Below the pieces are notes generated by a model. The model saw only the letters and a list, made by a program, of their open reading frames with translations, made no database searches and was not told the origin of the DNA. A program made the translations under genes and the position numbers. Positions 1 to 64,000 of a stretch of 64,000 bases of DNA are shown piece by piece. The stretch lies in assembly GCA_947629245.1 (NCBI GenBank), contig CANRDC010000005.1, positions 1-64,000 of the forward strand. Direction: 5' to 3'. How positions within the stretch are numbered: position 1 is the first letter of the stretch; every line of letters begins with the position of its first letter. The stretch is from an uncultured Oscillospiraceae bacterium. GTDB lineage: Bacteria > Bacillota > Clostridia > Oscillospirales > Oscillospiraceae.

Positions 1-474
1 ACCGGCAAGGAGCAGCACATCACCATCACCGCCTCCACCAACCTCTCCAAGGACGAGATCGACCGGGCCGTGAAGGACGCCGAGCAGTACGCCGCCGAGG
101 ACGCCAAGCGCAAGGAAGAGGTGGACGTGCGCAACGCGGGCGACCAGATGGTCTATCAGACCGAGAAGACTCTCCAGGAGATGGGCGACAAGCTGGACGC
201 CGCCGACAAGGCCGAGGTGGAGAAAAAACTGGCGGACCTGAAGGCAGCTCTGTCCGGCTCCGACACCGGCCTCATCAAGACCGCCACCGAGCAGCTGACC
301 CAGGCCTTCTACAAGGTCTCTGAGAAGATGTACCAGCAGGCGGCCCCCAACCAGGGCGGCCCCGGCCCCAACGCGGGTCCCGGCCCGGACATGGGCGGCG
401 GCCCCAGCGGCGGCGACAACGGCCAGACCTACTACGACGCGGATTACACCGAGGTCGACCCCAACAACCAGTAA
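1..474 (+). CDS. dnaK: Chaperone protein DnaK (Hsp70), C-terminal part
   Basis: The frame is open from the first base, so only about the last 157 residues are present. They begin in the C-terminal part of the substrate-binding domain ([13 protein letters not shown], then [17 protein letters not shown]). The helical lid follows, then a Gly/Pro-rich tail (about residues 115-140 of the fragment) and an acidic end close to the usual bacterial DnaK ending (DADYTEVD). DnaK is the ATP-driven cytosolic chaperone that works with DnaJ and GrpE. dnaJ follows 180 bp downstream, the usual order of the heat-shock operon. A palindromic repeat lies between the two genes. The ATPase domain lies upstream of the window. 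Confidence 0.95.
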
Positions 475-499
475 AACGTCCGCGCTCAAACATCGAACG

Positions 500-620
500 C
501 CTCCCTCTGACGAGGGAGGTGGCCGCCAAAGGCGGACGGAGGGAGAGATACACCGCACTACCGGTTATCTCTCCCCCAGTCGGCGCCTTGGCGCCGACAG
601 CCCCCTCGTCAGAGGGGGCC
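500..620. repeat. Intergenic palindromic repeat, copy 1 (type I ends)
   Basis: The outer arms are CCTCCCTCTGACGAGGGAGG at the left and a related CCCCCTCGTCAGAGGGGG at the right; each can also fold on itself. Inside are GGAGGGAGAG and its partner CTCTCCCCCAGTC, and a small hairpin GGCGCCTTGGCGCC before GACAGCCCC. The same plan recurs at 1851, 36382, 40538 and 52382, and a fragment occurs near 23355. This copy sits between dnaK and dnaJ, so it may be transcribed and fold in the operon mRNA. No protein is encoded. Confidence 0.85.
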
Positions 621-654
621 ATAGTACACGTGCCATGTAAGGTAGTGATTAAAT

Positions 655-1782
655 ATGCCAGATAAACGGGATTATTACGAGGTCCTGGGCCTGCAGAAGG
701 GCGCGTCGGAGGACGACATCAAAAAGGCATACCGGAAGGCGGCCAAGGCCAACCACCCGGACCTGCATCCGGGGGACAAGGAGGCGGAGGCCCGCTTCAA
801 GGAGGCCAACGAGGCATACGCCGTGCTGTCGGACCCGGACAAGAGAGCGAAATATGACCAGTTCGGTTTCGCCGGTGTGGACCCCAACTTCGCGGCAAGC
901 GCGGGCGCGGGCGGTTTTGAGGGCTTCGGCGACCTGGGGGACATCTTCGGGGACATTTTCGGCGGCTTCGGCGGGTTTGGCGGAGGCTTCGGCGGCCAGG
1001 CCCGGCAGCAGGCCCGGACCGGTCCCCGCCGGGGCGAGAGCCTGCGGGTGAGGCTGGCCATCTCCTTCGAGGAGGCGGCCTTCGGCTGCAAGAAGGACAT
1101 CAACATCACCAAGGTGGAACAGTGCCCGGACTGCAAGGGCACCGGCTGCGCCCCCGGCACCACGCCGGAGGTCTGCCCGGACTGCCGGGGCACCGGCACC
1201 GTCCGGACCCAGCAGAGGACCCCCTTCGGGGTGTTCCAGTCCTCCGGCCCCTGCCAAAAGTGCGGCGGCTCCGGCAAGATCATCCACTCCCCCTGCCCCA
1301 CCTGCCGGGGCAACGGCTCCATCCGGGCCCAGAAGAAGCTGAACGTGTCCATTCCCGCCGGTATCGACGACGGGGAGACCGTGTCCCTCCGGGGCCAGGG
1401 CAACGCAGGCGCCAACGGCGGCCCCGCCGGGGATCTGCTTGTCCAGGTCCAGGTCCGGCCCAGCCCCACCTTCCAGCGGGAGGGCGTCAACATCTACATC
1501 GCCACCGAGCTGAGCTTCGTCCGGGCGGCTCTGGGCACCGAGATCCAGGTGCCTACCCTGGACGGGCCGGTGAGCCTGAACATACCCGAGGGCACCCAGA
1601 CCGGGTCCGTGTTCCGGCTCCGGGGCAAGGGCGTGCCCAACGTGCGCACCGGCATCAGGGGCGACGAGTTCGTCACGGTCAATCTGGCGACGCCCAAAAA
1701 TCTCTCCCGCCGACAGAAGGAGCTGCTGCAGGAGCTGGCCGACATCTCCGGCGAAAAGGTAAAGAAAAAGAGAAAACTGTAA
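655..1782 (+). CDS. dnaJ: Chaperone protein DnaJ (Hsp40)
   Basis: The 375-residue protein has full type-I DnaJ layout: an N-terminal J domain with the HPD tripeptide (about residues 34-36) that stimulates DnaK ATPase; a Gly/Phe-rich stretch (about 80-125); four CxxCxGxG-type zinc-binding motifs ([32 protein letters not shown]; about 155-225); and the C-terminal peptide-binding domain. It ends in a Lys/Arg-rich tail. The length is normal for the family. The start ATG gives the standard [11 protein letters not shown] opening. It lies downstream of dnaK and before a strong terminator, so it is probably the last gene of the heat-shock operon. Confidence 0.97.
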
Positions 1783-1796
1783 GAATTACAAAATTA

Positions 1797-1828
1797 AAAA
1801 CCGGGGACATTGCGATGTCTCCGGTTTT
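1797..1828 (+). terminator. Rho-independent terminator after dnaJ
   Basis: A stem AAAACCGGGGACAT pairs with ATGTCTCCGGTTTT around a TGCG loop (one G-T wobble), and the T run is the end of the right arm. It starts 14 bases after the dnaJ stop. Confidence 0.85.
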
Positions 1829-1850
1829 GGTATATAATACATTGTTAGTC

Positions 1851-1996
1851 GCCTCCCCTGTGCAAGGGGAGGTGCCGAGCGAAGCGAGGCGGAGGGGTTG
1901 CTTGACCTGCCAGGCCCAACAGACATACAGCTCTGTCAATCAATCCCCCCGAGCCGCCCTTTGGGCGGCCCACCCCCCTTTACACAAGGGGGGCTT
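1851..1996. repeat. Intergenic palindromic repeat, copy 2 (type II ends)
   Basis: The outer arm GCCTCCCCTGTGCAAGGGGA is matched at the right end by CCCCCTTTACACAAGGGGGG. Internal hairpins include CGAGCGAAGCG and GCCGCCCTTTGGGCGGC. The AGGGGTTG/CAATCCCCCC pair in the middle matches the plan of the copies at 36382 and 40538. Noncoding. Confidence 0.8.
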
Positions 1997-2042
1997 TAGG
2001 TACTTTTATCGTACTACCCCTTTATCGTTTGAGGCTTGACAT

Positions 2043-3932
2043 ATGTTTTCTAATCTGACCATTCTCTTTCCTTTGGCCGTAGCGCTGTACGCGCTGTTCT
2101 GGTGCATCCGCTGGATATCCCTCCGGCGGCGGGTCGCCGCCGCCCGTCTGCCCGTTCCCATGGAGGAAGGAGCGGACGCCGCTCCGGCCCCCGAGACGCC
2201 GCCCCCGGCGGACAGGCGCTTTACCCGGCTGGACTGGATACTGCTGGGCGGCCTCACCGCCGTCTACGCCCTGGCGGCCTTCATCGGCCTGGGCAGCGGC
2301 AAGGCGCCCCAGACCTTCCTTCACTACGAGGAGGGGAACACCTACGCCCTCATCGAGCTGAACGAGCCCCAGTCCGTCACGGCCCTGCGGTACTGGTCCG
2401 GGCTGAACACCGCCGACTACCGGCTCCAGTTCTCCCTGGACGGGGAGTCCTGGACCGACCAGGTGAAGGAGGACGGCTCCTCCGGCATGACCCAGACCTA
2501 TACCCAGCTGTTCCGCTGGAACGACGCGGCCCTGAACGCCGACAACGGCACGGTCCGGTATATCCGCATCATCTCCGGTGCGGAGCAGTATCTGGGCGAG
2601 GTGGCCATCTACGGCCAGGACAGGACCCTGCTGGGCCCGGACGAGATGACCGTGGCCTCCGGCTGCGAGGCCCTGACCGACGAGCAGGACACCATCCCCG
2701 CCGAATACAGCTTCAAAAACGGCACCTACTTCGACGAGATCTATCACGCCCGCACGGCGTTGGAGATGATCGAAAACATCTGGCCCTACGAGATCACCCA
2801 CCCGCCCCTGGGCAAGGCCATCCTCTCCCTGGGCATCCGGCTGTTCGGGATGGATCCCTTCGGCTGGCGGTTCATGGGGACCCTGTTCGGGGTGCTGATG
2901 CTGCCGGTACTGTACCTGCTTTTGAAGCGGATGTTCGGCTATACCTCCGTGGCCGCCGCGGGCAGCGCGGTGTTCGCCTTCGACTTCATGCACTTCGTCC
3001 AGACCCGCATCGCCACCATCGACACATACGCGGTGTTCTTCATCCTGCTCATGGTCCTGTTCATGTACCTGTGGCTGACCGAGCCGCCGGACAGGCCCCG
3101 GCGGAGGCTTTTGTGGCTGGGCCTGGCGGGCGCCAGCTTCGGCATGGGCGCGGCCAGCAAGTGGGTATGCATCTACGCGGGGGCCGGGCTGGGCGTGCTG
3201 TGGCTGGTGTACTGGATCGTCCGGTTCGTCCGGGAGAAAAAGGCCGCGCTGGACGAGTTCTGGCTGAACGTGGGCTGGTGCCTCGTCTTCTTCATCCTGG
3301 TCCCCTGCCTGATCTACTACGTCAGCTACTGGTCCTACGGCCCCAGCCAGGGAGCGGGCGGACCGTTCCGGCTGTTCAAAAAGGAATATCTCAAGATGGT
3401 CCTGGACAACCAGACCTATATGTGGAACTACCACTCCGACCTGGTGTCCACCCACCCCTATTCCTCCAAGTGGTATCAGTGGCTGTTCGACGTGCGGCCC
3501 ATTTTGTACTACCTGGACTCCACCCCCAGCGGCGAGACCGTCTCCTTCGCCGCCTTCAACAATCCTCTGGTGTCCTGGGCGGGCCTGGTGGCCATGGGCG
3601 CCATGGGCTGGCTGGCCATCCGGCGCAGGGATGAGCGGGCCGCGTTCATCTTCATCGGCTACATGGCGAACCTGCTGCCCTGGGTGCTGGTCAGCCGCCT
3701 GACCTTCGCTTATCACTACTTCCCCTGCACGGTGTTTTTGGTGCTGGCCATCAGCTATATCTTCGCCGACCTGCGTCGGCATGACGCCCATTGGCGGGCC
3801 GCCGTGGGCAGCTTCACCGCCGTCACGGTGGGACTGTTCGTCATCTTCTATCCCGTGCTGGCCGGAGTGCCCCGCACGGCCCAGTACAGCAAGATCTTTT
3901 TGAAATGGTTCGTTGACACATGGCCGTTCTGA
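2043..3932 (+). CDS. PMT-family (ArnT/PMT-like) membrane glycosyltransferase with inserted discoidin-like domain
   Basis: The 629-residue integral membrane protein belongs to the polyprenol-phosphate-sugar-dependent transferases. The first helix is at about 5-23 and the second at about 65-82. A beta-rich region at about 95-195 (ALIELNEPQSVTALRYW; YRLQFSLDGESW; RYIRIIS) reads like an F5/8 type C (discoidin) fold. The acidic catalytic-type motif FDEIYHARTA follows (D231, E232), then HPPLGKAI as in PMT enzymes, and a run of hydrophobic helices. These enzymes move a sugar from a lipid carrier to a protein or wall glycan outside the membrane. Start: GAGG lies 8 bases before the ATG. It overlaps the next gene by 13 bp. 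Acceptor and sugar are unknown. A GT2 at 41996 could make its lipid-linked donor (inference). Confidence 0.85.
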   Translation: MFSNLTILFPLAVALYALFWCIRWISLRRRVAAARLPVPMEEGADAAPAPETPPPADRRFTRLDWILLGGLTAVYALAAFIGLGSGKAPQTFLHYEEGNTYALIELNEPQSVTALRYWSGLNTADYRLQFSLDGESWTDQVKEDGSSGMTQTYTQLFRWNDAALNADNGTVRYIRIISGAEQYLGEVAIYGQDRTLLGPDEMTVASGCEALTDEQDTIPAEYSFKNGTYFDEIYHARTALEMIENIWPYEITHPPLGKAILSLGIRLFGMDPFGWRFMGTLFGVLMLPVLYLLLKRMFGYTSVAAAGSAVFAFDFMHFVQTRIATIDTYAVFFILLMVLFMYLWLTEPPDRPRRRLLWLGLAGASFGMGAASKWVCIYAGAGLGVLWLVYWIVRFVREKKAALDEFWLNVGWCLVFFILVPCLIYYVSYWSYGPSQGAGGPFRLFKKEYLKMVLDNQTYMWNYHSDLVSTHPYSSKWYQWLFDVRPILYYLDSTPSGETVSFAAFNNPLVSWAGLVAMGAMGWLAIRRRDERAAFIFIGYMANLLPWVLVSRLTFAYHYFPCTVFLVLAISYIFADLRRHDAHWRAAVGSFTAVTVGLFVIFYPVLAGVPRTAQYSKIFLKWFVDTWPF

Positions 3933-4738
3933 CTGACTATCACTTCCACACCGAGATATCCCTGGACAGCGCCGCGCCCTATTATGACATGGTGATGGCG
4001 GAATATAACGCGGGCGTGCGGCGGGCGTGCGTCACTGACCACTGCGACGTGATGGACTGGAAGACCCTGGGCTTCAACCCCCAATGCCGTACCGTGGCCC
4101 GGCAGGAGCTGGAGGCGTACGAAAAATACCGTCCCCTGCTGCCCGCGGATCTTCAGCTGCGTATGGGCATGGAGCTGGCGGAGATGATCTTTCATCCGGA
4201 ACTGGCGGAAGAGCTCTCCAGCCCGCCATGGCTGGATTTCATCCTGGGCTCCTATCACCTCACAAAGGAATACGGCGATTACCACGATATCGACTACTCC
4301 GACCCGGCCGTCCGCCGGGGGCTGTGCGACATCTATCTGCGGGATATCCAGCAGGTGGCGGAGCTGAATTATTTCGACGTGATGGCCCACATCGGCTATT
4401 TCCGCCGGTACGCCATGCGCGCCGGGGCGGATATGGGCCTGACCCTGGCCCAGCACGGGGACCGGATCGAACATCTTTTGCGGACCCTGATCCAAAACGG
4501 GCGGGGCGTCGAGCTCAACTGCTCCGGCCTCCGGGACGGCTGCGGCCCCTTCCCCTCGGAGGAGATATTGAAGCTCTATAAGTCTCTGGGCGGCGAGATC
4601 GTCACCGTGGGCTCCGACGCCCACCGGCCCCAGGACGCGGCCAGGTGCGTGGACCAGGGCCAGGAGGTCCTGCGCGCCTGCGGCTTCCGGTATATCGCCG
4701 TGTTCACCAAGCGCAAGCCTGAATTCATCCCCATCTGA
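3920..4738 (+). CDS. hisJ: PHP-family histidinol-phosphatase (HisJ-type)
   Basis: The 272-residue cytosolic metallophosphatase opens with the PHP metal-binding motif DYHFHTEISLDS, then TDHCD (about 38-42). GMELAE, the MAHIGYF histidine and the late VGSDAHRP motif complete the trinuclear metal site. HisJ enzymes remove phosphate from L-histidinol phosphate in histidine synthesis. No other his biosynthesis gene is near, so the substrate rests on family resemblance and another phosphoester is possible. The start lies inside the end of the preceding glycosyltransferase gene, so the two are probably translationally coupled; rpiB follows 16 bp later. Confidence 0.85.
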   Translation: MAVLTDYHFHTEISLDSAAPYYDMVMAEYNAGVRRACVTDHCDVMDWKTLGFNPQCRTVARQELEAYEKYRPLLPADLQLRMGMELAEMIFHPELAEELSSPPWLDFILGSYHLTKEYGDYHDIDYSDPAVRRGLCDIYLRDIQQVAELNYFDVMAHIGYFRRYAMRAGADMGLTLAQHGDRIEHLLRTLIQNGRGVELNCSGLRDGCGPFPSEEILKLYKSLGGEIVTVGSDAHRPQDAARCVDQGQEVLRACGFRYIAVFTKRKPEFIPI

Positions 4739-4754
4739 AAAGGAGAGGCATATC

Positions 4755-5189
4755 ATGATCGCCATTGCATCCGACCACGCGGGCTACGCCCTGAAGCAGA
4801 CCCTCATCGAGCACCTGACCGCCAAGGGCGTCGAGCTCGAGGACCTGGGCTGCGGCGGGGAGCCGGTGGACTACCCCGTCTACGCCGAAAAACTGTGCCG
4901 GGCGGTGGCCGCCGGGCAGTATGAGCGGGGCATCCTGGTCTGCGGCACGGGCATCGGCATGTCCATCGCCGCCAACAAGATACCCGGCATCCGGGCCGCT
5001 CTGTGCGGGGACTGCTTCTCCGCCGCCATGAGCCGCCAGCACAACGACGCCAACGTCCTGTGTCTGGGCGGGCGCGTGGTGGGCGCGGAGCTGGCCAAGA
5101 TGATCGTGGACGCCTACCTGTCCACCGGCTTTTCCAACGGCGAGAGCCATACCCGCCGTATCGCCATGCTGAAGGGATTGGAGAAATAA
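4755..5189 (+). CDS. rpiB: Ribose-5-phosphate isomerase B
   Basis: The 144-residue protein has the RpiB/LacAB signature throughout: ASDHAGYALK at the N-terminus, the active-site Cys and the GTGIGMSIAANK phosphate loop (about 66-78), and SRQHNDANVLCLGGR near the C-terminus. It interconverts ribose 5-phosphate and ribulose 5-phosphate in the pentose phosphate pathway. The length is standard. The start is preceded by AAAGGAGAGGC. Its stop codon touches the start of the next gene with no spacing, so the two are co-transcribed. Confidence 0.95.
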   Translation: MIAIASDHAGYALKQTLIEHLTAKGVELEDLGCGGEPVDYPVYAEKLCRAVAAGQYERGILVCGTGIGMSIAANKIPGIRAALCGDCFSAAMSRQHNDANVLCLGGRVVGAELAKMIVDAYLSTGFSNGESHTRRIAMLKGLEK

Positions 5190-6305
5190 ATGCCCTACCG
5201 TCCCAAGGACATATACAGGGGCCGCCGGAAATTCCGCGTGCCCCTGAGCATATTGCTGTTTGCGGTCACGTTCCTGCTGGCGGGGAGCATCGGCATGTTC
5301 TTTTTCCTGCAGCAGTACATGGTCTACGACGCCGACGGGGCCACGCTGCAGCTCCCCTTCGGCCGGGAGGACCAGGCCCCGGACCTGCCGGAGGGCCTCC
5401 CCACGCCGGAGCCCACCTTTGAGCCGGTGGAGGTACAGGTGGTGTGGGAGAACCCGGACTTTGAGGATGTGGACATGGGCACGTGGGACAAGCTGAAGCC
5501 CGTTCAGGGCCTGTTCATCTCCCAGAACACCGTGCAGGACGCGTCCGCGCTGGCCGCCTCCGTATCCGCCGTCAAGAGCGGCGGGTACTCCATGGCCGTG
5601 CTGGAGATGAAGAACCGGACCGGTCGGCTTGCCTGGGCCTCCGAGGCGGAGACGGCCAGGGCCTACCTGACCTCCGGCGCCACGGACGTGACCGCCGTCA
5701 TCGAGGACCTGCATCAGGCGGGCAAGACCGTGGCCGCCCAGATCAGCTGCTTTGCCGACTCTCTCCTTTTGCAGCACAACTGGTCCTTCGCTCTGCGCTA
5801 TGCCGACGGGAGCGTCTGCCAGAACGACGACGGCAGCTACTGGCTGGACCCCTACGACCAGACCGTCCGCACCTATCTGACCGACCTGGCGCTGGAGCTG
5901 GCGGCCATGGGCTTTGACGAGATCATCCTGGCGGATCTGTACCACCCCGTGTCGGAGCAGGGCTTCACCTACTCCGTAACGCCGGTGACGGGCGCGGACC
6001 CGGTGGTAGCCGTGTGCCAGACGGGCCGGAGGATCGCGGAGGCTCTGGAGGACACGGATACCGCCGTCTCCGTGCGCATCAATGCCGACAGTCTGCGCAG
6101 CGGCAATGGCGCCCAGACCGGGCAGGACATCGCCGTTTTCTGGCGGATGTTCGCCCGGCTCTACTGCCCCACCTATAACGAGGTCCTGGCCTCCGACAAG
6201 GAGCTGGCCGTGGAGAAGAGCAACGGCGGCGACGCGGAAGCCCGGTTCGTCCCCGTGACCGGCGTCATCCCCGAAGAAGGCAGCAAGTCGTACCTGATCG
6301 GATAA
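5190..6305 (+). CDS. DUF4015-like putative glycoside hydrolase, membrane-anchored
   Basis: The 371-residue protein has a basic N-terminus and one hydrophobic helix (about 17-42), so the rest should lie outside the membrane. After a Pro/Glu-rich linker (about 65-90) comes a region resembling the DUF4015 TIM-barrel putative glycosidase domain: PVQGLFISQNT, then AVLEMKNRTGRLAW, QISCFAD, and YWLDPYDQTVRTYL followed by GFDEIILADLYHP, where acidic residues end beta strands as in clan GH-A-like barrels. Substrate and activity are unproven for this family. It begins one base after rpiB and precedes a two-component system, in an envelope-related block. Confidence 0.7.
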   Translation: MPYRPKDIYRGRRKFRVPLSILLFAVTFLLAGSIGMFFFLQQYMVYDADGATLQLPFGREDQAPDLPEGLPTPEPTFEPVEVQVVWENPDFEDVDMGTWDKLKPVQGLFISQNTVQDASALAASVSAVKSGGYSMAVLEMKNRTGRLAWASEAETARAYLTSGATDVTAVIEDLHQAGKTVAAQISCFADSLLLQHNWSFALRYADGSVCQNDDGSYWLDPYDQTVRTYLTDLALELAAMGFDEIILADLYHPVSEQGFTYSVTPVTGADPVVAVCQTGRRIAEALEDTDTAVSVRINADSLRSGNGAQTGQDIAVFWRMFARLYCPTYNEVLASDKELAVEKSNGGDAEARFVPVTGVIPEEGSKSYLIG

Positions 6306-6358
6306 ATGCCCGACGGCATAACGCCGACCGTTTTTCTCGCCGAAAGGATACCTGACCC

Positions 6359-7093
6359 ATGTACCAGATCGCAATTTGTGACGACGACGCGGCCTTTGCC
6401 GCGGAGCTCCAGGCGCTGCTTACCGGCGTGCTGGACGAGAAGAACGCCGCCCACCGGATCGAGCTGTTCCCGGACCCCGCCGCGCTGATGAGCGCCATCG
6501 AGGGCGGCGCGCGATATGACCTGCTCTTTCAGGACGTACTGTTCGACACGGAGCGCGGCATCGGCCTTGCCAAGCTCCTGCGGCGGAGGAGATACGACAC
6601 GGACGTCGTATTCGTGACCGGCGCGCCCCAGTACGCGGTGGAGAGCTATGAGGCATATCCGCTGAACTTTCTGGTCAAGCCCGTCTCCAGGGAGAAGCTG
6701 GCCGGGGTGATGGAGCATTTCCTGGAAAAGCACGCGCAGCGGTACATCTTTCTGCAGACCGGGAACGGGCGGTTCCAGATCCTCTGCTCCGACGTCCTCT
6801 ATTTCGAGGTCTACGATCACGAGGTCGTCGCGCACCTGACGGACGGCGGCCGCATCCCCTTCAAAGGCACGCTCCGGGAGCTGGAGGACGTCCTGCCGAC
6901 ACAGCTGTTCGTGCGCTGCCACAGGTGTTATCTGATCAATCTGGAGCACGTGCGCCGGGTCGCCCACGACCAGATCCTCTTTTCAACGGGAGACGCCGCC
7001 CCCGTCAGCAGGCGGCAGTACCCGAATGTGATGCGCGGCCTGAACGACTACACCGAGCGCAACTCCATACTCTTCCGCCAGAGCGGCAACTGA
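6359..7093 (+). CDS. LytTR-family response regulator (AgrA/LytR-like)
   Basis: The 244-residue cytosolic regulator has an N-terminal receiver domain with the acidic pocket DDD (8-10), predicted phosphoacceptor D59 (LLFQDVLF), T87 and K107. A LytTR DNA-binding domain occupies about 125-232 (FLQTGNGRFQILCSDVLYFEV; FVRCHRCYLINLEHV). LytTR proteins bind pairs of 9-bp direct repeats one to two helical turns apart. Its kinase is encoded just downstream on the opposite strand, with 18 bp between the two stops. A matching repeat pair lies upstream of the giant surface protein gene at 9205-9237, a likely target (inference). Confidence 0.92.
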   Translation: MYQIAICDDDAAFAAELQALLTGVLDEKNAAHRIELFPDPAALMSAIEGGARYDLLFQDVLFDTERGIGLAKLLRRRRYDTDVVFVTGAPQYAVESYEAYPLNFLVKPVSREKLAGVMEHFLEKHAQRYIFLQTGNGRFQILCSDVLYFEVYDHEVVAHLTDGGRIPFKGTLRELEDVLPTQLFVRCHRCYLINLEHVRRVAHDQILFSTGDAAPVSRRQYPNVMRGLNDYTERNSILFRQSGN

Positions 7094-7111
7094 GTCCGGC
7101 CCCTCCGCCGG

Positions 7112-9046
7112 TCACCGCTCCGGACCGGCCGCCAGGCTGAGGCTGGTCTTGACCGAGAATACCCCCCCGTTCTGCTCGACCGTCAGCATGCCCCCATATT
7201 TCTTCGCGACTTTACGCATCGCCGTCAGGCCATAACCGTGGCCGGGGCGGTGCTTTTCTATTGCCTGTTCGCCGTTTTCCCCCGGCGCGGGGGCGCTGTT
7301 GACGCATTTGACGAACAGGAACTGTTTGACCACGCTCATCTCCACCCGGATATACCGGTCCGCTCCCGGCTCCATCCGACGGCATGCTTCCAGGGCGTTT
7401 TGGAGCATATTGTTCAAAAGCACGCTCAGGTCCTCGTCCGCTATGGCCAGCTTTTGCGGCACGGGCATCATGTGCTCCACCCGGACGCCCTCCGCCATCG
7501 CCCGGTCCAGCCAGGTCCCGGCGATGACGTTCACCAGCAGATTCCGGCTGTACTGTCCGGCGGGGATCTGGTCCAGCTCGTCGCTGACGGCGGCCACATA
7601 GCTGCTCGCCCGCTCTACGTCGCCGCTGTCGAGAATGCCGGACAGGGCGGTCATATGGTGGCGCATCTCGTGATAGGCGGCGTTGACGGCCTCCTGGGCC
7701 TTCAGCATCCGCTCATAGCCCTCCAGCGTCAGACGCTCCCGCTCCCGGAGCACATCCACCGTCCGCAGGGTCGCCAGCGACCGGCGGACGATCTCCGACA
7801 CCACCACGATGATGGTCACAGCGGCGGTGACGCTGGTGAGAAGGCTCATCAATGTGCCATAGCTGCCCACGCGGATCTCGCCCCATATCCCGTCCCGCAG
7901 ATAGACGTCCACGCCGCCCCACACGCGGGCCCGGTCCAGCACATAGACGGCGGCGACGGCGGCGGTCACAAGGACGTAGCGCTTCCGCCGCTGGCCCAGC
8001 TGCGCGCTGCCGCCGCGCCGCACCCCCTCGGCACAAAACGCCGCCGCCACCGCCAGGAACACCACCAGCGCGCCCGGCCCGATGACGTCCGCCATTCCTA
8101 CGGTGTCATGGCGGAACCGCAAATAGCGGCTCACGCCCTCATACAGCGCCCAGGCCGCCACGCCTCCGGCCAGCGGCCACTTCCACCATCCCTTCAGCCG
8201 CAGCGCCAGATACAGATACAGCGGCGCCAGATGCAGCCCGTACAGGAACCGCAGATCCATCCGCGCGGCCAGGCCGCTGTAATACCCCGCGTAGCCGCCG
8301 GAAGCTTCCTCCAGAAACAGCATCAAAAAATACACGCACAGCAGCAGTATCTTCCAGTCCGCGCCGCCGTTGCGGATATCCAGCAGGAACATGCCCGCGA
8401 TGGCCAGGGCCAGGATCGCGTAGGCGGTCATGAAGACCTCGTACCGCACGGAGAACGTGACGGCGTCCGCCATATCCGATTCCGGATCGTCCAGCTTCGG
8501 ATACACCGGCTCCGGGGCGTCCTCTCCCTCCGGGAAATAGGTGGTCACGGCCAGCTCCCGGCCCAGGTAATCCTCCGGCAGGGGCACATGCGCCCGCTGC
8601 AGGGATTCCCCCGCGCCCTGCCGCAGCCGGGCCCAGTCCTCCCCGGCCGGGTGCAGGAAGCCGTCCGCCTCCCGCTCCAGCTGCGGGAAGTCGGAGTAGA
8701 GCCGCTCCCCTTCCAGATACACCTCCACGCCGAACGCGCCGCCTATCCATTCCAGCTCCGCGCCGGGCACGTCTTCCGTCATGGTCCGGGCGATCCGCAC
8801 CGCCTCGGTCCCCTCCGGCAGCCGCAGGGTCAGCCCGTCGGGCTCGAATCGCGGCTCGTACGCCTGTGCGCGGCCGTCCGCCAGCACCTCATAGCGCCAG
8901 CCGAAGCGCTCGTCCGCCGCATCTGCCAGGAACAGGTCCTGTCTGTTGGAATGGCCCAGCAGGGACAGCACGGCCGCTATGAACGCCGCCATAGCCAGCG
9001 TCAGCGCCGCGCCCGCCAGATACTGTTTTCTGTGCTCCGCCTCCAT
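7112..9046 (-). CDS. GHKL-type sensor histidine kinase, partner of the LytTR regulator
   Basis: The 644-residue membrane kinase has an N-terminal helix (about 10-30), then an extracytoplasmic beta-rich domain (about 35-195) like the 7TMR-DISM extracellular class. Seven or so hydrophobic helices (about 205-415) follow. A short coiled segment leads to the H-box (YHEMRHHMTAL, about 460-470). The GHKL ATPase has N-box LLNNMLQNALEAC and G-box GHGYGLTAMRKV. AgrC/ComD-like kinases phosphorylate LytTR regulators, often in response to peptides; a DISM-type sensor instead suggests a sugar or small ligand. GGAGGA precedes the ATG. Transcribed toward its regulator and divergently from the surface-protein gene. 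Confidence 0.9.
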   Translation of the reverse strand: MEAEHRKQYLAGAALTLAMAAFIAAVLSLLGHSNRQDLFLADAADERFGWRYEVLADGRAQAYEPRFEPDGLTLRLPEGTEAVRIARTMTEDVPGAELEWIGGAFGVEVYLEGERLYSDFPQLEREADGFLHPAGEDWARLRQGAGESLQRAHVPLPEDYLGRELAVTTYFPEGEDAPEPVYPKLDDPESDMADAVTFSVRYEVFMTAYAILALAIAGMFLLDIRNGGADWKILLLCVYFLMLFLEEASGGYAGYYSGLAARMDLRFLYGLHLAPLYLYLALRLKGWWKWPLAGGVAAWALYEGVSRYLRFRHDTVGMADVIGPGALVVFLAVAAAFCAEGVRRGGSAQLGQRRKRYVLVTAAVAAVYVLDRARVWGGVDVYLRDGIWGEIRVGSYGTLMSLLTSVTAAVTIIVVVSEIVRRSLATLRTVDVLRERERLTLEGYERMLKAQEAVNAAYHEMRHHMTALSGILDSGDVERASSYVAAVSDELDQIPAGQYSRNLLVNVIAGTWLDRAMAEGVRVEHMMPVPQKLAIADEDLSVLLNNMLQNALEACRRMEPGADRYIRVEMSVVKQFLFVKCVNSAPAPGENGEQAIEKHRPGHGYGLTAMRKVAKKYGGMLTVEQNGGVFSVKTSLSLAAGPER

Positions 9047-9204
9047 GCGCTTCCTCCTTTACCCATCCGGCCCGACGCCGCGCGGCGCGCCGAATGTACA
9101 ACATACGACCGGATACGGCATAGTATTGATTGTAATAAAACAGCCGCTGGAAATCAACCCCCTCCCGGCGGGCCGGACGGCGCTTCCGCGGGGGAGACGG
9201 TCCC

Positions 9205-9275
9205 TGACCGTTCGCGATTTGTGCTTGACCTTTCGCGCCAAAGAGCTGTTCGCCGCGGATATTTTCTGCTAGTAT
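9205..9275 (+). promoter_or_regulatory. Predicted LytTR operator and promoter of the giant surface-protein gene
   Basis: Two 12-base direct repeats, TGACCGTTCGCG (9205-9216) and TGACCTTTCGCG (9226-9237), start exactly 21 bp apart. This is the 9+12 spacing known for AgrA/ComE-type LytTR sites; the core ACCGTTCGC is close to the published (T/A)(A/C)(C/A)GTTN(A/G)(T/G) pattern. Nine bases later lies a weak -35 (TGTTCG, 9247-9252), then an extended -10, TGC TAGTAT (9268-9275), with a 17-base spacer. A poor -35 beside an activator site suits an activated promoter. The 5' leader would be about 140 bases. The rest of the 376-bp divergent gap shows nothing else clear. Confidence 0.65.
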
Positions 9276-9422
9276 TACATCTGTAACGGGATCACATAAA
9301 AGTCAGGTTTGATTACGAAAACGTCAGTTCGCGCCCGTTGAAGATGCCCGAATGGCATGATATTCTAAGTAAAGCAGCTTACGGGCCTGCGCCGGAAAAA
9401 GCGATCACAGGAGGAGAACGTC

Positions 9423-12400
9423 ATGAGAAAGCCGATGAACAGACTGTTTGCTTTGGTTTTGTGCGTGTTGCTGCTGGTGTCCCAGATGGGCCTCACCGAC
9501 GGCGTCGCCGTGGAGACGGAGGACCCGGCCGCACCGGTCCAGACGTCCGAGCAGGTTTCCCAGCCGGAGCTCACGGAAGAGCCCGAGCCCACGGAAGAGC
9601 CTGTGACGGACCCTGCCGAAGAGCCCGCGCCCGAGCCCACCGAAGAACCCGAGCCGGAGCCTACCGAAGAACCCGAGCCCGAGCCTACCGTAGAGCCTGA
9701 GCCTGAGCCCGAGCCCACCGAAGAGCCCGCGTCCGAGCCTGCCGAAGAGCCCGCGCCGGAGGTCACCGAAGAGCCCGCGCCCGAGCCTGCCGAAGAGCCC
9801 CAGGCGGAGCCCACCGAAGAACCTGAGCCGGAGCCTACCGAAGTACCCGAGCCTGAGCCTACCGAAGTACCCGAGCCGGAGATCGCGACGATCGCCGGGA
9901 TGATGCCGATGTCCCTGAATGCGGCGAGCATCACGCTCACCGCCGAGCCCAGTCCGTCGCCCGCTGTCGCCGGAACGGAGATCACTGAGATCACCCTGAC
10001 GGCGACGGGCGGCACGTTTGCCGAGTCCCAGGACGCCTCCAATTTCAGCGTCAGTGGCCCCGGGATCACGAGCGTGACCCCGACCACGGCAACGAGGCAG
10101 ACGGATAATACGAACATCGTCAAGCTGGAAGTCAGCGGCTGCACGCCCACTGCGGCGGGCGACATCACTGTCACGGTCCAGCCGAGCGCCTTTGACACGG
10201 AGCAGCCCGACAGGGAGGTCAAAGCGACCATCACCGTCAGCGCTCCTACGGTCACCGTGAGCGCCAGCGCCAGCGAGGCCTTGCAGGCGGGCAAATCCGG
10301 CACCATCACTCTTACCGCCGAAGGCAGCGTCTTTGCCAGTTCTCTGAACAAGGATTCTTTCACCGTTGATAACGGCACCGTGACCGCCGTCGACGATGGT
10401 GGGAATAGTTCCACCACCCTGACCGTGACCCCCAAAGCGGCGGGCAGCATCACCGTCACGATAGCGAAGGCGGCGTTCAAATATCAGCCCTCGGAGGAAA
10501 CGATCACCGCCAGCGGAACTATCAGCGCCACCGCCGCCACGACCCCCACCGTGACCGCCAGCGGCACCCTGACTGCGGGCACGGCTGGGGGCAGCATCAC
10601 CCTCACCATCGACGGCGCAGGCAACACCTTTGTCGATAGTCCGGCGAACACTTTGTTCTCCTTTGATCCGTCGACTGGTGCGGCGGATGGCCTGAGCATC
10701 ACCGGTGCCAGCGGAAGCAGCAACTCCGTCACCCTGACCGTCGGCGGCACGCCCAAGGAGAAGGGCGATCTCACCGTCAAGATCGCGAAGGATGCATTCA
10801 CATACCAGCCCGGTGATAGTGTCACCGCCACGGGCGCTAGCGTCAAGGCCGCCGAGGTCTCCGTGACCGCCAGCGGCGCCCTGACCGCGGGCGTGGAAGG
10901 TCAAATCACCCTTACCGCCACCGGCAGCACCTTTGCCAGTACGCTGGACAAGGATTCTTTCACCGTTGATAACGGCACCGTGACCGCCGTCGGCACTGGC
11001 GGGACCGCCGAAACCACCCTGACCGTGACCCCCACTAAGACGGGTACCCTCACCGTCACGATAGCGAAGGCGGCGTTCACATACCAGCCCGAAGGGGAGA
11101 ATGTCACCACCGGCAGCGTCACCGTCAGCGCGCCCACCGGGGACCTTGAGGCGAAGCTGAGCGCCAATCTCTACGCGGGCACGGAGGTCAACGGCCAGAC
11201 CGTCACCCTCACCATTAAAAATGGCCAGGGCCTGACGTTCAAGAATAATCTTTCCGACACGACTGCTTTCACGCTGACCAACGGCCTGAGCGTCACCAAC
11301 GTGTCGTATACTAGCGGCAGTTCCGTCACCCTGACCCTGGGCGGCACGCCCACCAAGGATGGCGAGGCCACCATCACGGCAGATAAGACGAAGGCTTTTA
11401 CCATCGCGCCCGACACCGCGCCCACCGCGAACATCACCGTCACGGCGGCTCCCTCCGTCGAACTGTCCGCCGAGACTGCGACCATCACCGCGGGTATCGA
11501 CAAGACTATCCAGGTCAAGATCAACACGGAGAACGTCACATTCGTCAGCGCACCGGCGAAGAATCTGTTCACCCTCAGCGGCATTGATAGCGCTCCGACC
11601 GTAAGCAGCGTATCCGTCAACACGGACGGCGATTCCAAGACCGCCACCCTGACGCTGAGCGCCGCGCCCAGCACGAGTGGACAACTGACCGTCAAGGTCG
11701 GCAAGGCAGCCTTTGACCCCGTGGCTGGCAACGAGCCCACAACCAATGTCACCGTTGACGCCCTGACCGGCACGGTCTCCGCGACGCTGAATAACGGCAC
11801 GCTCACCGCCGGTACGGAGGTCACAAATCAGACCATCACCCTCAGCATCACAGACGGCAAGCTCACCTTCAAGGACAGCGATCTTGCCACGACCGACTTC
11901 GAGCTGGGAGAGGGGAGCGACGGTCTCTCGATCTCCAATGTCAGCTGGACCGATGCAACACACGTCACCCTGACCCTGAGCGGCATCCCCGCCGCGAAGG
12001 GCGAGTTCACCGTCACGGCAAAGACCTCAGCGTTCGCGGTCCCGCCCACGGACAGCCTGGGCCGGACCACGGAAGGGACGATCTCCATCGGCTATCCCAC
12101 CATCACCCTGACCGCGACGGCGAAAGGCGATATCTACGAGGACGAAGAGATCAGCGAAGCCAACAACACCATCACCCTGACCGCAACGGGCGGCATATTC
12201 AACGCCACCTCTGAAACCACGAATTTCAAAGTCGAGGGCGTCAATGGCGTGACGCTGGCCTCCGTCTCGGCGGCGGGAGATACCAATACCGCCACCCTGA
12301 CCATTAGCGGCACCCCCAAGGGGACCGGCAAGCTGACCATCACGGTCGAGCCGGACGCGTTCAAGTATAAGCCTGAGAGCGCATTGACGAATCAGGATAT

Positions 12401-15400
12401 TTCTGTTAAGACTCCCACCGGAAGCATCACCGTGACGCTGAACGGCGATCTCTACAAGGGCACCCCGGTCACTAACCAAAACATCACCGTTTCCATCGCC
12501 GAGGGCAGCCACGGACTGGTGTTTAAGTCCAGTCAAAATAAGAGTTACTTCACGCTGGACCCAGATTGCGGGCTGACGATCTCTGAGGCAACGCTGGCCA
12601 ACGGAAAAGTCACCCTGACCCTGAGCGGAACGCCCACCATAGCGGGCCAGGTCACCGTCACGGCAACAAATGACGCGTTTGAATACGCCCCCGCGAAAAC
12701 GGAGACGGGAACCATCACCGTCAAGGAGGCTCCGACGATCACCCTGACCGTTGCGCCCACGACCGTCCCCCAGGGACTGGAGGTCGGCACCATCACCCTG
12801 ACCGCCGACGGCGGGACCTTTGCCGATCCCGCAAGCAATGAAAACTTCTCGGTCAACGACGGTCTGAGCGTGAGCACGGTAGCGATCAGCAACAGCGGCA
12901 AGACCGCCACCCTGACCGTCACCGGCGCGCCCACGTCCACCGGCACCCTGACCGTCACGGCGAAGAAGGAAGCCTTTAAGATCCGGCCCGCCGCCGATAT
13001 CACGAAAAACATCACCGTCGAGGACCTGGACGGCAAAGTCTCCGCGTCGTTCTCCGGCACCCTCACCGCCGGTACGGACGCCGCCGGTCAGACCATCACC
13101 CTCAGCATCACGCAAACCAACGGCCTTACCTTCAAGACTGGCGTTGCCGCGACCGACTTCCAGTTGGGAGAGGGAAGCAAGGACCTGACGATCAGCGGCG
13201 TCCAGAGGGACAGCGACACGTCCGTCACCCTGACCCTGAGCGGCATCCCCGCCGCGAAGGGCGAGTTCACCGTCACGGCAAAGAAGGACGCGTTCGCGGT
13301 CGCCCCCACGGACGGCCAAGGCCGGACCACGGAAGAGACGATCTCCATCGGCTATCCCACCATCTCCGTGACCGCCGCGCCGAAGGAGGATATCTACGAG
13401 GGCGAGAGCGTCGGCAGCAACCCCATCACCGTCACGGCTACAGGCGGCGTGTTCAACGCCGACACCCTTGACGGCAATATCACGATCTCCGGCCACGACG
13501 AACTGACGCTTACATCCGTCGCAAAGGGCGAGGACGATAATACCGCTACCCTGACTGTCACCGGCACGCCCTCCACGGAAGGGACCCTGACCATCACGAT
13601 CCAGCCTGCCGCGTTCAAGTATCAGCCTGAAAATGCGCTCACCGCGACCGTCAAGGTCTTGAAGCCCACCGGAACGGTGACGGCGGAGCTGAACGGCGAT
13701 CCCCTCTACAAGGGCACGCCGGTCAACGGCCAGACCGTTACCCTCACCATCGGCGCGAGCAGCCACGGCCTGCGTTTCCAGGATGAGGCAGAGCTTGACG
13801 TCAGCGAGTTTATGCTGAAAGAGACCGCTGCCGACGGTCTGACGATCGAAAGCGTCACGAGGGACAGCGACACGCAGGTGACGCTGACTCTGGGCGGCGA
13901 ACCCACCACGGCGGGCGACTTTGAGGTCGACGCCGAGCACACCGCGTTCACATACGACCCCGGCATGGAGGAATCCGCCGGGACCTTCACCGTCAACCCG
14001 GCCCCGGACATCACCGTGACCGCCGACCCGGACTCCGTGACCGCCGGTCTGGAGCTGGGCTCCGTCACCATCACCGCCCAGGACGGGACCTTCCTGTCCG
14101 AGTTGAACGCCGGTCTGTTCACCATCACCAGCTCTGACGGCATCGCGGACAACATGTCCGTCACCGGCGTGAGCGTGGTGGACGACGCCACGGTCACCCT
14201 GACCGTCTCCGGCGCGCCCACCAAGGACGGCACCCTGATCGTCACCGTGGACCGGACGGCCTTTGTCATCCGGCCTGAGAGCGGCCCCGAGGCGAAGATC
14301 GCCGTTGCCAAGCTGACCGGTTCGGTGAGCATGGCGCCGGCCGGGGGCGAGCTCACCGCGGGCACGGCGGCGGACGGCCTGACGCTGGCGCTTGAAGCCT
14401 CCGGCACGGGCCTGACCTTCCGGGAGGACGCCGCGCCCGGCGACTTCCTGCTGACCGGCGTAGGCGCCGAGGGCCTGACGGCGGCTTCCGTGACATGGAC
14501 CGACGAGACCCATGTTTCCCTGACCCTGAGCGGCATTCCCGCCACGGCGGGCGAGCTGGGCGTCACGGTGACGACCGCCGCGTTCGCGGTCCCGCCCACC
14601 GACGGCGAGGATGTGACCGCCGCGCCCTCCGTCACCGTGGCCTACCCCACCGTCACCCTGGCCCCGACACCGGCCTCCGTCAACGAGGGCGAGGCCCTGG
14701 AGACCATCACCCTTACGGCCGAGGGCGGCGTGTTCAGCGCCATTGACGGCGGGACTGACGGCTTCGCCGTCTCCGGCGTCGAGGGCGTGACGCTGGTCTC
14801 CGTCACGGCGGAGGACGGCTCCGATACCGCCACCCTGACCCTGAGCGGCGCGCCCAGCGCCACCGGCACCCTGACCGTCACGGTCCAGCCGGAGGCGTTC
14901 AAGTACCAGCCCGAAAAGGCGGTCACCGCGGTCGTCACCGTCGTCGACCCCACCGGGACGGTCGCCGCAGTGCTGAGCGACGCGCTCTACGCGGATACGC
15001 CGGTCGCCGGTCAGACCATCACCCTCACCATCACGGACAGCCACGGCCTGACCTTTAAGGACGGCCTTGCCCCGGACAGCTTCCAGCTGACCGGCGCGGG
15101 CGCGCAGGGGCTGAGCGTCTCCGGCGTGACCGGCAGCGGCGACGCCGTCACCCTGACCCTCAGCGGCACGCCCGCAGCCGGGTCCTTCACCGTCACGGCG
15201 CTGGCAGCCGCGTTCGCGTTCGATCCCGGCGCGGATATCGACGCGGGGACCGTCAGCGTGAACGCCGCCCCGGAGGTCTCCCTCACCGCCGACCCCGAGA
15301 CCCTCACCGCCGGTGAGGCCGTCGGCACTATCACCCTCACCGCCGTCGGCGGAACCTTCGTTCCCGAGCCGGACGTCAGCCTGTTCGCCCTCTCCGGCAG

Positions 15401-17066
15401 CGTGGCCGACAGCCTGACCGTGAGCGCGGTAACGGTCGACGGCTCCACCGCCACACTCACCATCACCGGCATGCCGCAGATCGCGGGGACCCTGACCGTC
15501 ACGGTCGACAGGGCCGCCTTCGCTCCCGTCGCCGCCGCCGCCCCCGCAGTGGATATCGCCGTCGAGGCGGCGGGCTCCGTCAGCGCGGACGTCGAGACCG
15601 ACGCGGGCGCGCCCAGCACGGAATTCGGCTCCTCCGTCGCCGACCTGGCCGACGCCGTCCTCGACGAGGAGGAAAAAGCCCTGCTGGATGCCGGGGCAAA
15701 GGTCACCATCACCCTGCAGGAGAAGGACATCTCCGCCGCCGTCGACCCGGCTGACAAGGCCGCCGCTGAGGCCGCCGCCGACGATTTCACCGTCGGGGCT
15801 TATCTGGACGTGACGCTCACCAAGAGCGTCAACGATAAGCAGACGCCGGTCCACGAGACCAAAAATCCGATCATCATCGTGTTCTCGGTCCCCCAGAACC
15901 TGCAAGGCGTCAACGGCAGAGAGTTCGCCGTCGTGCGCGTGCATGAAGGCGTAGGGTCGATGCTGCAGGACCTGGACAGCGCTCCGGACACCATCACCAT
16001 CGCCACGGACCGGTTCTCCACCTACGCCATCGTGTACCGTGACGCGCCGGAGCCCACCCCCGCGCCTACCGAGACGCCCGCGCCCACCGAGACGCCCGCG
16101 CCTACGGAGGCCCCGGAGGTCTCCCTCACCGCCGACCCCGAGATCCTCACCGCCGGTGAGGCCGTCGGCACCATCACCCTCACCGCTGTCGGCGGCACCT
16201 TCGTTCCCGAGCCGGATGTCAGCCTGTTCGCCCTCTCCGGCGACGGGGCCAGCGGCCTGACCGTGAGCGCGGTAACGGTCGACGGCTCCACCGCCACACT
16301 CACCATCACCGGCGCGCCCAAGAGCGCGGGGACCCTGACCGTCACGGTCGACAGGGCCGCCTTCGCCCCCGTCGCCGCCGCCTCCCCCTCTGTGGATATC
16401 GCCGTCAAGGCGGGCTCCATCAGCGCGGACGTCGAGACCGACGCGGGCGTGCCCAGCACGGAATTCGGCTCCTCCGTCGCCGAGCTGGCCGACGCGATCC
16501 TCGACGAGGAGGAAAAAGCCCTGCTGGAGGCCGGAGCAACGGTCACCATCACCCTGCAGGAGCAGGACATCTCCGCCGCCGTCGGCGCGGCTGACAAGGC
16601 CGTCACTGAGGCCGCCGCCGGGAACTATACCGTCGGGGCGTATCTGGACGTGTCGCTCATCAAGAGCGTCAACGACAAACAGTCGCATGTGCACGAGACC
16701 AAAAACCCGATCATCATCGTGTTCTCGGTCCCGGCGAACCTGCAGGGCGTCAGCGGCAGAGAGTTCGCCGTCGTGCGCGTGCATGAAGGGGCGGGGGCCA
16801 TGCTGAACGATCTGGACGGCGACCCGAATACCATCACCATCGCCACGGACCGGTTCTCCACCTACGCCATCGTGTACCGTGACGGACCGGAGCCCACGCC
16901 CACGCCCACCCACGCGCCTGCCGCGCCCGGCGCCTCGACCGCGCCCGCCGCGCCCAACACGGGCGACGAGGCCGCGCCCGCCCTGTGGCTGGGTCTGCTG
17001 GCGCTCTGCGCCGGGGCTCTGGTCCTGGTCGGCGGCCTGTTCCGGCGCAGGAGCGGACAGCGATAA
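9423..17066 (+). CDS. Giant sortase-anchored surface protein with about 19 Ig-like repeats
   Basis: The 2547-residue protein has a signal peptide (about 1-29) and a Glu/Pro/Thr stalk of EPTEEPEP-type units (about 37-155). About 19 beta-sandwich modules of 90-110 residues follow, each with the pattern TITLTA-GGTF, then [17 protein letters not shown]. Modules 7-18 form three copies of a four-module unit. Near the C-terminus a module plus a partner domain ([15 protein letters not shown] through [12 protein letters not shown]) is present twice, separated by a Pro/Thr linker. The end has an APNTG sortase-like motif (2510-2514), a hydrophobic helix and a basic tail. It is probably an adhesin or wall-surface spacer. 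RBS AGGAGGAG. The likely regulator is the neighbouring LytTR system. The ligand is unknown. Confidence 0.9.
11762..15565 (+). repeat. Three-copy higher-order repeat (about 1.26 kb each) inside the surface-protein gene
   Basis: Units start near 11762, 13021 and 14311, and the last ends near 15565. Each encodes four different Ig-like modules in the same order, recognisable by their ends: [25 protein letters not shown], and AF-IRP or AFAPV. Stretches such as the one coding for [16 protein letters not shown] are almost identical between units 1 and 2 at the base level, while unit 3 is more diverged and GC-richer. This points to growth by duplication of four-module blocks. Confidence 0.8.
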
Positions 17067-17099
17067 GTCCGCGCAAAGCAAACCGTATATGCATATGGA

Positions 17100-17136
17100 A
17101 AATGGCATGGTCCAAAAGACCATGCCATTTTCTTTT
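17100..17136. terminator. Bidirectional terminator between surface-protein gene and clpB
   Basis: A perfect 13-base stem, AAATGGCATGGTC with GACCATGCCATTT around a CAAAA loop, is flanked by A-rich sequence on the left and TTCTTTT on the right. It can end transcription of both convergent genes. Confidence 0.9.
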
Positions 17137-17145
17137 GTCCGCCTC

Positions 17146-19740
<2,595 letters not shown>

Positions 19741-19801
19741 TACCAATCACTTCCTTTTATCAAATTCTTCCTGTGCATAGGACGGCCTTTTTTGCCCGCC
19801 T

Positions 19802-19908
19802 GACGGGCGGCGAGAACCGGCAGTGCCCCGCACGCGGTTGGTGAGCATCGCGAACTTTAGCGGGAGGGGCCCTGTCGGGCGAGGCCGCCCTTTGCCTCGC
19901 CGCCCGTC
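19802..19908. repeat. Long inverted repeat in the leader of clpB
   Basis: GACGGGCGGCGAG (19802-19814) pairs perfectly with CTCGCCGCCCGTC (19896-19908), 81 bases apart. Inner GC-rich arms (GGCGAGGC/GCCTCGCC) could extend or compete with this. It fills the 177-bp gap between the RHH gene stop and clpB. It could be a large RNA stem-loop in a read-through transcript or a different palindromic element; no T run follows on the minus strand, so it is not a typical terminator. Confidence 0.6.
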
Positions 19909-19917
19909 GGGATGGTT

Positions 19918-20568
19918 TTACAAAATCGTATTGCCCTCGCGCAGCCACCCCAGATACTCGCTTTCCAGGGCACGAGCCGACAGCTCCCCAGCCAGATATC
20001 CCTTCATGAGCCGGTCGAAAAGCCGCACATACTCGCTGATGGCCCCGGCTACGTCGGCGCTGGTATAGTCCCGCCGGGCGGGCAGGTCCAGCGTCCGGGT
20101 GAACCGGCCCGGATACAGGGCGTACTCCACCGGCCGGGCGTGATAGGGCGCGACCAGCTCGTCCTCTACCTCTTTCCACAGCCGGAAGAACTGCCCCATG
20201 GCCTCCAACAGCTCTTGGGACTGGGTCCGGAACACCACCGCCAGCTCCCCCAACGCGCCTTCCCGGTCCCGGTACAGCTCCACGGAGTACTTCACCGTGG
20301 GCCGGTAGCGGTACTGGAGGCTCGACTTCACGCTCATGGTCATGGAATTGGGCGTGATGAAGGGCACCAGCGCCCGGTCCGCGTCCAATATCTCGCTGAT
20401 CTGCCGGAAGATGTCCTGGACCCGCCGCTCCGGCGTTACCAGGTCCGTGTACTCGGCCAATATCTGATTGACCAGCGCGGAGCGGTTCGTGCCCATCCGG
20501 TGAGCCAGATCGTCCACCGCCCGGACCACGTCGTCCGAGAGCATCAGGCTGTACAGGGTCTTCTTCAT
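19918..20568 (-). CDS. Ribbon-helix-helix domain protein of unknown function
   Basis: The 216-residue protein begins MKKTLYSLMLSDDVVRAVDDLAHRMGTNRSALVNQILAEYTDL, a classic ribbon-helix-helix DNA-binding segment (about 1-45), here split as MKKTLYSLMLSDD / RMGTNRSALVNQIL. The remaining 170 residues are mixed alpha/beta and unrecognised (SLQYRYRPTVKYSVELYRDR; then helical FFRLWKEVEDEL and VRLFDRLMKGYLAGEL). A longer frame reaches to 20838, but GAGGTGAGAGAT just before this ATG decides the start. It may be a CopG/Arc-type regulator with an added effector region. It lies upstream of clpB on the same strand, separated by the inverted repeat; the intergenic region with the ABC-F gene is divergent. 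Confidence 0.7.
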   Translation of the reverse strand: MKKTLYSLMLSDDVVRAVDDLAHRMGTNRSALVNQILAEYTDLVTPERRVQDIFRQISEILDADRALVPFITPNSMTMSVKSSLQYRYRPTVKYSVELYRDREGALGELAVVFRTQSQELLEAMGQFFRLWKEVEDELVAPYHARPVEYALYPGRFTRTLDLPARRDYTSADVAGAISEYVRLFDRLMKGYLAGELSARALESEYLGWLREGNTIL

Positions 20569-20653
20569 ATCTCTCACCTCGCGGACATTGTACAACGCCA
20601 CATGAAACTTGTCAAGCAATTTATATAAATACATAAAACATTTTTCTTTTAGC

Positions 20654-20682
20654 TTGCGCTTTTCCGCCGTCCGTGATACACT
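20654..20682 (+). promoter_or_regulatory. Promoter of the ABC-F leader transcript
   Basis: TTGCGC (20654-20659) and TACACT (20677-20682) are spaced by 17 bases. The implied start, near 20690, would yield a leader of about 220 bases before the ABC-F gene, including the short uORF and hairpins below. Confidence 0.6.
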
Positions 20683-20713
20683 TAAAACATCAAATATGAT
20701 TTGAGGTGAAAAG

Positions 20714-20734
20714 ATGATATCTGCTTCCTGCTGA
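20714..20734 (+). CDS. Six-residue leader peptide (uORF) of the ABC-F gene
   Basis: An ATG with a good ribosome site (TTGAGGTGAAAAG, 20701-20713) starts a six-codon frame MISASC and stop. It lies in the leader of a probable antibiotic-resistance ABC-F gene and just before a run of hairpins ending in a terminator. Such uORFs sense drug-stalled ribosomes in known ARE ABC-F and erm leaders. This role is inferred from position, not shown. Confidence 0.55.
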   Translation: MISASC

Positions 20735-20741
20735 CAGCTTT

Positions 20742-20897
20742 GGCATGACGGGAGATGCTGCATCCCGGCGGCGCGAGCCGCTTTGTCGTCATGCCGGTCT
20801 GCGGGAGCGGAATTTCTTTTCAACTGACATATCGGCATGGCTTCGCCATGTCCTCCGTCGGCTGTGGGAATGCTTCCCGCGGCCGATTCTGATTTTT
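20742..20897 (+). promoter_or_regulatory. Predicted transcription attenuator before the ABC-F gene
   Basis: Three stem-loops follow the leader peptide. First, GGCATGACG (20742-20750) pairs with CGTCATGCC (20787-20795). Second, CATGGC-TTC-GCCATG lies at 20836-20850. Third, CGGCTGTGGGAA (20859-20870) pairs with TTCCCGCGGCCG (20874-20885), followed by ATTCTGATTTTT, a terminator-like stem and U run. The ribosome site AAGGAGG comes directly after the U run. This is the layout of ribosome-mediated attenuators of resistance genes. Confidence 0.6.
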
Positions 20898-20912
20898 AAG
20901 GAGGGCATGACT

Positions 20913-22400
20913 ATGTCATTGATCGACGTTTCCCACCTGTCCTTCGCCTACGAGGTCGGCTACGACTACATCTTCCGGGACGTGAGCTTTCAGATCGACA
21001 CGGACTGGCGACTGGGCTTCACGGGCCGGAACGGCCGGGGCAAGACCACATTTTTGAAGCTGCTGCTGGGCGAATACGACTACCAGGGGACCATATCCGC
21101 CTGCGTGGACTTTGAGTACTTCCCCTATCCGGTGCAGGACCCGGACGCGGACACGGGGGAGGTGCTGGCCGGGGTCTGTCCGGACGCGCCCGCCTGGAAG
21201 CTTCGGCGGGAGCTGGGCAGACTGGGGGTGGACGAGGGCGTGCTGTACCGCCCCTTCTCCACCCTTTCCAACGGCGAACAGACCAAATCGCTGCTGGCGG
21301 CGCTGTTTCTGCGGGAAAACGCCTTTCTGCTCATCGACGAGCCCACCAACCACCTGGACATGCGGGGCCGGGCGCTGGTGAGCGACTATCTGGCCGGGAA
21401 AAAGGGATACATCCTGGTCAGCCACGACCGGGCGTTCCTGGACGGGTGCGTGGACCACATCCTGTCCATCAACCGGGCCGATATCCAGGTCTGCCGGGGG
21501 AATTTCTCCACCTGGTGGGAGAACAAGCAGCGCCAGGACCGGTTCGAGACGGAGCAGAACGACCGACTGAAAAAGGAGATCAAACGCCTGAAGACCACCG
21601 CACGGGAAAAAGCGGACTGGTCGGACACGGCGGAGCGGCGCAAGACAGGGATCGACCGGAACCGGGTGGACAACGTGAAGGGCTGGCGGCCCTTACAGGG
21701 GGCGAAGTCCAAGAAACAAATGAGCCGGGCCAAGGCCATCGAGGGCCGCCAGGAGCGGGCTCTGGAGGAGAAGTCGAAGCTGCTGAAAAACATCGACACG
21801 GCGGAGGAGCTGAAAATGACCCAGCTTCCCTATCGCAGCCCCCGGCTGCTGTATTTAAAGGATGTGACGGTGGATTACGGCGACGGTCCCGTGTGCGAGC
21901 CGGTGAGCTTCACTCTGGAGCGGGGCGACCGGGTGGCGGTCCAGGGCCCCAACGGGGCGGGCAAGTCCAGCCTTCTCAAGCTGATCTGCGGGGAGGACAT
22001 CCCCCACACCGGCGTGTTCGAGCGGGGCGGCGGGCTGATCGTCTCCCGAGTGCCCCAGGACGTGTCGGGCCTGTCCGGCTCTCTGCGGGATTACGCCGAG
22101 GCGGCGGGCATCGACGAGAGCCTTTTCCTGGCCATTTTGCGCAAGCTGGACTTCGAGCGGAGCCAGTTTGAAAAGGACATGAGCGCCTTCTCCGCCGGGC
22201 AGAAGAAAAAAGCGGTTCTGGCCCGGAGCCTGTGCGAAAAGGCCCACCTGCACGTGTGGGACGAGCCCATGAACTACATCGACGTGCTCAGCCGGATGCA
22301 GCTGGAGACGCTGCTGCTGGAGTTTCGCCCCACGATCCTGTTCGTGGAGCACGACCGGGCCTTCTGCGAAAAGATCGCCACCAAGACCGTGGAGCTGTAA
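20913..22400 (+). CDS. ABC-F ribosome-protection ATPase, Lsa/CplR-like (lincosamide-streptogramin A-pleuromutilin type)
   Basis: The 495-residue cytosolic protein has two ABC domains and no membrane segment. ABC1 has GRNGRGKTT, LSNGEQTK and FLLIDEPTNHLD. A long charged linker (about 210-300, the ribosome-reaching arm) follows. ABC2 has GPNGAGKSS, FSAGQKKK and HVWDEPMNYIDVLSRMQ. The opening MSLIDVSHLSFAY, FQIDTDWRLGF and the WDEPMNYID variant resemble Lsa-group ARE ABC-F proteins, which displace antibiotics from the 50S exit-tunnel entrance. The start at 20913 is set by AAGGAGG eight bases upstream; an ATG at 20907 lies too close. The attenuator upstream supports an inducible resistance role. 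It could instead be a housekeeping translation factor of similar type. Confidence 0.85.
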   Translation: MSLIDVSHLSFAYEVGYDYIFRDVSFQIDTDWRLGFTGRNGRGKTTFLKLLLGEYDYQGTISACVDFEYFPYPVQDPDADTGEVLAGVCPDAPAWKLRRELGRLGVDEGVLYRPFSTLSNGEQTKSLLAALFLRENAFLLIDEPTNHLDMRGRALVSDYLAGKKGYILVSHDRAFLDGCVDHILSINRADIQVCRGNFSTWWENKQRQDRFETEQNDRLKKEIKRLKTTAREKADWSDTAERRKTGIDRNRVDNVKGWRPLQGAKSKKQMSRAKAIEGRQERALEEKSKLLKNIDTAEELKMTQLPYRSPRLLYLKDVTVDYGDGPVCEPVSFTLERGDRVAVQGPNGAGKSSLLKLICGEDIPHTGVFERGGGLIVSRVPQDVSGLSGSLRDYAEAAGIDESLFLAILRKLDFERSQFEKDMSAFSAGQKKKAVLARSLCEKAHLHVWDEPMNYIDVLSRMQLETLLLEFRPTILFVEHDRAFCEKIATKTVEL

Positions 22401-22401
22401 A

Positions 22402-22434
22402 AAAGAAGGGGGACCCGCGTCCCCCTTCTTTTTT
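22402..22434. terminator. Bidirectional terminator after the ABC-F gene
   Basis: GGGGGAC and GTCCCCC form a stem around CCGC, extended by AAGAA/TTCTT, and followed by TTTTTT. It serves the ABC-F gene; the convergent small gene ends at its right edge. Confidence 0.9.
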
Positions 22435-22600
22435 ATGTCCCGGCGTCATCCGCCTGGGCAATGTAAATATCCTCCGCCTGAAACAGCGCCGTCTGCAAAA
22501 GGAGACGGCCCTCGGCGTTGTCCGCCGTGTCTGGCAGCGCGTCCAGCGCCTCCGACGCCGCCGCGCACAATATCGCGTACATCCTCTGATAGTTCGGCAT
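22433..22600 (-). CDS. Small conserved-looking protein of 55 residues, function unknown
   Basis: On the minus strand ATG at 22600, preceded by GAGGTGATCATCT, opens a 55-codon frame beginning MPNYQRMYAILCAAASEAL and ending in AQADDAGT. It is predicted almost wholly helical, with an amphipathic pattern and an acidic C-terminus, no signal peptide and no membrane segment. The good ribosome site and its end at a terminator support it as a real gene. It is transcribed away from the XRE regulator gene at 22718, so the two may share an operator region. I do not recognise the family with certainty. Confidence 0.65.
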   Translation of the reverse strand: MPNYQRMYAILCAAASEALDALPDTADNAEGRLLLQTALFQAEDIYIAQADDAGT

Positions 22601-22644
22601 AGATGATCACCTCGTACAAACGGTAACACAAAACCAGCCAGTTG

Positions 22645-22694
22645 TCAATAAAACTATACAACTATTGATAATTATATATCCGAACATGCATACT
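22645..22694 (+). promoter_or_regulatory. Promoter and possible operator of the XRE regulator
   Basis: TTGATA (22665-22670) and CATACT (22689-22694) are 18 bases apart, in an AT-rich divergent gap. An imperfect inverted repeat, GTCAATA ... TATTGAT (about 22643-22669), overlaps the -35 and may be the regulator's own operator. Confidence 0.5.
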
Positions 22695-22717
22695 ATCATT
22701 GACGTGAGGTGAAATGT

Positions 22718-23005
22718 ATGCAGATCGGAGACCGCATCAAACAGCTTCGGGAGCGGGAAAATATCAGCCAGTCGGCCCTGGCCGGTGAACTGGACGCCAC
22801 CCGTGCGGCCGTGAACGCCTGGGAGATGGGCATCAGCAACCCCAGTATGCAGTCACTGATAGAACTGTCCCGTTACTTCCGGGTCTCAGTGGACTATCTT
22901 CTCGGGCTGGAGGACACCGATCGCGTCACCCTGGATGGGCTGACGGAGGAAGAAAAAGAGCTGGTCCTGCAACTGATCCGCCATTTTGAAAACAAACAAG
23001 ACTGA
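22718..23005 (+). CDS. XRE-family transcriptional regulator
   Basis: The 95-residue protein is one Cro/C1-type helix-turn-helix (about 4-60: IGDRIKQLREREN, SQSALAGELDATRAAVNAWEMGISNPS, LIELSRYFRVSVDYLLGL) with a short acidic, helical C-terminal extension (EEEKELVLQLIRHFENK). The ATG at 22718 is used because GAGGTGAAATGT precedes it; the in-frame GTG at 22709 is part of the ribosome site. It probably represses itself and perhaps the divergent 55-residue gene. A second HTH gene follows after 6 bp. Confidence 0.85.
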   Translation: MQIGDRIKQLRERENISQSALAGELDATRAAVNAWEMGISNPSMQSLIELSRYFRVSVDYLLGLEDTDRVTLDGLTEEEKELVLQLIRHFENKQD

Positions 23006-23011
23006 ATTCAT

Positions 23012-23278
23012 ATGGCGAGACCAATTTTGGAAAGCCATAGCAGAAAGAAGCACACCGGGATGGATTACGGAAAACTTACATTGCGGCTCGACCGCATCCT
23101 GCGGGAAAAGGGTATCTCCAAAAACCGCATATGCAAAGACCTGGATATTCCCAGGACCAACTTCAACCGCTATTGCCGCAATGATTTCCAGCGGATGGAC
23201 GCGCTGTTTTTGTGTAAGCTGTGCTGGTATCTGGACGTTGAGATCAGAGAACTGTTGGAATATGACAGGCCGGAATAG
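23012..23278 (+). CDS. Small HTH (XRE/HTH_26-like) DNA-binding protein
   Basis: The 88-residue protein contains MDYGKLTLRLDRILREKGISKNRICKDLDIPRTNFNRYCRNDFQRMDALFLCKLCWYLDVEIRELLEY, in which helix 2 and helix 3 of a Cro/C1-type fold can be seen (about 32-60). The start is uncertain: ATG at 23012 has no clear ribosome site, and the internal ATG at 23060, giving MDYGKL as in similar small regulators, is a good alternative. It forms a two-gene operon with the preceding XRE gene and ends before a strong terminator. Target genes are unknown. Confidence 0.75.
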   Translation: MARPILESHSRKKHTGMDYGKLTLRLDRILREKGISKNRICKDLDIPRTNFNRYCRNDFQRMDALFLCKLCWYLDVEIRELLEYDRPE

Positions 23279-23287
23279 GCCGCAAAG

Positions 23288-23324
23288 TTCCCGGGGGAGC
23301 GGACACTCTCCCGGGAATATTTAT
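23288..23324 (+). terminator. Terminator after the two HTH genes
   Basis: TTCCCGGGGGAG pairs with CTCTCCCGGGAA around CGGACA, followed by TATTTAT. It starts 10 bases after the stop codon. Confidence 0.85.
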
Positions 23325-23354
23325 GTGTTGCCGCCGGAGGCAGCGCCGCTTGGA

Positions 23355-23421
23355 AGGCTCCCCTGTGCAAGGGGCGGCTTTTGGAACAGCCCTATCAACA
23401 GCCCCTTTACACAGCGAGCCC
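23355..23421. repeat. Fragment of the intergenic palindromic repeat (type II)
   Basis: GGAAGGCTCCCCTGTGCAAG matches the end of the copies at 36382 and 40538. The right part, CAGCCCCTTTACACAG, is a degraded opposite end. The middle of the element is missing. It abuts the end of the dnaI-like gene. Confidence 0.6.
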
Positions 23422-23422
23422 C

Positions 23423-24415
23423 TCAGTCCAGGCCCCGCTCCTTTTTCAGCACCCGGATGTCCGTACCGGCGAAGGACAGGACCTGATACTCCCCCTCCAG
23501 CCGGGACATGATCTGGGGCGTGTAGCGCTTGGCCATCTGGGCGGCGGTCAGGTTGGTGCTGACCACCGTCTTTTTCTTGTCCAGGAGCCGGGTGTTGACG
23601 AGGGTATACAGGGCGCTGCGGGAAAACTCCGTGACCATCTCCGTGCCCAGGTCGTCCAGAATGAGAAGGTCGCACTCGCAGATGCGCCGCACCAGCGCGT
23701 CGGCCCTGGCGGCCGCTTCCCCGTCGTGGGAAAATTTCTGCTCCTCAAAGGCGGCCATGGCCCCCACGGCGGTCTCGTACACCACGGAATACCCCTGCCC
23801 GGCCACCTCCCGGGCGATGCAGGCGGACAAGAACGTCTTGCCCAGACCCGTGCCGCCCCGGAAAAGGTAGTTCTCCCGGCGCTTGCCGAAATCCACCGCG
23901 TAGTCGTAGCAGATACCGAACACCGTCTCCATCTGGGTCCGGGGGGACACCCCGGAGGCCGGGTCGGGCCGGTCGTCGTACAGCCCCAGTTCAAAGGTTC
24001 CGAAGCTCTCGCTGCCCAGCTTCAAAAGCGCGGACAGGTCCTGCGCCTGGGCCTTGTCGTAGAGCTTTTTCAGGCATGCGCACATCCGGCCCTGCACATA
24101 GCCCGTATCCCGGCAGCGGGGACAGTCCCAGGCCCCGTCCAGATAGTCGATGGGCCAGCCGTTCTCCACCAGAAGCTCCGCCCGGCGGGCCTGCAGGTCC
24201 AGGCTCTCCCGCCGCAGGTCCTCCACGGACCGTCCGCCGCCGCCCAGAGCGGCCGCCGCCGCCTGGGGGATCAGCGCCGCGATTTGCCGGTCCAGACGCT
24301 GCACCTCCGGCACCCGGGCATAGACCCGCTCGTGGCGCAGCCGGTCCGTCCGCACCGCCTCCCGGCGGATGTTCTCTTTTTCCTCCCTGGCCAGCGCCAG
24401 CAGTCTCCCGTCCAT
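23423..24415 (-). CDS. DnaC/DnaI-type helicase-loader ATPase
   Basis: The 330-residue AAA+ protein carries an N-terminal helical region (about 1-100), then a zinc-binding-type cluster with four Cys (CPRCRDTGYVQGRMCAC, about 116-132). The ATPase follows, with Walker A GGTGLGKTFL, Walker B LLILDDLGTE, and sensor segment VVSTNLTAAQM. The arginine-finger region SRLEGE lies near the end. Such loaders place the replicative helicase DnaB/DnaC on DNA during initiation and restart. It follows the DnaD-like gene by 11 bp, the same pairing as dnaD/dnaB-dnaI in Firmicutes. GAGAGG precedes the ATG. Confidence 0.92.
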   Translation of the reverse strand: MDGRLLALAREEKENIRREAVRTDRLRHERVYARVPEVQRLDRQIAALIPQAAAAALGGGGRSVEDLRRESLDLQARRAELLVENGWPIDYLDGAWDCPRCRDTGYVQGRMCACLKKLYDKAQAQDLSALLKLGSESFGTFELGLYDDRPDPASGVSPRTQMETVFGICYDYAVDFGKRRENYLFRGGTGLGKTFLSACIAREVAGQGYSVVYETAVGAMAAFEEQKFSHDGEAAARADALVRRICECDLLILDDLGTEMVTEFSRSALYTLVNTRLLDKKKTVVSTNLTAAQMAKRYTPQIMSRLEGEYQVLSFAGTDIRVLKKERGLD

Positions 24416-24426
24416 GGAACGACCTC

Positions 24427-25365
24427 TCAGCTATTCTTCAGTCTCTCTCTCAGCTTCTTCATTCTCTCCAGCTCGTTCGCGTCCGGGGCGGAGGCGGCGA
24501 TATCCCCCTGCCGGGCCCGGTCGGAGCTCTTCCGGTCTCCCTTTTCGATCTCCTCCACCGTGTGCAGGCCCTTGCCGTGCCAGGACCTGACGATGGAATT
24601 CATATACCGCCATTTCAGCTCCCCGGTGTTGGTGACGGTCCGGTCCGCTGCCAGTGCCAGGGCCTCCGGGCCATAGCCCAGGTCGATCCAGTCCATGATA
24701 TACCGCCGCTCCGTGGCGGACAGGTCCCGGTTCCGGATGCCCATGGCCCGCTGGATCTCTCCCGCCAGCGTCTTGCGGCGGTCCAGCTCCGCCAGATAGC
24801 TCTCCGCCTGCTCATAGGTCATGATCTCCCGGTTGAACCAGGCGTAGGCCTCCTTCTCGATGACGGCGAAGCCCAGATGCCGGGTGGCGCCGTAGCGCTG
24901 CTCATGCTCCTCCTTGCAGTGGTGGATGAGCAGCATGATGACCTCCGGGGGCAGGGACAGGTCGTCGTAGATGCCGAAGAGCTTTTTCAGGTCCGTGGAG
25001 CTGAGCACCCGGCCCAAGGTCTGCTGGGTCTCCTTCACCAGGTCCTGGAAGGCCGGGTCCGACTGGCTGCGGCGCACCACGTCCGCGGCCCTGTATTCGG
25101 GCGGCTCCTGACGGGGCAGGGTCTCCGGCTCCGACCGGACCAGCAGCCCCAGCCGCTCCAGCCGCAGGGCGACGCCCTGGACGGCGCGGGTGGACAGGCG
25201 CAGCGCGCGGGCGGCCCGGTCCAGGTCCAGCGCCCCGCCCTCCTTCACCAGGTACAGGTACAAAAGCGCCCCGTCCCCGTCCCCTGCCTCCAGCAGCGCC
25301 TCCGCATCCCGAAGGGGCACGGCCAGCAGCGCCGGGCGGTTCAGTTTCAGCTTCCCATCGTCCAT
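24427..25365 (-). CDS. DnaD-domain replication initiation protein
   Basis: The 312-residue protein has an N-terminal winged-helix-like segment (about 30-80: LLYLYLVKEGGALDLDRAARALRLSTRAVQGVALRLERLGLL). Two DnaB_2/DnaD C-terminal-type domains follow: one at about 125-200 with KLFGIYDDLSLPPEVIMLLIHHC, the second at about 215-285 with YIMDWIDLGYGPEALALA and LKWRYMNSIVRSWHGKGLHTVEEIE, the YxxxIxxxW motif of the family. Firmicute DnaD/DnaB proteins remodel origin DNA and help load helicase. It is the first gene of an operon with the helicase loader. The tail is charged. Confidence 0.9.
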   Translation of the reverse strand: MDDGKLKLNRPALLAVPLRDAEALLEAGDGDGALLYLYLVKEGGALDLDRAARALRLSTRAVQGVALRLERLGLLVRSEPETLPRQEPPEYRAADVVRRSQSDPAFQDLVKETQQTLGRVLSSTDLKKLFGIYDDLSLPPEVIMLLIHHCKEEHEQRYGATRHLGFAVIEKEAYAWFNREIMTYEQAESYLAELDRRKTLAGEIQRAMGIRNRDLSATERRYIMDWIDLGYGPEALALAADRTVTNTGELKWRYMNSIVRSWHGKGLHTVEEIEKGDRKSSDRARQGDIAASAPDANELERMKKLRERLKNS

Positions 25366-25448
25366 GCGATGCGTTCCTTGTCTCTTTCGTGTGAGTTATC
25401 TTTGATATTATCGGTATTATATCATCTTCGTCCACGGGTGACAAGATT

Positions 25449-25477
25449 TTGCTTAAAACAGGCCCCGGTGCTATAAT
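25449..25477 (+). promoter_or_regulatory. SigA-type promoter of the PHP phosphoesterase gene
   Basis: TTGCTT (25449-25454) and a perfect TATAAT (25472-25477) are separated by 17 bases. The predicted start lies about 15 bases before the ATG, with GGAGGGG as the ribosome site. Confidence 0.85.
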
Positions 25478-25498
25478 ATCCGCGGAGGGGACTGCTTT

Positions 25499-26347
25499 AT
25501 GGACAGGACGATCGATCTGCACATCCACACCGCCGCCTCGGACGGGACCCTGACGCCCCGGCAGACGGTGGAGCTGGCCCGCGACCTGGGTCTGGCCGCC
25601 ATCGCCGTCACGGACCACGATACCACGGCGGGGCTGGCCGAGGCCGTGGCCGCAGGGGCGGAGCTGGGCGTGGAGGTGATCCGGGGGCTGGAGCTCTCCG
25701 CCGGGTATCTGGACCGGGGCGTTCACATCCTGGGCTATTTCATCGATCCGGACGTCCCCGCGCTGCGCCGCGCGCTGGACTGGTTCGTCCGGGAGCGGCA
25801 GGAGCGCAACGAGATGGTGGTGGCGGCCCTGGCGGCGGACGGGTTCGACATCTCCATGGACGCGCTGGAAGCGGCGTATCCGGACGCGGTCCTGGGCAGG
25901 CCCCACATCGGGGACCTGCTGGTGCGGCGGGGCTATGCCGGTTCCGTCGACGAGGCGTTCGACCGCTGGCTGGACCGGGGACGGCCCTATTACCGACCCC
26001 GGCGGCGCATGCCCATGGCGGAGGCGGTATCCGCCATCCGGGAGGCGGGCGGCATAGCCGCGGCGGCCCACCCGCTGCAATACCGCTTCGCTCCGGCGGA
26101 GCTGGAGGCGTTTTTACGGGCCGCGCGGGACGTCGGCTGCGGGGCCCTGGAGGCGTATTATTCCAAATACGGCCCGGAAGAACAGGCCATGCTGTGCCGG
26201 ACGGCGGCCCGGCTGGGGCTGGCCGTGTCCGGCGGCAGCGACTTTCACGGAGCCGTAAAACCCGGCATCCAAATGGGTTCCGGCATAAACGGCAGCCTCC
26301 GCGTGCCCCGTTCGGTGCTGGACGGTCTGCGTTCCCTCCCACGGTGA
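25499..26347 (+). CDS. PHP-domain phosphoesterase (TrpH/RNase AM-like)
   Basis: The 282-residue protein has a PHP domain with DLHIHTAASDGTLTP (about 6-20), TDHDT (about 39-43) and GLELS (about 64-68), plus the late GGSDFHG motif (about 249-255) that complete the metal site. Family members such as TrpH/YciV hydrolyse nucleoside 3',5'-bisphosphates or trim RNA 5' ends. The length and motif order fit this group well. The gene stands alone between its own strong promoter and a terminator. The exact substrate cannot be told from sequence. Confidence 0.88.
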   Translation: MDRTIDLHIHTAASDGTLTPRQTVELARDLGLAAIAVTDHDTTAGLAEAVAAGAELGVEVIRGLELSAGYLDRGVHILGYFIDPDVPALRRALDWFVRERQERNEMVVAALAADGFDISMDALEAAYPDAVLGRPHIGDLLVRRGYAGSVDEAFDRWLDRGRPYYRPRRRMPMAEAVSAIREAGGIAAAAHPLQYRFAPAELEAFLRAARDVGCGALEAYYSKYGPEEQAMLCRTAARLGLAVSGGSDFHGAVKPGIQMGSGINGSLRVPRSVLDGLRSLPR

Positions 26348-26361
26348 GAGGGAGTTTTTTC
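26333..26361 (+). terminator. Terminator of the PHP gene
   Basis: TCCCTC and GAGGGAG pair around CCACGGTGA and are followed by TTTTTT. The left arm overlaps the last codons. Confidence 0.75.
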
Positions 26362-26389
26362 ATCCGCCGCCAGAAATTGGTATTTGCAC

Positions 26390-26418
26390 TTGTTTTATGA
26401 GGAGAAATTGTTTATAAT
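26390..26418 (+). promoter_or_regulatory. SigA-type promoter of the U32-maf-mreCD operon
   Basis: TTGTTT (26390-26395) and a perfect TATAAT (26413-26418) are separated by 17 bases. It may drive the U32 gene, maf, mreC, mreD and the PBP2 gene, which overlap or lie close together. Confidence 0.8.
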
Positions 26419-26489
26419 GTAGTGGATTATACAGTTTTTAGGATAGAGATATTATGGCCGTGAATACGGCTGGACTCTGTGAGGGGATC

Positions 26490-28580
26490 ATGCTAGAGCT
26501 TCTTGCGCCGGCGGGAAGCACGGAGGCGGTCATCGCCGCCGTGCAGAACGGGGCTGACACAGTATATATGGCCGAGCGGCTCACCGCCCCCGGCAGCCAT
26601 GAACACATCTTCGACCGGGACGCCATGACCCAGAGCATCCGCTACTGCCGGGTGCGCGGGTGCAGGGCGGTGGTGGCCATCCCGGCCCTGTGCACGGACG
26701 AGGATATGGACCGGGCGCTGGAGCTGGCCCTGTTCGCCGCCCAGGAGGGCGCGAACGCGCTGCTGGTGCGGGATCTGGGATTCATATCCGTGCTGCGCCG
26801 GGCGCTGCCGGGCATGGCGCTCTGGGGCGACGTGCGCCTGGGCGTCACCTGCGCGGAGGGCGCAGCCACCGCCGCCGCGCTGGGTCTGAGCCGGGTGTTC
26901 CTGGCGCCGGAGCTTACCATGGAGCAGATCGCCTCCATCACCAAAGCCAGCCCCATCGAGACGGGCGTATACGTCCACGGGCCGGTATGTGTGGCCCACA
27001 GCGGTCAGTGTTACATAGGCGCCCTGGCCCACGAGCACAAGAGCGACAACTGCATGCAGTGCACCGCGCCCTGCCGGGGCCGGTTCTCCCTGGGCGGCCG
27101 GATGGACGAGCATCCCCTGGCCATGGCCGATGTGTATCTCATGGAGCACCTGGAGGCGCTGGAGACCATGGGCGTTGCCTGCGCCGCCATCGAGGGCCGG
27201 GGCCGGGGGCCGGAATATGTGGCCTATACCACCCGGCTGTACGCCCACGCCATCCGGGAAAAGGTCCTCCCCACCGAGGAGGAAAAGCACAACCTTCTGT
27301 ACGCCTTCTCCGCCGCCAGTCTGTCCGACGGCTACTATACAGGCGAGGCCGGGCCCGGGATGTTCGTCCCGGCCCCGGCCGCCGACCGTATCCCCGCCCG
27401 GTTCTACTCCGAGCTGCGCAAGGGATATATGAGCGGAGAGCTGCGCCGGGTGCCGGTGAAGTTTTACGCCGTGCTGAAGCCGGACCAGCCCGCCGTTTTC
27501 GCCGTCGAGGACGGTCAGGGCCACCGGGCGGCGGTCCAGGGCTATGAGCCCCTCGATCTGGGCCGACAGGGCGTCTCCGTCGCACGGGTCCGGGAGATCC
27601 TGTACCGGACCGGCGGCACGCCCTTCAACTGCGTCGAGGTCAACTGCTCCATCGAGCCGAACCTGGACTACCCGGACGAGGCGGTGGAGGCCGCCCGCCG
27701 GGAGCTTCTGGCCCAGCTCGCGGACAAGATACGGGCCCCTCGTCCCATACCGCGGGGCCAGATGCCCCCCAGGCCCGAGCGCCGGGAGACGGAGGGCCCG
27801 CCCAAGCTCATCATCCAGGTGACCCGCCCGGAGCAGCTCACCGCGGAGCTGGCCGCCACGGGGCCGGACCTGCTGTACGTTCCGGCGGAGATACTGGCCG
27901 CGGGCAACGGGGCTCTGGCCCACTTCCTGGACCGGGGCACCCAGATCGTGGCGGCTCTGCCGCGGGTGATCTCGGAGGCGGAGAGCCCCGTGCTGCGGGA
28001 GCTGCTGGCCGCTCTGAGGGGCCGGGGCGTCACCCAGGCGCTCATCAACAACCTGGGCCTGCTCCCGGCGGTGCGGCAGGCGGGCATGGAGCTGCGGGGC
28101 GACCTGGGCCTGAACGCGGCCAACTCCTGGGCCCTGAAATTCCTCAGCCGGGGCGGATTCAAGTCCGTCACCGTCTCCGGAGAGCTGACGGCCCGGCAGA
28201 TCGGGGCGCTGGTCAAATCCACCGACACGGAGATGGTGATCTACGGCCGCCTGCCCGTGATGGTCACCGAGCACTGCATCATCCGCAACAGCGCGGGCCG
28301 GTGCTCCTGCTCCACCCCCACCAGCATGAGCGACGCCTTTGGCAGCGTTTACCCGGTGGAGAAGGAATTTGGCTGCCGGAACACGGTATACGACGCCCGC
28401 AAGACCTTCCTGGCCGACCACCCGGAGACCTATACCGGCGTGGGACTTTGGGGGCTGCGGCTGCTGTTCACCACGGAGAGCCCCAGAGAGTGCGTCCAGG
28501 TGACGCGGCGGTACAAGGGCGAGAGCGATTATCTGCCCACCAACGCCAGCCGCGGGGCCTATCAGAAAGGAGCGCTATGA
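26490..28580 (+). CDS. Peptidase U32 family protein
   Basis: The 696-residue protein opens MLELLAPAGSTEAVIAAVQNGADTVYM, typical of the U32 collagenase-like family. The segment VHGPVCVAHSGQCYIGALAHEHKSDNCMQCTAPCR carries the Cys cluster seen in members that bind an Fe-S cluster (about 170-205), and more Cys lie near the end (about 580-630). Several U32 proteins (RlhA, TrhP, UbiU/V) act in hydroxylation of RNA or ubiquinone rather than proteolysis, so a tRNA/rRNA-modification role is possible. The start at 26490 gives the family's usual N-terminus; an upstream ATG at 26454 is possible. The stop overlaps the maf start (ATGA). Confidence 0.88.
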   Translation: MLELLAPAGSTEAVIAAVQNGADTVYMAERLTAPGSHEHIFDRDAMTQSIRYCRVRGCRAVVAIPALCTDEDMDRALELALFAAQEGANALLVRDLGFISVLRRALPGMALWGDVRLGVTCAEGAATAAALGLSRVFLAPELTMEQIASITKASPIETGVYVHGPVCVAHSGQCYIGALAHEHKSDNCMQCTAPCRGRFSLGGRMDEHPLAMADVYLMEHLEALETMGVACAAIEGRGRGPEYVAYTTRLYAHAIREKVLPTEEEKHNLLYAFSAASLSDGYYTGEAGPGMFVPAPAADRIPARFYSELRKGYMSGELRRVPVKFYAVLKPDQPAVFAVEDGQGHRAAVQGYEPLDLGRQGVSVARVREILYRTGGTPFNCVEVNCSIEPNLDYPDEAVEAARRELLAQLADKIRAPRPIPRGQMPPRPERRETEGPPKLIIQVTRPEQLTAELAATGPDLLYVPAEILAAGNGALAHFLDRGTQIVAALPRVISEAESPVLRELLAALRGRGVTQALINNLGLLPAVRQAGMELRGDLGLNAANSWALKFLSRGGFKSVTVSGELTARQIGALVKSTDTEMVIYGRLPVMVTEHCIIRNSAGRCSCSTPTSMSDAFGSVYPVEKEFGCRNTVYDARKTFLADHPETYTGVGLWGLRLLFTTESPRECVQVTRRYKGESDYLPTNASRGAYQKGAL

Positions 28581-29143
28581 AGCTGATCCTTGCCTCCGCC
28601 TCCCCCCGGCGGCGGGAGCTCATGGGCCATCTGGGCCTGCCCTTTGAGGTCGTCCCGGCCACGGGGCCGGAGGAGCCTCCCGCGGGGGCGGACGCCGGGG
28701 AGACCGCCAGAGCGTTGTCCCTGGCCAAGGCCAGAGAGGTGGCGGTTGCCCACCCGGACGCGGTGGTCGTGGGCGCGGACACGGTGGTGGAGATCGACGG
28801 CCGTTTGCTGGGCAAGCCCCTGGACGAGGCGGACGCGAAAAGGATGCTCCGGCTGCTGTCCGGCCGGGAACACCGGGTATATACCGGCGTCACGGTGATA
28901 GGCGGGGAGCGGACGGAGAGTGTTTGGGAGCGGACGCGGGTCTTTTTCCGGACCATGACGGAGGAGGAGATCGCGTCCTATGCGGCCACGGGCGAGCCGA
29001 TGGACAAGGCCGGGGCCTATGGCTATCAGGGCCGGGCGAGCCTGTATGTGGAGCGGATCGAGGGCGACTATTTCAACGTGGTCGGCCTGCCTCTGTGCCG
29101 ACTGGGACAGATGCTTGAAAAGCTGGGAGTTGCACTGCATTGA
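28577..29143 (+). CDS. maf: Maf-like nucleotide pyrophosphatase
   Basis: The 188-residue protein has the Maf/YhdE signature LASASPRRRELM at the N-terminus, GADTVVEIDGRLLGKP (about 73-88), and the conserved AGAYGYQGRAS (about 145-155) that closes the active site. Maf proteins hydrolyse non-canonical or canonical nucleoside triphosphates (dTTP/UTP) to monophosphates and are linked to septum arrest in Bacillus. AAAGGAGCGCT precedes the ATG, which overlaps the upstream stop. Its own stop overlaps the TTG start of mreC. In Firmicutes maf often precedes mreBCD; mreB is absent here. Confidence 0.93.
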   Translation: MKLILASASPRRRELMGHLGLPFEVVPATGPEEPPAGADAGETARALSLAKAREVAVAHPDAVVVGADTVVEIDGRLLGKPLDEADAKRMLRLLSGREHRVYTGVTVIGGERTESVWERTRVFFRTMTEEEIASYAATGEPMDKAGAYGYQGRASLYVERIEGDYFNVVGLPLCRLGQMLEKLGVALH

Positions 29144-29988
29144 AGGAATATATCAAAAAATACGGCGTGCGCGTAGGCGTGGCCGTCATCGCCGTGGTGC
29201 TGGTCGTAGCGCTGGCCACCGCCCTGCTGGACGGCAGGGCCGGGCTTCTGTCCGATCTCTCCGGCGCCATATCCAGCCCGGTGGGACAGGCCGCCGCCTC
29301 CGCCATCGAATGGATCGAGGGCATCTACGGCTATATTTACAAATATGACCAGCTGGTGGCGGAGAACAACTCTCTGCGGGCCCAGCTTGCCGAGGCCCAG
29401 CAGACCACCATCCAGGCTTCGGAATACAAAGAGGAGAACGAGCGGCTGAGAGAACTGCTCGATTTCGCCGACAAGCACTCGGACTACGTCATGGAGTCGG
29501 CCAAGATCACCGAGTGGTCCAGCTCCAACTGGGAGAGCACTTTCCGGCTGTCCAAGGGCTCGTCCAACGCCACCAACGCCTTTGAGGTGGGCGACTGCGT
29601 CATCACCGAATACGGCGCGCTGGTGGGGCAGGTCATCGAGCTGGGGGACACCTGGTGCACGGTCCGGACGGTCATCGACTCCGCCATCGACGTGGGCGCG
29701 CTGGTGGGCGAGGCCGGCGCGGTGGGCATGTGCGTGGGCGACTTCGGCCTGATGCAGGACGGATACCTGCGGCTGACGTATCTTTCCGAGAACGCCCAGC
29801 TGGTGGAGGGCGAGGCGGTCATCACCTCCGGCCGCGGCTCCATCCCCCAGGGCCTGGTCATCGGCTACATCCACTCCGTGCTCAGCGAGGGCAACGGCCA
29901 GACGCTTTACGGCGTGGTAGAGCCCGCCTGCGATCTGGGCAGCCTGACCCAGGTGTTCGTCATCACCGACTTTACCGTGCAGGAGTAA
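29140..29988 (+). CDS. mreC: Rod-shape-determining protein MreC
   Basis: The 282-residue bitopic membrane protein has a short cytoplasmic start, one helix (about 10-29), a coiled coil (about 60-108, YDQLVAENNSLRAQLAEAQ ... EENERLRELLDF), and two beta-barrel halves (about 115-275). The coiled coil mediates dimers and the barrels contact PBP2 outside the membrane, in the elongasome that guides lateral wall growth. Translation probably starts at TTG (29140), which overlaps the maf stop; no better in-frame start is visible. mreD and the PBP2 gene follow. Confidence 0.93.
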   Translation: MKEYIKKYGVRVGVAVIAVVLVVALATALLDGRAGLLSDLSGAISSPVGQAAASAIEWIEGIYGYIYKYDQLVAENNSLRAQLAEAQQTTIQASEYKEENERLRELLDFADKHSDYVMESAKITEWSSSNWESTFRLSKGSSNATNAFEVGDCVITEYGALVGQVIELGDTWCTVRTVIDSAIDVGALVGEAGAVGMCVGDFGLMQDGYLRLTYLSENAQLVEGEAVITSGRGSIPQGLVIGYIHSVLSEGNGQTLYGVVEPACDLGSLTQVFVITDFTVQE

Positions 29989-29994
29989 AGACTC

Positions 29995-30549
29995 ATGCTT
30001 CTTGACCTTATTGATTTGAGTAAGCTCCGGCGGGCCATCGTTTACGGCCTGCTGCTGAGCGTCGTGCTCATCCTCCAGAATCTGCTCGTCTCCCGGATCA
30101 CCCTTTTCGGCATCCACGCCATGTTGGTCCCGGCGCTGGTGGTGGCCGTGGGGCTTTTCGAGGGCGGCGTATGGGGCGGTTTCGTAGGACTGGCCGCAGG
30201 GTATTTCACCGATATGAGCTATACCGACCATGTGGTCCTGTTCACGATCCTGCTGCCGACGCTGGGCTTTTTCATCGGCGCGCTGGGCAAGTACATGCTC
30301 CAGAAGGGGCTCGTGTCCTATCTGGTCATGGCGTTTCTGGCTCTTGCCGTGATCGCCTTCTGCCAGATGTTCCACACGCTGTTCCTCTCCGGCGTCGACG
30401 CCCGCGCCTTCCGCCGGTTATACTTCCACGGGACCTATACGTGGATCGTGGTGCGCACCGGTCTTATCCAGACCCTCTGGAGCCTGGTCTGGTCCGTTCC
30501 CATCTATCTCCCCTGCAAGCTCATCGCCGCCAGGCCAATGGGCCGGTAA
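29995..30549 (+). CDS. mreD: Rod-shape-determining protein MreD
   Basis: The 184-residue protein is almost entirely hydrophobic, with five or six predicted membrane helices (for example about 12-33, 36-56, 60-78, 83-98, 104-126, 149-170). This is the MreD pattern, a small partner of MreC and PBP2 in the elongasome. Sequence conservation in MreD is low, so the call rests on length, topology and its place between mreC (6 bp upstream) and the PBP2 gene (43 bp downstream). Confidence 0.9.
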   Translation: MLLDLIDLSKLRRAIVYGLLLSVVLILQNLLVSRITLFGIHAMLVPALVVAVGLFEGGVWGGFVGLAAGYFTDMSYTDHVVLFTILLPTLGFFIGALGKYMLQKGLVSYLVMAFLALAVIAFCQMFHTLFLSGVDARAFRRLYFHGTYTWIVVRTGLIQTLWSLVWSVPIYLPCKLIAARPMGR

Positions 30550-30592
30550 CGACGGCGGCTCCCATGCGTTCTTCCGCAGAAAGGCATTTCCC

Positions 30593-32695
30593 ATGAGAAA
30601 GCTGATAAGTACAGGCAGGCTCGTGTTCCTGGGCTTTTTCGTCCTGGCTGTGCTGAGCGTGTTTTTCGTCAAGCTGTACCAGCTCCAGATCGTGGAGGGC
30701 AAGCAAAACTACGAAAAGTCCATCAACTCCATCATCTCCCACGAGGACGTGATCGCCGCCCGCGGCAATATCATGGACCGGTACGGCAGGCTGCTGGTGT
30801 CCAACCGCAACTGCAACAACCTGCTCATCAAGGACGACGAGCTGCTCATGAACGACGACATCTCCATCGCCGAGGCCAACGAGATCATCCTGGAGATGTG
30901 CTCCATCATCGAGGCCAACGGCGACCACTACAACGACGAGCTGCCTATCACCATGACGCCCCCCTGGGAATTCACGGACATGTCCTCCACCCAGTCTCTG
31001 CTGCTGAACGCCTGGCTGGCCGCCAACAAGCTGGACCCGGACGCCTCCGCCGTGGAGGTCATGGCCAAGATGCGCTCCCGGTACAACATCGACGGCAACT
31101 ACTCCGCCGAGGACATGCGTATCATCGCGGGCGTTCGCTACTGCGTGAACGTGCGCTGGGTCATCCCCACCTCCGACTATATTTTCGCCCAGGACGTGTC
31201 CATCAACACCATCACCTCCCTCATGGAGGCCGACCTGCCCGGCTTTGAGGTGCAGGTCAGTTACCTGCGAGAATACAACACCACCTACGCCTCCCATATC
31301 CTGGGCTACACTGGCCTCATGAGCGCCGAGCAGTACGAACGCTATCGGGATCTTGACTATCCCCTGAACGCCATCGTGGGCCAGTCCGGCGTGGAGGCCG
31401 CCTTCGAGGAGCTTCTCCACGGGGTGGACGGCGAGGTCGAGATCACCCGCACCGCGGACGGCATCGTCACCAATACCGCCTACACCAAGACCCCCAAGCC
31501 CGGCAACAACATCTACCTGACGCTGGACATCAAGCTCCAGGCCGCCGCCGAGTCCACCCTGGCCAACTACATCGAGACCACCAACGAGCAGACGGAGAAG
31601 GACAATGAGAAGTACCGGCAAAACCACCAGTTGAGCGAGGTCCGGGAGCTGATCACCGGCGGCGCCATCGTGGCCATCGACGTGAACACCGGGGAGCCGC
31701 TGGCCATGGCCAGTTACCCATCCTTCAACCTGGAGACGTACTGGGACGATTACGAGACGCTGCTGGAGGCGGAGAACAACCCCCTGGTGAACCGGGTGCT
31801 GTCGGGCCTGTACTCCCCCGGCTCCACCTGGAAGCCCATCGTGGCCGTGACGGGCCTGTCCACGGGCTTTCTCGGGGCGGACACCACCATCACCTGCACC
31901 ACCATCTTCGACAAATACATCAACGACGGCTACGCCCCCGGCTGCACCGGCGGTCCCCACGGGCCCCTGAACGTCAGCGGCGCGCTGACCTATAGCTGCA
32001 ATTACTTCTTCTTCACCGTGGGCGACAATGTGGGCATCGACGCCATCGACAAATACGCCGCCGAGCTCGGCATGGGCATGCCCACCGGCATCGAGCTGGC
32101 CGAGGCCACCGGACGGGTGGCGTCCCCGGCCTACAAGGCCCAGCTTTACGAGGGCACCCGCGACCAGGCCTGGTACGCCGCCGACACCCTGCTGGCCTCC
32201 ATCGGCCAGGGCCTTACCGGCATCACGCCTATGCAGCTGGGCCGGTACGCCGCCGCCATCGCCAACGGCGGCACGGTGTACAGCTGCTCCCTGCTCAAGT
32301 CCGCCTCCAGCTACGACTACTCCGAGAGCGTCTACGAGCGGGAGCCGGAGGTCATCAACGAGGTGGACACCAGTCCCGACACATGGAACCTGATCCACGA
32401 GGGCATGCGGGGCGCCGTCACCAACCGAGGAGGTACCGCGTGGTCATCGTTTTTGAACTTTGGCTGGAACGTGGCCGCCAAAACGGGCACTACCGAGACC
32501 GGCAGCAGCACCAACGACGCCTTCTTCATCTGCTTCGCCCCCTATGAGGACCCGCAGATCGCCGTGGCCGTCGCCATCGAGAACGGTTCCCGAGGCGCCA
32601 ACCTGGGCGTTATGGCCCGGGATATGCTCCAGTATTACTTCGACTTCCAGGTGAGTACCCAGAACACGGAAAACGAACTGACCCTGCTGCGCTGA
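30593..32695 (+). CDS. mrdA: Class B penicillin-binding protein 2 (elongation transpeptidase)
   Basis: The 700-residue protein has an N-terminal anchor helix (about 8-29), a dimerisation/pedestal region (about 55-330) containing the HILGYTG and GQSGVEAAFEELLHG motifs, and a transpeptidase domain with S411-T-W-K414 (catalytic Ser), S468-C-N470 and K630-T-G632. It cross-links peptidoglycan during elongation together with MreC/MreD and RodA. The spacing and order fit the mreCD-mrdA cluster. A longer-than-usual linker with NEQTEKDNEKYRQ lies before the catalytic part. The ribosome site is weak (AGAAAGG). Confidence 0.93.
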   Translation: MRKLISTGRLVFLGFFVLAVLSVFFVKLYQLQIVEGKQNYEKSINSIISHEDVIAARGNIMDRYGRLLVSNRNCNNLLIKDDELLMNDDISIAEANEIILEMCSIIEANGDHYNDELPITMTPPWEFTDMSSTQSLLLNAWLAANKLDPDASAVEVMAKMRSRYNIDGNYSAEDMRIIAGVRYCVNVRWVIPTSDYIFAQDVSINTITSLMEADLPGFEVQVSYLREYNTTYASHILGYTGLMSAEQYERYRDLDYPLNAIVGQSGVEAAFEELLHGVDGEVEITRTADGIVTNTAYTKTPKPGNNIYLTLDIKLQAAAESTLANYIETTNEQTEKDNEKYRQNHQLSEVRELITGGAIVAIDVNTGEPLAMASYPSFNLETYWDDYETLLEAENNPLVNRVLSGLYSPGSTWKPIVAVTGLSTGFLGADTTITCTTIFDKYINDGYAPGCTGGPHGPLNVSGALTYSCNYFFFTVGDNVGIDAIDKYAAELGMGMPTGIELAEATGRVASPAYKAQLYEGTRDQAWYAADTLLASIGQGLTGITPMQLGRYAAAIANGGTVYSCSLLKSASSYDYSESVYEREPEVINEVDTSPDTWNLIHEGMRGAVTNRGGTAWSSFLNFGWNVAAKTGTTETGSSTNDAFFICFAPYEDPQIAVAVAIENGSRGANLGVMARDMLQYYFDFQVSTQNTENELTLLR

Positions 32696-32752
32696 CGCCG
32701 CGCGGCCCCTGACAGAACAACAACACGTCGACACCGACTTAGGAGGTACGTT

Positions 32753-33163
32753 ATGAATATCGCACTGATGGCCCACGACGGAAAAAAGGAGCTGATGGTC
32801 CAGTTCTGCATCGCCTACTGCAGCATCCTGGCGGAACACACCATCATCGCCACGAACGCCACCGGCAGACTGGTCAGCGAGGCCACGGGTCTGCCCATCG
32901 AGCTTTATATGAGCGCGTCCCAGGGGGGCGTACAGCAGATCGGCGCCCGGATCGCCTACAACGAGATCGACTTGGTCATGTTCTTCGCCGACCCCTATCA
33001 CCCGGAGCTGTTCGGGCCCGTCAACGAGATCAGCCTTCTCTGCGCCGCCCACAACATTCCCTTCGCCTCCAACGTGGCCACGGCGGAGGTGCTGGTCCAG
33101 GGCCTGCGCAGAGGCGACTTCGCCTGGCGCGACATCGTCAATCCGAAAAGCAAGATAAAATAA
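32753..33163 (+). CDS. mgsA: Methylglyoxal synthase-like protein with altered active site
   Basis: The 136-residue protein aligns over its length with MgsA, which turns dihydroxyacetone phosphate into methylglyoxal and phosphate: AHDGKKELM at the start, ATGRLVSEATG, FFADP and NVATAEVLV. The segment equivalent to E. coli GPMGGDQQVG reads SASQGGVQQIG, so the catalytic-base position (Asp71 in E. coli) is Val60 here. The loop with His98 is different and one residue shorter, and the Arg of ALLR is Cys. Activity is therefore doubtful, or this subfamily uses other residues. AGGAGG precedes the ATG. It follows the shape genes, a common clostridial placement. Confidence 0.8.
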   Translation: MNIALMAHDGKKELMVQFCIAYCSILAEHTIIATNATGRLVSEATGLPIELYMSASQGGVQQIGARIAYNEIDLVMFFADPYHPELFGPVNEISLLCAAHNIPFASNVATAEVLVQGLRRGDFAWRDIVNPKSKIK

Positions 33164-33229
33164 GCTGCAAGACCGCTGGCGGCAGCCGGAGACGGCTGCC
33201 GTTAATACCGTTAACGATAAGGAGCATCT

Positions 33230-34567
33230 ATGGAACGGATCAAGCCCCGGACCCTGTCCGGGTTTATGGAGCTGCTCCCCGCCAAACAGGCCCAGATGGA
33301 CGCGGTGCTGGACGTGCTGCGCCGCACCTATGAGCTGTACGGCTTCACCGGCATCGACACCCCCGCCATCGAGGCGGCGGAGGTGCTGCTGGCCAAGGGC
33401 GGCGGCGAGACGGAAAAGCAGATCTACCGCTTCGCCAAGGGCGACAGCGACCTGGCCCTGCGCTTCGACCTGACGGTCCCCCTGGCCAAGTACGTGGCCA
33501 TGAACTACGGCCAGCTGGCCTTCCCCTTCCGCCGGTACCAGATCGGCAAGGTCTACCGGGGCGAGCGGGCCCAGCGGGGCCGGTTCCGGGAGTTCTACCA
33601 GGCCGACATCGACGTGATCGGCGACGGCGCGCTGGATATCGCCAACGAGGCGGAAATGCCCGCCGTCATCTGCGAGGCGTTCCGCCGACTGGGGCTGGAA
33701 CGGTTCCGCATCCGGATGAATAACCGGAAGGTCCTCAACGGCCTTTTTCAGTACCTGGGCGTGAAGGACCAGGCCCCGGCGGTGATGACCGCGGTGGACA
33801 AGCTGGAGAAGATCGGCCCGGAGAAGGTCTCCGGTATCCTGACGGAGCTGGGCATGACGGCGGAGAAGGCGGCGGAGCTTTTGGACATCCTGTCCTCGCC
33901 CGATCCCATGGGCACGCTGGAGGCGCTCTCCGGGAAGTGCCCCGCCCTGGACGAGGGCGTGGCGGAGCTGAAGGCCGTGACGGCGCTGCTGCCGGGCCTT
34001 GGCGTGCCGGACGACAAATGGCGGGTGGACCTGACCATCGCCCGGGGGCTGGATTACTACACCGGCACGGTGTATGAGACCCAGCTTCTGGACTATCCGG
34101 AGGTTGGCTCTGTCTGCTCCGGGGGCCGGTACGACGACCTGGCCGGATACTACACCGACAGGAAGCTGCCCGGCGTGGGCATCTCCATCGGCGTGACCCG
34201 GCTTTTCTACATCCTGCAGGAGCAGGGGCTTTTGAACGACGCGGTCCCCACCGCCCCCTGCGACGCGCTGGTGATCCCCCTGGGGGACGAGCTGGGCTAC
34301 GCCGTCCGATGCGCCGCCGCCCTCAGAAGCGCCGGGGTCCGGACCCAGGTCTATACGGAGAAGAAAAAGGCCAAGGCCAAGTTCGCCTATGCGGATAAGC
34401 TGCGTATCCCCTACGCCGTGGTGGTGGGCGAGGACGAGGCCGCCGGCGGTACGGTGGGGCTGAAGGACCTGCGGGCCGGGGGCCAGGTCACCGTGTCCCC
34501 GGCGGAGGCCGCCCGAATCATCCAAGATAGTCTGAATACGCCGGTCACACCGGTGAAGGAGAAATAA
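33230..34567 (+). CDS. hisS: Histidine-tRNA ligase
   Basis: The 445-residue class II synthetase has motif 1 in the PLLP-type opening region, motif 2 (RRYQIGKVYRGERAQRGRFREFYQADIDVIG, about 103-133), and the histidine-specific GLDYYTGTVYE (about 274-284). Motif 3 is GVGISIGVTRL (about 320-330). A C-terminal anticodon-binding domain follows (about 345-430). Presence of this last domain and the intact HisA motif argue for HisS rather than the HisZ paralogue. AAGGAGCATCT precedes the ATG. aspS follows by 3 bp, the hisS-aspS order usual in Firmicutes. No T-box was seen in the 66-bp gap upstream. Confidence 0.93.
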   Translation: MERIKPRTLSGFMELLPAKQAQMDAVLDVLRRTYELYGFTGIDTPAIEAAEVLLAKGGGETEKQIYRFAKGDSDLALRFDLTVPLAKYVAMNYGQLAFPFRRYQIGKVYRGERAQRGRFREFYQADIDVIGDGALDIANEAEMPAVICEAFRRLGLERFRIRMNNRKVLNGLFQYLGVKDQAPAVMTAVDKLEKIGPEKVSGILTELGMTAEKAAELLDILSSPDPMGTLEALSGKCPALDEGVAELKAVTALLPGLGVPDDKWRVDLTIARGLDYYTGTVYETQLLDYPEVGSVCSGGRYDDLAGYYTDRKLPGVGISIGVTRLFYILQEQGLLNDAVPTAPCDALVIPLGDELGYAVRCAAALRSAGVRTQVYTEKKKAKAKFAYADKLRIPYAVVVGEDEAAGGTVGLKDLRAGGQVTVSPAEAARIIQDSLNTPVTPVKEK

Positions 34568-34570
34568 AAC

Positions 34571-36349
34571 ATGACACAGATGCGCACCCATACCTGCAAT
34601 GAGCTCCGGCTTGAAAACGCCGGGGAGAAGGTGAAGATCGTCGGCTGGATGGAGAACGTCCGGGAGGTCGGTTCCTCCCTGGCCTTCATCGTCATCCGGG
34701 ACTTTTACGGCACCACCCAGGTGGTGGCCGAGACGGAGGAGATGGTGAAGGCCTTCCGGGCCATCACCAAGGAGAGCACCGTGTCCGTGACCGGCACGGT
34801 CCGGGAGCGGGACAGCAAAAACCCCAAGCTCCCCACCGGCGACATCGAGATCGTCCCGGAGGCAGTGGAGGTGCTGGGCCGCTGCCACTATAACGAGCTG
34901 CCCTTCGAGATCAACCGCAGCCGGGAGGCGGACGAGAGCCTGCGGCTGAAGCACCGGTATCTGGACCTTCGCAACCCGGCGGTGAAGAAGAACATCATCC
35001 TGCGGTGCAATGTGGTGGCCGCTTTGCGCGCCGCCATGCTCTCCCACGATTTTCTGGAGATCACCACCCCCATCCTGACGGCCTCCAGTCCGGAGGGCGC
35101 ACGGGACTATCTGGTGCCCGCCCGGAAGCATCCGGGCAAGTTCTATGCCCTGCCCCAGGCCCCCCAGCAGTTCAAGCAGCTTCTCATGACCTCCGGCTTC
35201 GACAGGTACTTCCAGATCGCCCCCTGCTTCCGGGATGAGGACGCCCGCGGCGACCGGTCCCCCGGCGAGTTCTATCAGCTGGATATGGAGATGGCCTTCG
35301 CCACCCAGGAGGACGTGTTCGCCGTCATTGAGGACGTGCTGCCCCCCATCTTCGCCAAGTACGGCACCTACGACGTGGCCTCCAAGCCCCCCTTCCGGCG
35401 CATCAGCTTCAACGACGCCATGGAGACCTACGGCACCGACAAGCCGGACCTGCGCATCGATCTGACCGTGAAGGACATGACCGCCATTGCCAAGGCCACG
35501 GAGGGCTTCCAGCCCTTCCAGGACGCGGCGGTGGTGAAGCTGGTGCCCTGCACCAGCTCGGCGCTGACGAGAAAGCAGATCGACAAGCTCTGCGACGACG
35601 TTTCCGTCCAGGCGGGTGCGAAGCCCTACTGGGTCCGGATGGACGAGAACGGCGCTCTGGTTGGCGGCGTGGCCAAGTTCCTGACGGGCCACGAGGAAGA
35701 GCTTCAGGCGCTGGGGCTGGTCCCCGGCAGTCTGGGTCTGATCGCCGCCGGGGCCAGGGACGCCGCTCTAAAGACCGCGGGCGTGGCGGTGAAGATGCTG
35801 GGCTCGGCGGTCCCCGGCCACATGGATGAGGCCCGGTACGAGTTTTGCTGGATCGTGGACTTCCCCATGTTCGAGATCGGGGAGGAGTCCGGCCGGCTGG
35901 AGTTCTGCCACAACCCCTTCTCCATGCCCAACGGCGGCCTGGAGATCCTGGAAAAGGCGGAAAAGGGCGAGGTGGACCCCCTGGACATCTACGCCTATCA
36001 GTACGACCTGGTGTGCAACGGCGTGGAGCTTTCCTCCGGCGCGGTCCGGAATCACGACCCCGACATCATGGTCAAGGCCTTTGAGATGGTGGGCCTGGGG
36101 GAGGCGGACGTGAAGGCCAAGTTCCCCGCCATGTACAACGCCTTCTGCTACGGCGCGCCCCCTCATGCGGGCATCGCCCCCGGCGTGGACCGGATGGTGA
36201 TGCTCCTGGCGGGGGAACCCTCCATCCGGGAGATCATCCCCTTCCCCATGAACAAGAACGCCCAGGACCTGATGATGGACGCCCCCGGCGTCGTGGAGCA
36301 GAAGCAGCTGGACGAGCTTCATATAGCCGTTGTGGGTGTGGAGGAATAA
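34571..36349 (+). CDS. aspS: Aspartate-tRNA ligase
   Basis: The 592-residue class IIb synthetase has an N-terminal OB anticodon-binding fold (about 1-110), motif 1 in the FLEITTPILTASSPEGARDYLVP region, motif 2 (RYFQIAPCFRDEDARGDRSPGEFYQLDMEM, about 215-245), the bacterial GAD insertion (about 290-420), and motif 3 (GAPPHAGIAPGVDRMVMLL, about 525-543). The GAD domain marks the bacterial-type enzyme. Whether it is discriminating or also charges tRNA-Asn cannot be told here. It is co-transcribed with hisS. A palindromic repeat follows the stop codon. Confidence 0.97.
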   Translation: MTQMRTHTCNELRLENAGEKVKIVGWMENVREVGSSLAFIVIRDFYGTTQVVAETEEMVKAFRAITKESTVSVTGTVRERDSKNPKLPTGDIEIVPEAVEVLGRCHYNELPFEINRSREADESLRLKHRYLDLRNPAVKKNIILRCNVVAALRAAMLSHDFLEITTPILTASSPEGARDYLVPARKHPGKFYALPQAPQQFKQLLMTSGFDRYFQIAPCFRDEDARGDRSPGEFYQLDMEMAFATQEDVFAVIEDVLPPIFAKYGTYDVASKPPFRRISFNDAMETYGTDKPDLRIDLTVKDMTAIAKATEGFQPFQDAAVVKLVPCTSSALTRKQIDKLCDDVSVQAGAKPYWVRMDENGALVGGVAKFLTGHEEELQALGLVPGSLGLIAAGARDAALKTAGVAVKMLGSAVPGHMDEARYEFCWIVDFPMFEIGEESGRLEFCHNPFSMPNGGLEILEKAEKGEVDPLDIYAYQYDLVCNGVELSSGAVRNHDPDIMVKAFEMVGLGEADVKAKFPAMYNAFCYGAPPHAGIAPGVDRMVMLLAGEPSIREIIPFPMNKNAQDLMMDAPGVVEQKQLDELHIAVVGVEE

Positions 36350-36381
36350 GCGTTTTGCGCCGCAAGGCGCACACCATACTG

Positions 36382-36526
36382 AAAGGCTCCCTTGTGCAAA
36401 GGGAGCTGTCAGCGCCAAAGGCGCTGACTGAGGGATTGTTACCAAGCTGGGATGACTTCCAAGACTGGTAACAACCCTTCCACCGCGCTTTGCGCGGTCC
36501 CCCTCCCCTTGCACAGGGGAGGCTTT
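36382..36526. repeat. Intergenic palindromic repeat, copy 4 (type II)
   Basis: The left end AAGGCTCCCTTGTGCAAAGG and right end CCCCTTGCACAGGGGAGGC are inverted to each other. Inside are hairpins CAGCGCCAAAGGCGCTG and ACCGCGCTTTGCGCGGT. The centre holds GGGATTGTTACCA and its partner TGGTAACAACCC. It is close to the reverse complement of the copy at 40538. It lies between aspS and comM and may act as their terminator. Confidence 0.85.
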
Positions 36527-36568
36527 CAACAATGTATCGCCTGGCGGCGATAAAAGGGGGTCTCGCCT

Positions 36569-38077
36569 ATGTATGCGCGCATCCGTTCCCTTGGCATCAA
36601 AGGAATAGGGGGCTACGAGGTGGAGCTGGAGACCTCCATCACCTCCGGGCTGCCCAGGCTGGACATGGTGGGTCTGCCCGACGCCGCCGTGAAGGAGGCC
36701 GCCGACCGGGTCCGGGCCGCCATCAAGCACAACGGCTGGGACTTTCCCGTCAGCCGCATCACGGTCAATCTGGCCCCGGCGGACACGAAAAAAGCCGGTA
36801 CGGTCTATGACCTGCCGGTGCTGCTGGGCATCCTGGCCGCCACGGGGCAGGTGAAGCCGCCCCAGGAGACGGACATGTTTTTCGGCGAGCTGTCCCTGAC
36901 GGGGCAGCTCCGGCCCGTTTCCGGGGCCCTGCCCATGGCCCTGGCGGCGGAGAGGGCCGGGGCAAAGCGGCTGTTCGTACCCAGGGACAACGCCGCCGAG
37001 GCGGCCTTCGCCCAAGGCGTGGAGGTCTACCCCGTGGACAACGTGCGCCAGCTGGCCGGGTTTCTGGCCGGGGAGACGCCGCTCTCCCCCGTCGCCCCCG
37101 GCGTCATCGACCCCGGCGCGTCGCCCGTGCCGGACTTTGCCGAGGTCAAGGGTCAGGAGAACGTGAAGCGGGCGCTGGAGGTGGCCGCCGCCGGGGGACA
37201 CAACGTGCTCATGGTGGGCCCTCCGGGGGCGGGAAAATCCATGCTGGCCAAGCGTCTGCCCGGCATATTGCCCGACATGAGCCGGGCCGAAGCGCTTTTG
37301 TCCACGGCCATCTGGTCCGTGGCGGGCCTGACGGGGGCGGACAGCCCCATCGTCTCCCGGCGGCCCTTCCGAGCCCCCAACCAGACCGCCTCCCGCCAGG
37401 CCCTGTCCGGCGGGGCGGACCTGCGGCCGGGGGAGATGAGCCTGGCCCATAACGGGGTACTGTTTCTGGACGAGCTGCCGGAATTCCACCGGGACGTGAT
37501 CGACCTGCTGCGCCAGCCCCTGGAGGAAGGGGAGGTCACCGTCTCCCGGGCCTCCGGCTCGGTCACCTATCCCAGCCGGTTCATGCTGGTGTGCGCCATG
37601 AATCCCTGCCGCTGCGGCTGGTACGGCCACCCCTCGGGGCGCTGCCGGTGCTCGGAGCGGTCCGTGCGGGAGTATCAGGGCAAGATCTCCGGCCCCCTGC
37701 TGGATAGGATCGACATCATGGTGGAGGTCCCGGCCCTGGAGTACGAGGAGCTGGAGGCCCGGCCCAGCGGGGAGCCGTCCTCCGCCATCAAGGCCAGGGT
37801 GGATAAGGCCAGAGCCGCCCAGCGGGCGCGGTTCGCCGGTACGTCCATCCTGGAGAACGCCCGGATGGACCCCGCCGCCATGGAAAAATACTGCGCCCTG
37901 GACGAGCAGGGCTCGGCCCTCATGAAGGGCGCTTACGAGGCCCTGGGCCTCACCGCCCGGAGCTATGACCGCATTTTGCGGGTGGCCCGGACCATCGCGG
38001 ACCTGGACGGCGCGGAGACCATCGGCCCCGTACACCTGGCCGAGGCCATACAATATAGAACTTTTCAGATCAAGTGA
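36569..38077 (+). CDS. comM: YifB/ComM-type magnesium-chelatase-like AAA+ ATPase
   Basis: The 502-residue protein has an N-terminal Lon-protease-like fold (about 1-170, GLPRLDMVGLPDAAVKEA, TVNLAPADTKK), a Mg-chelatase-type AAA+ core with Walker A GPPGAGKSM (about 213-221) and Walker B NGVLFLDELPE, and a C-terminal Mg_chelatase_C helical domain (about 400-500). It also has the CAMNPCRCGWYG zinc-type Cys motif. ComM is a hexameric branch-migration helicase in natural transformation. AAGGGGG lies 8 bases before the ATG. It is followed by thiI, 8 bp on; no competence operon is near. Confidence 0.92.
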   Translation: MYARIRSLGIKGIGGYEVELETSITSGLPRLDMVGLPDAAVKEAADRVRAAIKHNGWDFPVSRITVNLAPADTKKAGTVYDLPVLLGILAATGQVKPPQETDMFFGELSLTGQLRPVSGALPMALAAERAGAKRLFVPRDNAAEAAFAQGVEVYPVDNVRQLAGFLAGETPLSPVAPGVIDPGASPVPDFAEVKGQENVKRALEVAAAGGHNVLMVGPPGAGKSMLAKRLPGILPDMSRAEALLSTAIWSVAGLTGADSPIVSRRPFRAPNQTASRQALSGGADLRPGEMSLAHNGVLFLDELPEFHRDVIDLLRQPLEEGEVTVSRASGSVTYPSRFMLVCAMNPCRCGWYGHPSGRCRCSERSVREYQGKISGPLLDRIDIMVEVPALEYEELEARPSGEPSSAIKARVDKARAAQRARFAGTSILENARMDPAAMEKYCALDEQGSALMKGAYEALGLTARSYDRILRVARTIADLDGAETIGPVHLAEAIQYRTFQIK

Positions 38078-38085
38078 GAGTGACT

Positions 38086-39258
38086 ATGACCGATATGATC
38101 CTTTTGAAGGAGGGCGAGGTGGTCCTGAAGGGCCTGAACAAGCGCTCCTTCGAGCAGAAACTGACTTCCAACATCCGCCGACGCTTAAAGCGCTTCGGCC
38201 CCTTCACCGTCACGGCCAACCAGTCCGTCATCTACGTGGAGCCCCAAAGCCCTGACTGCGACGTGGACGGGGCGTTCCAGGCCCTGGGCCAGGTGTTCGG
38301 CGTCATGACCATGACCCGTGCCGCCGCCTGTGAGAAGGACCCGGACGCCATCGCCAAAAAGGCGGCGGAGTACCTGCATGAAGAGCTCTCCGCCGCGAAG
38401 AGCTTCAAGGTGGAGTCCCGCCGGGGGGACAAGGCGTTCCCCATGACCAGCGTACAGCTGAGCCAGTACGTGGGCGGGGAGCTGCACGACGCGTTCCCGG
38501 ACCTGACGCCGGACATGCACACGCCGGAGCTTACGGTCCATCTGGAGATCCGGGACCGGGCGGCCTACATCCACGGCCAGCCGGTGCCCGGCGCGGGCGG
38601 CCTGCCCGTGGGCACGGCGGGGTCCGCCGTGAGCCTGCTCTCCGGCGGCATCGACAGCCCCGTGTCCACCTGGATGATGGCCAAGCGGGGCATGCGCATC
38701 ATCCCGGTCCACTTCTTCTCCTTCCCCTATACCTCGGAGCTGGCCAAGCAGAAGGTGCTGGACCTGGCGCGGCTTCTGGTGCCCTGGTGCGGCCGGATGG
38801 CCGTGCAGGTGGCGCCCTTCACCCACATCCAGGAGGAGATACGGGCCAAGTGTCCGGAGGACTACTTCACCATCATCATGCGGCGCATGATGATGCGTAT
38901 CGCCTCCGCCGTCGCGGCGGATAATAACTGCGGGGCCATCATCACCGGGGAGAGCCTGGGCCAGGTGGCCAGCCAGACCATGGAGGCCATGGCCGCCACG
39001 GAGGACTGCGCGGGCGTTCCCGTGCTGCGGCCTCTGGTGGGCATGGACAAGGCGGAGGTCATCGCCGTCGCCCGGCGCATCGGCACCTTTGATACCTCCA
39101 TCCTCCCCTACGAGGACTGCTGCACCGTATTCACCCCCCGGCACCCCTGCACCCACCCCAAGCTGCGCAAAGTCCGGGAGGCGGAGAAGGACCTGGATGT
39201 GGAACCCCTGGTGGCCGAGGCCCTGGCGGGCATCGAATTTGTAAAGATCGGGTATTGA
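38086..39258 (+). CDS. thiI: tRNA 4-thiouridine synthase ThiI
   Basis: The 390-residue protein has an N-terminal ferredoxin-like and THUMP region (about 1-165, MILLKEGEVVLKGLNK), then a PP-loop adenylation domain with SGGIDSPVSTWMM (about 185-197). The TGESLGQVASQTMEAM segment and the conserved late Cys pair region YEDCCTVF (about 338-345) follow. There is no C-terminal rhodanese domain, as in Bacillus ThiI. It makes s4U8 in tRNA. The ATG at 38086 is preferred over the GTG at 38074 that overlaps the comM stop, because it yields the family N-terminus. In many Firmicutes a cysteine desulfurase gene is adjacent; here it is not. Confidence 0.93.
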   Translation: MTDMILLKEGEVVLKGLNKRSFEQKLTSNIRRRLKRFGPFTVTANQSVIYVEPQSPDCDVDGAFQALGQVFGVMTMTRAAACEKDPDAIAKKAAEYLHEELSAAKSFKVESRRGDKAFPMTSVQLSQYVGGELHDAFPDLTPDMHTPELTVHLEIRDRAAYIHGQPVPGAGGLPVGTAGSAVSLLSGGIDSPVSTWMMAKRGMRIIPVHFFSFPYTSELAKQKVLDLARLLVPWCGRMAVQVAPFTHIQEEIRAKCPEDYFTIIMRRMMMRIASAVAADNNCGAIITGESLGQVASQTMEAMAATEDCAGVPVLRPLVGMDKAEVIAVARRIGTFDTSILPYEDCCTVFTPRHPCTHPKLRKVREAEKDLDVEPLVAEALAGIEFVKIGY

Positions 39259-39271
39259 GAAAGGGATCGTT

Positions 39272-40513
39272 ATGGTCGAGAATTTTGATGCGAAGCTGAA
39301 GGAATACGCCCACCTGCTGGTGGACATCGGCGCGAACGTGCAGCCCGGGCAGACGGTGCGTCTGCGGGCCGAGGTGGACTGTGCGCCCCTGGCCCGAATG
39401 TGCGTGGAGGCCTGTTATGACCGGGGCGCACGGGAGGTGGTCCTGGAGTGGGACGACGACTTTGTCTTTCGGCAGAAATTTCTCCGGGCGGACGAGGACA
39501 TATTTGCGAACTATCCCGCCTACGAGAAGGCCCGGATAGACTGGTACCTGGACCGGGGCGCGGTGGACCTGTCCATCCTCGGCTCCGACCCGGAGCTTTT
39601 GAAGGGCGTGGACCCTGCCCGGATGCAGGCCTACCGCCGGGCAGCCGGAAACGCCTTCCGGGAATATGGCGACGCCATGGACGCCAATAAATTCCAGTGG
39701 TCCATGGGCGCACACCCGGTGCCGTCCTGGGCGAAAAAGGTCTTCCCGGACCTGCCTGAGGCGGAGGCCATGGACGCGCTCTGGGACGCCATCTTTTCCG
39801 TCTGCCGGATCACAGGCGACGGAAAGGCCGTGGAGCGCTGGCGGGAGCACATCGCCGCCACTGTCCGCCGGTGCGAGACGCTCAACGCTTACAACTTCAA
39901 ATCCCTGCACTACACCAATTCCCTGGGCACGGACCTGACGGTCCAGCTGCCGGAAAACCACGTCTGGATCGGCGGCAGCGAAAAAACCCCCGCCGGGGCC
40001 GAGTTCGTGCCCAATATGCCCACGGAGGAGATCTTCACCGCCCCCCAGTGGGACGCCGTCAACGGCCGGGTATACGCGGCCCTGCCTATGTCCCTGGACG
40101 GGAACCTGGTGAAGGATTTTTATCTGGATTTCCAGGACGGCCGGATCGTGGACGTGCACGCGGAGCAGGGCGAGGACGTCCTGCGCCATTCCATCGAGCT
40201 GGACGAGGGCTCCCACTATCTTGGCGAGGCGGCGCTGGTGCCTTACGACAGCCCCATCCGGAATAAAGGCATTTTGTTCTACAACACCCTGTTCGACGAA
40301 AACGCCTCCTGCCACCTGGCCTTCGGCTCCTCTTACCCCACCTGCGTCAAGGGCGGAGCGGACATGACGGAGGAGCAGCAGACGGCCGCGGGCCTCAACC
40401 AGTCCATCAACCACGTGGACTTCATGGTGGGCACGGAGGACCTGTCCATCGTGGGCGTCACCCACGACGGCAAGGAAGTGCCCGTGTTCGTGGACGGGAA
40501 TTTTGCGTTCTAA
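39272..40513 (+). CDS. M29-family metallo-aminopeptidase (AmpS/PepS-like)
   Basis: The 413-residue cytosolic protein matches the thermophilic-aminopeptidase family: KLKEYAHLLVDIGANVQPGQTVRLRAEVD at the start, GGSEKTPAGAEFVPNMPTEEIFTAP (about 230-255) with the first metal-binding Glu, the SHYLGEAALV Glu (about 312-322), NTLFDENASCHLAFGSSY (His, about 333-350) and the INHVDFMVGTEDL motif (His and Asp, about 375-388). These are the dinuclear metal ligands of M29. It releases N-terminal residues from peptides in general peptide turnover. AAAGGG precedes the ATG. It lies downstream of thiI by 13 bp and ends before a palindromic repeat. Confidence 0.93.
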   Translation: MVENFDAKLKEYAHLLVDIGANVQPGQTVRLRAEVDCAPLARMCVEACYDRGAREVVLEWDDDFVFRQKFLRADEDIFANYPAYEKARIDWYLDRGAVDLSILGSDPELLKGVDPARMQAYRRAAGNAFREYGDAMDANKFQWSMGAHPVPSWAKKVFPDLPEAEAMDALWDAIFSVCRITGDGKAVERWREHIAATVRRCETLNAYNFKSLHYTNSLGTDLTVQLPENHVWIGGSEKTPAGAEFVPNMPTEEIFTAPQWDAVNGRVYAALPMSLDGNLVKDFYLDFQDGRIVDVHAEQGEDVLRHSIELDEGSHYLGEAALVPYDSPIRNKGILFYNTLFDENASCHLAFGSSYPTCVKGGADMTEEQQTAAGLNQSINHVDFMVGTEDLSIVGVTHDGKEVPVFVDGNFAF

Positions 40514-40537
40514 GGGCGCGCCGTAGGCGCACATTAT

Positions 40538-40683
40538 GGAAAGCCTCCCCTGTGCAAGGGGAGGGGGACCGCGCGAAGCGCGGTGGAAGGGTTGTTGCCA
40601 GTCTGGAAATTACCTCAACACTGGTAACAATCCCTCAGTCAGCGCCTTTGGCGCTGACAGCTCCCTTTGCACAAGGGAGCCTT
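40538..40683. repeat. Intergenic palindromic repeat, copy 5 (type II)
   Basis: The left end AAAGCCTCCCCTGTGCAAGG and right end CTCCCTTTGCACAAGGGAGC flank the GCGCGAAGCGC and CAGCGCCTTTGGCGCTG hairpins and the central GGGTTGTTGCCA ... TGGTAACAATCCC pair. It is nearly the reverse complement of the copy at 36382. It fills the gap between the M29 gene and cinA, which uses the ribosome site just after it. Confidence 0.85.
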
Positions 40684-40702
40684 ATAAGGTAGAGGTGATA
40701 CT

Positions 40703-41971
40703 ATGAACTGTGAGATATTATCCGTAGGCACGGAGCTGCTGCTGGGCAACACGGTGAACACCGACGCGGCGGAGCTGTCCGACCTGCTGGCGGGACTGGG
40801 AGTCAACGTGTTCTGGCACACGGTGGTGGGGGACAACCCCAAGCGTCTGGCCGAGGCGGTGGCCGTCGCCAGAGCGCGGGCCGACCTCATCATCACCACC
40901 GGTGGCCTGGGGCCCACCTACGACGATCTGACCAAGAACGTGCTGGCGGAGTGCTTTGGCCGGAAGATGGAGTTCCACCCCGAGGAAGCGGAGTTTCTCA
41001 AGGCGTGGTTTGCCAAAAACGCCTCCACGAAATATACCGACAACAACATGCAGCAGGCCTATCTGCCGGAGAATTGCACGGTGTTCCACAACGACTGGGG
41101 CACCGCCCCCGGCTGCGCCTTCGAGGAGGGCGGGGTCCATGTGATCATGCTGCCTGGCCCGCCCAGAGAGTGCGTCCCCATGTTCAAGGCATGCGCTGTA
41201 CCGTACATAAAGGGCCTCTCGGACGACGTGATCTTCTCCCACCAGATCAAGGTCTTTGGCATCGGCGAGAGCGCGGTGGAGAGTCTGCTCCGGTCCGAGA
41301 TGGAGCGGATGCAAAATCCCACCCTCGCCACCTACGCCAAGTTCGGGGAGGTCATGCTCCGGGTCACCGCCAAGGCGGGCACCCAGTCGGAGGCGGAGGC
41401 CATGTGCCGGCCCGTGGTGGAACACGTGCGCGATGTTCTGGGCGACAAGGTCTACGGCGTGGACGTGCCCAGCATGGAGGCGCTGGCCCTGGGCATCATG
41501 AGGGAGCGGGGGCTTACACTGTCGGCAGCGGAGAGCCTGACCGGCGGGCTCATCGGGGAGCGGTTCACCGCTCTGGCCGGGGCCTCGGCGGTATTCAAAG
41601 GCGGCGCGGTGACCTATTGCGACGAGGTGAAGGCCGCGCTTCTGGGCATCGATCCGGCTCTGATCGCGGACAAGGGCGCGGTATCCCATGAGGTGGCCGC
41701 CGCCATGGCCCAGGGCGTCCGCAAAGCCGTTGGCGCGGACATGGGCCTTTCCGCCACGGGGCTGGCCGGTCCCGACGGGGACGGGGTCCATCCCGTGGGC
41801 ACCGTATTCGTGGGCCTGGCGGATGGGGATACTGTCTATGTCCGGGAGCTGCACCTGGGCTCGGGCCGGGCCCGGATCCGACAGTTGGCCGCCAGCCACG
41901 CTTTCGACATGCTCCGGCGGTATCTGCAAGGGCTGGACGTGGTGCCGGAGCAATATATCCCCGCCGAATAA
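40703..41971 (+). CDS. cinA: CinA-type protein (competence/damage-inducible; NMN deamidase domain)
   Basis: The 422-residue protein has an N-terminal MoCF-like domain (about 1-170, EILSVGTELLLGNTVNTDA and TTGGLGPTYDDLT), a middle link, and a C-terminal CinA/PncC domain (about 260-410, LSAAESLTGGLIGERFT, GGAVTYCDEVKAALLGI, SATGLAGPDGDG). The N-terminal part has ADP-ribose pyrophosphatase activity and the C-terminal part NMN deamidase activity in studied homologues, so it takes part in NAD salvage; it is often near recA, which is not seen here. A GT2 gene follows 24 bp on. Confidence 0.95.
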   Translation: MNCEILSVGTELLLGNTVNTDAAELSDLLAGLGVNVFWHTVVGDNPKRLAEAVAVARARADLIITTGGLGPTYDDLTKNVLAECFGRKMEFHPEEAEFLKAWFAKNASTKYTDNNMQQAYLPENCTVFHNDWGTAPGCAFEEGGVHVIMLPGPPRECVPMFKACAVPYIKGLSDDVIFSHQIKVFGIGESAVESLLRSEMERMQNPTLATYAKFGEVMLRVTAKAGTQSEAEAMCRPVVEHVRDVLGDKVYGVDVPSMEALALGIMRERGLTLSAAESLTGGLIGERFTALAGASAVFKGGAVTYCDEVKAALLGIDPALIADKGAVSHEVAAAMAQGVRKAVGADMGLSATGLAGPDGDGVHPVGTVFVGLADGDTVYVRELHLGSGRARIRQLAASHAFDMLRRYLQGLDVVPEQYIPAE

Positions 41972-41995
41972 CACACCGCAAAGGAGGAAAACAGC

Positions 41996-42940
41996 ATGCT
42001 CCTTTCCCTGATCGTCCCCTGCTACAACGAACAGGAGGCGCTGCCGCTGTTCTATAAAGAATGCACCGCCGTGGCGGACCGGCTCGGCTGCGAGTATGAG
42101 CTCGTGCTGGTCGACGACGGCTCCACGGACGGGACTCTGGCGGTCATGAAGGACCTGGCCGGGAGGGACCGCCGCGTGGTGTATCTGTCCCTGTCCCGGA
42201 ATTTCGGCAAGGAGGCCGCTATGTACGCGGGCCTGTGCAACGCCAGGGGCGAGTATGTGGCCGTGATGGACGCGGACCTGCAGGACCCGCCGGAGCTGCT
42301 GCCCCAGATGCTGGAAAAGCTCCGGACCGGGGAATATGACTGCGTGGCCGCCCGGCGGGTCAGCCGGGCCGGAGAGCCCAAGGTGCGCAGCTTCTTCGCC
42401 AGGCTCTTTTACAAATTCATCAACCGCATCTCCGACACCCAGATTGTGGACGGCGCGCGGGATTTCCGGCTGATGAAGCGGGAGATGGTGGACGCCGTTG
42501 TGGCTATGGGCGAGTATAACCGCTTTTCCAAGGGTCTGTTCGGCTGGGTGGGCTTTCGCACCTGCTGGCTGCCCTACGAGAACGTGGAGCGGGCGGCTGG
42601 CAAGACCAAGTGGAGCTTCTGGGGGCTGATGAAATACGCCATGGACGGCGTTGTGAACTTCTCCCAGGCGCCGTTGAGCTTCGTGTCCTGGGCGGGGTTC
42701 ATCATGACCGCCTTCGCCTTTTTCATGCTGGCCTTCGTGGTGATCCGCAAGCTGATCTTCGGCGACCCGGTGGCCGGTTGGGCCTCCACCATGTCCGTCA
42801 TCATCTTTGTCAGCGGTCTGCAGCTGTTCTGTCTGGGCGTCATCGGCCAGTACCTGGCCAAGACCTATCTGGAGACCAAGCGCCGCCCCCACTTCATCGT
42901 CTCCGAGACCAACGGCCGCGACGTGACGAAGATAAAATAA
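41996..42940 (+). CDS. GT2 polyprenyl-phosphate glycosyltransferase (GtrB/DPM-like)
   Basis: The 314-residue protein has a GT-A catalytic domain (about 1-220) with SLIVPCYNEQEALP, LVDDGSTDGT, the SLSRNFGKEAAMYAGL motif, and DADLQDPPELLPQM as the metal-binding region. Two C-terminal membrane helices (about 232-256, 265-290) follow. This is the GtrB/ArnC/DPM1 layout: the enzyme loads a sugar from a nucleotide sugar onto undecaprenyl phosphate at the inner leaflet. Such lipid-sugars feed PMT-type transferases, as encoded at 2043, or wall-polymer decoration. AAAGGAGGAAAACAGC precedes the ATG. A terminator follows. Confidence 0.92.
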   Translation: MLLSLIVPCYNEQEALPLFYKECTAVADRLGCEYELVLVDDGSTDGTLAVMKDLAGRDRRVVYLSLSRNFGKEAAMYAGLCNARGEYVAVMDADLQDPPELLPQMLEKLRTGEYDCVAARRVSRAGEPKVRSFFARLFYKFINRISDTQIVDGARDFRLMKREMVDAVVAMGEYNRFSKGLFGWVGFRTCWLPYENVERAAGKTKWSFWGLMKYAMDGVVNFSQAPLSFVSWAGFIMTAFAFFMLAFVVIRKLIFGDPVAGWASTMSVIIFVSGLQLFCLGVIGQYLAKTYLETKRRPHFIVSETNGRDVTKIK

Positions 42941-42945
42941 CGAAA

Positions 42946-42971
42946 ACCGCCTCTCGTCAAGGAGAGGCGGT
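42946..42971. terminator. Hairpin between the convergent GT2 and tadA genes
   Basis: ACCGCCTCTC pairs with GAGAGGCGGT around GTCAAG. An AAAA run precedes it, which reads as a T run on the minus strand. The stop codon of tadA lies within it, so it probably ends both transcripts. Confidence 0.75.
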
Positions 42972-43415
42972 CCGCATATCCTGGAAAAACGCCCGCAGCA
43001 CCCCGGCGCACTGGTCCGCCAGCACGCCGCCGTAGATGGCGGGATGAAAGCCGTAGCGCTCCTCGAACAGGTTCAGCACGCTGCCGCAGGAGCCGGTGAC
43101 GGGCTCCTTGGCCCCGTAGACCACCGTGGGGATGCGGGCGTTCAATATGGCCCCGGCGCACATGGGGCAGGGCTCCAGCGTCACGTACAGCGCGCACCCG
43201 TCCAGCCGCCAAGAGCCCACCGCGGCGCAGGCCTCCTCGATGGCCTCGATCTCCGCGTGGCGGACGGCGCTGTGTCTCTCCTCCCGCCGGTTCCGGCCCC
43301 GGCCGATGATGTTTCCGGCGGCGTCCACCACCACGCACCCCACCGGCACGTCCCCGCCGGAGACGGCCTTTTCCGCCTCCGCCAGCGCCAGGCGCATATA
43401 GTCCTCCCGCTCCAT
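42957..43415 (-). CDS. tadA: tRNA-specific adenosine deaminase TadA
   Basis: The 152-residue protein has the zinc deaminase motifs HAEIEAIEEA (catalytic Glu) and TLEPCPMCAGAI (two Cys ligands), and the GAKEPVTGSCGS segment usual in TadA. It converts A34 to inosine in tRNA-Arg(ACG). The ATG at 43415 is set by GGTGAGGTGAGGCAA. An upstream extension of the frame has no ribosome site. Guanine deaminase of similar size is the main alternative, but the VTGSCGSVLNLFEE region fits TadA better. Confidence 0.9.
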   Translation of the reverse strand: MEREDYMRLALAEAEKAVSGGDVPVGCVVVDAAGNIIGRGRNRREERHSAVRHAEIEAIEEACAAVGSWRLDGCALYVTLEPCPMCAGAILNARIPTVVYGAKEPVTGSCGSVLNLFEERYGFHPAIYGGVLADQCAGVLRAFFQDMRTASP

Positions 43416-43448
43416 TTGCCTCACCTCACCGGTATTATGGCACAAAAC

Positions 43449-43476
43449 GAAAGCGTCTGCAACCGCAGACGCTTTC
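43449..43476 (-). terminator. Terminator upstream of tadA, downstream of the anti-sigma 3' remnant
   Basis: GAAAGCGTCTGC pairs perfectly with GCAGACGCTTTC around AACC. On the minus strand it is followed by GTTTTGT. It lies 8 bases beyond the stop codon of the 43485-43607 remnant, where the terminator of a complete gene would be. The intact gene at 46577 has no such hairpin. Confidence 0.85.
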
Positions 43477-43484
43477 TCTGTTTC

Positions 43485-43607
43485 TTATTCCGCAGTGACC
43501 GTGGCGGCCAGGGCGATCAGCTCATCGGGTGTGAAGAAATCCTCTACGGAGACGTCGTAGGGAACGGCCTCATAGGTCTGCGGGTCGATAGAAATAGGGT
43601 ATACCAT
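43485..43607 (-). pseudogene. 3'-end remnant copy of the anti-sigma-like gene
   Basis: This 123-base segment matches the last 40 codons of the gene at 46577-48232 with about seven mismatches by eye. The frame is kept (MVYPISIDPQTYEAVPYD to ALAATVTAE, stop TAA instead of TGA). Nothing of the rest of the gene remains here; an unrelated AT-rich sequence starts at its upstream edge. Together with 46577-46699 it forms the direct repeats bounding the island. Confidence 0.85.
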
Positions 43608-43840
43608 AGCGCTTACTCGAAAAAAGCAAGGGAAAACAGACAGCACTGATGGGCAGGATGTTCATTATTCAACGGCAGCGGCGATCACGCGGTTTAAACA
43701 GATCGCTCAAGATTTGAACGCCTATAAAGAAACGAACTTTGATGGTGAAGGGCAGTTCCTGACTTGCACGAGAAAAAGTATAACCAGCAAGAGAGTGCTG
43801 TTCTGCGCGGGTTTTGGGCTTCTGTATTTTGTTGGGTCAA
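43608..43840 (+). pseudogene. Possible degraded coding fragment at the island edge
   Basis: One plus-strand frame is open through the whole gap and reads like protein (for example GKTDSTDGQDVHYSTAAAIT, then FKQIAQDLNAYKETNFDGEG). It has no start with a ribosome site and runs into the antisense of the next gene. The family is not recognised. It might be the end of a lost mobile-element gene; chance openness over 230 bases cannot be excluded. Confidence 0.3.
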
Positions 43841-45271
43841 TCACCCTTCCACGCTTTGAACGATCTCTTTCGCCAATGCAGACAATACTTCCTCCGTCGT
43901 TATATCATCCATTACCTCCAGTGAAAAGACCAGATCTTTGCTTGTGTCCAACCAAAAAAGCGCGCTATGAGGCCCATCCATCAACTGGGGGACGTACCAG
44001 GCCTCATACCCACTCACGGTGTAGGCCGTGCCGTTTGGGTACAGTTCCGTAAGGGCATTAAATTGTTTGTTATTTGCGGTCTCTGCCCGACTCGCCGAGG
44101 AATAAAACCGTTCATAACGCAGATACATGCCGTTGCCATCATCCGTCATGTAGGCTCTTGTTACGCCATCACTATAGAGCGGCTCTCCATCCCATCCCAA
44201 AGCGTTTCCATCCATATAAAATGTGCTGGTATTGCGGCAAGAGTAACCGGTCAGGGCGGCGGGATATTGCCAGTCGCCGAGTTTGTCGAAAATATAGTCA
44301 TCCCTTTCCGATATGCTTGTAAAGGGTTTGAGTTGTTCGATATCAGAACGAAGGGAAGCGGCTTGCTGCTGTTCGTAGAGATATACCGCCTTTTGAGTAG
44401 TGTCATCGTGGTCCAAACCGTTAAACCGTTCAGCCAGCGCAGCAAAATCGATGGTATCAGCAAACGCTTCCAGGTCATCCCGACTGATATGCTGGCGGGC
44501 GTCAGGCCGACCAATTGAAGCACGGATATAAATATAAGCACCCTTCGTTTCAAAAAGTATTATTCCAGACCCATTATCCAACACTAAATCTACATCTTCT
44601 CCTGAAACAGTCGCATACGTCCATTCATCATAGTCAGTCGAAATGAAACTGGAGATCATAGAAAAAGATCCTTTTACGGAGGTAAACATATAGAGCTCGA
44701 AATCATCTTCCGTGTCGAAATCATCCCCAAACCGTTCAGCCTGCAAATTGAATGAGCCGTCATCGTAGAAATATCCGCCCATCACGTCATACACACCGGA
44801 AATGAACGGCTCCATTTCCAACGCGTCATAAAGCTTTTGTATTTCACCATTATTAAACACCGCACGCGCTGTGTGGAGAGAAACATCATTCCTTTTAACA
44901 ATCTCGTCCAGTACCTCGGACCGTTCCTGTGTAGTGGCATCGTAAAAAAGGGCGTAATTATCCGCGGTTTCATACCAAGAGTCTTCCATTTCTGGTGCGG
45001 AATGATCTGGCTCTTCTGCTCCTTCCAGATAGGCAGTCCATTCTACATAGGCATTGTATTCCGGTGTCCCCCTTCGGCCTACTAAAGAAATAGCGGCGCG
45101 TTTTTCTGGATCGTCCTTATCGATCCCGGATCCTGCCGTGGCAACAGATGGAAGAAGATAGTCTTCAATGTTGCCTGGGTCTACCGCGTAAACCGGAGCG
45201 GTCATTGAGAATAGTAATATTATAGCAAAAGCAAATCCGATGAAGCGCTTTTCGATTTGATTTATGCTCAT
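43841..45271 (-). CDS. Secreted paralogue of the anti-sigma ectodomain
   Basis: The 476-residue protein has a signal peptide (about 1-29, hydrophobic core FAFAIILLFSM, cleavage after VYA). The mature part resembles the extracytoplasmic part of the protein at 46577: SLVGRRGTPEYNAYVEWTAY versus SLVGYQGTPEYEAYTEWEAW, a W-ETADNY segment, an EWTYATVSGEDVDLVLDNGSG segment, and LFWLDTSKDLVF near the end. It lacks the cytoplasmic and membrane parts of the relative. AAAAGGAG precedes the ATG; the in-frame upstream extension is not needed. Base composition is clearly AT-richer than the flanks. Function unknown; it could bind the same signal as the anti-sigma protein (inference). Confidence 0.7.
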   Translation of the reverse strand: MSINQIEKRFIGFAFAIILLFSMTAPVYAVDPGNIEDYLLPSVATAGSGIDKDDPEKRAAISLVGRRGTPEYNAYVEWTAYLEGAEEPDHSAPEMEDSWYETADNYALFYDATTQERSEVLDEIVKRNDVSLHTARAVFNNGEIQKLYDALEMEPFISGVYDVMGGYFYDDGSFNLQAERFGDDFDTEDDFELYMFTSVKGSFSMISSFISTDYDEWTYATVSGEDVDLVLDNGSGIILFETKGAYIYIRASIGRPDARQHISRDDLEAFADTIDFAALAERFNGLDHDDTTQKAVYLYEQQQAASLRSDIEQLKPFTSISERDDYIFDKLGDWQYPAALTGYSCRNTSTFYMDGNALGWDGEPLYSDGVTRAYMTDDGNGMYLRYERFYSSASRAETANNKQFNALTELYPNGTAYTVSGYEAWYVPQLMDGPHSALFWLDTSKDLVFSLEVMDDITTEEVLSALAKEIVQSVEG

Positions 45272-45465
45272 ATTAGACTCCTTTTCGCGATTAGTATCGA
45301 CAAACTTATTTATTCGTGTTTGCAAATTAGGAACCTCCACTAGCTACTATCAAACAGACTTGTATGTTCTATTTGTCTAAACGGAAATGTGTTACCTGTT
45401 CCTAATGCAAATATTGTGTGCATCGGGCAAATTATGTGCGGTCCAAAAGATTGTGTATCGCTGAA

Positions 45466-45921
45466 TTACCGAGAAGAAAGAGACCGTGGCGGGTTGGTCC
45501 CAGTAAGAAACTCCACAAGTTTGCCAAGATCTCGGTTCTGATAGGACCATACGCTATTAGAATTGATTTTGAAAATTCCGCCAGTATAAGTTGTGTTTGT
45601 AATGGCCAGAACCGTAAAGCCTTCACAGGTTACTAAACGCTGGCCATAGATGTTTTCCCCTTCTTGGGGTGATAACGTGTTCGCGATGGCTGTCCATGTT
45701 TTTGGACCAACCACACCATCTTGTTCGGACTGAGGGAAACCGTATGCTTTTTGAAAATCTCTTACCTTTTCTTCTGTTACAGGTCCAAAAATACCGTCCG
45801 TTGCCACATTTGTGTAGCCATAGGCCCACAAGAAACTCTGGATAACGGCAGTATAATCGGATCGACTGTTCTTTTCTTGCAACGGAAATGATGCTACCAC
45901 AGTTGAAAATAGAGTGCTCAT
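45466..45921 (-). CDS. Small peptidoglycan-binding-domain protein, no signal peptide
   Basis: The 151-residue protein contains one PG_binding_1 repeat (about 22-90: DYTAVIQSFLWAYGYTNVATDGIFGPVTEEKVRDFQKAYG, then DGVVGPKTWTAIANTL). The C-terminal 60 residues are unrecognised (GQRLVTCEGFTVLAITNTTY; FLTGTNPP at the end). No signal peptide or membrane helix is visible, so it must leave the cell by another route or act after lysis. AAGGGAAATAT precedes the ATG. It has AT-rich codon use like the rest of the island. It resembles the next gene upstream in size and domain plan. Confidence 0.75.
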   Translation of the reverse strand: MSTLFSTVVASFPLQEKNSRSDYTAVIQSFLWAYGYTNVATDGIFGPVTEEKVRDFQKAYGFPQSEQDGVVGPKTWTAIANTLSPQEGENIYGQRLVTCEGFTVLAITNTTYTGGIFKINSNSVWSYQNRDLGKLVEFLTGTNPPRSLSSR

Positions 45922-46051
45922 ATATTTCCCTTCTTTCAATGATCATATATTTGGACCGCACATAATTCTTCCTTTTATACTGTTTAACAGCATGAGACGT
46001 AGAAGCTGTTGAACATCGTCTCGGCCTGACAGGCTGCCAAGTAAATTATTA

Positions 46052-46492
46052 TTATTTATAGAGGTGACCAAGAGACTTAAACGGTACAGCGCTGTCGAAC
46101 CAATCATAATAGTACCACTCAGTTGAAGTGGTAACTGAAACACTCGAAACTGAAAATGCGTAGGGATCATTCATTTGATAACAATAACCAACACTTCCGG
46201 GCTTGCTTGAACGACTTGTACGATCTGCCAAGGCATTCCATGTATTACGTCCACAAATTCCATCCTCTTCTAGTTTCTCATAACCAAGGAGAATATTAAC
46301 ATCATGCTGAAACATTTTGACCGTTGCTTTGGTTCCCGAGCCATAATCACCATCAATTTTTCCGCTGTCCTTTATTGAGAGTCTCATCTGATCCGAATAG
46401 GAGCACAACATGGCTTGAAGAAACTTAACATACTCTCCACTAGAATTTTCATGAATCTCTGGAAAAGTTTTGATTGCATCTTGGGGTGTCAT
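46052..46492 (-). CDS. Second small peptidoglycan-binding-like protein
   Basis: The 146-residue protein has a PG_binding_1-like segment (about 15-90: NSSGEYVKFLQAMLCSYSD, IDGDYGSGTKATVKMFQ, DGICGRNTWNALAD), with the DGxxGxxTWNAL core. The C-terminus is rich in Ser/Thr/Tyr (SVSSVSVTTSTEWYYYDWF) and unrecognised. There is no signal peptide. GAAAGGATGG lies upstream of the ATG at a rather long distance. It forms a tandem pair with the gene at 45466 (130 bp apart), which suggests a duplicated and diverged couple. Confidence 0.65.
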   Translation of the reverse strand: MTPQDAIKTFPEIHENSSGEYVKFLQAMLCSYSDQMRLSIKDSGKIDGDYGSGTKATVKMFQHDVNILLGYEKLEEDGICGRNTWNALADRTSRSSKPGSVGYCYQMNDPYAFSVSSVSVTTSTEWYYYDWFDSAVPFKSLGHLYK

Positions 46493-46576
46493 AATAGTTA
46501 TACCATCCTTTCATATTTCATCAATATAACTTTACTGCAATTATAAAACTGGCCTTATACGCCAAAGCTTCCGTAA

Positions 46577-48232
46577 TCATTCCGCCGTGACCGTGGCGGC
46601 CAGGGCGATCAGCTCGTCGGGGGTGAAGAAATCCTCTACGGAGGCATCGTAGGGAACGGCCTCATAGGTCTGCGGGTCGATATAAATAGGGTATACCAGA
46701 TCCAGCACGAACACCAGATCACGGGCCTGGTCCAGCCACATCACGCCGGGGAAGCAGAAGGGCGGGCCCTCTGAGGTGGGCACCTCCGGATAATAGAAGC
46801 CCGGGCAGCCGTTCACCTGGCACTCCTGGAACCCCTCCTTGGGCCCGTAATAGGCTTTGGCCGCCTCGAACTGCTCCGCCGTGGTGCTTTCGACCCTGCT
46901 CTCGTCGGCGTAATACCGGAAACAAACCAGTTTAAGCGAGAACCCCTTATCGCCGTCGTACACCACGCCGACCGAATCCTGGCTGACCGTGGCTCCCCAT
47001 TCGGTCTTTACATTGTCAAAACTCTGTCCCTCAGCGGCAAGAGGCTCCAGGCCGTCCCAGTAGAAGTCCCGCCTCTCATAGCCCTCCGGGACAGGGACCA
47101 GTCCGTAAGAGCCCAATTCCTCCGCTATCTCCTGCGACGCGGCGTAGCGCTCCTCATATTCCTTTTGGCTGCGTTCTTCCCGCTCCTGGGCCTCTTGCCA
47201 ATAGGCCGCGTCCAGCTCCTCCACAGCGTCGGCCAGGTCGAAGGACGCGCCGGGGCCAAACAGACGCGCCAGCTCCCCGAAATCGATGCTGTCGGCCAAA
47301 CCCTGGAGGTCCTCCCGCGTATAGGGCACGAGCGTATCCGGGCTCATGTTTTCCTGGGTATGGACGCTCACCCGGATATAGGCCGACTCGGTCTCACACA
47401 GGATCGTGCCGCCGGACCGCAGCACCAGATCCACCGTCGGCCCGGAGGCGGTCTGATAACTCCATTCCTCGTACTCTCCGGGACCCATGTACCCCGAGAT
47501 GTCGGTGATGGTGCCCTTTACGCTGACGAAAATGCCTCCCCCGTCGCTGACGCCGTCATGGTCTCTGCTGAAGTCCAGCTTGAAGGTGCCGTCGTTGTAG
47601 ATATACCCGCTGGCCCAGTCATATTCGTTCAACAGAAACGGCTTTGATCCCAGAAGCTCATATATCTGCTCCGCGTCGGCGAAGGCCATGTTCTCATGCA
47701 GCCGCACGCCGTATTTGGCCGTGATCTCGTCCAGAGCGTCCGCCTGGTCCTGCCAGGCCGCGCCGTACAGTTCATAATAGTTGTCCGGCGTCTCGTGCCA
47801 GTTGCTGTTGTCCATGGGGTGCTCCCCGTAGTGCTCCGCCTGCCAGGCCTCCCACTCGGTGTACGCCTCGTACTCTGGCGTGCCCTGATAGCCCACCAGG
47901 GACAGCGTCGCGCCGGGGCCCGTCTCTCCGCCCAGGTCCTCTATGATCGCGTCCAGCTGGGTGGGGGTCTGCACCAGGTAGTCCTCCATCATGGCCTGAT
48001 ACACCGCCCAGGCGGTGACGGACAGGCCCAGCGCCAGCGCGGCGGCGATGGCGAGCCGGACCGTCCAGCGGCGGGCCGGACGCTTCCCCCCCTGGCGGCC
48101 CGCCGTCCGGGGACCCAGCCGGGCCATGGTCATTTCCAGCACCCGGCCCGCGTCCACGGGGCTGTTCAGCTTTAATCCCACCTCATCGTCCTCGTACAGG
48201 TCCATGAGCTCATACAATGTCCGATAGCGCAT
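46577..48232 (-). CDS. Transmembrane anti-sigma factor-like protein, partner of the ECF sigma factor
   Basis: The 551-residue protein has a cytoplasmic N-terminus (about 1-60, MRYRTLYELMDLYEDDEVGLKL, then a basic stretch), one membrane helix (about 63-82, LAIAAALALGLSVTAWAVY), and a large outer domain with SLVGYQGTPEYEAYTEWEAW (about 113-132), VDLVLRSGGTILCETESAYIRV, and a Glu-rich coiled segment (about 335-370). Its gene overlaps the sigma gene end by 23 bp, the usual coupling of ECF sigma and anti-sigma. AAAGGGG before the ATG at 48232 sets the start. The last 40 codons are duplicated at 43485. The signal sensed is unknown. Confidence 0.8.
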   Translation of the reverse strand: MRYRTLYELMDLYEDDEVGLKLNSPVDAGRVLEMTMARLGPRTAGRQGGKRPARRWTVRLAIAAALALGLSVTAWAVYQAMMEDYLVQTPTQLDAIIEDLGGETGPGATLSLVGYQGTPEYEAYTEWEAWQAEHYGEHPMDNSNWHETPDNYYELYGAAWQDQADALDEITAKYGVRLHENMAFADAEQIYELLGSKPFLLNEYDWASGYIYNDGTFKLDFSRDHDGVSDGGGIFVSVKGTITDISGYMGPGEYEEWSYQTASGPTVDLVLRSGGTILCETESAYIRVSVHTQENMSPDTLVPYTREDLQGLADSIDFGELARLFGPGASFDLADAVEELDAAYWQEAQEREERSQKEYEERYAASQEIAEELGSYGLVPVPEGYERRDFYWDGLEPLAAEGQSFDNVKTEWGATVSQDSVGVVYDGDKGFSLKLVCFRYYADESRVESTTAEQFEAAKAYYGPKEGFQECQVNGCPGFYYPEVPTSEGPPFCFPGVMWLDQARDLVFVLDLVYPIYIDPQTYEAVPYDASVEDFFTPDELIALAATVTAE

Positions 48233-48770
48233 CCAAATATCCCCTTTCCGCAAAATAGCGCTTCAGCTTGCTCCGGCCCCGCTCCAGGCGCTTGCGCACC
48301 GCCGTGGGCGTCATGCGCATCTCCTGGCCGATCCGGGCCGTGCTCTGGCAGTAGTAGTAAAACCGCAGGAATATCTCCCGGTCCGGCATGTCCAGGCTGT
48401 CCACGGCCTGGCGGACCAGCCGGGCCAGCTCCCGTTCCTCCAGGGCGGGCTCCGGTCCCGGCGACGTCAGGGCCAGGATGTCCTCCTGGTCCCCCAGCTC
48501 CACGCCCCGCTCCCGAAGCCGGTTGAGGGCCTTGTGCCGGGCCACGGCCCCCAGGTAGCTCTTCACCTTGCCGGGCCTGGCCTTGCCGCCGTTCTGCCAC
48601 AGGACCAGAAACACGTCGGAAGCCAGTTCCTCCGCGTCCTGGGCTGTCATGCTCCTGCCGATGATATTCCAGATCACCGCGCCCACATAGGGCGTGTACC
48701 GGCGGATGAACCATTCCAGCCCCGCCGGGTCCCGTTCCCTGAGGCGTCGCAGCGCCTGTTGTTCGGTCAC
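48210..48770 (-). CDS. ECF-type RNA polymerase sigma factor
   Basis: The 186-residue protein has sigma region 2 (about 16-80: YTPYVGAVIWNIIGRSMTAQDAEELASDVFLVLWQNG) and region 4 (about 115-170: DMPDREIFLRFYYYCQSTARIGQEMRMTPTAVRKRLERGRSKLKRY), and no region 3. It starts at GTG (48770), with AAAGGAG eight bases upstream; a longer frame to 49109 has no ribosome site and runs through the hairpin-rich gap. It directs RNA polymerase to stress or envelope genes and is held by the protein encoded directly downstream. Regulon unknown. Confidence 0.92.
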   Translation of the reverse strand: MTEQQALRRLRERDPAGLEWFIRRYTPYVGAVIWNIIGRSMTAQDAEELASDVFLVLWQNGGKARPGKVKSYLGAVARHKALNRLRERGVELGDQEDILALTSPGPEPALEERELARLVRQAVDSLDMPDREIFLRFYYYCQSTARIGQEMRMTPTAVRKRLERGRSKLKRYFAERGYLDALSDIV

Positions 48771-49037
48771 GCGATCAACTCCTTTCGTAGGACGTCCTAT
48801 ACTGAATATCACCGGTTTGGGGAAATATGTGACATCGTCGTCGCAACATTCGCTATGCTCCGCTGGCTTGCAGCCAGCATCCGCCCGCTCCTGTGCTCCT
48901 CCTCTCCCCAAAAGGCAGGCGTGCCTTTTGGGGGCCCCGGAGTCTCGCAGAGTTCGCCGCCGGGGCGGCGAATAAAGTCGGATATGATTTCCGGCGGCGT
49001 GTACGTCGGAAATCATTCTTCTCAGCCTACAAACGTG
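48771..49037. other. Hairpin-rich intergenic region upstream of the sigma gene
   Basis: No gene seen. On the minus strand a candidate promoter for the sigma gene lies at 48797-48832 (TGTCACA then, 17 bases on, GATATT). Hairpins include CCCAAAAGGC/GCCTTTTGGG (about 48905-48930), GCCGCCGGGGCGGC (about 48957), and TGATTTCC/GGAAATCA (about 48984-49015). They may be the remains of a palindromic repeat. Confidence 0.4.
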
Positions 49038-49065
49038 AACGCCCCCGTCTCTCGACGGGGGCGTT
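49038..49065 (-). terminator. Terminator of pta
   Basis: AACGCCCCCGTC pairs with GACGGGGGCGTT around TCTC. A second hairpin TCGTTTGC/GCAAACGA (about 49088-49116) lies between it and the pta stop. Confidence 0.75.
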
Positions 49066-49118
49066 TGCGCTGCAGTAGGCTGCAGCCTTCTCGTTTGCAT
49101 GCGATGCAAGCAAACGAC

Positions 49119-50108
49119 TTAGCTCATGTTTGCCTGGGCGGCGGTGATGATAGCCATGGAGTAGACCTCCTCGGCGTTGCAGCCGCGGCTGAGGTCGTTG
49201 ATGGGGGCGTTCAGGCCCCGGAGGATGGGGCCGTAGGCCTCGAAGCCGCCAAGGCGCTGGGCGATCTTATAGCCGATGTTGCCGGCGTTGATGTCCGGGA
49301 AGATGAAGGTGTTGGCGTAGCCTGCCACCCGGTCGTTGGGGCACTTGGTCTGGGCCACGATGGGGCTCACGGCGGCGTCAAACTGCAGTTCGCCGGTGAT
49401 GGGCACGGTGGGCATCAGGGCCTTCACCTTTTCGGCGGCGTTGCGCATCCGGTCCACGTCCTCGCCCGCGCCGGAGCCGTAGGTGGAGTAGCTCAAAAAC
49501 GCCACCTTGGGGTCCACGCCGAACATGCGGGCGCACTTGATGGTCTCGGTGGCGATCTCTACCAGGTCCTCCTCGCTGGGGTGGATGTTGATTGCGCAGT
49601 CGCCCATAGCAAGCACGGTGCTGTCGCCGGTGGCGGAGGGGTGGACCAGGATGAAGCAGGAGGACACGATCCGGTTCTCCGGGCGGGTCTTGATCAGCTG
49701 CAGGGCGGGACGGACGGTGTCCGCCGTGGAATAGGTGGCGCCGCCCAGCAGGGCGTCGGCCTGACCGGTGGCCACCAGCATGGTGCCGAAGTAGTTGCGG
49801 TGGGTCAGGGCCTCGGCGCACTGGTCCTTGGTCATCTTGCCCTTGCGCAGCTCGGCCATCCTCTCCACCATCATGTCCATGTCGTGATATTCCTTCGGGT
49901 CGATGATCGTGGCCCCGCGGATGTTATATCCGGCCCGCTGGGCGGCGGTCAGGATCTCGATCTCGTTGCCCATCAGGATGGGCGTCAAAAACGTGCCGGA
50001 CAGCAGCCGGGCGGCCGCCTCCAGGATGCGGGGGTCGCTGCCCTCGGTAAAGACGATCTTCCTCGGACGGGCTCTGAGCGAGTCGATCAATGTCTGAAAG
50101 GTAAACAT
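49119..50108 (-). CDS. pta: Phosphate acetyltransferase
   Basis: The 329-residue cytosolic enzyme exchanges CoA and phosphate between acetyl-CoA and acetyl phosphate in acetate formation. It has the family pattern: KIVFTEGSDPRILEAA at the start, LVATGQADALLGGATYSTADTVRPALQLI (about 123-152), STYGSGAGEDVDRMRNA, GELQFDAAV (about 244-252), and FPDINAGNIGYKIAQRLGGFEAYGPILRGL. The length is that of the short form without the DRTGG domain. The ATG at 50108 is set by GAGGAGGCC. An ackA gene is not next to it. A phosphotransbutyrylase is excluded by the clear Pta C-terminal block. Confidence 0.95.
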   Translation of the reverse strand: MFTFQTLIDSLRARPRKIVFTEGSDPRILEAAARLLSGTFLTPILMGNEIEILTAAQRAGYNIRGATIIDPKEYHDMDMMVERMAELRKGKMTKDQCAEALTHRNYFGTMLVATGQADALLGGATYSTADTVRPALQLIKTRPENRIVSSCFILVHPSATGDSTVLAMGDCAINIHPSEEDLVEIATETIKCARMFGVDPKVAFLSYSTYGSGAGEDVDRMRNAAEKVKALMPTVPITGELQFDAAVSPIVAQTKCPNDRVAGYANTFIFPDINAGNIGYKIAQRLGGFEAYGPILRGLNAPINDLSRGCNAEEVYSMAIITAAQANMS

Positions 50109-50204
50109 GTCTCTGGCCTCCTCTTGCAAAATATCACAGTCACAGTTCGCGCCGCAGCGCTTTACTTCATGATAGCACCGGGGTATAGAAATTTCAAGTT
50201 TCTG

Positions 50205-50233
50205 TTTACAAATTTTGCCCCGTCGGTTATAAT
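50205..50233 (+). promoter_or_regulatory. SigA-type promoter of the XRE-lepA operon
   Basis: TTTACA (50205-50210) and a perfect TATAAT (50228-50233) are separated by 17 bases. The predicted start lies about 30 bases before the XRE ATG. Confidence 0.85.
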
Positions 50234-50269
50234 ACTTAAAGTTATCAAGCACAGAAAAGAGTGACTTTT

Positions 50270-50565
50270 ATGAGCGAGCGGCAGTTTTGCGCGAATCTGT
50301 CCCGTCTGCGGCGGGAGAAGGGCGTGAGCCAGCGGAAGGCGGCCTCGGACCTTCAGATCTCCCAGGCCCTTTTGAGCCACTATGAAAACGGCGCACGTGA
50401 ACCGGGGCTTGCCTTTGTGTGCCGGGCCTGCGACTATTACGGCGTCACGGCGGACTTTCTGCTGGGCCGGACCGGAGACGAGGCCCAGGCCCGTCTGGCC
50501 CCGGAGACCATGCGGCAGCTGGTCCATCAGCTCCGGCAGATCGCGGATCAGGCGGAGAGCTACAT

Positions 50566-50569
<4 letters not shown>
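50270..50569 (+). CDS. XRE-family regulator upstream of lepA
   Basis: The 99-residue protein has a Cro/C1 helix-turn-helix (about 5-65: [62 protein letters not shown]) and a short helical tail ([21 protein letters not shown]) like those of Firmicute regulators that dimerise. The start is the ATG at 50270 rather than the GTG at 50261. Its stop overlaps the lepA start (ATGA), so the two are translationally coupled, an unusual partner for a translation factor. Targets unknown. Confidence 0.85.
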
Positions 50570-52353
<1,784 letters not shown>

Positions 52354-52381
52354 TTGCTGTGTCACAGCTGCACCTTGCTAA

Positions 52382-52487
52382 CGCCTCCCTCTGATGAGGG
52401 AGGTGGCACGGCGCAGCCGTGACGGAGGGAGAGACATCTCTCCCCCAGTCTCGCTATCGCTCGACAGCCCCCTCGTCAGAGGGGGCC
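52382..52487. repeat. Intergenic palindromic repeat, copy 6 (type I ends)
   Basis: The left end GCCTCCCTCTGATGAGGGAG and right end CCCCCTCGTCAGAGGGGGCC match those of the copy at 500. Inside are GGAGGGAGAGA/TCTCTCCCCC and small hairpins CGGCGCAGCCG and CGCTATCG. It lies between the convergent lepA and NlpC/P60 genes. Confidence 0.85.
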
Positions 52488-52496
52488 GAAAAAAGA

Positions 52497-52519
52497 AAGG
52501 ATGCACGGTGTGCATCCTT
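52497..52519 (-). terminator. Terminator of the NlpC/P60 gene
   Basis: AAGGATGCAC and GTGCATCCTT form the stem. On the minus strand it is followed by a TTTCTTTTTT run. Confidence 0.8.
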
Positions 52520-52522
52520 CTT

Positions 52523-53893
52523 TTATTTTACCACTCTGCGGGCGCTGTAGAACCTTGTGTTGTAATAGCTCTCGGACAGGCCGGAGATCATGACCCTCCC
52601 GCCGCCGGAGGAGGCGTGGATGAACTGGTTGTTGCCGATGTAGATACCGGCGTGGCCGATGGCGCTGCGATAGGCGTTGTAGAAGATGATGATGTCGCCG
52701 GGCTGCAGATCGGCGCGGGCCACCTTGGCGCCCACGGAATTCTGGGCGGTGGCGGTGCGGGTGACGGAATAGCCGCACTGGCGGTACACATAGTACACGA
52801 GCCCGGAGCAGTCAAAGCCGGAGGGGCTCGTCCCACCGTAGACATAGCGGACGCCCAGATACTTTTTCGCCTCGTCCACGATCTTCTGTCCCGCGTCGGA
52901 GCTGATGGCTCCGGAGGGGGCGGCGGCCGCGGCGGCTGTATCGGTGGTCACATAGTCCTGATAGACAAAGCCGCTGACGCTGCCGTAGGAGACCCGGTAC
53001 CACTGGCCGGACTTGCCGGTCAGGGTGATGTTGGTCCCGGCGGGGAGCACCTGCTTGCTGACGTACGAGGTGGAGGGGCCCTCCCGCAGATTCACCCCGG
53101 CGGTGGTCCGGGCGGCGGTGCTGTCCATGGCCGTCACATCGGCCGTGACGCCGGACTGGGACAGATACTGCCCGTACACATACCCCGTCAAGCCGTTATA
53201 ACTGACGGCGTACCAGTCCCCGGACCGGCCGGTGATGGCCATTTGGGTGCCGCTGTTATATGTACCCAGCACGGAGTAGCCGGTGGAGGGGCCGGAGCGC
53301 ATGCGCACATAGTTGCCGGTGATCACGCCGGTGCCCTGGGCCGCGGTCTGGGTCTGAGGCGCGGGCGTGGAGGCCGGAGCCTGGGCCGGGGCCGCGCTCC
53401 CTCCCACCGACAGATAGTCGCAGGAGATATACCCCGTGGCGCCGTTGTAGCCGATCTTATACCAGTCGCCGGACACGCCGGTGACGGAAAAGCTCTGGCC
53501 GTTGCTCACGCTGCCGAGCACAGGATAGCCCGTGCCCGGACCGGAGCGGACGTTCACATAGTTCCCCGTCACGCTGCCGGTCCCAAAGGAACCCTCGGCG
53601 TCGGAGGAAAACGTCAGATAGTCCCCGCTCATATAGCCGGTCCTGCCCTGATACTGGACCTTGTACCAGCCGTTGGAGGACTCCAGCACCAGCACCACCG
53701 TGCCACGGGGGACGGTGGTCACCACGGCGCTGGAGGTAGAGGGCTCGCTGCGCATGTTCAGGGCCGAGGCGGTCACGGTGCCCGCGCCGGTGTCCGCATG
53801 GGCGGGGACCGCGCCGACGGCGGCGGTCAGGCACAACAGGACGCCGAGGACAACGGCCGCCCGCAGCAGGGCCGCGGTAGATATCCTCTTCAT
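52523..53893 (-). CDS. Exported SH3b-NlpC/P60 peptidoglycan endopeptidase
   Basis: The 456-residue protein has a signal peptide (about 1-33), then four bacterial SH3 (SH3b) domains with LNMRSEPSTSSAVV, VNVRSGPGTGYPVL, VRMRSGPSTGYSVL and VNLREGPSTSYVSK starts. A C-terminal NlpC/P60 domain follows (about 335-456) with catalytic C362 (DCSGL), H414 (GHAGIYIG) and a later His in QFIHASS. SH3b domains bind wall peptides and the NlpC/P60 domain cuts between D-Glu and the diamino acid. It probably works in wall remodelling or daughter-cell separation. It begins one base after the small gene at 53895, so the two form an operon. Confidence 0.93.
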   Translation of the reverse strand: MKRISTAALLRAAVVLGVLLCLTAAVGAVPAHADTGAGTVTASALNMRSEPSTSSAVVTTVPRGTVVLVLESSNGWYKVQYQGRTGYMSGDYLTFSSDAEGSFGTGSVTGNYVNVRSGPGTGYPVLGSVSNGQSFSVTGVSGDWYKIGYNGATGYISCDYLSVGGSAAPAQAPASTPAPQTQTAAQGTGVITGNYVRMRSGPSTGYSVLGTYNSGTQMAITGRSGDWYAVSYNGLTGYVYGQYLSQSGVTADVTAMDSTAARTTAGVNLREGPSTSYVSKQVLPAGTNITLTGKSGQWYRVSYGSVSGFVYQDYVTTDTAAAAAAPSGAISSDAGQKIVDEAKKYLGVRYVYGGTSPSGFDCSGLVYYVYRQCGYSVTRTATAQNSVGAKVARADLQPGDIIIFYNAYRSAIGHAGIYIGNNQFIHASSGGGRVMISGLSESYYNTRFYSARRVVK

Positions 53894-53894
53894 C

Positions 53895-54188
53895 CTACCG
53901 CGAGGACAGCGCCCGGTCCAGCCACACGCTGGCCACGTCCATGGCCGCGTACAGGCTGTCCTTCTCGCTCTTCTTCACCACCCGGTCCCGGCTCTTCAGG
54001 TCCGGGTCCGTCAGCTGCAGCTGCACGGATACCTTCGTAGCCACGTCCAGATCCTTCACCTTCTTGGTGTCCAGGATCTGGAGCATGATGATATATTTCT
54101 CCGCCATGCTGCCAAAATAGATCAGATTATCCTTCCGGCGCAGGGGATGGCCCTTGTACTGAAGGGCCGCGGTCTTCTTGTCGGCCAT
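53895..54188 (-). CDS. Conserved small cytosolic protein, function unknown
   Basis: The 97-residue protein starts MADKKTAALQYKGHPLRRKDNLIYFGSMAEKY, then a segment YIIMLQILDTKKVKDLDVATKVSVQLQLTD, and a helical end (EKDSLYAAMDVASVWLDRALSSR). It is predicted alpha/beta with no signal peptide or membrane segment. I recognise no domain. GGGAGG lies 8 bases before the ATG and a strong promoter precedes it. It is the first gene of an operon with the NlpC/P60 hydrolase, so a link to wall turnover or its regulation is possible. Confidence 0.75.
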   Translation of the reverse strand: MADKKTAALQYKGHPLRRKDNLIYFGSMAEKYIIMLQILDTKKVKDLDVATKVSVQLQLTDPDLKSRDRVVKKSEKDSLYAAMDVASVWLDRALSSR

Positions 54189-54219
54189 TGCGGATGCCTC
54201 CCTAGGTGTTTGTAACTGG

Positions 54220-54248
54220 ATTGTAACATATTGTATCTACTATGTCAA
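54220..54248 (-). promoter_or_regulatory. Strong SigA-type promoter of the small gene-NlpC/P60 operon
   Basis: On the minus strand, a perfect TTGACA (54243-54248) and TACAAT (54220-54225) are separated by 17 bases. The start would lie about 25 bases before the ATG. Confidence 0.85.
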
Positions 54249-54267
54249 CTGGGTAACAGAAATTTTT

Positions 54268-54318
54268 TCTAAAAAACACCGCTTTCCTCCCCAGGCAAAA
54301 AAACAGGGAGGAAAGCGG
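54268..54318 (-). terminator. Terminator of the class A PBP gene
   Basis: CCGCTTTCCTCCC (54279-54291) pairs with GGGAGGAAAGCGG (54306-54318). On the minus strand it is followed by TGTTTTTT. Confidence 0.85.
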
Positions 54319-54353
54319 GTCTTTGCGTTTTGTCTATAGCTGACGCGGTCCCG

Positions 54354-57080
54354 TTACGGAGCTACGCCCTCGCAGTACTCACATTTGCAGTCGTCGCCGC
54401 ACTCGCAGGTCACGCCGTTGACGCAGATGCACTCTCCTTCATACATGCAGGTGCATTCGGGCTCCGCCGGAGGCACCCAGGTGTTGGGGTCGTCCGGGAC
54501 GACGGGCGCCGCGGTGGGCTCCGCCGTAGCCTCCACGACGGGCACCTCCGTAACCTCCACGACGGGCACCGCGGTGGGCTCCGCCGTAGGTACCGCCGTG
54601 GGCTCCGCCGTAGGCACTGCCGTGGGCTCCGCCGTGGGTACCGCCGTGGGCTCCGCCGTAGGCACCGCCGTGGGCTCCGCCGTAGGCACCGCCGTGGGCG
54701 CGTCCGTCTCGGGCAGTTGGGTGGGAACGTCCGTAGGCGCTTCGGTAGGCACGTCTGTAGGCACTTCGGTGGGCACGTCCGTGGGCGCGTCCGTGGGCAC
54801 TTCGGTGGGCACGTCCGTGACCGCTTCGGGCGGCATGTCCGTGGGCGCCTCGGTCTCCGGCGGGAGCTCCGTCTCCTCCGGCCCGGCGGAGGGAGGCGGC
54901 TCCTCGGTGGGCGACGGCTCGGGGCTCGCTTCAGGACTGGGGGACGGGCTGGCGCTGGGCTTCGGCTCTCCCCAAAGGGTCCCGCCGCCGCCGATGGTGG
55001 GCTGGGGGAAGCTCAGCCAGGGCAGCCCTTCATGGATACGGCTCATGACGCTCTTCCAGATCAGCGCCGCCGGGTTGGAATAGAAGTGCATCTGGGCCGG
55101 ATATTTATAGCCCGTCCAGACCGCCGCCACATAGTAGCGGCTGAAGCCGGTGAAATACCGGTCCTCGTTGCTGCTGGTGGTGCCGGTCTTACCGGCGACG
55201 GCCGTGCTGCCGAAGTAGGCCATGCTGCCGGTGCCGCCCCGGACGGCGGCCTGGAGCATGTCGGCGATGTTATAGGCCGTGTTGGCCTTCACCGCCACAT
55301 GCTGGTCGGCGGGATTGTCCAGGATCACCTTGCCGTCGCTGTCGGTGACAAGGGAGTAGGTCCGGCCCCGGCTCATGACGCCGTCGGTGGCAAAGGCGGT
55401 ATACGCCTGGGCCATCTCCTTGGGGGTGATGCCGTAGTTGAGCTGGCCCAGGGCCAGGGCGGCGTAGCCGAAGTCGGAGACCGTCTGGCCCGTCGTCTCG
55501 TCCAGATGGTCCTGGACCAGAGAGGTGAAGCCGAAGCGCTCGGTCAGGTAGTTCCAGGACGCCTGCAGGCCGATCCGGTCCAGCACCTGGGCCGCCACGG
55601 TGTTCCGGGAGGCCACGACGGCGCTGCGGATGGTGGTCCAGCCGTAGTAGCCGCCGCCGTCGTTGTGGGGATACCAGGTGGTGCCCCGCAGCCGGACGCT
55701 GGGGGAGTCGTTGACGGAGGTGTTCTGGGTGATGAGGCCCAGGTCCAGGGCCGGGGCGTAGACCGCCACGGGCTTGAAGGACGAGCCGGGCCGCCGGGGA
55801 AGCTCGGTGGCGTAGTTGTCGGTAAAGCTGCCGGTCTTTTCGCCGGTGTCGCCCGCCAGACCCACGATGGAGCCGTCGTTGGGGTCGATGACCACGATGG
55901 CGGAGCTGAGCTTCTGGCCGGTGGGGTTCCAGGAGGCGCTGGGCAGGTTGCCGGTGTTCTGATAGATATCGTCGATGATCCCCTGGACGCGGGGGTCCAT
56001 GCAGCAATAAATATTGTATCCGCCGTTATAGATGAGCGTCTCCGCCTGGCGCTGGGTGATGCCCTTGGCCTCCGCCAGGTCCGCCTCCAGCTCCCAGATC
56101 AGGGAGTCCACATAGTAGGAGTGGATGGGGATCTCCCGGTCCTCGCCCTCGGCGCGCTTGAACTGCAGCGTCTCGGCCTTGGCGGCGGTATAGTCCTCCT
56201 GGGTGATGTAGCCCTGATCGTACATCTCCCAGAGGATCTGCTCCTGACGGTTCTTGTTGCGCTGGCGGCTCTCAGGACCGATATAGGGGTCGTACAGGGA
56301 GGGGTTGTTGGTGATGCCGATCAGGCTGGCGCACTCGGCCAGGTCCAGCTCCCAGACCTCCTTGCCGAAATATTCCCGGGCCGCGGCGCCCACGCCGTAG
56401 CAGCCCTCCCCCAGGTAGCTCTCGTTCAGATACCAGGTGACGATCTCCTGCTTGGTGTATTTTTTCTCAAATTCCAGGGCCCGGAACATCTCCAGCAGCT
56501 TTCGCTGGACGGTGACCTCGTTTTTGCCGGTCAGGTTCTTGATCAGCTGCTGGGTCAGGGTGGAGCCGCCAAAGGTGTCGCTCATGCTCAAAAACATGTT
56601 GCCGAACGCGCCGATGGTCCGCCACCAGTCCACGCCCTTGTGGGTATAGAACCGCCGGTCCTCGATGGCCACGCAGGCGTGCTCCAGATTGATGGGGATC
56701 TGGTCATACTCCACCCACAGACGGTTTTCCGTGGCGTAGAGGATCTCCAGCTCCCGCCAGTCGTTGCTGCCGGGGCTGCTCTCCACCCAGATGTGGCTGG
56801 ACAGACTGCTGGAAAGCTCCTCCGGCGTCAGGTCCAACTCCTCGTTCAGGCAGGTCTTTACATACACCGCGAAGATGCAGGCCAGGATCATGCCCGTCGT
56901 CAGGAACACCAGCAGCGCCGTGACGGCCACCTTCACCCCCGTGCGCAGGACGAAGCCCGTTCCGGCGGCGGCCGTGTCCACCACCGCGCCAGCCGCCCGG
57001 CGGGCCCGGCGGAACTTCCGGCCCCTCCACCAGTCCCGCACACGCCTGTATGCATCTCTGATCTTTCGGAATATATTCAC
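54354..57080 (-). CDS. Class A penicillin-binding protein (PBP1a type) with repeat stalk and Cys-rich C-terminus
   Basis: The 908-residue protein has a basic cytoplasmic start, one membrane helix (about 50-74), a GT51 glycosyltransferase domain with EDRRFYTHKG (catalytic Glu about 140), GGSTLTQQLIKN and KNRQEQIL, and a transpeptidase domain with S433-S-F-K436, the SRN motif and K631-T-G. It polymerises and cross-links peptidoglycan. Unusual: after about residue 695 comes a Pro/Thr/Glu stalk with DVPTEVPT- and AVPTAEPT-type repeats, and a last block of about 30 residues with nine Cys, mostly in CxC pairs. The start is the GTG at 57080 with GGAGGGG five bases upstream; the TTG further up is less likely. 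Confidence 0.92.
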   Translation of the reverse strand: MNIFRKIRDAYRRVRDWWRGRKFRRARRAAGAVVDTAAAGTGFVLRTGVKVAVTALLVFLTTGMILACIFAVYVKTCLNEELDLTPEELSSSLSSHIWVESSPGSNDWRELEILYATENRLWVEYDQIPINLEHACVAIEDRRFYTHKGVDWWRTIGAFGNMFLSMSDTFGGSTLTQQLIKNLTGKNEVTVQRKLLEMFRALEFEKKYTKQEIVTWYLNESYLGEGCYGVGAAAREYFGKEVWELDLAECASLIGITNNPSLYDPYIGPESRQRNKNRQEQILWEMYDQGYITQEDYTAAKAETLQFKRAEGEDREIPIHSYYVDSLIWELEADLAEAKGITQRQAETLIYNGGYNIYCCMDPRVQGIIDDIYQNTGNLPSASWNPTGQKLSSAIVVIDPNDGSIVGLAGDTGEKTGSFTDNYATELPRRPGSSFKPVAVYAPALDLGLITQNTSVNDSPSVRLRGTTWYPHNDGGGYYGWTTIRSAVVASRNTVAAQVLDRIGLQASWNYLTERFGFTSLVQDHLDETTGQTVSDFGYAALALGQLNYGITPKEMAQAYTAFATDGVMSRGRTYSLVTDSDGKVILDNPADQHVAVKANTAYNIADMLQAAVRGGTGSMAYFGSTAVAGKTGTTSSNEDRYFTGFSRYYVAAVWTGYKYPAQMHFYSNPAALIWKSVMSRIHEGLPWLSFPQPTIGGGGTLWGEPKPSASPSPSPEASPEPSPTEEPPPSAGPEETELPPETEAPTDMPPEAVTDVPTEVPTDAPTDVPTEVPTDVPTEAPTDVPTQLPETDAPTAVPTAEPTAVPTAEPTAVPTAEPTAVPTAEPTAVPTAEPTAVPVVEVTEVPVVEATAEPTAAPVVPDDPNTWVPPAEPECTCMYEGECICVNGVTCECGDDCKCEYCEGVAP
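54560..54705. repeat. 24-bp tandem repeat coding for AVPTAEPT units
   Basis: On the plus strand a 24-base unit of the type GCCGTGGGCTCCGCCGTAGG recurs about five to six times with few changes. It codes for AVPTAEPT on the minus strand. Just beside it is a related less regular array (VPTEVPTD, to about 54830). Such arrays change copy number by slippage. Confidence 0.85.
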
Positions 57081-57150
57081 AAATGCCCCTCCGAATTTTG
57101 CGGACCTTGAAACAGGTGACAATCATTTACGAAAAATTACAGTTATGGTT

Positions 57151-57179
57151 ATTATAACACCATTTTTCCGAATTGTATA
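57151..57179 (-). promoter_or_regulatory. Possible promoter of the class A PBP gene
   Basis: On the minus strand TATACA (57174-57179) and a perfect TATAAT (57151-57156) are separated by 17 bases. The -35 is weak. Confidence 0.45.
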
Positions 57180-57284
57180 TCCCATTTGTAAATAAAACGA
57201 AACTTCTTCCCGCCGCCCGCATGATAACGGCCCGGCGGGGGCATACTTCTGTTGCCGCGGTCCGGCGGCGGGGAGGTCGAACAC

Positions 57285-57389
57285 ATGAGAAAGCTGCGGT
57301 TGAAGATCGCGCTGTGCGCGCTGCTGATGATATTCGCGGCGGCCAGTCTGCTGTCCGTGCTGGCGGACCTGGGCGTATTTGCTTCATAG
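57285..57389 (+). CDS. 34-residue putative membrane peptide
   Basis: ATG at 57285 with GGGGAGG eight bases upstream starts a 34-codon frame: basic MRKLRLK, one hydrophobic helix (IALCALLMIFAAASLLSVLA) and a short end DLGVFAS. This looks like a single-pass membrane microprotein or an uncleaved signal. It lies between the divergent PBP gene and the DUF1292 gene. It is too short for a family call; the ribosome site and helix make it more than chance. Confidence 0.5.
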   Translation: MRKLRLKIALCALLMIFAAASLLSVLADLGVFAS

Positions 57390-57425
57390 AGCGCGCCGCG
57401 AGCGATAAAAACCCATTATTTGCTC

Positions 57426-57454
57426 TTGCAATCCGGGCCGCAAGGCTTTAGAAT
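57426..57454 (+). promoter_or_regulatory. Promoter of the DUF1292 gene
   Basis: TTGCAA (57426-57431) and TAGAAT (57449-57454) are separated by 17 bases, followed by AGGAGG as ribosome site. Confidence 0.75.
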
Positions 57455-57490
57455 AGAGCCAGAAGAAAAACACAGGAGGTCTTCACGCCC

Positions 57491-57784
57491 ATGGAAAGCG
57501 AATTCGGCGCAAGCTACATCACCATCGAGGACGACGAGGGCAACGAGTTTGAGCTGGAACACCTGAGCACCCTGGAGTTTGAGGGCGACGAGTACATGGT
57601 CTTTCTCCCGGCGGATATGGATGAGGACGATCCCGACTACGGCTTTGTGATCCTCAAGGTGGAGGAAGTGGACGGCGAGGAGCAGTTCGTGTCCGTGGAC
57701 GACGAGGAAAAGCTCCAGCGGATCTACGACTATTATATGGAACAGGTCTTTTCGGACGAGGAAGAGGAAATCCCCGAGGACTGA
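57491..57784 (+). CDS. DUF1292 family protein (YrzB-like)
   Basis: The 97-residue, very acidic cytosolic protein shows the DUF1292 pattern: ITIEDDEGNEFELEHLSTLEFEGDEYMVFLPAD, then VILKVEEVDGEEQFVSVDDEEKLQRIYDYYMEQ. In Firmicutes such genes usually follow the ruvX-like gene near alaS; here it stands alone. Function is unknown. AGGAGG lies 11 bases before the ATG. A probable structured RNA gene starts right after it. Confidence 0.9.
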   Translation: MESEFGASYITIEDDEGNEFELEHLSTLEFEGDEYMVFLPADMDEDDPDYGFVILKVEEVDGEEQFVSVDDEEKLQRIYDYYMEQVFSDEEEEIPED

Positions 57785-57802
57785 CCGCATAGTATCTGTC
57801 AT

Positions 57803-57970
57803 ATGAAACCTGCCCTGTTCGTGGTCTCAAGGGCCCGGTTGGACCCACATCTATCATAAGGGACGCCATATATGGCGGCGGAGCGCAGGCCTCCCGGCAT
57901 CCGCCGGACGTTGGAAGCACGGAAACCGCCACGAGGCGACCCACCTGCCAAGCTGTGCAGGTTACAAATC
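57803..57970 (+). ncRNA. ssrS: Probable 6S RNA
   Basis: About 165 bases downstream of DUF1292 have no coding frame of note. The ends pair: AACCTGC (57807-57813) with GCAGGTT (57957-57963). Just inside lies CCTGTTCGTGGTC, like the conserved GUUCG side of bacterial 6S RNAs, and the 3' side reads CCACCTGCCAAGCTGTGCAG. The middle can form a long irregular stem (GGCGGCGGAGCG; CCTCCCGGCATCCGCCGG). A TAGTAT -10 lies 8 bases before the predicted start. 6S RNA binds SigA-RNA polymerase as a promoter mimic. A different structured RNA is possible. Confidence 0.6.
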
Positions 57971-57994
57971 TGGCCCCCACGGCAGGGCGGGCCT

Positions 57995-58033
57995 CGCCGG
58001 AGCAAAGATATCTTTGCTCCGGCGATCGTTTTT
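57995..58033 (+). terminator. Terminator downstream of the probable 6S RNA
   Basis: CGCCGGAGCAAAGAT (57995-58009) is directly followed by its perfect inverse ATCTTTGCTCCGGCG (58010-58024), then ATCGTTTTT. Confidence 0.9.
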
Positions 58034-58035
58034 AA

Positions 58036-58120
58036 CTGCGAGGGGAAAGTGAATTCCCCCTCGCAGAAAGTCAAAATCCTGCCGCACCGCGGATTTTGAC
58101 TTTGACGCGCGGGAATGCCG
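58036..58120. repeat. Row of further perfect hairpins after the terminator
   Basis: CTGCGAGGGG pairs with CCCCTCGCAG (about 58036-58065); AAAGTCAAAATC pairs with GATTTTGACTTT (about 58067-58104); GCGCGG pairs with CCGCGC (about 58106-58122). No frame of note is present. The gap to the next promoter (to 58227) shows nothing else. Confidence 0.7.
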
Positions 58121-58227
58121 CGCGGCTCGCCCTGACCGGGCTTCGCTCTCGTGGATCTCATTTACCTCCTTTTCTCCCCGGCGGCGCCCTCGATCCGGAT
58201 AAAAACGGCCGGGATGGCAAAAAACTG

Positions 58228-58256
58228 TTGATTTTCAAAATGTATACAATTATAAT
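58228..58256 (+). promoter_or_regulatory. Promoter and TGTATACA operator of the KDPG aldolase operon
   Basis: TTGATT (58228-58233) and a perfect TATAAT (58251-58256) are separated by 17 bases. The palindrome TGTATACA (58241-58248) lies in the spacer, the sort of site bound by GntR/FadR-type sugar-acid regulators. A repressor there would block the promoter. Confidence 0.65.
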
Positions 58257-58328
58257 ATTTGGTAGCAGTTTATCCTTGGCTATTTTGTACCGGATACTAT
58301 CCTCTGAGATGAAGGGAGAAATGCAACC

Positions 58329-58967
58329 ATGAGCGAAGTTCTCAACAAACTGCACGAGCTCGGCATCGTGCCCGTAGTGGTCATCGACGACGTGAAGGAC
58401 GCCGTCCCCCTGGCCCAGGCCCTGATCGACGGCGGTCTGCCCTGCGCGGAGGTCACCTTCCGCACCGCGGCGGCGGCGGACGCCATCAAGGCCATCGCCG
58501 ACAGCTTCCCCCAGATGCTGGTGGGCGCGGGCACTGTCCTGACCTGCGAGCAGGTGGACCGGGCCGTGGCCTCCGGCGCCAAGTTTATCGTCAGCCCCGG
58601 CACCAACCCCCGCGTGGTCAAATACTGCGTGGAGAAAAACATCCCCATCACCCCCGGCACCTGCAACCCCAGCGACGTGGAGCAGGCCCTGGAGTGCGGC
58701 GTGAAGATCGTCAAGTTCTTCCCCGCCGAGCCCGCCGGCGGCCTGAAGTACATCAAGGCCATCGCCGCCCCCTATGTGGACGTGAAGTTCATGCCCACCG
58801 GCGGCATCAACCAGAACAACGTCCGGGACTACCTGGCCTATGACAGGATCTGGGCCTGCGGCGGCAGCTGGATGGTGAAGGGCGACCTTATCAAGGCGGG
58901 AGAGTTTGAAAAGATCAAGGAATTGACGGCCCAGGCCGTTCAGATCGTAAAGGAGGTACGTGGCTAA
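58329..58967 (+). CDS. eda: KDPG/KHG aldolase
   Basis: The 212-residue class I aldolase splits 2-keto-3-deoxy-6-phosphogluconate into pyruvate and glyceraldehyde 3-phosphate. It has the family pattern: GIVPVVVIDDVKDAVPLAQALIDGGLPCAEVTFRT with the catalytic Glu (E41), GAGTVLT, SPGTNPRVV, TPGTCNPSDVEQAL, the Schiff-base Lys K129 in VKFFPAE, and FMPTGGIN near the end. GAAGGGAG precedes the ATG. The stop overlaps the start of the KDG kinase gene (TAATG), so the pair converts keto-deoxygluconate to central intermediates, as in hexuronate use. Confidence 0.95.
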   Translation: MSEVLNKLHELGIVPVVVIDDVKDAVPLAQALIDGGLPCAEVTFRTAAAADAIKAIADSFPQMLVGAGTVLTCEQVDRAVASGAKFIVSPGTNPRVVKYCVEKNIPITPGTCNPSDVEQALECGVKIVKFFPAEPAGGLKYIKAIAAPYVDVKFMPTGGINQNNVRDYLAYDRIWACGGSWMVKGDLIKAGEFEKIKELTAQAVQIVKEVRG

Positions 58968-59995
58968 TGGCTAAGATCGTAACGTTCGGCGAGCTGATGA
59001 TCCGGCTGCAGCCGTACAACTATGAGCGCTTCGTCCAGGCCGATCACCTGGAGTTCACCTTCGGCGGCGGCGAGGCCAACGTGGCCGTGAGCCTGGCCAA
59101 CTACGGCCAGCACGCGGTGTATGTGACCAAGCTGCCCGCCCACGCCATCGGTCAGGCGGCGGTCAACTCCCTGCGCCGGTACGGCGTGGACACCACCAAG
59201 ATCACCCGCGGCGGCGATAGGGTGGGCATCTATTTCAACGAGAAGGGCGCCTCCCAGCGTGGCAGCGTGTGCATCTATGACCGGGCCCACTCCGCCATCC
59301 AGGAGGCCACCACCGCCGACTTCGACTGGGACGACATCTTCCAGGGCGTGGACTGGTTCCACTTCACCGGCATCACCCCGGCCCTGGGCCCCAACGTGGT
59401 GGACATCTGCCGGGAAGCCTGCAAAGCCGCCAAGGCCAAGGGCATCAAGATCTCCTGCGACCTCAACTACCGGGGCAAGCTGTGGACCCGTGAGCAGGCC
59501 CGGGCGGCCATGACCGACCTGTGCCAGTATGTGGACGTGTGCATCTCCAACGAGGAGGACGCCAAGGACGTGTTCGGCATCGAGGCGGAGAAAACCGACA
59601 TCACCGCGGGCGAGATCAACCGGGAGGGCTACAAGTCCGTGGCCAAGCAGCTTGCGGACAAGTTCGGCTTTGAGAAGGTGGCCATCACATTGCGGGAGAG
59701 CCACTCCGCCTTCGACAACGGCTGGAGCGCCATGCTCTACGATGTGGCGAGCGGCGAGTACGCCTTCAGCAAGAAGTACGAGCTGCACATCATCGACCGG
59801 GTCGGTGGCGGCGACAGCTTCGGCGGCGGCCTGATCTACGCCCTGCTGAACGGCTATACCACCCAGGGCGCGGTGGAGTTCGCCGTGGCGGCCTCCGCGC
59901 TGAAGCACTCCATCGAGGGCGACTACAACATGGTCACCGTCTCCGAGGTGGAGAAGCTGGCTGGCGGCGACGGCTCTGGCCGCATCCAGCGGTAA
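58967..59995 (+). CDS. kdgK: 2-Keto-3-deoxygluconate kinase (PfkB family)
   Basis: The 342-residue sugar kinase has the PfkB/ribokinase fold: TFGELMIRLQPYN at the start, FGGGEANVAVSLANYGQHAVYVTKLP (substrate binding, about 30-57), the SNEEDAKDVFG segment, and the catalytic GGGDSFGGGLIYAL (about 284-297, base Asp). The pairing with KDPG aldolase indicates 2-keto-3-deoxygluconate as substrate, phosphorylated to KDPG. AAGGAGG precedes the ATG. Closely related fructokinases cannot be excluded on sequence alone. A strong terminator follows. Confidence 0.9.
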   Translation: MAKIVTFGELMIRLQPYNYERFVQADHLEFTFGGGEANVAVSLANYGQHAVYVTKLPAHAIGQAAVNSLRRYGVDTTKITRGGDRVGIYFNEKGASQRGSVCIYDRAHSAIQEATTADFDWDDIFQGVDWFHFTGITPALGPNVVDICREACKAAKAKGIKISCDLNYRGKLWTREQARAAMTDLCQYVDVCISNEEDAKDVFGIEAEKTDITAGEINREGYKSVAKQLADKFGFEKVAITLRESHSAFDNGWSAMLYDVASGEYAFSKKYELHIIDRVGGGDSFGGGLIYALLNGYTTQGAVEFAVAASALKHSIEGDYNMVTVSEVEKLAGGDGSGRIQR

Positions 59996-60017
59996 GGCGC
60001 GGCACGTTGTACATTTT

Positions 60018-60051
60018 CGACCCCTCCGGCGTCGCCGGAGGGGTCGGTTTT
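60018..60051 (+). terminator. Terminator of the eda-kdgK operon
   Basis: CGACCCCTCCGGC pairs with GCCGGAGGGGTCG around GTC, followed by GTTTT. The T run overlaps the next promoter's -35. Confidence 0.9.
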
Positions 60052-60079
60052 GACATTGCGCCCCCTATCGTGGTATACT
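60050..60079 (+). promoter_or_regulatory. Promoter of the lipoprotein gene
   Basis: A perfect TTGACA (60050-60055) and TATACT (60074-60079) are separated by 18 bases. Confidence 0.8.
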
Positions 60080-60131
60080 CTCTATACTACGTACGATCAC
60101 CACGCTCTGCCGGGAAGGGAGACCTGACGAT

Positions 60132-61439
60132 ATGAAGAGATTTCCGGCCGCGCTCATGACCCTGGTCCTGTGCCTGGGTCTGAGCGCCTGCGGCCATTTT
60201 GTGAGCATCATGCCCGGAGACCCCTCCGTCGGCCAGACCGTCGGAGCAGACCAGACCCCGGAGCCGAAGGACTTTTTCCGGGAGCAGGACCTGCTGAGCT
60301 TCATGCGCTGGGACGAGTTCGCCGCCAATTACTATGACGACACGCCCATCGCCCTCAGCATCCGCACCGGCGCGGGCGGCTACGCCTCTCCCGTCTTTGA
60401 CCGCGGCTCCATCATCTCCGCCTGCGACGCTCTCCGGTCCATGACCGTCACCGGCCGGGTCGGCGACACCGGCGGCGCCGCCGAGTCCAAGACCACGTTC
60501 AGCTTCACCATGGAAAACGGCAACCAGTATGTGGTCACCTTCTCCGACGGATATCTCGACCTGAGCACCGGCCTGTACGCCGTCAGCGGCGGCGAGGCCC
60601 TGTGGGGCATCGTCTTTCCGGGCTACGGCGGGGATTTTGACGTTTTCGACCTGTATTTCAGCGACAGCGTCCGCGCCTTTGCCGACGATTTCAACACGAA
60701 CACGCCCGTGTCCGTCGGCCGCCGGTCCAACGGCGGCGCCACTCTGACCTCTCAGGACCCGGCGGTGGTGACCCAGGTGTTCCAGCTGCTGGCAAACGCC
60801 ACCGTCGCCCGCGTCGAGGAGAGCCCCGACCAGAACATCGACCTGACCCAGGCCACGGACTATATCTTCACCATGGCCGACGAGAGCTATTTCACCTTCA
60901 CCTTCACCGGCCCCTGCCTGACCGTGACGGCCTCCGCCGATTACGGCCCGGTGTATTACTGGCTCAACGGCGTGGACGACCTGCCCAATATCACCATCCT
61001 GCCGGAGAGCACCGTTCCCACCTTCTCGGGCGGGCCCATCACCGGCATGCGGGAGGAGATCGCCCAGGCCCAGGCCGCCGCCAACGGCCAGCTGGAGGGC
61101 ATCACCGTTCTGGGCGTTTACGTGGATTACAACATTCAGGGCCAGCACGGGTATCTGACCCTCAGCGGCGAAACGGCCAATAACTTTGTCCGGCAGGTCA
61201 CCTCCATCAACGCCGCCGCGGAGACCACCACCCCCCTGGGCGAGGACATCACCGTCTGCGTGACATTGTCCGACCAGTCCGGCCCCATCATCGTCTTCAC
61301 CGGGGACACGGTCCAGCAGATGGTGGGCGCCAACCACGCCTGCGACATCAACGCCATGGCCGACCTGCGCGCCACCATCCAGACCCTGGCCCAGGACGCC
61401 AACAACATCGGCCATGTGATCCAAAACACCTCTGACTGA
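60132..61439 (+). CDS. Lipoprotein of unknown function
   Basis: The 435-residue protein has a lipoprotein signal (MKRFPAALMTLVLCLGLSAC, lipid-anchor Cys at 20). The mature part is beta-rich with repeated features: SKTTFSFTMENGNQYVVTFSDGYLDL (about 117-143) and DYIFTMADESYFTFTFTGPCLTV (about 240-262), which suggests two copies of one fold. A helical linker and another domain (about 300-435) follow. I do not recognise the family. It is anchored to the outer face of the membrane. The next gene lies 42 bp downstream and also encodes a membrane-attached protein. Confidence 0.75.
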   Translation: MKRFPAALMTLVLCLGLSACGHFVSIMPGDPSVGQTVGADQTPEPKDFFREQDLLSFMRWDEFAANYYDDTPIALSIRTGAGGYASPVFDRGSIISACDALRSMTVTGRVGDTGGAAESKTTFSFTMENGNQYVVTFSDGYLDLSTGLYAVSGGEALWGIVFPGYGGDFDVFDLYFSDSVRAFADDFNTNTPVSVGRRSNGGATLTSQDPAVVTQVFQLLANATVARVEESPDQNIDLTQATDYIFTMADESYFTFTFTGPCLTVTASADYGPVYYWLNGVDDLPNITILPESTVPTFSGGPITGMREEIAQAQAAANGQLEGITVLGVYVDYNIQGQHGYLTLSGETANNFVRQVTSINAAAETTTPLGEDITVCVTLSDQSGPIIVFTGDTVQQMVGANHACDINAMADLRATIQTLAQDANNIGHVIQNTSD

Positions 61440-61481
61440 GCTTTCTCCGGGAGAGACGTATCTTTTATCGGGAGGCAGGCC

Positions 61482-61883
61482 ATGAAGCTGCTAAAAAGGC
61501 TCGCGCAGATACTCATATCAGTCCCGCTGATCCTCATCGGCCTTCTCATCCTCTATGAGGTGTTCGGTTTTTGCGTCAACCACATCGCCACCCAGCGGCA
61601 GACAAAACAGCTGGTCAAGACCCTGGAGGCCGAGGTGCCGGATATAGAGATCATAGACGTACATTCCGAGACGGGGAACACCGGGCCCACGGGAAATCAT
61701 GTGGACTGTCTGTCCGTCGTCACCTTTTCGACGCAGATGCAGCAGTCGGACCTGGAGGACAGGCTGTACCAGCACTATGACTATGACATGTGGATGTGCT
61801 ATTTGACGCAGACAGAGGACGGCAATTATCTCTTTCGTCTCAATACGTCCGCCCCGTTCGTGGACAATATCGAGGGCCATTGA
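61482..61883 (+). CDS. Small membrane-anchored protein of unknown function
   Basis: The 133-residue protein has a basic start and one hydrophobic helix (about 9-31, ILISVPLILIGLLILYEVFGF), then an outside part of 100 residues: a helix (TKQLVKTLEAEV), beta strands (IEIIDVHSETG; CLSVVTFST), a second helix (QQSDLEDRLYQHYD) and NYLFRLNTSAPF. This is a compact alpha/beta fold I cannot name. GGGAGGCAGGCC precedes the ATG. It probably belongs to a transcript with the lipoprotein gene. Confidence 0.75.
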   Translation: MKLLKRLAQILISVPLILIGLLILYEVFGFCVNHIATQRQTKQLVKTLEAEVPDIEIIDVHSETGNTGPTGNHVDCLSVVTFSTQMQQSDLEDRLYQHYDYDMWMCYLTQTEDGNYLFRLNTSAPFVDNIEGH

Positions 61884-61909
61884 GCCCCTGCGCGTCGGCT
61901 GGTGGGAAT

Positions 61910-62740
61910 ATGGTCAAGAACATATTAATATTAGGCGCGAGCGGAACAGTTGGCGCCGCGGTATTCAAACGTTTTTCCCGCGATAAGAACTTTAATACTG
62001 TTGGGACCTATTTTTCTGCCGTTCAAGGAAAAACTTCATCATTTATACATTTTTCCGTTGAGTTTCCCAATGATATCTGTTCCATTTTAAAGCAAGTCCG
62101 CCCTGATATCGTTATATCCGCTCTGCGCGGGAACTATGATAAACAATTGGCCGCTCATGAGAACGCGGCAAAATATCTGATGGCGAACGGCGGCAGATTG
62201 ATCTATCTTTCTACTGTGAACGTATTTGACGGCAGCTGTGATCGTCCGCATCATGAAGAAGACGTCCGAATTTCAAATAGTGATTATGGGCAGTTTAAGA
62301 TACAATGTGAAGATCTATTGCGGGATCGGATGGGTGACCGGGCAATACTGATCAGGCTTCCTTTTGTTTGGGGGAGGAATTCTCCAAGGTTTCAAGAGGT
62401 AAAGGCCGGATGTGAAAAAGGACAACAGGAGGTTTACACTGATTTATTTAGTAATCATGTATCAGACTTGCAGATCGCCCAAACGCTCCAATGGATGATC
62501 TATGAGAATAAGGGCGGGATCTTTCATGTTGGGACCTCGGACGTGATAAGCTATCAGCGCTTTGTTGAACAGCTGATCGAGACTGCGGGTATGAAGCTAC
62601 CTCAGTTTGTATTTCGGCGAGGACCTGGGATAATGGCAGCAATAAGCGGCCGAAAAGATATACCCGTTATGTTAAAATGGACTACCGGGAAGCTGATCCA
62701 GTATCTCTGCGGCAGCACAGGGCGATCGGCGTCGTCATGA
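61910..62740 (+). CDS. RmlD-like SDR (NAD(P)-dependent nucleotide-sugar reductase or epimerase)
   Basis: The 276-residue protein has the Rossmann motif GASGTVG (about 8-14), RPDIVISAL, and the RLIYLSTVNVFDG segment (about 93-105). A YGQFKIQCEDLL segment supplies the Tyr-x3-Lys-like pair (Y-G-Q-F-K), and IRLPFVWG follows. This resembles dTDP-4-dehydrorhamnose reductase (RmlD) and related extended SDRs that finish deoxy-sugar synthesis. No rml genes are near. The start is the ATG at 61910 (GGTGGGAAT). Codon use is AT-richer than the upstream genes, which suggests transfer. Confidence 0.8.
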   Translation: MVKNILILGASGTVGAAVFKRFSRDKNFNTVGTYFSAVQGKTSSFIHFSVEFPNDICSILKQVRPDIVISALRGNYDKQLAAHENAAKYLMANGGRLIYLSTVNVFDGSCDRPHHEEDVRISNSDYGQFKIQCEDLLRDRMGDRAILIRLPFVWGRNSPRFQEVKAGCEKGQQEVYTDLFSNHVSDLQIAQTLQWMIYENKGGIFHVGTSDVISYQRFVEQLIETAGMKLPQFVFRRGPGIMAAISGRKDIPVMLKWTTGKLIQYLCGSTGRSASS

Positions 62741-63044
62741 TGAGCCGATCAGTTCAAGTAAATTCCGGTTTATTTTTGTCACACTCTGAAACACTTATGC
62801 TTCCAAGGAGTTTCGCTTTCAAAGATTTAAAATAGCATGGATTTTCCCTTGTTTTTGCCCTTATGAGCCGAAACAGGGGAAATTTCCCTGCCAAAATATT
62901 AAACTGCTTTTCGAACGGTAATAGCCCTCAGCGCTTGATAGCGAAATACACCCCTTGCACAAGCCCCGGCTTTGTGCAAGACGTATTTCAAGTCGCACAT
63001 AAACGATCAATACAAATGACGCAACCTATGAATACTCATTGAAC
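62741..63044. other. AT-rich intergenic region with one hairpin
   Basis: No gene seen. CTTGCACAA pairs with TTGTGCAAG (62954-62980), similar to the arm core of the type II palindromic repeats. A 24-base sequence at 62843-62866 recurs at 63706. Confidence 0.5.
62843..62866 (+). repeat. Direct repeat, left copy, flanking the YdcF-like gene
   Basis: It starts TTCCCTTGTTTTTGCCCTT and ends ATGAG. The copy at 63706-63729 differs at one base (GTGAG). The two lie 863 bp apart in the same orientation, on either side of the minus-strand gene 63045-63644. Confidence 0.75.
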
Positions 63045-63644
63045 TTACAATATGTACTGCTTAATATCCCCAACAAATTGATCACCGCACCGAGCCAATT
63101 CGCCAAGAACACGGTCTATTCCTGCTTCGCTTTTATACCAATTATCTTTTGTGATGTTATAACAATACACGGGGCACACTTTTATGTCCACGTTAGGAAA
63201 AGCCATTTGGTATAGCATAAGACACCTGCGGGCGTGAAACGCTTTACAGACAATCAGCGCTGTTTTTATTTCAATGCCCGCCCTGTTAACGGTCTTTCGT
63301 GAAAGAAAGGCGTTATCACGGGTGTGACCGGACTGATCTTCTCCGATAATTGCAGAGGCCGGTATGCCATTTTTCAAAAATACGTCTGTAAAGAATTCAC
63401 AGTCGGATTGATAATCTCCGCTGTATATGTCTGCTTTTGAGCGAACTCCCGGCCATTTATCACGTTTCACGCTGATCCCACCTGAAGGAATAAGCCACTT
63501 TGCATAGCCCTGATTGTACAATTCGGCAGCGTATTCAGGTTGTTCAGGATGTGAGCCGCCGGGCAGGAAAATAGCATCAACCTTTTCAGGTTTATCAGAT
63601 ACAAATATAAAGTTTGATATATCAGAAATGATACGAGTATTCAT
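63045..63644 (-). CDS. YdcF/DUF218-family protein
   Basis: The 199-residue protein matches the DUF218 pattern: KVDAIFLPGGSHPEQPEYAAELYNQGYAKWLIPSGG (about 21-56), then ESQ-like SGHTRDNAFLSRKTV (about 104-118), and ALIVCKAFHARRCLMLYQMAFP (about 127-148). Family members (SanA, ElyC, YdcF) are linked to envelope or cofactor binding, yet this copy has no membrane helix, so it is probably cytosolic. GAGGAG before the ATG at 63644 sets the start. The gene is AT-rich and flanked by 24-base direct repeats, signs of recent arrival. Confidence 0.8.
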   Translation of the reverse strand: MNTRIISDISNFIFVSDKPEKVDAIFLPGGSHPEQPEYAAELYNQGYAKWLIPSGGISVKRDKWPGVRSKADIYSGDYQSDCEFFTDVFLKNGIPASAIIGEDQSGHTRDNAFLSRKTVNRAGIEIKTALIVCKAFHARRCLMLYQMAFPNVDIKVCPVYCYNITKDNWYKSEAGIDRVLGELARCGDQFVGDIKQYIL

Positions 63645-63705
63645 TAGCCCACGCTCCTCAATCATTACGATTTATTCTGCATTATAACTTGTTAGCGAAT
63701 TTTGC

Positions 63706-63729
63706 TTCCCTTGTTTTTGCCCTTGTGAG
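63706..63729 (+). repeat. Direct repeat, right copy
   Basis: Second copy of the 24-base sequence at 62843; one mismatch. It lies just upstream of the small ORF at 63754. Confidence 0.75.
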
Positions 63730-63753
63730 ATATAATGGCAAGGATAATCTTAA

Positions 63754-63909
63754 ATGAAACCGTATAAAGCAATAAGGTGGTCGGATTGCGACAAATCCTT
63801 TATTTTCAAGGCTTCACATGGATTTTATTATCACCCTGTAACGAGCGGTAATAGTCTATGTTTTCGGAAAATTCAAATCCCCGTTTTATGGGACGATATT
63901 CTAAGCTAA
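63754..63909 (+). CDS. Possible 51-residue protein
   Basis: ATG at 63754, with AAGGA nine bases upstream, starts a 51-codon frame (MKPYKAIRWSDCDKSFIFKA to PVLWDDILS). It is basic and aromatic-rich, with no known domain, and is followed 38 bases on by a terminator. It could be a real small gene or a chance frame in AT-rich DNA. Confidence 0.35.
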   Translation: MKPYKAIRWSDCDKSFIFKASHGFYYHPVTSGNSLCFRKIQIPVLWDDILS

Positions 63910-63946
63910 AACTTAATATCCGCCGCCACCGGCGACATAGAGAGCA

Positions 63947-63980
63947 GGAAACCACAAAATGGTTTCCCGCTTTTCTTTTT
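63947..63980 (+). terminator. Terminator at the window end
   Basis: GGAAACC pairs with GGTTTCC around ACAAAAT, then CGCTTTTCTTTTT. Confidence 0.75.
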
Positions 63981-64000
63981 GACAGGGGAGTCTGCAGCTC

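Follow-up and report, generated by a model that had tools for sequence, protein, structure and literature searches.

Transcription attenuation governed by a short upstream open reading frame (uORF) is established for vmlR, vgaL, cplR, vgaA, msrD and lmrC, according to the excerpts of PMC9226507, PMC10201436 and PMC12421871. In the published model of the Bacillus subtilis vmlR leader (uORF MIN), the uORF is part of an anti-antiterminator, the pause hairpin SL-2 sits at the apex of the antiterminator, a terminator and sequestering of the Shine-Dalgarno (SD) sequence complete the plan, and induction proceeds by arrest at initiation (PMC9226507). The Clostridioides difficile cplR leader (uORF MRI) likewise precedes a clostridial ARE-ABCF gene with a uORF hairpin, a terminator and an SD-hiding layer (PMC10201436). 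A uORF (MAGN) has been predicted with uORF4u before the Lsa/ARE3 gene of LsaA, from homologues of at least 80% identity (PMC10201436), and for are5sc and tiaA of Streptomyces coelicolor toeprinting showed that lincosamides, streptogramin A and pleuromutilins stall the ribosome on the start codon of the uORF (PMC12421871). These three drug groups act at or just after initiation (PMC9226507, PMC10201436, PMC12421871).

The leader described here precedes an Lsa-type ABC-F gene in a stretch of 64,000 nucleotides from an uncultured Oscillospiraceae bacterium, referred to below as the window. It is read as a ribosome-mediated transcription attenuator of the VmlR/VgaL/CplR kind, with a probability of about 0.82; its conservation, its two folds and their dependence on occupancy of the uORF were computed. 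The original prediction of a leader peptide and attenuator on the plan known from erm and ARE ABC-F genes is supported by the conserved uORF, terminator and folds, by an antiterminator fold on partly emerged transcripts and by the published ABC-F plan, with the correction that the arrangement is nearer to the transcription attenuation of vmlR and cplR than to erm. VmlR differs in being an ARE2 and not an Lsa/ARE3 protein and in its tripeptide uORF; the window leader, known from sequence and modelling, has in addition a three-way junction within its first helix (P1), and its predicted antiterminator extends over the terminator loop to take in half of the 3' arm as well. In cplR, an ARE1 gene, it is the hairpin of the terminator that conceals the SD (excerpts of PMC10201436), whereas the SD of the window gene lies after the terminator. 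The LsaA uORF has another peptide, and are5sc and tiaA are ARE5 genes of an actinobacterium with the uORFs MLV and MVGDDDISG (PMC12421871). Relative to the known attenuators, the gene clade, the uORF consensus and an architecture without Rfam match are new; among the matches listed from the open-licence literature, as far as their excerpts go, no description of clostridial Lsa leaders was recognised.

The ABC-F gene and the elements of its leader

The gene (20913-22400, + strand, start ATG 20913) encodes a protein of 495 amino acids with two ABC_tran stretches. The protein passed the NCBIfam cutoff for ribosomal protection-like ABC-F proteins (NF000355, 449 bits, cutoff 380) and matched the Lsa model over its full length, below the curated cutoff (NF000167, 679 bits, E 4.5e-204, cutoff 750), so that "Lsa-type" is the right word. 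Its top PDB match was Lsa(A) (7nhk, 2e-122, residues 1-493), and by analogy with LsaA it would protect against pleuromutilins, lincosamides and streptogramin A. The upstream neighbour (19918-20577, - strand; weak N-terminal ribbon-helix-helix match below the Pfam cutoff) is divergent, and the leader terminator therefore serves the ABC-F gene alone. This neighbour was present at 14 of the 19 genus loci (contig ends truncate two of these), which suggests a resident, chromosomal locus; it was not found beside the ABC-F gene in L015, L016, L018 and L026, and the upstream sequence of L024 is too short to judge. A plasmid-borne origin was dismissed, as the distant search of a plasmid collection returned six records of 60-90% identity, none over 80% of the query. 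Elsewhere in the window, a 6S RNA was found at 57804-57997 (+ strand; Rfam 71 bits, gathering 46.4), and a repetitive ORF of 2547 aa (9423-17066, + strand) carries a long Glu-Pro-Thr-rich stretch near its N terminus and a C-terminal tail that is hydrophobic by eye; it is perhaps a cell-surface protein.

All leader elements lie on the + strand. By sequence reading, a promoter-like site (20654-20682) consists of TTGCGC (20654-20659), a spacer of 17 nt and TACACT (20677-20682) with an extended -10 element TGATACACT; the box TGnTAnAyT was present in 18/18 aligned genus leaders. A consensus promoter scan requiring 9 of 12 positions did not report this site and listed a different + strand site instead. 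The promoter is thus weak by consensus, which was counted against the attenuator reading. Transcription would start at about position 20689. The uORF (20703-20734) has the SD GAGGTG at 20703-20708 and runs from ATG 20714 to TGA 20734, encoding MISASC. Downstream of it, a terminator scan and pairing across 18 leaders gave a predicted intrinsic terminator (20857-20897) made of a 14-bp hairpin (20857-20887) and the U-rich tail TCTGATTTTT. The hairpin was paired in 97.6% of cells of the 18-leader alignment, with two pairs varying on both sides; terminator-like sites on both strands numbered 4 in 1.5 kb vs 1.4 expected in shuffles. The SD of the gene, AAGGAGG (20898-20904), is kept as GGAGG or near it in the genus, and the segment CATGTCCTCC (20847-20856) is complementary to 20900-20909. 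The promoter, the uORF MISASC with its own ribosome site, the terminator-like stem with its U run and AAGGAGG are accordingly all in the sequence, in the order originally proposed.

Conservation was determined in 35 genomes of the same genus, 19 of which (the window genome included) hold the start of the gene at 75-100% identity; G032 holds a C-terminal piece of the gene only, at a contig end. The 3' half of the leader was found as one copy in each of these 19 genomes and was not found in the remaining 16. For the 5' half, a search with a covariance model derived from 18 leaders returned the same 19 and a weak partial match in G006 (E 0.016). The leader L009 was omitted from the alignment of 18 on account of an insertion directly after its uORF stop, a repeat about 188 bp long; its promoter and its uORF (MISASC) are present, parted from the rest of the leader by the insertion, around which P1 is still predicted. 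The repeat itself (L009 about 1133-1320, gene orientation, in G013:C40) is hyper-palindromic and interspersed; it matched 25 times in the genome to which the window belongs, and 21/35 genus genomes have matches. In all 18 aligned leaders the uORF has six codons without any indel, the peptides being MISASC, MISAAC, MDSASC, MINASC, MINTSC, MINAAC, MISASF and MISSSC. With L009, the SD, start and stop of the uORF are retained at constant length in 19/19 genus leaders, as had been anticipated from the window sequence, and a U-tailed terminator is predicted from sequence in every one of them.

Predicted leader folds with and without a ribosome on the uORF

The ribosome-free fold of 20700-20900 has an energy of -97.1 kcal/mol, vs -69.1 +/- 4.8 for shuffled sequences (z -5.8, 0/200 shuffles as good). 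In the minimum free energy (MFE) folds of 18/18 genus leaders, the uORF codons pair with a segment about 90 nt downstream to form P1, which surrounds the three-way junction, and the terminator comes after it. The limits of P1, the anti-antiterminator helix, are approximate: the 5' strand (20704-20735) contains the uORF SD and codons, and the 3' strand (segment 2, 20796-20825) is predicted to be free under a ribosome covering the uORF; both rest on MFE folds and own-leader pairing. The junction enclosed by P1 (20741-20796; stem 20741-20749/20788-20796, hairpins 20750-20766 and 20767-20782) was paired in 100% of cells across the 18 leaders and is largely invariant. A separate hairpin, SL2 (20834-20852), was paired in 95.1% of cells, with one G-C pair replaced by A-U in 3 leaders; it would form the apex of the antiterminator, as in the layout published for vmlR (PMC9226507). 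The three hairpins of the original prediction need correcting: there is one big stem, inside which a three-way junction carries two small hairpins, and one further hairpin stands apart.

Over the 18 leaders, this ribosome-free structure was paired in 97.3% of 898 cells, vs 56% at most for slid versions. Covariation within the genus is thin because 30/50 pairs are invariant, and just 4 vary on both sides, which was counted against the attenuator reading. Pairing between 20788-20796 and the 5' arm of the hairpin 20834-20852, considered as a candidate conserved switch, was possible in 89.1% of cells, with no covariation. Complementarity to the own leader as compared with other leaders was calculated for 36 representatives of 51 leaders. 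The P1 strands (mean z -1.68) and the terminator arms (-2.03) favour their own-leader partner; the preference was moderate for the middle segment with the terminator 3' arm (-0.94), weak for the middle with the SD (-0.51) and for the uORF with the 5' arm (-0.22), and absent for the middle with the 5' arm (0.09). According to the folds and the own-partner preference, the uORF probably sits inside the anti-antiterminator. No Rfam family reached its gathering score in the leader; the loose threshold gave two matches (E 3.7 and 4.9).

A ribosome on the uORF was modelled by treating as free only the RNA from 16 nt past the A of the uORF start codon onwards, while the terminator 3' arm emerged stepwise. 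Capture was defined as the mean pairing probability of the emerged 3'-arm bases with partners that lie upstream of the terminator, and leaders with a shuffled middle (25 shuffles) served as the control. With the ribosome on AUG and 60% of the arm emerged, capture was 0.61 for the 18 leaders of the genus and 0.67 for 31 further leaders (shuffled middle 0.17 and 0.10); at 80% it was 0.54 and 0.41 (0.07 and 0.06). At 60% it exceeded the control mean in 18/18 genus leaders and 28/31 others; the counts at 80% were 16/18 and 25/31. No more than 1/25 shuffles matched the capture in 10/18 genus leaders and 23/31 others at 60%, the corresponding counts at 80% being 13/18 and 21/31. For the window leader, 0.46 vs 0.10 was obtained at 60% (2/25 shuffles as high) and 0.42 vs 0.00 at 80% (0/25). 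At 60%, and to the disadvantage of the model, 6-9 of 25 shuffles equalled the capture in the genus leaders L014, L021, L023 and L024, and 7-16 in L052, L126, L127, L128 and L146 among the others. Without a ribosome, the terminator share at 60% was at least 0.69 in 46/49 leaders, the exceptions being L128, L131 and L146.

The freed segment and the emerging 3' arm thus appear, in the model, to form a transient antiterminator. Its predicted 5' strand is 20802-20828 (MFE fold of 20731-20880, 3'-arm capture above shuffles), and its predicted 3' strand, 20857-20879, comprises the terminator 5' arm, the loop and half of the 3' arm (the same MFE fold, alignment pairing and 3'-arm capture). In one of two equivalent registers, the antiterminator helix with its hairpin was paired in 93.5% of cells of the 18-leader alignment, vs 91.7% in column shuffles (2/500 as high) and 53% at most when slid; 3/20 pairs vary on both sides, which is not above shuffles. 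As an antiterminator test, 3'-arm capture took the place of pairing between the terminator 5' arm and the RNA before it: in truncated transcripts the 5' arm pairs with nearly any upstream RNA, so that the 51 leaders as a set did not exceed shuffles. This result and the absent own-leader preference of the 5' arm count against the model. An alternative antiterminator fold, on which the original prediction depended, hence exists on partly emerged transcripts above shuffled controls. The expected difference between folding with and without a ribosome was seen on the partly emerged terminator and was largely lost on the complete one: with the full 3' arm and the ribosome on AUG, the terminator share returned to at least 0.7 in 12/18 genus leaders (window 0.93) and 22/31 others. 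Since the complete terminator mostly wins again at equilibrium, antitermination has to be kinetic. This return is the main weakness of the attenuator model, in which capture would have to outlast the pause at the U-tract.

The proposed mechanism would operate as follows. In the absence of drug, ribosomes would clear the six-codon uORF, the uORF RNA would pair with about 20796-20825, and the terminator at 20857-20887 would then fold and end most transcripts ahead of the ABC-F gene. If a drug kept the first peptide bonds from forming, a ribosome would be parked on the first codons and P1 would be prevented. The freed segment 20802-20828, with the hairpin 20834-20852 at the apex, would pair with the 5' arm and loop of the terminator and with as much of its 3' arm, about half, as is emerging, and the terminator would be delayed long enough for the polymerase to pass and for the ribosome-protection protein to be made. 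As a possible second layer, 20847-20856 may sequester the gene SD in leaked transcripts. Drug identity, kinetics, read-through and resistance are inferred.

Distribution outside the genus and the probable signal

A terminator together with a uORF of at most 8 codons and its SD was scored upstream of related and control genes with an SD motif list that was derived from Lsa leaders and applied to all loci. The plan was found for 18/19 genus genes (L009 was missed), for 21/29 genes from other genera of the family and for 13/23 further Lsa-type genes on GTDB contigs (36-66% identity). Controls were 47 other ABC-F genes (56 loci, minus 9 without a start or upstream sequence), with the plan in 2, and 31 mechanically called window ORFs of at least 200 aa, with the plan in 0. 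Lsa-type genes outside the genus thus stand at 34/52 vs 2/78 for the controls (Fisher p 8e-16), the leaders not being independent; with the on/off criterion added, the counts are 25/52 vs 1/78 (p 2e-11), at thresholds set after the Lsa leaders had been seen. L139 and L045 lie on the same contig, and L046 and L144 have less than 50 nt upstream. Among Bacilli, the plan occurs in Brevibacillus (L040) and, of the two Paenibacillus loci, at L042 but not at L041. In a strictly filtered search of 400 genomes of the family, the genus-built model gave six matches outside the genus with E up to 0.05, of which L157, L158 and L159 precede Lsa-type genes, L156 (E 7e-6) precedes an ABC exporter, and L161 and L162 look like chance. 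At E 0.05 this model missed other Lsa leaders, for example those of G037 and G038.

Two of these leaders have very short uORFs. L156:1501-1730 (G337:C2:103873-104100) carries the full plan with a two-codon uORF (MI-stop) and stands before an ABC exporter, not an ABC-F gene; the exporter has fused membrane and ATPase parts, under the curated cutoffs shown, and a DNA search of 200 family genomes returned this copy alone. L040, from Brevibacillus fluminis, has a putative start-stop uORF (AUG UAA) 218 nt before the gene, an alternative UUG start (MKRM-stop) being possible. Other uORFs outside the genus include MRK-stop (L123, L128, L135, L146), MRNFSC and MINFSCK. In the six early-stop leaders (L040, L123, L128, L135, L146 and L156), the RNA tail past the stop is predicted to pair at -15.7 to -26.6 kcal/mol, values calculated without shuffle control.

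When the modelled ribosome was moved along the genus uORF (60% emerged), capture was 0.61-0.80 for codons 1-5, 0.35 for codon 6 and 0.41 at the stop; this fall was not seen in the leaders of other genera. With the ribosome placed at the stop, the window leader folds so that junction RNA holds the antiterminator strand, which may be the reason for the low late-codon capture. From genus to genus the uORF changes in length and peptide but the RNA pairing persists, so the likely signal is arrest near the start codon, and the retained tail pairing favours arrest at or just after initiation over sequence-specific macrolide arrest. From the protein family and the variable uORF peptide, pleuromutilins, lincosamides and streptogramin A would be the probable inducers. 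A wider reading is put forward tentatively, as a possibility rated clearly less likely than not: the leaders may belong to a family of portable attenuators, spread over Clostridia and some Bacilli, for which an SD-led AUG would suffice as sensor (down to L040 and the MI-stop of L156) and the peptide would be free, the antiterminator would capture the terminator loop and the emerging 3' arm, the genus leader would tell early from late arrest, and the same kind of leader would stand before an ABC exporter (L156).

Other readings of the leader and their bearing on the biology

The alternative closest to the attenuator reading is translational attenuation as in ermC, with the SD hidden by 20847-20856 and exposed on uORF occupancy and the terminator in a secondary role. 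The pairing of 20847-20856 with 20900-20909 in 99.4% of cells of the 18 leaders (0 pairs varying on both sides), and the SD-hiding layer known for cplR (excerpts of PMC10201436), speak for it. In the equilibrium folds of the window, however, the SD was equally hidden with and without the ribosome (unpaired 0.28 in both; 0.44 and 0.49 in the two ribosome states when the terminator stem was forbidden). Sequestering as the induced switch was rejected on this modest effect, equal in both states; as the small middle-to-SD preference and the terminator common to all 19 genus leaders point the same way, ermC-like control as the main mechanism is improbable.

Much less credit is due to the readings that give the uORF or the leader another function, all three of which were rejected. 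That the Ser-Cys codons sense charged tRNA in cysteine or serine starvation is very unlikely: the uORF does end in Ser-Cys or Ala-Cys in 17/18 aligned leaders, but L020 has Phe for Cys, the six uORFs of other genera that stop early keep a predicted tail pairing, and the gene encodes a ribosome-protection factor and no amino-acid function. A riboswitch, T-box or protein-bound leader, in which the uORF would have no role, deserves slightly less weight still; the large and conserved three-way junction would suit it, but neither the Rfam result nor the uORF kept intact and at constant length throughout the genus does. Translation of the leader as an extension of 56 residues from ATG 20745 can practically be discounted, even though the frame is open from there, since the open frame upstream of the gene ATG is at most 28 residues long in 12/19 genus loci, AAGGAGG is spaced for ATG 20913 and the leader shows indel variation.

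Should the transcription attenuator reading be true, inducible and normally silent ribosome-protection genes would be present in many uncultured Oscillospirales of the gut and in other Clostridia, and genome or resistome counts alone would not reveal the drug response. The distinction between sensing of the start codon and of the nascent peptide was left for follow-up by published ABC-F work (excerpts of PMC10201436), and leaders whose uORFs differ naturally in length at preserved RNA pairing would provide a ready test of an arrested start codon against a nascent peptide.
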